Shown here: positions 1 to 27,685 of the stretch, one piece after another
How the letters are laid out: each line of letters starts with the position of its first letter
Numbering within the stretch: the first letter of the stretch is position 1
IMG/VR virus record: IMGVR_UViG_3300032722_000098
Coordinates: 1 to 27,685 of that record
Source of the DNA: a virus
DNA length: 27,685 bases
Reading direction: 5' to 3' (one strand)
Translations under genes and position numbers: made by a program
The notes under the pieces: model-generated
The model's input: the letters and a program-made list of their open reading frames with translations, nothing else
What the model was told of the DNA's origin: nothing
Database searches by the model: none

Positions 1-1644
1 GGTTTTTAACCACTCTAGGCCAGTTGCATTTTGGGCAGGGACGGCTGCTACAGCCGCTGCGCCAGTTTTTGGGTCAGCAGGAATAGCCGCCTTGGCAGCA
101 GTAGCAGGATGGCCAATAATATCTTGACCGTATCCATAGGCCTTCTTGACCGTGTCAGCACCGCTTGTGGCCTGCTGCAAGTCACCCATAAGCGTATCGC
201 CATGCTGGCCTGATGCTGCGCTTGCAACGCCAAGATGCGGAACAGCAAGGGAGGCCGAAGGGACATAGCTTTTACCGCCCGGAGTTCCGCCAGCTTGGCC
301 GCCATAAATGCCGCCTTGCTGGAACGGTGCATACGATTCTTTCTGCGCGGCCAGAATAGCCGATAGATCATACGGCGATACGACATCGCCGCCGTTAAAA
401 TAACCTTCTGCGGCATGCTGCGGGGCTACGACGCCACCTTCAGAGTTTGCGGCACCGCCTCGGGCCCATGCGCCATCAGAACGGTCGGATGCCTGCTGGC
501 CGCCCATGTCAGAAAAACCAAAGCTGCCATGCTCAACATTGTCATGCCCATTATGATTTCCATTGGGAACAACGCCACCATTGACGGGAGGTAGTACCAA
601 TGGGTCTTGGCTTCCTTGGCCCATTCCACCCATCAGGGTCGATGCTGGGTTTAAATTTAAACCCCCAAACGCCCGATGCACCGGCTTCGAAGCTTGTTCA
701 TAATTAACGGTCTTAAAGCCATTCGATTCGCCGACGGCCTCTGGATGAACCTTTTCAACGTCCTGAGCCATATAACCGGTATGGGTCTGCTCGGTATCAT
801 CGCCCTTGTACTTAAAGGTGTAGATTGGCAGACCATTCTTGGCCGTGCCAACGCGCTTGATGTCTTCCTTGAGCCGTGCATCGGAGAAGAATGACTGCGG
901 TGCCGCCGTGGTTGTGGTCGAGCCAGACAGTGCGCCGGTGCCTTCCGCGATGTTCGCGAGGAACTGCGCCACTTGGAATGGATAGGCCTGCTGCTGCTGG
1001 AACTGGTTGTACAGTGCCGACTGTCCAGCCTGCGTCGTTTGCTGACCCAGCGTACCGGCACCCAACATGGCCTGAGCGCCCTGCAAGCCTGCCTGCTGGC
1101 CTTGAACCCCAAGTGCTCCGATCTGGCCTAGGCCCGTCTGATAGTTCTGTGCGGCGCTCTGGAAGCCTTGGCTTGCCATGTTGCCGAGCGTCTGGCCTTC
1201 TACAAGGTTCTGCTGGTTTTCAAGCGCACCAAGGCCAATATTGGCTCGATCGCCGCCAAACGCGCCAGCACCAATAGCCGAACCCATCATTTGCTGTTGC
1301 TGCTGCTGGTTGACGTTATTCATTTGGGCCGCCGTTGAGCCCATAGCATTCTGCAAGAATGGGTTCATATAACCCTGAACGCCCTGCTGAAAACCCTCAG
1401 GGGTATAGCCTTGCTGGGCGTATGCGATTGAAGGCTGGGCCGCATTAGCATATTGATTTGTCTGTGCCGTTGCCGCGTTCTGCTCTTGGTTGAGGGGGGC
1501 CACAAACGCGTTTGGATCAGTGCTATATTGCTGAAACGGCGTACCGGCTGTAGCTTGAGCTTGAGTATTGACAGCGTTGTACCGAGCCAATACCTCTGGT
1601 GGAATGGCTACGCTTGAAGTCGTTGTTCCAGTTTTACCACCCAT
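1..1644 (-). CDS. Large virion/tail protein with S74-like chaperone domain (3' end outside window)
   Basis: An open frame of 548 codons runs from the ATG at 1644 to the window edge with no stop, so the C-terminus is missing. The N-terminus (MGGKTGTTTSSVAIPPEVL, then ARYNAV) matches a phage protein type I know from other tailed phages, in which IPPEVLARYNAVN is followed by Gln/Ala/Gly-rich helices and an AFGGDRA motif (seen here near residue 130). Residues about 254-320 (SDARLKEDIKRVG, IYTFKYKG, GYMAQDVEKVHPEAV, VNYEQ) look like the peptidase S74 / intramolecular chaperone domain that helps fold tail spikes and fibres. Here it is internal, followed by at least 220 Gly/Ala-rich residues with GG motifs (ARGGAA, FNGGDVV). 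The ATG lies one base after the TAA of the upstream GNAT gene. It is probably a tail or ejected virion protein; the exact role is inferred. Confidence 0.8.
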   Translation of the reverse strand, partial: MGGKTGTTTSSVAIPPEVLARYNAVNTQAQATAGTPFQQYSTDPNAFVAPLNQEQNAATAQTNQYANAAQPSIAYAQQGYTPEGFQQGVQGYMNPFLQNAMGSTAAQMNNVNQQQQQQMMGSAIGAGAFGGDRANIGLGALENQQNLVEGQTLGNMASQGFQSAAQNYQTGLGQIGALGVQGQQAGLQGAQAMLGAGTLGQQTTQAGQSALYNQFQQQQAYPFQVAQFLANIAEGTGALSGSTTTTAAPQSFFSDARLKEDIKRVGTAKNGLPIYTFKYKGDDTEQTHTGYMAQDVEKVHPEAVGESNGFKTVNYEQASKPVHRAFGGLNLNPASTLMGGMGQGSQDPLVLPPVNGGVVPNGNHNGHDNVEHGSFGFSDMGGQQASDRSDGAWARGGAANSEGGVVAPQHAAEGYFNGGDVVSPYDLSAILAAQKESYAPFQQGGIYGGQAGGTPGGKSYVPSASLAVPHLGVASAASGQHGDTLMGDLQQATSGADTVKKAYGYGQDIIGHPATAAKAAIPADPKTGAAAVAAVPAQNATGLEWLKT

Positions 1645-1645
1645 G

Positions 1646-2122
1646 TTATTGCTCCGCGTGTCCGGTCTGGACGTTGTATAGGAAGAAAGCGCCAGCCGGT
1701 GGGCCGAACGAGCGCTCGTATAGTTTCACTTTGGCTTCTGTACGATGATTTGACAGAACGCCGATAATCAATGGAAGGTTAAGCTCATCAGCAACCTTCT
1801 TCGAGAAATCACAAAGGCGACGCGCCCTACCGCCCTTTGCGCTTCGAAACTCGGGATCGACAAAAATTGCCTTCTCTTCGAGCATCCAAGCATCCGAATA
1901 CCACATCTGGCTCATTCGTAAAAGGACCGCGCCTTCAATCCTTTGGCCCGGCTCCCCGATAATTCCAACTAGCCCCTGCCAAAGATACAAAGCAGGCTTG
2001 ATCATGCCTAGCATTTTCTGCGGGTTAACGTCCTTAATGCCATTTTCTTCCCACGCATCTAGCGCCAGCTTTAGCATGGCGGTTTCGTCGGCGGGTGTTC
2101 CTAATCTAATCGTTGGTTCCAT
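1646..2122 (-). CDS. GNAT-family N-acetyltransferase
   Basis: A 158-aa protein with the GNAT layout: an N-terminal strand and helix (TIRLGTPADETAMLKLA), central strands (IEGAVLLRM, EKAIFVDPEFR), an acetyl-CoA motif-A-like loop and helix (SAKGGRARRLCDFSKKVADEL, about residues 95-115) and a motif-B-like KLYERSFG (about 133-140). The loop is a variant of the usual R/Q-x-x-G-x-G/A. Such enzymes transfer an acetyl group from acetyl-CoA to an amine; the substrate cannot be read from the sequence. The start is supported by an AGAGAG purine tract just upstream. It sits between virion genes, one base after the 211-aa protein, so it is expressed late. Plausible targets are a virion or host protein, but that is speculation. 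Confidence 0.75.
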   Translation of the reverse strand: MEPTIRLGTPADETAMLKLALDAWEENGIKDVNPQKMLGMIKPALYLWQGLVGIIGEPGQRIEGAVLLRMSQMWYSDAWMLEEKAIFVDPEFRSAKGGRARRLCDFSKKVADELNLPLIIGVLSNHRTEAKVKLYERSFGPPAGAFFLYNVQTGHAEQ

Positions 2123-2123
2123 T

Positions 2124-2759
2124 TTAATCTCTCTTTGGGCCGGGAAGTTTCTTCAATGTATCAATCGTTTTCTTGCGGTATCCGGTCACGAAGTGGTCGA
2201 GGATTTCATGCCCGTGGTCAATGTCCCCACCACCGATGCGGGTGACGTCGTCTGGTTCAATAACATATTCGCCACCGGCTGCAACGATCTCAACCGGTGC
2301 TGCGCCGCCCGTGGCCAAATGAGAACCGTATGGGCCAGCGCTGCCGTTATACGGTGCGCCGGAAGCATTATACGGAGCCTTGGGGCTATTGTAGGGCGCA
2401 TTACCGGCCCCGTAGGGCGTGGCACCATGATCCATGTACGGCTTTGACGAAAACATGCGCTTGGCGATCTTAAAGCCAGCCATTGTGTTGCCTTCACCCA
2501 TTGCGCCGATGATGTCGGCAGGCAAGACATACGAACCCGACGGCACGTTCATTGGCAGATGGTCGGTGCGGCCAGCCACGGGGCTGTGGATCGCGCCGAC
2601 ATGTACTTTGTGCCGAGGCAAACCGCCGCCAGTAGAACGGGAGTGTCGCGCCGTGTTCAGGGCCGCTGCCACGGCTTGGTTATGCGGGTGGCCTGCTGCA
2701 ACCATCTCGCCGATGTTATGGCCAATCGTTTTTTGGGACGTACCTTTGGTCAGCGGCAT
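2124..2759 (-). CDS. Conserved phage protein with five PYN-type heptapeptide repeats
   Basis: A 211-aa protein. The N-terminus (residues 1-40) has a GHNIGEMVAAGHPHNQAVAAAL pattern. The middle (about 53-95) reads HVGAIHSPVAGRTDHLPM then GSYVLPADIIGAMGEGNT. I recognise both blocks from uncharacterised proteins of other tailed phages, where they sit with virion genes. Residues 115-149 are five exact seven-residue repeats of the form P-Y-[NG]-x-x-x-[AG]. The C-terminal part (about 150-211) has GGAAPVEIVAAGGEYVIEP and a basic tail (KKLPGPKR). The ATG overlaps the upstream stop as TAATG. Function unknown; I infer a virion or assembly role from the neighbours only. Confidence 0.8.
   Translation of the reverse strand: MPLTKGTSQKTIGHNIGEMVAAGHPHNQAVAAALNTARHSRSTGGGLPRHKVHVGAIHSPVAGRTDHLPMNVPSGSYVLPADIIGAMGEGNTMAGFKIAKRMFSSKPYMDHGATPYGAGNAPYNSPKAPYNASGAPYNGSAGPYGSHLATGGAAPVEIVAAGGEYVIEPDDVTRIGGGDIDHGHEILDHFVTGYRKKTIDTLKKLPGPKRD
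2313..2417 (-). repeat. 21-bp coding tandem repeat (five PY[NG] heptapeptides)
   Basis: Five consecutive in-frame 21-bp units encode PYGAGNA, PYNSPKA, PYNASGA, PYNGSAG and PYGSHLA. The Pro-Tyr pair is invariant. On the plus strand the units share the stem TATACGG or GTAGGGC. Copy number could vary by slippage. Confidence 0.85.
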
Positions 2760-3115
2760 TATGTGTATCCTATAGAAACGATGGAGCCTGTGCCTGTCAC
2801 AAGAACGAGGCCAGTCGCGAATGGCACTTGGATTTGGTAAGTGCCGATAGCAAGCGTAGACGGGATTGCATAAATGCGATTGCCCGTTAGCAACGACACG
2901 TTGTTCGTATCATAAAGATAGCCCGTTGTAGACCCAGCAGCAATTACGCTAATCGTCGCCAGCCAGCCGCTGCTCGATTTAATCAAAGTCGTCGTCGCCG
3001 CGCCGATTTCCTTGGTGTTGTTTGTGCCAGCATGCAGGTTCAAGGCCTGCACGTAGGCATTGATAGCCTGTACGCCATTCTTCTGGGTAGTGAGGATATC
3101 GTCTAAACTAGCCAT
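2759..3115 (-). CDS. Small virion structural protein
   Basis: A 118-aa protein. It opens with a helical stretch (MASLDDILTTQKNGVQAINAYVQ) and continues as a beta-rich Ser/Thr/Gly domain (LIKSSSGWLATISVIAAG, YAIPSTLAIGTYQIQVPF, GLVLVTGTGSIVSIGYT). I recognise this arrangement from small proteins next to nozzle/hub genes in other phages; the annotation there is only 'structural' or hypothetical. Start and stop both use TAATG overlaps (3115 upstream, 2759 downstream), so it is coupled to both neighbours. It is probably a minor tail or capsid surface component; the assignment rests on context and composition. Confidence 0.75.
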   Translation of the reverse strand: MASLDDILTTQKNGVQAINAYVQALNLHAGTNNTKEIGAATTTLIKSSSGWLATISVIAAGSTTGYLYDTNNVSLLTGNRIYAIPSTLAIGTYQIQVPFATGLVLVTGTGSIVSIGYT

Positions 3116-5706
3116 TAGAATTTCCCATCCAGTTGATACCGATAGCGCAAGGCACCAATGCGGTAGAAGATGCTGCTGGCTGACACGCCGCTGCCGTTTG
3201 CGGTCGAAACGCCAATAGACAACAGCCTATTGCGAATGCGTACCGAGATGTATTCAGTGCTGGATGTCACGGGGTATGGACCATAAACCGTCGGCGTATC
3301 GCCGGGGTAATTTGTCCCATAGAACGTGATGTAAACTGTAGCTGAATTGGTCGCGCCACCCGTGCCGCCGCCAGCCGTGGTGAATTTAAAGTCAGGCCAA
3401 ATCTGGTCAACGAAGACCATATTGTCTGCTTCATTAAGTTGAATATAGCCTGTCTGAAACGACGATGTCATGGCCGCAGAGCCAGCATTGTAGCCAAGCT
3501 CATGCTGGTAAATTGAGCCATCAGATGCCGCGCCAATTGGCGTACCGAGAACAGATTGGTCGATCCACGCCGTGCGGTCAAGCGTCCCATAATCCCACTG
3601 CTGGGTAGCAATGTTATACTTGACGTAGCTATCGTTGTAGGTGGCATTGGTCGATGGATAATACCAAGTCACTTCGCCGAATGTGCTGTTCGTGGCGCAA
3701 CGGATGAGTGAATACAGGTTCGTGTTGATATTCTGGAACACCTTATCCCATACAGGGCATGGAATAGGCTCTGGACCAGAATTGGCCATAAGCATAAATT
3801 TTTGTGGCGACATCCAAAATGTAACGCCGTTCATCAAGCCAACGGCTTTTTTGCCGATCAATCCTGCGCCATCGCCAATTTTATTGAACCCATAGACGTA
3901 TGGAGGGCCAATGTATTGCATTGCCCACACGGCAAGGTCAGTAAAGACTAGAGCTTGCTGCGGTGCTTGGATAGCACCAACAATCAATGAGCCTTCAGAG
4001 ATGCGATATGACCCAGCCTGATTATTTGCCGCAGCGGTCCAATTAGTAGCATCGGCAACATCTGACCAGCGGATCAGCAACGGGTCTTGAATGCCTGTCG
4101 CCGTCGAGCCATACGCTACTACTTGACGAGCAGGCATGGCGACAAAAATGCCTTGGTTAGCAAGTGGAGCATTTTGCAGCAGATAAGCATTTGTAGAGTT
4201 AAGAGTTGGAGACCAATAATAGATTGGCCCACCTTGTGGATTTGCCACAAGGATTTCGCCGAAGTTGTTGGTCGTCCAGTCGGTCGTCGTGATGGTGTTT
4301 ACGGTCGTTGTGCCTTGCGTAATGCCAACACCATAACCACCAGAACCATAACCGCCAGAACCGTACCCACCGCCGCCATAACCCGACGGAATATTGAAAT
4401 AGTACACAAAATGCGCGTAGCCATTGTTCATGGTTACGGTCGCAGTAGCGTTGGCCGCTGTACTTGCCGAGATTTGAAACGTAGACGACGTTGGCGCTGG
4501 GTTTGATGCAACGATGTAGTTGCCATAGATCGTCACGTTGGACGAGGTCGTAGGGTATAGAAACGTGATAGTTTGGCCTGCAATGTAGTTGGTGTTTGCC
4601 AAGGTGACGGTGACATAGTTGACCGTATTCGTCAGGGCAAAGGTTGGCAGCGCCGCAGCAGCGGAAGTTGCGTTAGCGGCGGTTGAAGCGCTGATGGTGT
4701 ATACATTGTAATACGGCGACGAAGTCGTATTTTGGATAGCGTACACGCCACTTAAAATCAGGTTTGCGATGCTGATCGGCGTCTGGATATTAACGATGTA
4801 TCCGGCTTGAAAAAGATTTGGAATGTACTGCGTACCTGTGCCAGTCGTGAACGACAAGGCTGTGCCGCCTGCGGTCGCGGCCAATTGATACGTCGTAGTG
4901 GTTGGGTTGATCACGTAATAGGTTGTGCCTGCCGTTAAGGCGGAAGGCACCGACCCCAAGAATACAACGGGCGTCCCAGCCGTGGGGACAATACCCGCCG
5001 CGCCAGAAGCCGCCGTGCCAACGGTTACTACGCTGCTTGCGAACGTAACGGATTGAACGCCGACGCCAAGATCGTAAATCGTTACCGTCGATGATCCAGA
5101 GGTCGTCGACGCGATCGGGATTGTGGTCGTTTGAGTTCCGCTCTGGCTGCTGCCGTTTGTGCTGATGGCGGTGCCGCCAACAGTGGCCGACACCTGATAT
5201 GTCGTAGCCCCAGAATTTACGACCCAGTAAACCGTGCCTGCAACCAAAGGCGAAGGCAACGCACCAGTCGTCGAGAATACGATCGGGGTTCCATTAATGG
5301 GAACCGCGCCAGAAGGCGTCACGACGGCAGGATTGGCCAGTGTAATCGTGACCGTTTGCGATGAGTTGACTACCGAATCGGATGCAATCGTCTGCGGCGT
5401 AATGGGCGTCGGTGTGGTGCTGGATGCTGGGGCATAGAACAAGCCAGTCGACGTGCCAATTGCCAGACGTGCGACCGAACTCAAATCTTCCCAAGCGCGA
5501 AGTTCGTTTACGTTGCCTACGCCCGATGCATTGGTAAATTTGCTCGTTGTCCAAGCAAGCCAGCCGCCGATCTTCTGCACGAGGCCTTTGCCTGTACGAT
5601 CTTGGATAAAGCGAACAAGCTGCGATTGCGAGAAACCCGCCTGATTAAGGGCGGGAGTTTCGTTTGTATCAATTCCGGGGATAAGCTGCATTGTTGCATG
5701 CGGCAT
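3115..5706 (-). CDS. Tail hub/nozzle-like structural protein with inserted beta modules
   Basis: An 863-aa protein. The N-terminal core (about 1-105: LIPGIDTNETPALNQAGF, VRFIQDRTGKG, QKIGGWLAW, LRAWEDLSS, LAIGTSTGL) and C-terminal core (about 440-863: Gly-Tyr repeats, TTDWTTNNFGEILVANPQGG, LIRWSDVADATNW, GLIGKKAVGLMNGVTFWMS) match a common podovirus/siphovirus structural protein that I compare to nozzle or packaged-DNA-stabilising hub proteins. Between them lie about 330 residues of Ser/Thr-rich beta repeats, including two copies of a GTP[IV]VF...AGT.Y.V.N module (116-194, 218-292) and a twice-used ISASTAANAT motif (338-347, 412-421). The core without them would be near 530 aa. The start has GAGG about 9 bases upstream. 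The family role is inferred, not proven. Confidence 0.8.
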   Translation of the reverse strand: MPHATMQLIPGIDTNETPALNQAGFSQSQLVRFIQDRTGKGLVQKIGGWLAWTTSKFTNASGVGNVNELRAWEDLSSVARLAIGTSTGLFYAPASSTTPTPITPQTIASDSVVNSSQTVTITLANPAVVTPSGAVPINGTPIVFSTTGALPSPLVAGTVYWVVNSGATTYQVSATVGGTAISTNGSSQSGTQTTTIPIASTTSGSSTVTIYDLGVGVQSVTFASSVVTVGTAASGAAGIVPTAGTPVVFLGSVPSALTAGTTYYVINPTTTTYQLAATAGGTALSFTTGTGTQYIPNLFQAGYIVNIQTPISIANLILSGVYAIQNTTSSPYYNVYTISASTAANATSAAAALPTFALTNTVNYVTVTLANTNYIAGQTITFLYPTTSSNVTIYGNYIVASNPAPTSSTFQISASTAANATATVTMNNGYAHFVYYFNIPSGYGGGGYGSGGYGSGGYGVGITQGTTTVNTITTTDWTTNNFGEILVANPQGGPIYYWSPTLNSTNAYLLQNAPLANQGIFVAMPARQVVAYGSTATGIQDPLLIRWSDVADATNWTAAANNQAGSYRISEGSLIVGAIQAPQQALVFTDLAVWAMQYIGPPYVYGFNKIGDGAGLIGKKAVGLMNGVTFWMSPQKFMLMANSGPEPIPCPVWDKVFQNINTNLYSLIRCATNSTFGEVTWYYPSTNATYNDSYVKYNIATQQWDYGTLDRTAWIDQSVLGTPIGAASDGSIYQHELGYNAGSAAMTSSFQTGYIQLNEADNMVFVDQIWPDFKFTTAGGGTGGATNSATVYITFYGTNYPGDTPTVYGPYPVTSSTEYISVRIRNRLLSIGVSTANGSGVSASSIFYRIGALRYRYQLDGKF
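4330..4390 (-). repeat. 15-bp coding tandem repeat (Gly-Tyr-Gly)
   Basis: On the plus strand, CCATAACC[A/G]CCAGAA recurs at 4331 and 4346, then in diverged form at 4361 and 4376. On the coding strand this gives GYGGGGYGSGGYGSGGYGVG. It marks the flexible link where the conserved core of the nozzle-like protein resumes. Confidence 0.8.
4831..5055 (-). repeat. Beta module, copy in nozzle-like gene (second)
   Basis: Encodes residues 218-292 of the 863-aa protein. Key pattern: GTPVVF, ALTAGTTYYVINPTTTTYQ, then AT.GGTA. It matches the module at 9663-9899 in the fibre gene best. At the DNA level, 4904-4923 and 9757-9776 differ at one of 20 bases. Confidence 0.8.
5125..5361 (-). repeat. Beta module, copy in nozzle-like gene (first)
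   Basis: Encodes residues 116-194 of the 863-aa protein: QTVTITLANPAVV, NGTPIVFSTTGALPSPLVAGT, WVVNSGATTYQVSATVGGTAI, SQSGTQT. It shares the order and wording of the two modules in the 475-aa fibre protein. Confidence 0.8.
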
Positions 5707-5709
5707 GGC

Positions 5710-6510
5710 TTATCCTCGCGTCGGCGTGGCAACAGGGGATGGCGAATATGATGTCCAGCCATCCGCTTGGAACTTCTTGCGGGATTCTTCGACAATCGCG
5801 CCCTTTAGGAGAAGCTGATATTGGTTCTCGTAAGACTGCGCCATCTGCGGATCATCTGATTCGCGACCGAAATTGCGTTGGTAGGCCGACAGGTAGATCA
5901 TCGAAGCCATAAGCAACAGGTCCGGCAGGTTCTGGCTGATAAACGTATAGGTCGTGTCCGCCGATCCAGAAACAGCATAATTGTAGAGCGTAGGCTGACG
6001 GGTCGTGCCAGTTACGTTAAACGTGTAGTTGGTGTCGGTCCAAGGGCCAAAAATCACGTTCTGCTGGGCTTGGCCGCCAGTAGCTAGGTCACCACCGAAC
6101 ATTGCGAAATATTGCGGCGCACCTGCGCCAGCCGCCGTGCCGTAGACGTTTTGCAAAAAGCTCTTGGAAACAGGCGTAAGCGTCGATACCGCGCCAGTGC
6201 TGTTGTTGGTGGCCGTGATGGTCTGCAACGTGACAAAGTCAACCGTTGGATTAATCGGCAATTGATTCGTGCCGGATGCCACCGAGAATGATTGCTGGTT
6301 CTGGGTCGCCAGAAAATCGACATCGCGGCTGATTCGCAGCTCGGCGTAGTTGAGCATCTGCGAGATGATGTTCTGGAAGTTAACATCCGACGAGGTAACA
6401 AGGCTATTTGGCGACGTGCCCGTTGTGACAAGCGTCTGCTGCAAGATCGCCATCGTCGCGATCTGGGTCACATATGCGTTGTAGGATAGAGCTGTCGTCG
6501 TCGTGGTCAT
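5710..6510 (-). CDS. Phage adaptor-like (head-tail connector) protein
   Basis: A 266-aa protein. Helices surround a beta section: IISQMLNYAELRISRDVDFLAT, TNQLPINPTVDFVTLQTIT, then PDLLLMASMIYLSAYQRNFGRE, DDPQMAQSYENQYQLLLKGAIVEESRKK. A helical bundle ending in ...QYQ.L...A..EE.R fits the adaptor proteins that bridge portal and tail nozzle in short-tailed phages. It is encoded directly before the nozzle-like protein (3-base gap), the expected order for adaptor plus nozzle. The lysis cassette separates it from the rest of the tail genes, and another adaptor-type protein is at 17186-18097, so which of the two contacts the portal is open. The Shine-Dalgarno is weak (CTGGGTAATAG). Confidence 0.65.
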   Translation of the reverse strand: MTTTTTALSYNAYVTQIATMAILQQTLVTTGTSPNSLVTSSDVNFQNIISQMLNYAELRISRDVDFLATQNQQSFSVASGTNQLPINPTVDFVTLQTITATNNSTGAVSTLTPVSKSFLQNVYGTAAGAGAPQYFAMFGGDLATGGQAQQNVIFGPWTDTNYTFNVTGTTRQPTLYNYAVSGSADTTYTFISQNLPDLLLMASMIYLSAYQRNFGRESDDPQMAQSYENQYQLLLKGAIVEESRKKFQADGWTSYSPSPVATPTRG

Positions 6511-6515
6511 TTCTA

Positions 6516-7028
6516 TTACCCAGCCATGTTAAATGCCGTGTTTTCGACTTCCGAAACACGCCGCGACCAGCCTTTACCGAAATTAGCATAGGTTGACAGA
6601 CTTTGCAAAAAGGCTAATCGGGCTTCGCATACTTTTGTCGCAATCTCACGAGGGTTTGACGTTTCAAGAGCGCGAAGCGTGGCGGGTCCGATTTGTCCGT
6701 CTGGATTGGTATTGAGTACCGACTGAAGGGCTTTTGCGGCGCGGGACGGCCCCGAATTGATGGCAAAATCAAAGACGGCATAATCCACACCCGCAGGAAG
6801 ATCGTCTCCCTTTATCGTATCCCAATACTTGGCTTTGTACAGGGGCATGACGTCGTTGGGCGTTAGTGCCTTGATATCGTCCTTGGTTACCGAATGTCCA
6901 ATATACTGTTCCCAAACTGCTTTAGTGCATCCTAAGTTGGTCGCACCGCCGGGGTCCGCAGGGTTATCGACATATCCGCCCTCATTTTTAAGCACGAGGT
7001 AAAAGCATTGCTCGAAGTTGTTTTTCAT
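6516..7028 (-). CDS. Endolysin, GH108-type muramidase with PG-binding_3 domain
   Basis: A 170-aa lysozyme. KNEGGYVDNPADPGGATNLG carries the GH108 signature with the likely catalytic Glu16 (EGGY). The C-terminal half (about 75-165: GVDYAVFDFAINSGPSRAAKALQ, DGQIGPATLRAL) matches the peptidoglycan-binding domain that follows GH108. It cleaves the glycan backbone of the cell wall at the end of infection. No signal peptide or membrane anchor is visible, so export should depend on the holin. The ATG overlaps the o-spanin stop as ATGA; an upstream in-frame ATG at 7052 is less likely because it lies inside the spanin gene. It is the last gene of the lysis cassette. Confidence 0.92.
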   Translation of the reverse strand: MKNNFEQCFYLVLKNEGGYVDNPADPGGATNLGCTKAVWEQYIGHSVTKDDIKALTPNDVMPLYKAKYWDTIKGDDLPAGVDYAVFDFAINSGPSRAAKALQSVLNTNPDGQIGPATLRALETSNPREIATKVCEARLAFLQSLSTYANFGKGWSRRVSEVENTAFNMAG

Positions 7029-7219
7029 TTGGTCCCGCAGAACTTCTTCCACTTGTCGTCATGGGCAAGAATTTCGCTTGCCGTCGTGTCCGTTAGCTTG
7101 TCAGCCTTGTGGACATAAATAGGCTTTACCCAGTTGCAGGACATATCGAGAATCTTGGTTTCTGGCTTGGGCATGCATGCGGCAAGAGGCAACATGGCAA
7201 GCAACAATAAACGTTTCAT
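7025..7219 (-). CDS. Rz1-like o-spanin lipoprotein
   Basis: A 64-aa protein beginning MKRLLLLAMLPLAAC. The basic start, hydrophobic core and LAAC lipobox give a lipoprotein with its mature N-terminus at Cys15. The mature part (DMSCNWVKPIYVHKADKLTD, ILAHDDKWKKFC) is periplasmic and contains two more cysteines. It would sit in the outer membrane and meet the i-spanin across the periplasm to disrupt the outer membrane in the last lysis step. The chosen start overlaps the i-spanin stop as ATGA and has GGAG about 7 bases upstream; an in-frame ATG four codons earlier (7231) is possible but would lengthen the overlap. The lipobox implies a Gram-negative host. Confidence 0.88.
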   Translation of the reverse strand: MKRLLLLAMLPLAACMPKPETKILDMSCNWVKPIYVHKADKLTDTTASEILAHDDKWKKFCGTK

Positions 7220-7461
7220 GGTTGGCTCCACTGCTTTTGAAGGGTGTCTTGTGGGGTATTATCTTTTGCCACAGACTGGTCTACAGCCTCAGCAACAGCG
7301 TCAACCTTTTGTGCATGCTCGATGGCGATCGTTTCCTCACGAGCCTGCTCGGTCGCAGCGCCGAGGTCTTTTTCATGGTTAGCCCAAATGGCGTAGCCGA
7401 TGATCAAGGCGACGACGATCGCGATCCGCTGTACCCAAGGGTTAAGAAGCAGAAGAAACAT
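7216..7461 (-). CDS. Rz-like i-spanin
   Basis: An 81-aa protein with one N-terminal transmembrane segment (about residues 2-26: FLLLLNPWVQRIAIVVALII) and a hydrophilic helical tail (EKDLGAATEQAREETIAIEHAQKVDAVAEAV) of the coiled-coil type seen in inner-membrane spanins. It would be anchored in the inner membrane with its C-terminus in the periplasm, paired with the o-spanin encoded next. The start lies 20 bases inside the preceding holin-like gene with GGAG upstream, and its stop overlaps the o-spanin start. Size, topology and position all agree; sequence alone would not identify this fast-evolving family. Confidence 0.85.
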   Translation of the reverse strand: MFLLLLNPWVQRIAIVVALIIGYAIWANHEKDLGAATEQAREETIAIEHAQKVDAVAEAVDQSVAKDNTPQDTLQKQWSQP

Positions 7462-7684
7462 TGCTTGGCTCCGTCTTAGACTTTAATGCTAGGCCGCCGC
7501 CCCCACCTGCAAGGATGGCGCTTGCGCCGATAGCCCAATTTTGAGGGTCAAAGTTTCCGTGTTGCACGGCGTGGTAAGCACTAACTGCACAATAAACAAT
7601 CGACATTTTGGCCCATAGAATGCGGCCAATATCCCAAGTTGCGTTGTCCACTCCTGTGAACATGTGTTTTAAAGCCTGAAGCAT
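7442..7684 (-). CDS. Putative holin / small membrane protein
   Basis: An 80-aa protein with two likely membrane segments (ILWAKMSIVYCAVSAYHAV, about 22-40, and WAIGASAILAGGGGGLAL, about 50-67) and a short polar tail. It is the first gene of the run holin-like, i-spanin, o-spanin, endolysin. A holin would form the inner-membrane lesion that releases the endolysin and sets lysis timing. I do not recognise a named holin family, so the role is inferred from topology and position. The ribosome-binding site is poor (GTGAAATAAAATG), compatible with low or coupled expression of a timing protein. Confidence 0.6.
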   Translation of the reverse strand: MLQALKHMFTGVDNATWDIGRILWAKMSIVYCAVSAYHAVQHGNFDPQNWAIGASAILAGGGGGLALKSKTEPSNVSSAS

Positions 7685-7685
7685 T

Positions 7686-8153
7686 TTATTTCACCGTGAT
7701 CATGAGGAAAATACCGATTGCACCGATACCCAATATTAGAAAACCGACTATGCTGCTAACCATAACCAAATCCCTGCGGTTTTCTTCCTGTTCTTTAAGC
7801 GCCGCAGCAGCCTGCCTAGCCGCATCCTTCCGCATCTCGATGATCTGCCGTTGGATGCCTTCCCATGCTGCTTTTCCGTATTGACCAACAAACAAGTTTT
7901 TGACTTCAAGCTGCATATCGAGGGCTTTGGCTTTGACGGCATACACCTTTACCGCCTCGGCTTCAAACTCGGCCTGCGATTGGAATAGTTTTTTCTTGCG
8001 CGGCGTGGATGCAATTGTAACGATTTGGCCTATTTTGCCAAAAAGATTGCTCACTTTTTCGGCAGTCTCCATCATATCCTGACCAGCATCGACGGCGGAC
8101 TTGATAGAGTTGTAAATTGCAGTCGCGCCAGCGATAAGGGTAAATGGGTCCAT
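7686..8153 (-). CDS. Membrane-anchored virion-region protein (C-terminal TM)
   Basis: A 155-aa protein. It begins with a hydrophobic helix (MDPFTLIAGATAIYNSIKSAV), has a long charged helical middle (QSQAEFEAEAVKVYAVKAKALDMQ, FVGQYGKAAWEGIQRQIIEMRKDAARQAAAALKEQEENRR) and ends in one strong transmembrane segment (about 130-151: MVSSIVGFLILGIGAIGIFL). I recognise the MDPFTLIAGATAIYN start from uncharacterised proteins of other tailed phages, usually close to lysis or tail genes. It could assist lysis or be a minor virion protein. AGGA lies about 11 bases before the ATG. It is encoded between the glycine-rich adhesin and the putative holin. Confidence 0.7.
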   Translation of the reverse strand: MDPFTLIAGATAIYNSIKSAVDAGQDMMETAEKVSNLFGKIGQIVTIASTPRKKKLFQSQAEFEAEAVKVYAVKAKALDMQLEVKNLFVGQYGKAAWEGIQRQIIEMRKDAARQAAAALKEQEENRRDLVMVSSIVGFLILGIGAIGIFLMITVK

Positions 8154-8175
8154 TAGTCAATTCATCCTGTCAAAA

Positions 8176-8973
8176 TCAAGCTGCCACATAGTAAGTTATG
8201 ACAATTAAACCCTGCGCTCCACTTCCTGCGCTTGCGGGACTTCCGCCAGCGTATGCGCCGCCGCCGCCGCCACCATACGCACCACCATTGCCGCCGTTTG
8301 TTTGGTTAGTCCTTGGACCGCCACCCGTTCCGCAACCATGAGTTGCATTAAACTCAGTTCCAGAATTGCCGTTTGCGCCATATCCCGAAGGAGCCGTAAC
8401 GGTTCCCCCGTCAGCATTACTTCCTGAACCACTTCCGTTAGGGCCAGCCGCGCCGCCGCCGTTCCCCGAAGCACCACCGCTATAAGTTACGTCACCAATA
8501 CCAGATGCCGCCGATCCACCCGACCCGCTTCCTCCCCCTTGATAGTTGCCATATCCAAAGCCGCCACCTTTGGCTGCTACTAAGGAGGCTGCATAGGTCG
8601 AAGCGCCAAACCAAGTGTCGCCACCTGCCGTGCCATTATTGGATGACCCTGATGTTCCTGCTGGGCCAGATCCGCCAGCGCCTATTTGGTAACTATATGA
8701 ATTGCCAATAGTAAAATTAAGGTTCCCAATTCTCGAATAAGCACCGCCGCCGCCACCGCCTGCAACGTTGTTATTAGAATCGGCAGAACCACCGCCACCG
8801 CCTGCGCCAATAGTTTCAACTGTCGCATTGCTATTGTTCCAATCCGACGGAACAACCCATGTTAAAAGACTGTTGGGGGTAGTTAAAAATATCTGCTTCA
8901 TTACTGCTGAAGTGATTCCAGCAGCCCCAAATCCATTTGCAGATGCCGCTCCAGCGGTAATAATCGTTGGCAT
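8176..8973 (-). CDS. Glycine-rich tail tip / receptor-binding protein
   Basis: A 265-aa protein. Residues about 30-60 form a beta start (TTPNSLLTWVVPSDWNNSNATVETIGAGGGGG) followed by a long domain of GGGGGAY, GAGGSG, YSGGASGNGGGAAG and GGAYGGGGGGAYAGG runs, ending in the strand LIVITYYV. This matches the glycine-rich domain of phage tail adhesins, in which polyglycine-II-like cores display variable loops. The likely role is host recognition at the fibre tip. It is coupled to the 475-aa fibre gene by TAATG, so it could be its distal partner. The polyglycine loops would be the expected site of host-range variation. Confidence 0.75.
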   Translation of the reverse strand: MPTIITAGAASANGFGAAGITSAVMKQIFLTTPNSLLTWVVPSDWNNSNATVETIGAGGGGGSADSNNNVAGGGGGGAYSRIGNLNFTIGNSYSYQIGAGGSGPAGTSGSSNNGTAGGDTWFGASTYAASLVAAKGGGFGYGNYQGGGSGSGGSAASGIGDVTYSGGASGNGGGAAGPNGSGSGSNADGGTVTAPSGYGANGNSGTEFNATHGCGTGGGPRTNQTNGGNGGAYGGGGGGAYAGGSPASAGSGAQGLIVITYYVAA

Positions 8974-10400
8974 TATCCGTACTTCGACTTCGTTGCAAAT
9001 ACAGTATAAGTTGCAGATGCAGTTTTAAAAATTGTGTAAGTATAAACGTCAATAGCGCCGTTATTTCCACTTGTTGGAGCGATAGCCCCCGCCCATTTAG
9101 GGGTTACGGTACTGCCATCAATTTGGAACACGGTATTATAAAGACCCGAAAAAGTCGCTGTCTGAGTGCCTGATTGTGTACCAGAAGTAACAATTGCACT
9201 GCCGCCAACCGTTGCCGAGATATTAAATGTTGTTCCAGATGCATTGATGACATAGTAAGTTACACCCGCTGTGATGCCAGTAGGCAACGCACCAGATGTT
9301 GTGAATACAACGGGTGTTCCGTTTGCAGGAAGTGTTGTAGGAACCGTAATAACAGCAGGAGAAGCAATCGAAATTGTCACCGATTGCGATGCAACATTCT
9401 GATTTGTAACAAGGAATGCAAAAGTCAAGGATTGCCCAACGCCCAGCAAGCTGTTCAACGTGGTAAGCGAGTTGCCGCGAACGTTGAGCGTCCAGTCACC
9501 CGTGGCTGCGGTCGTGTAATACAATACCGACTGGGTCAGCACGTCATAGTTAATCGTACCCGTTGCCGCCGTGGCCGCTACTGTGGCCGTTTCGGCAATA
9601 TTGGGCAGATTTAGAGAAAGCTTGTTATTGCTAGTAATATTAAGAGCATCAGCGAACTGGGACGAAAACGTGGCCGTCTGCACACCGCTTTGCGTACCAG
9701 ACGTATTAATCGCTGTACCACCGATCGTGGTCGCAACGTTGAACGTCAACGCCGTAGGGTTGATCACATAATAGGTCGTGCCAGCCGTAAGACCCGTTGG
9801 CAGTGCACCGCTAGTCGTAAACACCACGGGGGTGTTAACAACTGGTACAACAGAGGCTGAAACCTGCGCTGGGGATGCAATGGTGATTGTAACCGTCTGT
9901 GCGGCAGGCAAGCCAATGGTTTCGGTGCCCGTGACTGTCACGTTGCCGAAGGTTGGGTTTGTCAGAGAATTGGTGACGTTGTTGTCGGCATAAAGAACGT
10001 TTGTGCCGTTGCTGTAGACATAGGCCGAAGTACCCTGCGCGATCGTGACGCCCGTGCCCGTGGCCGTTTGGAACGTCAAGGTAAACGAGCCAGTGGTGGC
10101 GTTGTTAATGATCCACGAGCCGCCCGTTGTCCCTGACCCCAATGTCGTGGGGATCGTAATCGTGGCGTTAGACGTCAGCGTTCCCGTCACAGCCAATTGT
10201 TGTGCGGTCCACCAATAGACGCCGCTTACAGCCGCTGTGCTGGTTGTCAGCGCAGTCGTGCCGCCCGTCGTGCTGATTGGAAACGACGAACCAAAAACCT
10301 GATCCATCGTTGTAAAATTGAAGTTGAGGGGCGTATTCCAGCCCGTATCACCCGATGCAGGTTCTTGGAAAAGCTTGTTAGGGGTAAGGGTATTGGTCAT
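8973..10400 (-). CDS. Tail fibre-like protein with two beta modules
   Basis: A 475-aa protein. The N-terminus (LFQEPASGDTGWNTPLNFNFTTMD) is the typical opening of phage fibre subunits (GD..W...LN.NF..ID). Residues about 40-165 are beta-rich. Two modules of about 80 residues follow at 168-246 and 339-418, each QTVTI.IASPA...PVVFTTSGALPTG.TAG..YYVIN...TFN, then SGTQSG.QTATFS. They flank a linker with LPNIAETATVAATAATGTINYDVL and match modules of the nozzle-like protein. The C-terminus (IDVYTYTIFKTASATYTVFAT) resembles the ends of fibre domains. The start overlaps the upstream stop as ATGA; the stop overlaps the glycine-rich gene as TAATG. Confidence 0.8.
   Translation of the reverse strand: MTNTLTPNKLFQEPASGDTGWNTPLNFNFTTMDQVFGSSFPISTTGGTTALTTSTAAVSGVYWWTAQQLAVTGTLTSNATITIPTTLGSGTTGGSWIINNATTGSFTLTFQTATGTGVTIAQGTSAYVYSNGTNVLYADNNVTNSLTNPTFGNVTVTGTETIGLPAAQTVTITIASPAQVSASVVPVVNTPVVFTTSGALPTGLTAGTTYYVINPTALTFNVATTIGGTAINTSGTQSGVQTATFSSQFADALNITSNNKLSLNLPNIAETATVAATAATGTINYDVLTQSVLYYTTAATGDWTLNVRGNSLTTLNSLLGVGQSLTFAFLVTNQNVASQSVTISIASPAVITVPTTLPANGTPVVFTTSGALPTGITAGVTYYVINASGTTFNISATVGGSAIVTSGTQSGTQTATFSGLYNTVFQIDGSTVTPKWAGAIAPTSGNNGAIDVYTYTIFKTASATYTVFATKSKYG
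9147..9386 (-). repeat. Beta module, copy in fibre gene (second)
   Basis: Encodes residues 339-418 of the 475-aa protein: QSVTISIASPAVI, NGTPVVFTTSGALPTGITAG, YYVINASGTTFNISATVGG, SGTQSGTQTATFSG. The tail of this copy is nearly the same as the first nozzle-gene module. Confidence 0.85.
9663..9899 (-). repeat. Beta module, copy in fibre gene (first)
   Basis: Encodes residues 168-246 of the 475-aa protein: QTVTITIASPAQV, PVVFTTSGALPTGLTAG, YYVINPTALTFNVATTIGG, SGTQSGVQTATFS. It shares a 19-of-20-base patch (9757-9776) with 4904-4923 in the nozzle-like gene. Confidence 0.85.
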
Positions 10401-10630
10401 TTGTCCACCTTGCTGTCGAGCTTATCAAAAATTTTGCCGAGCATGTTCTCGATGCGCGTCAAGTGGTTCGTCAGTTCATCTTTGCGGACATACTCTTGAG
10501 CTATCCGCATCTCAAGATCATGGTTTCGCATTTCAAGTCGGCTAACCTTATCGGCATTTTCTTTAAAAAAATAACCTAAAGAAGCCAGTAAAGCTGTCCC
10601 GCCAACGTTAATGATGGTTTGCATATCCAT
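10397..10630 (-). CDS. Small membrane-anchored coiled-coil protein
   Basis: A 77-aa protein with one N-terminal hydrophobic segment (MQTIINVGGTALLASLGYFF) and a charged helix (DKVSRLEMRNHDLEMRIAQEYVRKDELTNHLTRIENMLGKIFDKLD) with a coiled-coil pattern. I recognise the YVRKDE....RIE.ML..IFDKLD ending from small proteins of other phages; no function is established there to my knowledge. The ATG at 10630 is two bases after the upstream stop; ATG at 10624 is an alternative. A TTG at 10642 would extend it but overlaps the upstream gene. Lysis accessory or tail-associated membrane protein are both possible. Confidence 0.7.
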   Translation of the reverse strand: MDMQTIINVGGTALLASLGYFFKENADKVSRLEMRNHDLEMRIAQEYVRKDELTNHLTRIENMLGKIFDKLDSKVDK

Positions 10631-10632
10631 GA

Positions 10633-10956
10633 TTAGCCCCAAGGGTTAGGAAGGACAACTGGGGTATAATAGTTGTTTGCGATCTGCGCCGCTACATCTT
10701 CTTCCGTGGCCGTTACTTGGGCAGCGCCAAGGGTTTCCTGTACCCAGCTAATGACCTGTGCTTGGGTCAATTGCGAATAGGGGGTATATGGCGCAGCCGG
10801 GTCGAGCTTAACGCCCGTGGAGCCGACGATTGCGCCAGTGTAGGTGCCATCCGTACCATTGCAGGCCCAATTAACCGTGCAGACAACGTCCGTGTAACCT
10901 TCGGCTTGTGGGTAAGAAGCCATGCTGTTGACGACCCATGTGTAAGTGTTTGCCAT
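10633..10956 (-). CDS. Small tail-region protein, DUF7936-like
   Basis: A 107-aa protein: ANTYTWVVNSMASYPQAEGYTDVVCTVNWACNGTDGTYTG, then VKLDPAAPYTPYSQLTQAQVISWVQETLG, ending in VVLPNPWG. The Y.W.V......P..EG.TDVV..V.W...GTDG.Y.G pattern followed by FTPY..LT..QV..WV is common to small phage tail proteins that I believe are classed as DUF7936; I have not checked this. It is probably a small beta-sandwich with a C-terminal helix. The ATG overlaps the stop of the HNH nuclease gene as TAATG; before the nuclease arrived it may have followed the fibre gene directly. Confidence 0.75.
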   Translation of the reverse strand: MANTYTWVVNSMASYPQAEGYTDVVCTVNWACNGTDGTYTGAIVGSTGVKLDPAAPYTPYSQLTQAQVISWVQETLGAAQVTATEEDVAAQIANNYYTPVVLPNPWG

Positions 10957-11471
10957 TATCGAGCCCTGCTGGAGTTGAGGTAATTTATAGCATTCATAAG
11001 AACGCTGGTGTCATCTTTTAGCATACCTATACCACGGTTGCATGCATCACATAATAGTCCGCGAACCTTCCCTGTGGTATGGCAATGGTCTATTGAAAGA
11101 CGTTTTTTCCGAGTATCAAATTGCGGCTTTGTTTTACAAATAGCGCAAACGCCGCCTTGATTTTCAAGCATTTCATTATATTTTTCGGGGGTTATGCCGT
11201 ATTTTACGCGCATAAATCCCTCGTTATAATACTTTTTAGTTTTGCTTAATCCATGTTTCCAATTAGGATGATCTTTGCCTTTTCTTTTTTGGAGGCAGCC
11301 ACAAGATTTTGACCTTCCACAAGTTAAGTTACCAATTCTGGTTTCAGAAGTTTTACCGCAGTCACAAACACATTCCCATATATGCTGACCCGCTGGCGTA
11401 AATTTTCCCGTCCGTTTTATAGCGGTTAACATTCCAAATCTTTGCCCTGATAAATCAATTGCTGCTGGCAT
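10956..11471 (-). CDS. HNH / endonuclease VII-like homing-type endonuclease
   Basis: A 171-aa nuclease. The N-terminal region (LSGQRFGMLTAIKR, then WECVCDCGK, CGRSKSCGC; C34, C36, C38, C51, C57, C59) matches the Cys-rich segment often fused to phage HNH enzymes. The C-terminal domain (about 82-168) has CAIC (109-112), IDHCH (127-131) and CDACNRGIG (141-149): the two Cys pairs that bind zinc plus the DH.H core and Asn145 of the endonuclease VII type. It cuts DNA and probably spreads as a free-standing homing nuclease. The gene is low in GC: the line 11221-11280 has 18 G or C in 60. It lies between fibre genes, joined by TAATG at both ends, with matching RAR* C-termini on both sides. Confidence 0.9.
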   Translation of the reverse strand: MPAAIDLSGQRFGMLTAIKRTGKFTPAGQHIWECVCDCGKTSETRIGNLTCGRSKSCGCLQKRKGKDHPNWKHGLSKTKKYYNEGFMRVKYGITPEKYNEMLENQGGVCAICKTKPQFDTRKKRLSIDHCHTTGKVRGLLCDACNRGIGMLKDDTSVLMNAINYLNSSRAR

Positions 11472-13870
11472 TATCTGGCCCTTGCGCTCTGAAAAGGCGA
11501 CTCTGCAAACGCCGCATATATGTATGTTCCACCAGAAGCATTAACAACCGTAGCAGAACGGCATTTAAAGCCATTAGAAAGACCATCAATAGACGTAGCC
11601 GATGTTTCTGCACCAGATGTATCTGCAAGCAATGTAGCCGCTTCTACGTTGTATGTGTCTCTTGACGTATCCCAAATATACCAATCACTTGTACTATCTG
11701 TGCGTTTAATTAATACATAACGAGGACGAAATCCTGTGTACACAAACGGTCCATCCGTACTGCCATTACCCGTGTACGATCCAAATGCACTGTAGCCAGC
11801 TACTGCGGCCCAGCAGTAAGCGACAAAAGTTGAACCAGAATTGTTTACGCCACCATCAACACCAACTGAAAACACACTTGATGTCGGTGATGTGCTATTC
11901 CAATAAGTGCTACTGGTATATGTAGAAGCTGTTGTATCTAATAATAAAGCACCCGTATTACCAAGACTAATGTGATAAACTGTCCAATGGCTTCCCGCTA
12001 AACTGCGGCTTTTTGTAATAACCATAGATGGCGCAACACCAAGTCCATGTCCAACGGTCGCATTTGCACCCGTACCCGTATAAGTCACCACAGAGAACCC
12101 TGCGGTCGTGTTAGCCGACACGGTGGACGTGATGCTGCCATTGGTGTTGGAGACGCCTGTGCCGCCACCTTTCCACTGCCAGCCGACGTAGGTGGCGGTG
12201 CTGGTGTTTAATTTGGCTTCAGCGCCAATCGTAAACCCAGTTGAGCCAAATGCAGTTAGACCTGTAGCTTGCGTTGTTTCCGCAGCAGTGCTGTCAGATA
12301 TAAGTTCTAAAGTTGTGCCTCTGACAACATCAAATAGCGCATGATCTGTAGCAGCAGACCGCGATTTCATCCACACAAGATCCGGCTGAAATGTCGTGCC
12401 GATAGTCGTGTTGGTGCCGTTATTGATAGTTAAAGACGCGCCTGTACCCGTATAGGTCGTAGCCGCCATATACTGCGCCCCGTTTGCAATGACTGGGCTA
12501 GGTAAATTATAGGTGTTCAGTGCATTGAAGCCCGTTGGCGGGGTGTAGGTGAATGGCTGTTGGCCGAAGTTTAAAGACACACTTACGCCGCCATAACCGG
12601 AAACAGATGGTAAATAATTTCCCGATGGAATTACTGTGAATGCCGTCCCTTGCGAAGTATTGTTTTTATAAAAAGTAAGCGTTCCAGTGCCAGCATCAAA
12701 TGCTACGCCAATAACATCGCCCGTTGTGTAAGTTGCACCATACGCAGTAAATGTTGCGTTATTTATTTTATTCCCCGTGGCGGAATAATAACCATAACTA
12801 TTAGAAAATACTCCAACAAAACAGTTTGTTGTGCCAGTAATATTAGCTGAAGTTGAAACAATACCAATCACAGCATTATTGCCAATGGAATTTATGGTTG
12901 CTTCAAAATAATATTTACCAGAAGACATTGCAATTGTCCCGGCAATCATATTGTTACTTGGAGATGCAGAACTTGAAAAAGTTAAATTTCCATTTGATGT
13001 TGAAACTCCAGAATATACCGGATTATTTGAATCAATAGGCGACATCACAGCATAATTTGCCACCGACGCAGACGTAACCGTAGGGCTATCCGTCATGCTG
13101 TCGTAGGTCGTACCCGCCGTCAGGGAGATGTTGTTCGTCGTCCAGTTATTGCCATTGCCAGACGTGTCATAGCCAAGCGTGGTCGTGGATGTCGTATTGC
13201 CGAATGTCAGGTGAAAACCATTGGTGCCATAAGTGCCGCTGAAGTTGATTGGCTGCCATACGCCATTGGTGTCATAGGTGCCGAATGATGATGCAGGAAG
13301 GGCTTGGCCGTCGATGAAGTTTACTTCGGCAAGGTAGCCGTCGTAATACCTAGATTTTGTCCCAGCGGCGGCAAAAGCTCCAAGGTAATGAGCAGTATTA
13401 TTGTCTACCTGCGTGGCATAATTTTGAGCTGGGTATGTTGCCGTACTAAATGCGGTAACTTGAGAACCATTTACATATAGTTTTAAACGGTTTGCTGCCG
13501 TTGCCTGAGTGGTATCCACAGCAAGTACAACGTGATACCACGCGCTAGGATCGCGAAAAACCTGCGTCGTCGTCAAATTAATGTTTACGGTGCCTGAAAG
13601 CTGATCGATAATCTTAATGCAATCAGCATTGGTATCGTCAAACCTAAGCTCAAAACCAGTGGTTGCGCCGCCGTCCGCGACAAATAAATCCTGAACTGTC
13701 GCGCCTAAAATACCGCGCTTGACCCAACCACTCCAAGTCCAAGTTTTTTGATTGGTTGTGGTTGCTGGCGTCCTATTCAAATACGCACTTGCAGACGAGC
13801 GAAAGCGCAATGAGTTCGCTACCTTGAACCCGCCGCCGCCTAGCCCTGCCAAGATGGAAACCGTCGTCAT
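11471..13870 (-). CDS. Tail fibre with LamG-like, SPRY-like and three tandem C-terminal domains
   Basis: A 799-aa fibre. Residues about 20-205 form a laminin G / concanavalin A-like domain (WTWSGWVKR, FELRFDDTNADCIKI, WYHVVLAVDTTQ, RLKLYVNG). Residues about 310-445 resemble a SPRY domain (GKYYFEATINSIGNNAVIGI, GDVIGVAFDAGTGTLTFYKN, YLPSVSGYGG). Three repeats of about 100 residues follow (from about 471, 585 and 697), each starting Y.TYTGTG or SYTGNG with PDLVWMKSR, PSMVITKSR or PRYVLIKRT; these resemble a domain I believe is DUF7483. The fold set is that of carbohydrate- or surface-binding fibres. The SPRY-coding part is clearly lower in GC than its flanks. The ATG at 13870 (TAATG) is preferred over one 16 codons upstream that lies inside the preceding gene. 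Confidence 0.82.
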   Translation of the reverse strand: MTTVSILAGLGGGGFKVANSLRFRSSASAYLNRTPATTTNQKTWTWSGWVKRGILGATVQDLFVADGGATTGFELRFDDTNADCIKIIDQLSGTVNINLTTTQVFRDPSAWYHVVLAVDTTQATAANRLKLYVNGSQVTAFSTATYPAQNYATQVDNNTAHYLGAFAAAGTKSRYYDGYLAEVNFIDGQALPASSFGTYDTNGVWQPINFSGTYGTNGFHLTFGNTTSTTTLGYDTSGNGNNWTTNNISLTAGTTYDSMTDSPTVTSASVANYAVMSPIDSNNPVYSGVSTSNGNLTFSSSASPSNNMIAGTIAMSSGKYYFEATINSIGNNAVIGIVSTSANITGTTNCFVGVFSNSYGYYSATGNKINNATFTAYGATYTTGDVIGVAFDAGTGTLTFYKNNTSQGTAFTVIPSGNYLPSVSGYGGVSVSLNFGQQPFTYTPPTGFNALNTYNLPSPVIANGAQYMAATTYTGTGASLTINNGTNTTIGTTFQPDLVWMKSRSAATDHALFDVVRGTTLELISDSTAAETTQATGLTAFGSTGFTIGAEAKLNTSTATYVGWQWKGGGTGVSNTNGSITSTVSANTTAGFSVVTYTGTGANATVGHGLGVAPSMVITKSRSLAGSHWTVYHISLGNTGALLLDTTASTYTSSTYWNSTSPTSSVFSVGVDGGVNNSGSTFVAYCWAAVAGYSAFGSYTGNGSTDGPFVYTGFRPRYVLIKRTDSTSDWYIWDTSRDTYNVEAATLLADTSGAETSATSIDGLSNGFKCRSATVVNASGGTYIYAAFAESPFQSARAR

Positions 13871-16215
13871 TACGTCAGACCTTGCCCAGTGATAACGAAC
13901 GTGTTCGAGCCAGTGCATAGTACCGTAGCAACACCGTTGGCCGCAAGCGATCTGTTGCCGGTCGTTGTGGAGCCAGCCAAGGTCATGGTGACAGACGCGC
14001 CCTGCGTGATGGTCTGCACCGATGAAGATTGGTTGTAGATCACGATATTCTGGCCAGCCGTGAAGATTGAGGCGGGAACCGTGACGCCGCCGGTCGTGAT
14101 GCTGATGTATTTGCCGTTGTCGGTCGCCACAAGCGTGTAGGCCGTCGTTTGGCTATTCTGGATAATGGTGCGGACGTTACCGATGGAATCGGAAATTGTG
14201 CTCGATGCCGTGATTGTACCCGCCGCGCCGACCGATGTTGTGCCTACACCCAGAGCGCCAGCCATGTAGTTGTTGGCCGTGCCACCCATATATAGGTTCC
14301 AGCGGTTCGTTGCCGCCGCGAGGTTACCGTAGAAGCCATAGGCATTGGTGACAGTAGCAGCACCAGCCGTACCAAGAGTGCTTTCCGCCCAAAAACCAGT
14401 TTGGTTGGTAATAATTGAACCAGCGCCGCCCGACCCCGGAGAAGCATAAAAATGATTAACGGTACCTGTTGTGAATGATGCAGCAACGCTTGAGATATTA
14501 GAAACGTAAGAATAAGCGTTTGCAGTCACACCTGACTGGATGACACCGCTATTTAAGTGAGCATATGCCGTTGTAGCGCCAGTAATCAGGGCGTTAGTAA
14601 GCAGATTGACACCAGTTGACGTGCCAGATGAGCCAATCGACCAGTTGCCAGACGTGTCAATATTGCCGCGCTGTACTTGACTGCCAGTCCTGAAAATAAT
14701 GCTATCAGTCGTGCCAACGCCAGAGGTTGACTGTATCGTAATGCTGGATGATGCAGCCGCACCACCAATATACAATGGCGTTGTTAATGACGTTGTAATT
14801 GTAGGCGAGGCAGACCAAGCAGGAGCAACGCCAACGCCGCCAGAAACCAACACAGAACCAGTAGCCACGTCAGCCAAACGCGACAGCGCCGTTATGGTCG
14901 AAGCGTAAAGAAGGTCGCCTACTGCATAGGTTGATTGGCCCGTTCCGCCGTTGGCCGCGATAAGCGTTCCGGCTACCGTGACAGCACCCGTGGTTGCCGT
15001 GCTAGGTGTTAAGCCTGTTGATCCAAATGTAATTGACGTTACAGCGGCACTTGATGGCAAGCTGCCCCAGCTTGGCGCAGCGCCAGTGGTAGCTACAAGA
15101 ATTTGGCCGGTGGTGCCTACTGCTGTAATACCCATAGCAGTCGTAGATGCACCGTAAACGACGCCATATTGCGTAAGTGCTGTAGATTGCCCTGTACCGC
15201 CAGACGTAACAGCCAATGCTGTACCAAGGGAGAACACGCCAGCCGAAGATATCGTCGCCGCATCAGTCGCGCCGCTGTTAACCACAAAGTGGATCGCGTT
15301 AGATGTCGTCGTGCCAATGGCAAGGTCAGCAGACGTGGCATCGAGGTATACGGTATTGGCAGCGTTAAACGCGCCCGTACCGGAGAACCCCGAAGAGTTC
15401 ATACCAAACTCGCCGAAGTAGGTGTTTGCCGTGCCGAGATTATTTGAGACGATGATATTCGTCGAAGCAGAGGCACCAGCGTTGGTATTTTGAACGATGA
15501 TTTGGTTGTAAGAGTTAACGGATGTTGTAAACGAGCCAAGGATGTTGCTGTCAGAATAGCCCAACGTGCCGTAAGTATAAGCACCTTGGCTTAATGATCC
15601 AGTAATTGCGCCATTGGCGATAAAGAAGCCAGATGTTGTTGTGCCGCTGATGGTTGGCGACGACGAGTAAGATGGAGCCACGCCAACGCCACCAGAAATC
15701 AACACCGATCCCGTAGCTACATCAGCAAGTTTGGAGAGAGCCGTGGAGGTTGACGCATAGAGCAGATCGCCGATGGTATAGGCGCTGAGGCCCGTACCGC
15801 CGCTTACAGCATTCAAGGTTCCCGCAACCGTAATGACACCGGCCTGAGCCGTCGAAGGCGTAAGGCCCGTGGTGCCAAACGAGATAGAATCAACACCCGC
15901 CGTGACGGGGATCGTTGGTTGCCACGATGGTGCAGAGCCAGCGGAGCCGACGAGGACATAGTTTGTACCGGCTGGAGGCGCAATTGAGCCAATCGCTGCC
16001 GTACCATTGCCGTACAGCAAGCCCCACTGGGTCAGGGTCGTGTCGCCGGTGCCGCCAATCGAGACGGGGAACGGCAACGTGCTGGAGCCCTTTGACAGGC
16101 CAGCGATCTGCCCCGTGGTAATCTGCACCGAAGTGCCCGATTGAACGCCCAGAAGCGGCTCTGTGCCGTTAAGGCCAGTTACCGTGGGTAGATTGGTTAA
16201 GGTAATATTCGCCAT
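13870..16215 (-). CDS. Tail fibre with GGTG repeats
   Basis: A 781-aa fibre. It begins MANITLTNLPTVTGLNGTEPLLGVQSGT, a standard fibre or appendage opening. GGTG motifs recur (SIGGTGDTTLTQ, SGGTGLSAYTIGDLLYAST, SGGTGQSTALTQ, NGGTGQSTYAVGDLLYAST), a hallmark of triple-beta fibre shafts. A unit of roughly 155 residues occurs twice. The C-terminus (YTLVATDNGKYISITTGGVTVPASIF, GQNIVIYNQSSSVQTI, LAANGVATVLCTGSNTFVITGQG) is a beta domain seen at fibre ends. The ATG at 16215, one base past the upstream stop, is chosen over one 16 codons earlier. It is followed by the LamG/SPRY fibre through a TAATG overlap, so the two may form one appendage. Confidence 0.82.
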   Translation of the reverse strand: MANITLTNLPTVTGLNGTEPLLGVQSGTSVQITTGQIAGLSKGSSTLPFPVSIGGTGDTTLTQWGLLYGNGTAAIGSIAPPAGTNYVLVGSAGSAPSWQPTIPVTAGVDSISFGTTGLTPSTAQAGVITVAGTLNAVSGGTGLSAYTIGDLLYASTSTALSKLADVATGSVLISGGVGVAPSYSSSPTISGTTTSGFFIANGAITGSLSQGAYTYGTLGYSDSNILGSFTTSVNSYNQIIVQNTNAGASASTNIIVSNNLGTANTYFGEFGMNSSGFSGTGAFNAANTVYLDATSADLAIGTTTSNAIHFVVNSGATDAATISSAGVFSLGTALAVTSGGTGQSTALTQYGVVYGASTTAMGITAVGTTGQILVATTGAAPSWGSLPSSAAVTSITFGSTGLTPSTATTGAVTVAGTLIAANGGTGQSTYAVGDLLYASTITALSRLADVATGSVLVSGGVGVAPAWSASPTITTSLTTPLYIGGAAASSSITIQSTSGVGTTDSIIFRTGSQVQRGNIDTSGNWSIGSSGTSTGVNLLTNALITGATTAYAHLNSGVIQSGVTANAYSYVSNISSVAASFTTGTVNHFYASPGSGGAGSIITNQTGFWAESTLGTAGAATVTNAYGFYGNLAAATNRWNLYMGGTANNYMAGALGVGTTSVGAAGTITASSTISDSIGNVRTIIQNSQTTAYTLVATDNGKYISITTGGVTVPASIFTAGQNIVIYNQSSSVQTITQGASVTMTLAGSTTTGNRSLAANGVATVLCTGSNTFVITGQGLT
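14796..15042 (-). repeat. Fibre repeat, distal copy
   Basis: Encodes SITFGSTGLTPSTA... through ...GGVGVAPAWSASPTI. It is about three quarters identical by eye over 80 residues to the copy at 15642-15892, with GDLLYAST, LADVATGSVL and SGGVGVAP invariant. Confidence 0.85.
15642..15892 (-). repeat. Fibre repeat, proximal copy
   Basis: Encodes SISFGTTGLTPSTA... through ...GGVGVAPSYSSSPTI. It pairs with 14796-15042. A related GGTG..TLTQ.G..YG.....APSW segment lies upstream of each copy, so the full duplicated unit is about 155 residues. Confidence 0.85.
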
Positions 16216-16216
16216 T

Positions 16217-16954
16217 CTAAACCCCGGTGAGTGGTATTTGGTTGTAATTGTATGGCAAGCCAACCAAGGCCGTTACCATCAACGTGGTGCCCTGAAGCAA
16301 CCCACCTGCGGGTATAGCATTGTTGACCTGATATGTGAAGGCCGTGGCAGTCGTAACCGTGACGCTATAAATGCCATCTGCATTGTTGTTTGTCAGGCCT
16401 TCGACTGCGATTTGGTCGTTGATGCTAAGGCCATGTGCCGATGAAAACGTCACCGTGATCGTGCTGGTGCCGGTCTGCGACGTCACGGACAGCGGAGATA
16501 GCACCACACGGTAGTACGATTGGTTGAGCAATGGCATGACGGCATTCTGGTCGAGGCCGGTTGGCTTGCCTACAACTTGAGTTGTGACGTTCTGGCCGTC
16601 TTGCGTGACGATATCCGTCGTCGATGGGACAGGAATGCCAGTCCAGAAGTCAGTTACGGTTGGGGCATTAATTGCGATGCTGTCTGTTTCCGCCGCTGCG
16701 TAATCTTGAACGCGTGGGTTCTCGATTGGCACCGGATCGGCAGGAAGAATAATCGACCTTAATTGGGCTTGAGGAGTGTCCAAGCACGGGTTACACACCA
16801 GAATGCGCTTGTTGATAAGGCCAGCGCCAGCATAGTCAAACTGCCATTGCAGTTGATGATGATTGTAAATAAAACCACACCGGTCGCATTGAGCTGCCGC
16901 CCTCGGATTGCGAGAGCTTATTGATGCACGGCCTAATTGAGAAGCATACCCCAT
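16217..16954 (-). CDS. Structural protein with zinc-ribbon-like CxxC pairs
   Basis: A 245-aa protein. MGYASQLGRASISSRNP, CDRCGFIYNH, LQWQFDYAGAGL and ILVCNPCLDTPQAQLR (C23/C26 and C54/C57) make a four-cysteine zinc-ribbon-like N-terminal domain that I recognise from many phages and prophages, always hypothetical. The PADPVPIENPRV motif follows. Residues about 155-245 (ITVTFSSAHGLSINDQIAVEGLTNNNADGIYSVT) form a beta domain of the type found in tail and capsid ornaments, possibly added. It lies between the adaptor and the fibres, so a tail-attachment or neck role is plausible. AGGA precedes the ATG by about 8 bases, and that site lies inside the apparent 3' remnant of a lost gene. Confidence 0.8.
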   Translation of the reverse strand: MGYASQLGRASISSRNPRAAAQCDRCGFIYNHHQLQWQFDYAGAGLINKRILVCNPCLDTPQAQLRSIILPADPVPIENPRVQDYAAAETDSIAINAPTVTDFWTGIPVPSTTDIVTQDGQNVTTQVVGKPTGLDQNAVMPLLNQSYYRVVLSPLSVTSQTGTSTITVTFSSAHGLSINDQIAVEGLTNNNADGIYSVTVTTATAFTYQVNNAIPAGGLLQGTTLMVTALVGLPYNYNQIPLTGV

Positions 16955-17022
16955 TATGCGGTCCTAACGTATTCAAACTTGTGTCCACCCGCGCTTATTC
17001 TACTAATCCGAAAGCAAAAATT
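16954..17022 (-). pseudogene. 3' remnant of an interrupted small gene
   Basis: In a frame different from the truncated GIY-YIG gene, about 22 codons without a start read FRISRISAGGHKFEYVRTA and end in a TAA at 16954-16956. That stop overlaps the next ATG as TAATG, the junction used by most intact neighbours here. This suggests the end of a former gene that was coupled to the zinc-ribbon protein and was cut by the nuclease insertion or by a later deletion. The stretch is short and could be chance. Confidence 0.35.
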
Positions 17023-17189
17023 TTAACATCAATACCAAATCCTTGTTCAAACATTTTCTTTTGAATGGATTTGTGATGATTGTTTCGGGTGTTCATTATA
17101 TAAGCTCGATTACCTTTGCCTTTACCAACGTAAAAGCAAGTATTTGTATCAAGACGCCAATGCTCGTAAACATAAAATAAACCGGTCAC
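16995..17189 (-). pseudogene. Truncated GIY-YIG endonuclease
   Basis: 64 residues starting at a GTG: FYVYEHWRLDTNTCFYVGKGKGNRAY, then RNNHHKSIQKKMFEQGF. This is the start of a GIY-YIG domain of the YVYEH...FYVGKGK.RRAY...RN.H type found in phage free-standing nucleases. Family members need about 90 or more residues, including a conserved Glu in the C-terminal half of the domain; the frame stops (TAA at 16995) just after VKIFAFGLVE, so it is probably inactive. The GTG overlaps the adaptor stop as GTGA with AGGGG upstream, so it may still be translated. GC is low: 19 of 60 in 17041-17100 against 33 of 60 in 17281-17340. It looks acquired and decayed. Confidence 0.75.
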
Positions 17190-18097
17190 CGAAAATACCC
17201 CTGAATTTGAGGGCTTATGTACTGCTGCGCCGTTTCCACGTTCTGCTCGGCGGCAACGGAATAGGCTTCATCAGCCAGCGGCTTCAGCAATTGCACCTTT
17301 GCGGCATTCCAGATGATGGCGAGGCGCAGGGCCAGATTATAGGCAAACGCTTCCAGCCAGAGGTACGGAATTTCGACCGTCTGCCCACCGGTATAGGCGG
17401 CGTCTTGGATTTGGCGGACGCGGTAATATTTCAGCGTCTGCGATGACGTGCCATCCGGCACCGGCCACAGCGTCACCTGCGGTGCAATAAGGCGATCCAT
17501 CCAGAACACGGTAGGAAAGCCCACCTGCTGCTTATTGGGATAGGACGCGTACTCGGTGCGCGAGACCGGCAGGATGATGCGGTCGATGGGCTGCGACCCA
17601 TTCGTGGTGTTTTCCACGTAGGCATCGAGCATCACGACGGTGTTTGGGTCAATCGAGTACGTGGCCGCTGGCGTCGAGGTCGAGATCGTGCCGCCGGTGG
17701 AAGTTCCAACAACCGAGGATGAAAAGGACACCGAACCGTTGGAACTCGCCGTAACCGTCTGCAAACCGTCTACAATGCCGGTGCCTGCCACGGTGATCTG
17801 TGTACCTATTGTGTATACAGGGGTGCTGGGCGTGGCATAGGTCAGCGTGGCCGTTGAGCCATTACCGGTTGCCGTCAAGACTGTCGGGGTCTGGTTGAAG
17901 TTTACCGTCACGAGATCGACAGCCCACAGATTAACGCCACGATTGGCCCAGTTGGCCAACAATAGGTTTGTGGACATCCGTGCGGCTTCCATGTGCTCTT
18001 GGGCAATTGCCGTGTTGCGCACTTCGCAGAGGTTGTACGCATAAAGTACAATCTCGCCGAGCGACGGATTAAAGGCGTAGGTGCCGCTCGTGGCCAT
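17186..18097 (-). CDS. Head-tail adaptor (P22 gp4-like) with inserted beta domain
   Basis: A 303-aa protein. The N-terminus (TSGTYAFNPSLGEIVLYAYNLCEVRNTAIAQEHMEAARMSTNLLLANWANRGVNLWAVDL) and C-terminus (FWMDRLIAPQVTLWPVPDG, YLWLEAFAYNLALRLA, KPLADEAYSVAAEQN, ending GYFR) match a common phage adaptor or connector protein that I relate to P22 gp4-type factors. In family members as I remember them, the sequence runs almost directly from ...TV.....Q into a TY.....TV..LDAY strand. Here about 74 Ser/Thr/Gly-rich residues (70-143: VLTATGNGSTATLTYATP, IGTQITVAGTGIVDGLQTV) lie between, apparently an inserted Ig-like module. It follows the 261-aa virion protein with a TAATG overlap. Confidence 0.72.
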   Translation of the reverse strand: MATSGTYAFNPSLGEIVLYAYNLCEVRNTAIAQEHMEAARMSTNLLLANWANRGVNLWAVDLVTVNFNQTPTVLTATGNGSTATLTYATPSTPVYTIGTQITVAGTGIVDGLQTVTASSNGSVSFSSSVVGTSTGGTISTSTPAATYSIDPNTVVMLDAYVENTTNGSQPIDRIILPVSRTEYASYPNKQQVGFPTVFWMDRLIAPQVTLWPVPDGTSSQTLKYYRVRQIQDAAYTGGQTVEIPYLWLEAFAYNLALRLAIIWNAAKVQLLKPLADEAYSVAAEQNVETAQQYISPQIQGYFR

Positions 18098-18882
18098 TAG
18101 AGAGTTCCGTCATTCGCAACCAAGATACCTTCAGCAGCAAAGCCAGCAGCGTAAGCCGTACCCGTTGCTGACATCTGCCACTGAATATCCGTCTTCTGGA
18201 CGTAGGCGTTTGGATACCAACGCTCACTGACAAAGTTAGCAACGAATGGACGCTGAGTGACCAAGGCATTTACGCCAGCCGAATTGACCGTCCAAGTGCG
18301 GTAAGTGCCATACGATCCAGAGGTGTAGACCATGTTCGTCCAGCCTTGGGAACGCTTCAAATAGAACGTGTTACCCGCTGGAACCGTATAAATGGCAGAC
18401 TGTGTACGGCCAATGCCAATGTTGATCTGAGCATAAGTGATGGTTTTGCCAGTATCTTGGAGTTTAATTGTTCCGACATTGGATGAACCAGCCGAGGGAA
18501 CTGCCGTGACCGCCATGCTATTGATGCGGAAATAACTATTGGTCGTGTTCACGCCCGTATAGTTACCAGCCGTGAAGGCAATCGTCTCAGAAATTTGGTT
18601 GTAGTTAGCATCAAGACCGTTGATTAATACCGAAACACCCGCATCCGATGCCGATGAGCTGAGAAGCGTCATTGTAATCGCAGATGCAGGATACGTGTAG
18701 GTCGTTGCATTTTCCCAAACTGGGATAAAACCAGATGTAGGGATTGCGGCCTGATAGCCAAAAATGCTGACGGTCGAGTGAAGGCTGATCTGACCGCGAG
18801 AAACTTGAAGCTCGAACGGCTCATACGCGCCAACGCGAGTGATGGACTGGTTAACAGCGCCCGTTGATGTAAAGGTGGTCAT
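18097..18882 (-). CDS. Virion structural protein related to the 399-aa capsid-associated protein
   Basis: A 261-aa beta-rich protein: SITRVGAYEPFELQVSRGQISLHSTVSIFGYQ, then PVWENATTYTYPASA, NGLDANYNQISETIAFTAG, IGRTQSAIYTVPAGNTFYLKRSQGW. The opening AYEPFELQVSRG.I.GH/S..V..FG is a recurring phage virion protein start. Residues 88-106 (NGLD...ISETI.FTAG) align without gaps to residues 257-275 of the 399-aa protein at 19746-20945, so the two share a domain. AAAGG lies about 9 bases before the ATG. Head ornament or neck/tail component are both possible. Confidence 0.72.
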   Translation of the reverse strand: MTTFTSTGAVNQSITRVGAYEPFELQVSRGQISLHSTVSIFGYQAAIPTSGFIPVWENATTYTYPASAITMTLLSSSASDAGVSVLINGLDANYNQISETIAFTAGNYTGVNTTNSYFRINSMAVTAVPSAGSSNVGTIKLQDTGKTITYAQINIGIGRTQSAIYTVPAGNTFYLKRSQGWTNMVYTSGSYGTYRTWTVNSAGVNALVTQRPFVANFVSERWYPNAYVQKTDIQWQMSATGTAYAAGFAAEGILVANDGTL

Positions 18883-18884
18883 GA

Positions 18885-19049
18885 TTATTTGCCTTTTTTA
18901 CGCGCAACTGCCACATTATCGACAGCGTTAGGATATGGCCGACCTGCGGCCCTTGCACTAGCCTTAGCACTTTGCTCTTGCTTGTGCGACAAATGCTTTG
19001 TGTGATGGCCCTTGGGAAGCTGTTTGTCCCAAAATGGTTTATCAGACAT
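18885..19049 (-). CDS. Small basic protein
   Basis: A 54-aa protein: MSDKPFWDKQLPKGHHTKHL, then SHKQEQSAKASARAAGRPYPNAVDNVAVARKKGK. It is rich in Lys, His and Ala, with no membrane segment. I recognise the SAKA.A.AAGRPYPN.VDN ending from small uncharacterised phage proteins. The ATG overlaps the TGA of the upstream 80-aa gene by one base (TGATG), which makes translational coupling likely and supports the start. It was too short for usual gene-length cut-offs but fills the gap exactly. Nucleic-acid binding is possible from its charge; this is only inference. Confidence 0.75.
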   Translation of the reverse strand: MSDKPFWDKQLPKGHHTKHLSHKQEQSAKASARAAGRPYPNAVDNVAVARKKGK

Positions 19050-19291
19050 CAGCAGCCCCACTTACGAAGTGATTTGTTGATCCTGCTATCAGGATCTGCG
19101 GCAGCAGCAGCGCCGGTGAGCTTGCGCTTCATCCCCGTCATGCGGCTGCAAAAATTCTCGTGACGCGGATTATCTGCGTCTTTAGTCGGGGCTTTTAAGT
19201 GATGACCTTCTGCACGGGCCGATGCCCTGCCTCGCTCATTGAGGCCGCCGGAGGGTGATTTACCTTCAGAACGTGTCCATGCTGCGGTCAT
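19049..19291 (-). CDS. Small conserved phage protein, DUF6321-like
   Basis: An 80-aa basic protein: TAAWTRSEGKSPSGGLNERGRASA, LKAPTKDADNPRHENFCSRMTGMK, ending INKSLRKWGC. The order AWTR.EG..P.GGLN.KGR.S, then LK.P....NPRR.SFCARM.GM, then SL..W.C matches a small family that I believe is DUF6321 in phages and prophages; not verified here. Three regularly placed motifs and two cysteines suggest a compact fold. GGGAG lies about 6 bases before the ATG. It starts just after the terminator at 19310-19335, so it relies on read-through or a nearby promoter. Function unknown. Confidence 0.72.
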   Translation of the reverse strand: MTAAWTRSEGKSPSGGLNERGRASARAEGHHLKAPTKDADNPRHENFCSRMTGMKRKLTGAAAAADPDSRINKSLRKWGC

Positions 19292-19309
19292 ATGAGGCTC
19301 CCTATAGAG

Positions 19310-19335
19310 AAAAGGGGGGCCGAAGCCCCCCTCGA
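19310..19335 (-). terminator. UUCG hairpin terminator after the capsid block
   Basis: On the minus strand GGGGGGC, loop TTCG, GCCCCCC (7-bp stem, 19314-19331), followed by TTTTCTCT. It lies 9 bases past the stop of the His-rich gene. The core is the same as the hairpin at 22639-22660. Confidence 0.8.
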
Positions 19336-19339
19336 CTTT

Positions 19340-19735
19340 TTACTTGCCGTGCTCTTCTGGCTCATACGAATGGTGACCCTTAGGCTCCATGCCGTGGTGA
19401 GCAGACGACAGTGGGTTCATGTTAGAACCTGAAGCGCGGCCACCCGACTTGCGGGGTGCGCGATCCATACGGTGTTCAGCCTTGTGGCCTTCGTGGTGAC
19501 CGACGTGGTGCTTGTGCTTGGCCTTGTGGACCTTGCCGCCGTGCTTACGCTTGTCGGCTTCCTTGACGACGTTAGAATTGCCGCCTTCATAGACGTCATG
19601 TGGAGCTTCGTCAGAAGCCCAATGACCTTCCATAGGCGATTCTACCTTGCCACCCTTCTTGTGCTCTGCACGAGGATGCTTGTGATGCACACCGGCTTCC
19701 ATATGGCCGTGGTGATGTCCTTTGTGACCCTTCAT
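19340..19735 (-). CDS. Histidine-rich KxGG-motif protein
   Basis: A 131-aa protein with 25 His residues (19%), in clusters such as KGHHHGH, GVHHKH, KHKHHVGHHEGH and KGHH. It contains KKGGKV (26-31), KHGGKV (64-69) and PRKSGGRA (94-101), the motif set also found in the 548-aa protein at 24754-26400. The C-terminal SGSNMNPLSSAHHG resembles small proteins I have seen in other phages. No hydrophobic core is evident, so it is probably disordered and very basic at mildly acid pH. Metal binding or DNA contact inside the head are plausible. AAGGAG precedes the ATG. It follows the 399-aa capsid-associated gene and ends just before a terminator, so it should be made at capsid levels. Confidence 0.8.
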   Translation of the reverse strand: MKGHKGHHHGHMEAGVHHKHPRAEHKKGGKVESPMEGHWASDEAPHDVYEGGNSNVVKEADKRKHGGKVHKAKHKHHVGHHEGHKAEHRMDRAPRKSGGRASGSNMNPLSSAHHGMEPKGHHSYEPEEHGK

Positions 19736-19745
19736 GGCTCACTCC

Positions 19746-20945
19746 TTAGAAGTTGTAGTATTGGGTTGAGCCAAACAGACCCGTGGTATACGGAGCCATG
19801 TAGGCCTGCGGGGACTGACGAACGATCAGCTTGTTGGCACCGCTGCTTGAGGTAGCGGCGTAGGTTCCACGAACGTCTGCCGTCGTTGCCGATGGCGTGG
19901 TACGGTCAGCGGGGAGATAGCCCGTTGCAGCAGTGACCAAGGTCGAGGCAACCAAAGAGGTTGCATAGTTGACAATGATGTCACCGAACGTATCCGAACG
20001 AAGTGGAAGACCAAACACGTCAGCAGTACCGACCGAATAGGCGTGGGTCGTATCAGCCGTGCCGCCCGAAAGCACCACAGACTTGATGTACTTAAACGCC
20101 TTCCTGCCGTTTACAGCCGAACCTGCAGTGAGCGTAATGGCTTCAGACATTGGATACCCGTAGATATCGTAGCCGTTAACCGTTGCGGTCGTGTAGGTTG
20201 CGCCTGATGCCGCCGTAACGCTTACTGCGCGACCAAGAAGAGCTGCTGGGTTCCAGTTGCCCATGCTTGGCGTTTGAGCATTGTTAGGAACAATGCACTG
20301 GCTTGGCGTCTGGTAGGCCAAGGTGACCGTTCCAGAGGTTGCAGTCAGATTGCCGGTAAGCTGATAGGTTCCGGTCGTGCCTTGCGAAACCGTCGAATAG
20401 GTGCCGGTCGTCGTAAGCTGCGCGACAATCTGCGACCCAAGAGCGGTTCCCTGAGAAACCGTACCCGTGGTCGCCAGAACTACCATGCCCGGGCCGATTG
20501 GCATCTGGTTGGTCGAGGTCGTGACCGTCAAGATGCCGTTGGCGACCGTGCCGGTAACCGATGCATAAGCATCGAGCGCCAGAACCGTGTCAGTTGCGCC
20601 CGTATCCGCACGGGTAAACACCGTGGAATAGTAGACACCCGTCGTCGAGGAGTTAGCAGTAACCAGTGAGAGCGTTGCACTCGTCGGGTTGGCAGAGGCG
20701 ACAATCGCCGCCGCTGCCGCCGAATAAGGCACCGCACTCAAGGTCGTGATGTTATCGAACCCAAGCCAGCCAAAATCAATGGCCGCCTGTGCTTCACCCG
20801 GAAGATAGGTGTAAGGCAAGCGGGGGTCGAGGAAGCCTGCACCTGCATAAAACAGGGACGAGCCGCCGATATCGGGGTTGTAATCAGCACTTGTGGCAGC
20901 TTGGCCAAAAGCGATGAAAGGACCAGTGAATGCGTCTACAGCCAT
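19746..20945 (-). CDS. Capsid-associated (decoration-like) protein with inserted Ig-like domain
   Basis: A 399-aa protein. The N-terminus (AVDAFTGPFIAFGQ, DYNPDIGGSSLFYAGAGFLDPR) and C-terminal half (MGNWNPAALLGRAV, NGYDIYGYPMSEAITLTAG, KAFKYIKSVV, ADVFGLPLRSDTFGDIIVNY, DVRGTYAATS) match a conserved phage protein encoded next to the capsid gene. Between them, about residues 129-212 (TVANGILTVTTSTNQMPIGPGMVV, TGTYSTVSQGTTGTYQLTGN) resemble the widespread IG.GT.LTVT...G.I..G..VS.GT.I.....TGTY beta domain, probably an insertion that projects from the surface. AAGGAG lies about 7 bases before the ATG, and the gene is 12 bases from the capsid gene. A head decoration role is likely but inferred. 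Confidence 0.75.
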   Translation of the reverse strand: MAVDAFTGPFIAFGQAATSADYNPDIGGSSLFYAGAGFLDPRLPYTYLPGEAQAAIDFGWLGFDNITTLSAVPYSAAAAAIVASANPTSATLSLVTANSSTTGVYYSTVFTRADTGATDTVLALDAYASVTGTVANGILTVTTSTNQMPIGPGMVVLATTGTVSQGTALGSQIVAQLTTTGTYSTVSQGTTGTYQLTGNLTATSGTVTLAYQTPSQCIVPNNAQTPSMGNWNPAALLGRAVSVTAASGATYTTATVNGYDIYGYPMSEAITLTAGSAVNGRKAFKYIKSVVLSGGTADTTHAYSVGTADVFGLPLRSDTFGDIIVNYATSLVASTLVTAATGYLPADRTTPSATTADVRGTYAATSSSGANKLIVRQSPQAYMAPYTTGLFGSTQYYNF

Positions 20946-20957
20946 AGTAACTTCTCC

Positions 20958-21872
20958 TTACGAAGTTGGGAACGAACCGTAGATCGAACGCCAGTTATAG
21001 TAGCCAAACGAGTAACGCTCATAACCCTTTACAAGTAGATTATCAGTAACAAAATCCACTTGCATGTCAGTTTCGAACTTTACGCGCTCCATATAGGCTA
21101 AACCGTCAATGTTGGTAAGTAAGAACCAAGCATATGGCGAGGTCAAGAAGTCGTTGACCAAGTAACCTTCTGGAAGACCACCGGCAGTTGTCATGAGCGC
21201 GTTGACATCGTTGTCAGCAGTACCCGGACGCAATTCGGTCTTCAGAAGACGGATTGCAACTGGCTCCAACTGAGGAGGGATAATCAACTTGCGACCACGA
21301 GCAAACACCTTCAGACCGGCCTGATCCTTGAAGTTCGTGCGGATTGCGATCATCGCATTCAGCAAGGTGGCTTCGTTAAGATCAACCTGCGTGGTTGGGG
21401 TGTTGGCAACCGTACCGCCGTCGATAGGATGCGCCGTGGAGCAGAGTGCCACACCGTCGCCGCCGACCGCTGCATTGTAGGTCGTTGCCGTATTCAAGAG
21501 GTTCGCGCCGTAGATTTCCTTGGTCTGTTGGAAAGATTCAATCAGGCCGAGGTTCGAAGGGGTGAACTGGGTCTTGTAGAGGTTGTCGTCGATTGCCTTA
21601 CGGGTAATCGCGTAGCCAAGAGCAATTTCAGTGTGCTCTTGGTTGTACACAAAACGCTCACCTGAACCCGAATCGAAAGCCGTCTGGCCACCTTCGCTTT
21701 TAAGCTGAGCGAGGCCGAGGTAGCGCATTTCTGCGGTACGTTCGAGAGCCATCTTCGAATCGTGCTTAGTGAAAATCTTGTCGTACTGAGATGGGATCAT
21801 CTCGTACTTGCCTTCAACGCCACGGAGACCGGGGAGCAAAAGGTCTTTAATCTGTGAGAGATTAACAGCCAT
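20958..21872 (-). CDS. Major capsid protein, Mu gpT-like HK97 fold
   Basis: A 304-aa protein: NLSQIKDLLLPGLRGV at the N-terminus, then YDKIFTKHDSKMALER, GYAITRKAIDDNLY, ALCSTAHPIDGG, GRKLIIPPQLEPVAIRLLKTE, ending VKGYERYSFGYYNWRSIYGS. The order of a helical start, ...A.E.GYAI...A..DNLY, CSTAHP and a PP.L...A..LL...L matches the Mu gpT-related capsid proteins. It builds the icosahedral head. Length is typical, and there is no long N-terminal scaffolding segment, consistent with the separate scaffold-like gene at 23196-24047. The start has a strong AAGGAG. It heads a cluster with decoration-like genes bounded by terminators at 22639 and 19310, giving a high-expression unit. Confidence 0.85.
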   Translation of the reverse strand: MAVNLSQIKDLLLPGLRGVEGKYEMIPSQYDKIFTKHDSKMALERTAEMRYLGLAQLKSEGGQTAFDSGSGERFVYNQEHTEIALGYAITRKAIDDNLYKTQFTPSNLGLIESFQQTKEIYGANLLNTATTYNAAVGGDGVALCSTAHPIDGGTVANTPTTQVDLNEATLLNAMIAIRTNFKDQAGLKVFARGRKLIIPPQLEPVAIRLLKTELRPGTADNDVNALMTTAGGLPEGYLVNDFLTSPYAWFLLTNIDGLAYMERVKFETDMQVDFVTDNLLVKGYERYSFGYYNWRSIYGSFPTS

Positions 21873-21885
21873 GATAAATTACTCC

Positions 21886-22509
21886 TTACGAGATACCGGT
21901 TGGGCCAGCGCCATTCGTGCGCCAAACTTCGTTATTGAAGCCGACGATCAAATTGCAATACTGGGTGGTTGGATCGCCGCCGTTGCCGAACGAGGTGGCA
22001 TAATCAACGACGATGAATGGATAGGTAACCGTGGTGCCAACAGCCGAGATGTAAGCGCCAGAACGACCGGTCGAGGTGTTACCCGTGCCGATGGTGAACT
22101 GGGCATACTGGCTTTGGACGCCAGAAGTCTGGGCGGTAGCCGTACCCGTGATCGGGAAACCTGAACCGGAAGACTGGACAACGAAACGAGCGTTTGGATC
22201 ATCGATCACATATGCTTCGACGTCGTAAGAGCAATCCGAACCCGGCCAATAAGACGACCAAACGGTGCGCTTCTGGGAGGTCGAGAGATACTTACAACCA
22301 ACAAAGATACCGGCGAGAACCGTGGTTCCGGCTGCGGCCTGCGTGATGTAACCGTTAGCTGTGCTAACGACGGGCATTACCGGATCGCCAGTGAAAACTG
22401 CCGTGGTATTACCTGAAGCGATTTTGCGGGGGGATTGTGCGAACGTCGGTGCGCCGCCTGCTCCGCCCTGATACTGCAAGAAACCGTAGGGCGCAAAGGT
22501 ATTGGCCAT
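21886..22509 (-). CDS. Head-associated structural protein
   Basis: A 207-aa protein: ANTFAPYGFLQYQGGAGGAPTFAQSPRKIASGNTTAVFTGDPVM, then GTTVLAGIFVGCKYLSTSQKRTVWSSYWPG, YVIDDPNARFVVQ, ending CNLIVGFNNEVWRTN. The opening PFGF........G.P.....Y.I..G....I..GDPV is a pattern I know from phage genes just upstream of the major capsid gene, usually called structural or capsid-associated. The fold should be a beta barrel, as in decoration proteins. AAAGGAG precedes the ATG at good spacing. It is the first gene after the 155-bp intergenic region holding a terminator and a possible promoter. Confidence 0.75.
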   Translation of the reverse strand: MANTFAPYGFLQYQGGAGGAPTFAQSPRKIASGNTTAVFTGDPVMPVVSTANGYITQAAAGTTVLAGIFVGCKYLSTSQKRTVWSSYWPGSDCSYDVEAYVIDDPNARFVVQSSGSGFPITGTATAQTSGVQSQYAQFTIGTGNTSTGRSGAYISAVGTTVTYPFIVVDYATSFGNGGDPTTQYCNLIVGFNNEVWRTNGAGPTGIS

Positions 22510-22580
22510 GACGGGATTCTCCTTTCAGAGAGTTTCCATCATCGCGCACCGAGCCGACTATGAAACGGACATTGTTTTAA

Positions 22581-22600
22581 TCTCCCACACCGGGGGGAGA
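22581..22600 (-). other. Leader hairpin upstream of the capsid block
   Basis: Minus-strand TCTCCC, eight-base loop, GGGAGA. It lies in the untranslated leader about 70 bases before the ATG at 22509. It has no strong U-run after it (ATTAAAAC), so a stability or regulatory role fits better than termination. Six base pairs only. Confidence 0.35.
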
Positions 22601-22611
22601 GCGAGGATGGC

Positions 22612-22640
22612 AATATAGACACACTTGCATCTATAAGTAA
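22612..22640 (-). promoter_or_regulatory. Possible promoter for the capsid block
   Basis: Minus-strand TTACTT, 17-base spacer, TATATT. The -10 matches five of six bases of TATAAT; the -35 is poor (two of six). It lies directly after the terminator hairpin and before the capsid genes, where a promoter is expected. A phage-specific promoter of another type cannot be excluded. Confidence 0.25.
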
Positions 22641-22660
22641 AGGGGGCCGAAGCCCCCTTT
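22639..22660 (-). terminator. UUCG hairpin terminator before the capsid block
   Basis: AAAGGGGGC, tetraloop, GCCCCCTTT (9-bp stem). On the minus strand the loop is TTCG and the hairpin is followed by ACTTATAG; on the plus strand T-residues continue (TTTTTT), so it could stop transcription both ways. It lies 4 bases past the stop at 22665. Confidence 0.75.
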
Positions 22661-22664
22661 TTTA

Positions 22665-23180
22665 TTATTGCTCTGGAACGTATAGATTGTGGTCCTTGGT
22701 GATCTTCGGGGCCACCTGCGCGTCCTCGCGGCTGATCAAGCCACCCTTGCCCTTCGGGTCAAGCTGGCCTTCCTTCATGCGGACCTGAGCCCGTGCATTG
22801 CGAAGGTCACGAGCCTTGATGTCGTTCGTGATTTCTGCAGGGCGCTCACAGAGCACCATGCCGTCACGCTCGATAGCGCCGACAGCGCCACGGGCCATCA
22901 TGTCTGGGTGCCGCGAAGTGTCAACCGGCTCCCAGCCCGAACGGGCCATCTTCTGCAAATATGCAGCGTCAACATAGCCCATGACCGACTTGACCTTCCA
23001 CTCGTAGGACCAGCCATCCGGTGGGATCGGCGTGGCAAACTTATCGGAACCTTCGTCAACCGTGGCGTTGTTGTGGTCGCGAAGTTCCGCTACACGACGT
23101 GCCGCGCGTTCGGCGGAAGTCTCTTCATGCAGCGCTGCCGGGCGCAATGACAAACGGCCTTCGTCTTTAATCGTCTTCAT
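22665..23180 (-). CDS. Conserved head-region protein of unknown function
   Basis: A 171-aa protein. The N-terminal helix (AALHEETSAERAARRVAELRDHN) is charged. The centre (TPIPPDGWSYEWKVKSVMGYVDAAYLQKMARSGWEPVDTSRHPDMM, then GAIERDGMVLCERPAEITNDIKARDLRNARAQVRMKEGQL) matches a protein I know from many phages next to scaffold and capsid genes, with no known function. The start is chosen at the second ATG (23180), because AGGA is 8 bases before it but only 2 before the ATG at 23186. The gene ends at a strong hairpin terminator, so it closes the chaperonin/scaffold unit. Confidence 0.8.
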   Translation of the reverse strand: MKTIKDEGRLSLRPAALHEETSAERAARRVAELRDHNNATVDEGSDKFATPIPPDGWSYEWKVKSVMGYVDAAYLQKMARSGWEPVDTSRHPDMMARGAVGAIERDGMVLCERPAEITNDIKARDLRNARAQVRMKEGQLDPKGKGGLISREDAQVAPKITKDHNLYVPEQ

Positions 23181-23195
23181 ATCCATATTCCTTTC

Positions 23196-24047
23196 TTAAC
23201 CAGCCATCCGGCCGGATTTTACGAGTGCGACTTTGTTTTGGGCGTATTCTTTCGGCGTCATACCCATGTCACGGGCAGCTTCCTGCTCGGCACGGGACAG
23301 AGTGACGACGTTTGGACGACCCCCGGTGCCCGTTCCAGAACGGGACACAGGTGCGGCAGGCGGTGCAGATGCCCGACGGCCCGAGGTTGATTCCGAGGCT
23401 TCTGACATGGCTGCTTCCTGACGCATGGGCGCTTTATTGATGTTGAGGCGATTTTCGAGGAAGTTGAAGTAGTCTGGACTATCCGGCTGGATGCCATCAT
23501 CGAGCGCGTCGAAGTGCGCCCTCTCAAGGCGCTTGGCACGGCGCTCGTCATTGACCACATCTGGGTTGTTGCGAACCCATTCAGCCGACTTTGGCGTCAA
23601 TTGTGCTGCCAAGGCCTCTACTTTGTTGGCTACGGGGGCTTTAATCTGCGCCTCGTAGTGCTTTTTTCCTTCAGTAATCTGCCGAAGGTTGTTTTCCGTC
23701 TGGTTGATGGCCATCAGGATGTCAGCTTGGGCGTCAGTGTCGCCGTTTGCCACCGCTTCGCGAAGATTTGCCTTTAAAATCTCCTTATTGCGGCCTTCCG
23801 TCTCGATTGCGGTATTCAACATCCGCAAATCGCTGTCTGCCTTGTCGTTTGTAGCTACACGAGCCTGCTGTTCGGCGCGTTGACGGGCAGCTTTCTCGGC
23901 TTCAAGCTCACGGCGAAGGGCTTCAATGCCATCATCGACCGTAATTTCTGGTTTTGTCTCGATTCTTGGCTCTTCTGGAGCCTCCACGATGACAATGTCG
24001 TCCTCTGGGGCTGTTTCCAGCTCCAATTCTACCTGATTGTCTTCCAT
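23196..24047 (-). CDS. Scaffold-like coiled-coil protein
   Basis: A 283-aa protein. Residues 1-40 are very acidic; about 41-135 form a long charged coiled coil (IEALRRELEAEKAARQRAEQQARVA); about 140-205 are helical (KVEALAAQLTPKSAEWVRNNPDV, FNFLENRLN); a Ser/Pro/Gly linker precedes a C-terminal helix (LSRAEQEAARDMGMTPKEYAQNKVAL). The acidic, helical build, the L...E...A..MGMTP.EYA ending and the position just before the capsid genes fit a head scaffolding protein, which would guide capsid assembly and leave before maturation. No protease domain is visible. AAGGAG is well placed before the ATG. Confidence 0.72.
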   Translation of the reverse strand: MEDNQVELELETAPEDDIVIVEAPEEPRIETKPEITVDDGIEALRRELEAEKAARQRAEQQARVATNDKADSDLRMLNTAIETEGRNKEILKANLREAVANGDTDAQADILMAINQTENNLRQITEGKKHYEAQIKAPVANKVEALAAQLTPKSAEWVRNNPDVVNDERRAKRLERAHFDALDDGIQPDSPDYFNFLENRLNINKAPMRQEAAMSEASESTSGRRASAPPAAPVSRSGTGTGGRPNVVTLSRAEQEAARDMGMTPKEYAQNKVALVKSGRMAG

Positions 24048-24057
24048 TTTTATCTCC

Positions 24058-24450
24058 TTACCACACTGAATCTGGGTGCTTTACGCGTCCACGGATCACA
24101 ACATCGTCCATGAGACGGCAAGGCTGGCCATTAATGGCAACAGACCAACCATCAGATGGGCGAAACACAACCCAATCGCCTACATTGACGTCCGCATCCT
24201 TAAACCAACGACCGGTTTCGTCCTCAAAAGCAGACGGACCCTTCTTCACAACAAGGCCAACCTTGCCCTGATACTTGTCTTGCTCGGTCGTTTCGTCCGC
24301 CAAAATGATGCCGGACTTGGTTTTGTTGGGACGAATGTAGATTGCGACGAGGATGTTATTGTTAAACACTTCGACTTCGTTGAGATCGCCGAGGCTGGCC
24401 AACAAATCTTCCTTAAAATTGTCAGCATGTGTCATCTTCATAGGAGGCAT
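24058..24450 (-). CDS. GroES-like co-chaperonin
   Basis: A 130-aa protein with a Cpn10 domain at about 32-125: NNILVAIYIRP, NKTKSGIILADETTEQDKYQ, GKVGLVVKKGP, VNVGDWVVFRP, RLMDDVVIRGRV. The second block corresponds to the mobile loop; IIL (48-50) stands where GroES has the GroEL-binding IVL. About 30 extra residues precede the domain, and an insertion (SAFEDETGRWFKDAD, 73-87) enlarges the dome side. Phage versions such as T4 gp31 replace GroES so that host GroEL can fold the capsid protein; its place just before scaffold and capsid genes fits. The start overlaps the upstream stop as TAATG with GGAG about 10 bases upstream. Confidence 0.9.
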   Translation of the reverse strand: MPPMKMTHADNFKEDLLASLGDLNEVEVFNNNILVAIYIRPNKTKSGIILADETTEQDKYQGKVGLVVKKGPSAFEDETGRWFKDADVNVGDWVVFRPSDGWSVAINGQPCRLMDDVVIRGRVKHPDSVW

Positions 24451-24647
24451 TAAAATTTCTCCGCATTGGTTTGAGCGATGTCGAACATTTCCTGAACTGC
24501 GCGGAAGGCCTGAACCATGCCCACGTACTTCTGATATGTTGCATAATCGGCCACGTACCCCGTGGAGATGTAGCTAACGATCTTCTTCTCTTCTTCGTCG
24601 ATTAACTTTCGCAATTCGTTTGCGAATTTCGCTGCTGTAGTTTGCAT
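24450..24647 (-). CDS. Small helical protein upstream of the co-chaperonin
   Basis: A 65-aa protein: MQTTAAKFANELRKLIDEEE, then KKIVSYISTGYVADYATYQKYVGMVQAFRAVQEMFDIAQT. It is predominantly helical. The pattern of ...G...DYA.Y....G...A......M...A.... is common in small phage proteins that sit near portal and head genes; no function is known to me. The start at 24647 has AGAGGG at good spacing; an in-frame ATG at 24722 would add 25 residues but lies within a strong RNA hairpin and lacks a ribosome-binding site. Its stop overlaps the co-chaperonin start (TAATG), so the two are coupled. Confidence 0.72.
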   Translation of the reverse strand: MQTTAAKFANELRKLIDEEEKKIVSYISTGYVADYATYQKYVGMVQAFRAVQEMFDIAQTNAEKF

Positions 24648-24676
24648 ATTGCCCTCTTTAACCCCTTGTAATGATA

Positions 24677-24713
24677 GACCGGACGCCCCAAGGGGCTGGA
24701 AAGGCGTCCGGTC
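24677..24713 (-). other. Long intergenic hairpin
   Basis: An 11-bp perfect stem, GACCGGACGCC against GGCGTCCGGTC, with a 15-base loop. An alternative inner hairpin is GCCCC-AA-GGGGC. On the minus strand it is followed by TATCATTAC, without a T-run, so it is at best a weak terminator. It could be an mRNA processing or stability element, 30 bases before the ATG at 24647. Confidence 0.6.
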
Positions 24714-24724
24714 CTCTCTCATCC

Positions 24725-24745
24725 GGGCGGTTGCGAACCCCGCCC
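24725..24745 (-). other. Second intergenic hairpin
   Basis: GGGCGG pairs with CCGCCC around TTGCGAACC (plus strand). It lies just past the stop at 24754 and before the longer hairpin at 24677-24713. There is no T-run on either side. Confidence 0.45.
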
Positions 24746-24753
24746 AGAGAAAC

Positions 24754-26400
24754 TTATTTGCCGCGTGGCTTTAGGCCATAGGCTTCGATTTTTTCGAGCC
24801 GTGCATTGCCGCCGCCTGCGCCGCTATCAATTGGGTAGCCAGTGCGGCCACCGGACTTGCGAGGCATTGGGTAACCCATAGGCTGCTGCATAGGCTGGCC
24901 CATCATTGGTTGCTGCATTGGCTGCATGCCACCGGCATTGCCCAACGAACCACCGACCATCTTGCCGGTACGACCACCGGTAGCACGGGGCATCTGCGGA
25001 GGCATCTGCGGAGGCATCTGAGGAGCGCCGCCTGCCATCTGCGGAGGTGGCACAGGAACGCCCATAGGAGGCTTTGGTGGCATCACAGGAGCATTAGGCA
25101 TGTTAGCCTGATCTTGACCGCCGCGAGGTGCCATCACGATGTTGATCGTGGTGGTGCCCTTGGTACGGCCACCCTTGGCATGCTGAGCGCGGCCACCCTT
25201 TGCATAGATCATGTTAGGATCGGTGTTGCCGTAATAATCGCCGATATCGCTCAAAGCGGCACCCAAAGCTTTTTCACGGCGATCTGGGGAGAACACACTT
25301 TGCGTTGGAGCAGCGCCTGTATTAGGTGTCCCACCGACACGAACAGGGGCATTCATTGCCGCACGTTGCGCGGGGTCCATCATGCCTTGGCTCATCATCC
25401 CCGTATCTGGAGTGCTGCGCATGATAGATGGCGAGGCTGCCGAACGGAGAGGAACGGCGGCTGGCATAACGCCACGGCTTGGACCCTGCGCTGCCAATGC
25501 AGCCTGACGATCCTGCGGTTTCATTGCAGCAATTTGATCAGGAGTTGCCTTATCAAGATCACTCCAACCCGTCAGAAAGTTATAGTTTGCCATTGGCATT
25601 ACGGTATCGCTGACATCGCGGCCACCACCGGCACGAGCCTTGCGACCGCCGACAGCTCCGGGGTTCTTCTGTTTGGAGTTGCCAGAGAAGATGCCACCGC
25701 CGGAATACTTGCCGGTACGGGCCTCAGGCTTGACCATGCGCTTGATCAGCGCCTTGTCTTCGGCGACGTCTGGGTGCTTGATCTTGCCACCCTTCTTTTT
25801 GCCCTGCGTGGTAAGGTTTGTGTCGGGCATAAAGTTGTGCTTGTCTTCAGCGCCGTGATAGATCGGTGCGCCTGTTGCTGGTAGGCCACGACCCGGCATG
25901 CCACGAGGCTGCTCTGGGTTTTTGTTTAGATAATCAGCAATTGCATCACCGCCATCGGCCCTCTTGGTCCGGCCACCCTTCTTCATAGGACCGGCAGCCT
26001 TGCCCATGGCCTTGTTTTGATCGGAAACAGGATTGTTGCCAATCATGCCGCCGCCAAACTTATTGGTGCGACCGCCCTTCTTGAACGCGCCCTCATGCTT
26101 GATGCCTTCACGGACATCATTAGCCATGCGCACGTCGCGGTTGATCAGGTTGTCGGGGGTCAGCGCACGGCCACCGGCCTTGCGGGGCTTGCGGTCGGCG
26201 CGTTTCATGGCGTCTGCGCCGATGACTTTGCCACCCTTCTTGTACAGGCGCTTTGTAAGCGGACGTGCGCCGGTCTTCACACCTGCATTTTCAGGAGCCG
26301 ATGGCGTCCACGTCGAGCTATCGACCTTTTGCTGTGGGTCGTTCTTGGTAAGGCGCTGGGCCTTCGACCGGCCACGGTCGTCTTTCTTGTATTCTTCCAT
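24754..26400 (-). CDS. Low-complexity basic protein with about nine KxGG motifs
   Basis: A 548-aa protein with no recognisable fold. [KA]xGG[KR] motifs recur throughout: YKKGGKV, PRKAGGRA, FKKGGRT, MKKGGRT, KKKGGKI, YAKGGRA, HAKGGRT, RATGGRT and PRKSGGRT. The first five lie in the Lys/Arg-rich N-terminal 215 residues, the rest in the C-terminal third, which also has Met/Pro/Gln repeats (MPPQMPPQMP, QPMQQPMMGQPMQQPMGYPMP). The start at 26400 (MEEYKKDDRGRSK) has GGAG about 9 bases upstream; a TTG at 26415 is a less likely alternative. Proteins of this kind occur in other phages beside head genes. I infer a disordered, possibly DNA-contacting virion or assembly protein; no function is demonstrated. 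Confidence 0.78.
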   Translation of the reverse strand: MEEYKKDDRGRSKAQRLTKNDPQQKVDSSTWTPSAPENAGVKTGARPLTKRLYKKGGKVIGADAMKRADRKPRKAGGRALTPDNLINRDVRMANDVREGIKHEGAFKKGGRTNKFGGGMIGNNPVSDQNKAMGKAAGPMKKGGRTKRADGGDAIADYLNKNPEQPRGMPGRGLPATGAPIYHGAEDKHNFMPDTNLTTQGKKKGGKIKHPDVAEDKALIKRMVKPEARTGKYSGGGIFSGNSKQKNPGAVGGRKARAGGGRDVSDTVMPMANYNFLTGWSDLDKATPDQIAAMKPQDRQAALAAQGPSRGVMPAAVPLRSAASPSIMRSTPDTGMMSQGMMDPAQRAAMNAPVRVGGTPNTGAAPTQSVFSPDRREKALGAALSDIGDYYGNTDPNMIYAKGGRAQHAKGGRTKGTTTINIVMAPRGGQDQANMPNAPVMPPKPPMGVPVPPPQMAGGAPQMPPQMPPQMPRATGGRTGKMVGGSLGNAGGMQPMQQPMMGQPMQQPMGYPMPRKSGGRTGYPIDSGAGGGNARLEKIEAYGLKPRGK

Positions 26401-26420
26401 AGTAACGTACTCCAAAGTTG

Positions 26421-27685
26421 TTAGCGGCGTCCCGCTTTGCTGCCAGTGGGTTGATAGTTTGACGCAGGCAACTTTGCGCCAAATTTCGAGATCACATGAT
26501 CTGTCATCTGAGAGCCGACTGTGCGTCGGTAAACCTTGCCACCTTTCTTGAATGGCTGTTCAACCCATTGAAATGTACCATCTGGCATCTGCTTCTGTAC
26601 CATATGTGTCTTACCGCTATTGCTGGTCTGAACGTTAGACCGCATAGTTTGGATGTCCCCAATAGATTTGTTGTATGCATCCGTGGGGCTTAGGCCTTGA
26701 TCCGTATAATTTTTATACGCTTTGTCGAACTGTTGTTGGGTGTTTATCCCAAACATGCCAGCCAGCCCCTCAAGAACGCTTGGCCCTTGCAGATCGCGAA
26801 CCGGAACAGGCGGCAATGGCACGTTGGCAGGCGGTGCTGCTGCTATCGGGGTAGTAGTTGGGGTAGGCGCAGGGGGGTTAACCGCTACCGGGGTAGCAGT
26901 TGCGGTCGCAGGCGTCGGCGTATACGGGGCGGCAGGCTGCACCATTGGCACAGCTCCAGTTGCGGGTGTTCCGCCAAGATGTGTTGCGTCATCCGCAGTG
27001 GGCGTTGGCGTGTGCGGGAATGCTGGCTGGGTGATATCTTTTGGCTGTGCGGCAGCCAAAATCGATTCAAGGGGCGTTCCTGTTGCGGATGTAATAGGAT
27101 TATTGTTGTCTGCCGTCGAAGGCGTTGGCGTATGCGGTGCCATTGGTTGCGTCGAAGAATCACCGCCGTAAAACGCGCCAGCTTGTGGCGGTTGCTGTCC
27201 AAAAGTTGTTGTCGCGCCAGTAGGACCAAACGCATTGATCAGAGCCGCCGTAGCGGCGCTTGCAGCACTTGGAGGCGCTTCGGCAGCAGTTGCCGCACTT
27301 GGCGGAGCGCCTGCGGCCTCGGCAGCATCGGATGCCGCGTTTAACTTTGCGCCTGCAGCCATAGCGGCTGATGCGTTGGTGTTTTCCTGATTTCGAACGG
27401 CGGCTTCGTTTGCCGCCAAGTTGTGACCGGCCCAGCTTGGGACGTCACCTTCATTGGCAAGCTTTTCAGCCTCGCTCAAATCGCGGCTAAACTCGGGTGT
27501 CTTTTCTTCTGGCGCTTCCTGTTCGGCGGGGCCGGTAGCCTCACTCATGCCACGGGCTTCTGCCGCGCCGCGTGGATCACCGGTTGCTTCTCCGCCATCA
27601 TCAAACGCGTCGCGCTCGTGCCAGATTGAGCCCTCGACCTTGCCGCCCTTCATATATGCGCGACGAACAACGCCGCCACGAGCAT
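26421..27685 (-). CDS. Ala/Pro/Thr-rich low-complexity protein (5' end outside window)
   Basis: At least 420 residues; the frame stays open to the window edge (ARGGVVRRAYMKGGKVEGSIW), so the Met at 27653 may be internal. It has KGGKV near the visible start and FKKGGKVYRR near the C-terminus. The middle is Ala-rich (AAEAAGAPPSAATAAEAPPSA) and then has PHTPTP, PHTPTP and PYTPTP units separated by linkers. The C-terminal 120 residues look more ordered (GLAGMFGINTQQQFDKAYKNYTDQGLSPTDAYNKSIGDIQTM, then QKQMPDGTFQWVEQPF). It is the first of two tandem low-complexity genes, 20 bases before the next start. Function unknown; the shared motif suggests that it works with the other KxGG proteins. Confidence 0.75.
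   Translation of the reverse strand, partial: ARGGVVRRAYMKGGKVEGSIWHERDAFDDGGEATGDPRGAAEARGMSEATGPAEQEAPEEKTPEFSRDLSEAEKLANEGDVPSWAGHNLAANEAAVRNQENTNASAAMAAGAKLNAASDAAEAAGAPPSAATAAEAPPSAASAATAALINAFGPTGATTTFGQQPPQAGAFYGGDSSTQPMAPHTPTPSTADNNNPITSATGTPLESILAAAQPKDITQPAFPHTPTPTADDATHLGGTPATGAVPMVQPAAPYTPTPATATATPVAVNPPAPTPTTTPIAAAPPANVPLPPVPVRDLQGPSVLEGLAGMFGINTQQQFDKAYKNYTDQGLSPTDAYNKSIGDIQTMRSNVQTSNSGKTHMVQKQMPDGTFQWVEQPFKKGGKVYRRTVGSQMTDHVISKFGAKLPASNYQPTGSKAGRR

Follow-up and report, generated by a model that had tools for sequence, protein, structure and literature searches.

Does a phage that encodes a GroES-type co-chaperonin among its head genes possess a lid specially enlarged for its own capsid protein, or is such a gene an ordinary possession of the phages to which it belongs? 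The question is raised by an open frame of 130 codons (24058-24450, minus strand) in the window, by which is meant the whole 27,685-base stretch of a virus record analysed here, on the minus strand of which head and tail genes follow one another. The initial annotation took the product of this frame for a GroES-like co-chaperonin with an enlarged domain, similar in function to gp31 of phage T4 and pointing to a need of the capsid protein or its partners for a modified folding chamber. The analysis below shows that a GroES gene near the capsid gene is an ordinary trait of a capsid lineage, and not a specially enlarged lid.

Identification of the co-chaperonin gene

The 130-aa product (14.6 kDa) matches the Pfam Cpn10 family (PF00166) with E = 1.9e-8 and 34.7 bits, above the cut-off of 21.1, and PHROG 3188, 'co-chaperonin GroES', with E = 6.7e-14; together with an AlphaFold2 model that has the GroES fold and the fold comparisons described below, these matches uphold its identification as a phage GroES-like co-chaperonin. 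Sequence matches to Cpn10 chains of the PDB were weak (best 0.0037), and the protein scored under the cut-off of every one of the seven NCBIfam GroES models that it matched, the highest score being 28.6 bits where 136 are required; its homology is thus distant. Relatives of 65-100% identity over the full length are present at 23 IMG/VR loci, and codon comparisons of the window gene with eight of these yielded whole-gene dN/dS ratios of 0.018-0.149, which are rough in the four comparisons where dS exceeded 1; for residues 1-29, pN was lower than pS in all eight. The gene is thus under purifying selection. A chance frame was considered and is ruled out by these ratios along with the Cpn10 and PHROG 3188 matches.

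The gene encodes a real GroES-family co-chaperonin and is a member of an already-known sort: GroES is annotated in CRP-901, CRP-902 and many other phages, is marked on the genome map of one report (PMC10149686), and is named in another among the 13 core genes of 82 HTVC023P-type genomes (PMC9599517). With tblastn, E. coli GroES matched 89 of 50,697 phage records, a lower bound because distant phage GroES escape tblastn.

Organization of the head module

The placement of groES in the capsid module, as initially annotated, is borne out by its position, with three genes between it and the gene of the major capsid protein (MCP). Homologues of the neighbouring genes were collected by iterated profile searches of 336 sequences (window included), and 15 named phages were checked. 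Just upstream of groES is a small gene (24450-24722, minus strand; 90 aa; homologues in 132 of the 336 sequences and 7 of the 15 named phages), the stop codon of which has one base in common with the groES start codon. Downstream of groES follow a 283-aa putative scaffolding protein (23196-24047, minus strand; homologues in 278 sequences and 12 named phages), so called solely from its position, as it has no match over the Pfam cut-off and none in PHROG; a conserved head-module gene of 173 aa (22665-23186, minus strand; 276 sequences, 11 named phages); another of 207 aa (21886-22509, minus strand; 321 sequences, 13 named phages); and the MCP itself (20958-21872, minus strand), a Mu gpT-related protein of 304 aa and 33.7 kDa, identified by matches to PHROG 371 (major head protein, 8.1e-12) and Pfam Mu-like_gpT (4.1e-4, just above the cut-off) and by homologues annotated as MCP.

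Exactly three ORFs of at least 130 aa lie between groES and the MCP gene in 235 of 247 loci. The order in named phages is groES, the scaffold-like gene, two genes of ~140-210 aa and an MCP of ~304 aa, usually with the small gene preceding groES, and it occurs in MW202675, HTVC023P, Caulobacter RW, DSL-LC04, HTVC027P, 023Pt_psg01 and Pag-Yong1, and also in MW202796, CRP-901, QDWS535 (where the small gene is unannotated), MW202785, MW202545 and CRP-902. The record of MinM2 breaks within the block, and its MCP is at the opposite end of the record. The window has the HTVC023P-type order (GroES, scaffold-like protein, two smaller genes, a related ~304-aa MCP), and shares with HTVC023P, HTVC027P and other phages of this type the GroES family and the possession of an N-terminal arm, but relative to HTVC023P and HTVC027P, the MCPs of which are 42% and 40% identical to that of the window, it differs in the sequence and length of the arm and in host group, and its GroES is 29% and 27% identical to theirs. 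The nearest named record is that of the Manatee Spring phage MW202675.1, with a GroES 54.6% identical over the full length, an MCP 89% identical and a similar arm; it differs from the window by sequence divergence and by a few tiny ORFs within the block.

Upstream of the block, two long frames (24754-27653, minus strand) contain many K-G-G motifs; the first of these has no Pfam match, and its homologues are found in 126 of the 336 sequences and only one of the 15 named phages. Elsewhere in the window, all on the minus strand, are an endolysin with Glycosyl hydrolase 108 and peptidoglycan-binding domains (6516-7052), a protein encoded between tail genes (10956-11471) that has a recombination endonuclease VII domain and at a guess is possibly a homing endonuclease, and a large tail-region protein with SPRY and DUF7483 domains (11471-13918).

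Predicted structure of the co-chaperonin

The structure was predicted by AlphaFold2 from an alignment (A3) of 128 rows, consisting of the window protein and 127 of 129 representatives, the two omitted being L219 and L001, the latter identical to the window. The model has a mean pLDDT of 82.2 and a pTM of 0.78. Foldseek placed Cpn10/GroES chains on top, with 24 matches at E<=0.001, and VIA-align likewise gave Cpn10 chains first, reaching a Z of 9.5 across residues 23-125; the best rows (Z 9.5) come from the chaperonin complexes of human mitochondria and H. thermoluteolus, the rows of T4 gp31 have Z of 8.0 and 6.9, and the first unrelated fold has 5.8. Structural alignments to Cpn10 chains start at model residues 21-26 (17 and 22 in the gp31 rows) and end at residues 122-125, and the core is therefore of about 100 residues, as in bacterial GroES. 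Beyond it is a short C-terminal tail of about residues 126-130 (24061-24075, minus strand), which was absent from the initial annotation.

The mobile loop (residues 38-63; 24262-24339, minus strand) is predicted between strands 32-37 and 64-70 with the low confidence expected for a flexible loop (pLDDT 65 in block 41-50 and 68 in block 51-60), and is about 2 residues longer than that of E. coli GroES in a hand alignment in which the loop ends are uncertain. The IIL tripeptide reported earlier is indeed in this loop (residues 48-50; 24301-24309, minus strand), where it corresponds to the IVL of E. coli GroES and, by analogy with GroES, would bind GroEL. The sequence IIL itself occurs in 45 of the 128 rows, and the glycine ahead of it is kept in 126. 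The regular place of groES directly ahead of the putative scaffold gene, and the presence of arms at both ends of the protein, would suit a Cpn10 fold co-opted as a virion or assembly part, for example a ring-shaped plug or a scaffold partner, with its GroEL function lost; but all 128 rows have at least two hydrophobic residues in the tripeptide columns, a feature that a structural protein would not need, and such co-option is very improbable.

The acidic/aromatic segment FEDETGRWF (residues 75-83; 24202-24228, minus strand), previously regarded as extra, is at the position of the GroES roof loop. There are 20 positions from G71 to G91 of the window protein versus 18 in E. coli GroES (hand alignment), and the similar acidic/aromatic segment RWDEDGEKRI of M. 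tuberculosis Cpn10 aligns at FEDETGRWF with a one-residue gap. Because of this spacing and this alignment, the segment is an ordinary roof loop, not an insertion, of somewhat different composition and exceeding that of E. coli by about 2 residues. Column conservation in the 128 rows defines a lineage signature at the roof, G-P-x-A-[F/Y]-x-D, in which G71 is present in 128 rows (the sole invariant column of the alignment), P72 in 80, A74 in 116, F or Y75 in 118 and D77 in 82.

The N-terminal arm, of about residues 1-24 (24379-24450, minus strand), of which 12-20 are predicted to be helical, is a genuine addition to the GroES core, but the length of 30 residues once assigned to it is too great: with Cpn10 alignments starting as noted above and the alignment to E. 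coli GroES starting at residue 24, the arm is of about 23 residues. Its length varies among relatives. Ahead of the column of window residue N32 the 128 rows have from 6 to 72 residues (median 31), the window having 31 and E. coli GroES 8; 23 rows, a few of which may be cut by contig ends, have 15 or fewer, and single arm lengths are approximate, as the starts of metagenomic GroES were picked by script. Among annotated proteins, the GroES of HTVC027P has an arm of ~47 residues, and those of MW202785 (107 aa) and QDWS535 (113 aa) are armless in the same gene place. Within the window's own subgroup the arm is alike. Since its length differs widely and some relatives at the same locus have none, the arm appears from these comparisons to be a variable decoration, probably situated outside the chamber or between subunits and not serving to enlarge the chamber. 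The arm and such a roof loop are common across the phage lineage and not particular to the window phage. The description of the domain as enlarged is therefore withdrawn, the core being nearly standard in length, FEDETGRWF being the roof loop and the arm being missing in some relatives.

Co-occurrence of groES with one lineage of capsid proteins

The linkage of groES to the MCP was assessed at loci fetched by MCP and not by groES, in which groES was then sought by profile search. It is on the same strand and no more than 4.5 kb upstream of the MCP gene in 174 of 183 MCP-fetched viral loci with at least 4.5 kb of upstream sequence; the loci are related, so these are not 183 independent events. 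This count excludes L001-L032, the loci of the groES query, apart from L012 and L020, which came up with the MCP query too; once groES-fetched loci are included it becomes 196 of 205, with groES at distances of 2.1-4.0 kb. By clusters of MCP identity, linkage is seen in 100 of 108 clusters at 95%, 34 of 39 at 80%, and 15 of 19 at 60%, the other four having none. In bacterial and archaeal genome assemblies, groES is upstream of the MCP gene in 48 of 52 loci. Loci with less than 4.5 kb upstream were set aside: 125 of 330 viral loci (61 with GroES), 27 of 79 assembly loci (8 with GroES) and 20 of 79 control loci. The control was a sister Mu-like MCP family, to which the MCP of a Klebsiella phage belongs, and there the same profile found groES in none of 59 loci, themselves also interrelated, and gave no match in all 79; many of these control loci are presumably from genomes of cultured bacteria, judging from IMG/VR numbering.

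The nine viral exceptions all have distant MCPs: vir526, MW202601 and five relatives, a human faecal contig, and the Klebsiella Mu-like phage. Searches of whole records located Cpn10 elsewhere in vir526, in MW202601 and in the 47.9-kb contig behind locus L249, and did not find it in the 35-kb Klebsiella phage or in five records of 7.9-14.1 kb. The phages vir526 (L338) and MW202601 (L339) thus combine a distant version of the MCP with a Cpn10 gene located outside the capsid block; in vir526 this gene is upstream of the terminase gene. Among the four assembly exceptions, L362 has a groES-like frame ~12 kb upstream, beside a homologue of the scaffold-like gene, on contig C73, taken from its number to be the contig of L362; L387 is interrupted before the block by a run of N, and the only Cpn10 found in that assembly is host-type, with no phage-type GroES; at L422 and L423 the MCP match is weak and distant, and the vicinity is without GroES. 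Of the 13 viral and assembly exceptions, four thus have GroES elsewhere.

Eight MCP relatives with upstream groES (L357, L359, L360, L365, L366, L391, L413 and L419) are in isolate genomes of Rhizobium, Acidisoma, Bradyrhizobium, Salinisphaera, Leisingera and Hyphomonas; seven of them are on contigs of at least 168 kb, and the MCP lineage therefore seems to have prophage members. Shewanella phage 1/44 (L341) and Vibrio phage 1.049 (L342) have a GroES gene immediately preceding that of the major tail protein, and upstream a large protease-MCP. A link of these GroES genes to the MCP family of the window would be tentative: profile comparison gave a probability of 15.6% and an E of 0.0017, and matches to PHROG 371 and 4523 are common to the two phages and the window MCP.

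The co-occurrence of groES with one MCP lineage beyond the pelagiphages, and not in the sister family, is a new addition: no tie of GroES to this MCP lineage across hosts was found in the literature as represented by titles and the beginnings of abstracts, mainly of non-subscription papers.

Divergence of GroES and the major capsid protein

Distances between GroES sequences correlate with those between MCP sequences, with a Spearman coefficient of 0.69 where the highest of 999 permutations gave 0.05; the comparison used 200 of 230 loci after identical MCPs were dropped, with L116 and short MCP matches excluded beforehand. Such a correlation is as expected for co-inherited genes. GroES is the more variable of the two: for MCPs less than 10% apart, its mean difference is already 34%. 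Among MCP-fetched loci, 55 have the complete block and an MCP at least 88% identical to that of the window, and in these the median identities to the window are 92.4% for the MCP and 56.9% for GroES (n=54), a contrast partly set by selection, because the loci were picked by MCP similarity and several scans comprised the best 80 loci. The other genes of the block in the same set have medians of 41.7% (scaffold-like), 50.3% (173-aa gene, n=52) and 72.2% (207-aa gene, n=53); two of the three vary as fast as groES or faster, so its speed is not special. Within GroES, in the 43 of the 55 loci that have 130-aa proteins, identity is 86% in the strand before the roof, 66% in the mobile loop, 54% in the roof and 45% in the arm.

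A GroES of ~57% identity at an MCP identity of ~92% is unlike what a chamber tuned to one client would give. The lid looks instead as if it follows something other than capsid sequence, possibly host GroEL. The faster variation of GroES, which fits adaptation to differing host GroELs, and the fact that vir526, MW202601 and the L249 contig have the gene outside the capsid block would agree with a lid of general use, one that offsets a shortage or mismatch of host GroES and serves many phage proteins (portal, tail) and perhaps host proteins, its place on the capsid side giving only late, high expression. A general need, however, would not tie the gene to one capsid type, and the linkage to a single MCP lineage across very different hosts, with groES found at none of 59 loci of the sister Mu-like family, makes this alternative unlikely.

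Presumed chaperonin partner and client

GroEL (PF00118) is absent from all 25 records of relatives (40-79 kb, without completeness values), and Cpn10 is present in 24 of them, the 25th having GroES by the family profile and being itself a row of alignment A3. A phage-coded GroEL partner was thus sought and none appeared across these records; therefore the partner is presumably host GroEL, if the lid works at all.

The client is likely to be the MCP or another head protein, to judge from the gene block. Co-linearity could mirror shared ancestry of the block and so does not prove the MCP to be the client. As to a role like that of gp31, proposed at the outset, it is a probable one, the capsid link being backed by the co-occurrence with MCP in viral and assembly loci versus none in the control. 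In PMC6318259, T4 gp31 is described as without roof loops and with a longer mobile loop, and its bigger cage is invoked for the capsid protein gp23, of ~56 kDa. The window GroES resembles gp31 in being a phage-coded lid of GroES fold with a hydrophobic mobile-loop tripeptide and a probable role in capsid folding, but it is not built like gp31, as it keeps the roof loop that gp31 is missing; moreover, T4 gene 31 is not beside head genes, whereas groES of the window is in the capsid block. With E. coli GroES it has the core fold and mobile loop in common, but the bacterial protein has no arm and another roof sequence, and its gene adjoins groEL rather than capsid genes. The trait associated with gp31, service to a capsid protein that exceeds the capacity of the GroEL-GroES cage, is not found here: the putative client is the 33.7-kDa MCP, and compared with gp23 it is of a size to which T4's bigger-cage reason does not apply.

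These comparisons bear on the idea that the extra parts of a gp31-like lid enlarge or reshape the chamber for this particular capsid protein. The arm does exist and is shared by the window's subgroup, the roof has its lineage signature, and gp31 offers a precedent (PMC6318259). On the other side, the core is near standard length, the supposedly extra segment is a roof loop of the kind missing from gp31, at most 15 residues precede the residue 32 column in 23 of 128 rows, the MCP is small, and the roof averages only 54% identity in loci with MCPs at least 88% (median ~92%) identical. Chamber enlargement is accordingly improbable, and the proposal that the folding chamber is modified for the capsid protein of the window is not supported, given the nearly standard core, the armless relatives, the size of the MCP and the divergence of GroES.

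The reading preferred here, and considered probable, is of a phage co-chaperonin that docks on host GroEL to fold one or more head proteins, most likely the MCP. Seven copies would probably form a lid; the lid would dock onto host GroEL through the IIL-bearing mobile loops during infection; and GroEL would then fold one or more head proteins of the same gene block, of which the MCP is the foremost candidate. The window GroES would thus most likely work as gp31 does, with host GroEL on head proteins.

Implications

A phage GroES is ordinary in this lineage, where it has already been called core; what is striking is the regularity with which it travels with a 34-kDa MCP. T4's bigger-cage reason is inapplicable to such an MCP, yet a lid is encoded in nearly every locus tested, so that the lineage offers a clean system in which to ask why phages supply a GroEL lid themselves. 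It is possible, as a tentative suggestion, that the ~304-aa Mu gpT-related MCP lineage, which occurs in phages of SAR11, Roseobacter, Caulobacter, cyanobacteria, Alcaligenes and rhizobia, obligately needs a GroEL lid encoded by the phage, not because of client size but on some other ground, and that the lid evolves to match host GroEL much faster than the MCP changes. If so, the capsid protein would carry its own folding adaptor from host to host.
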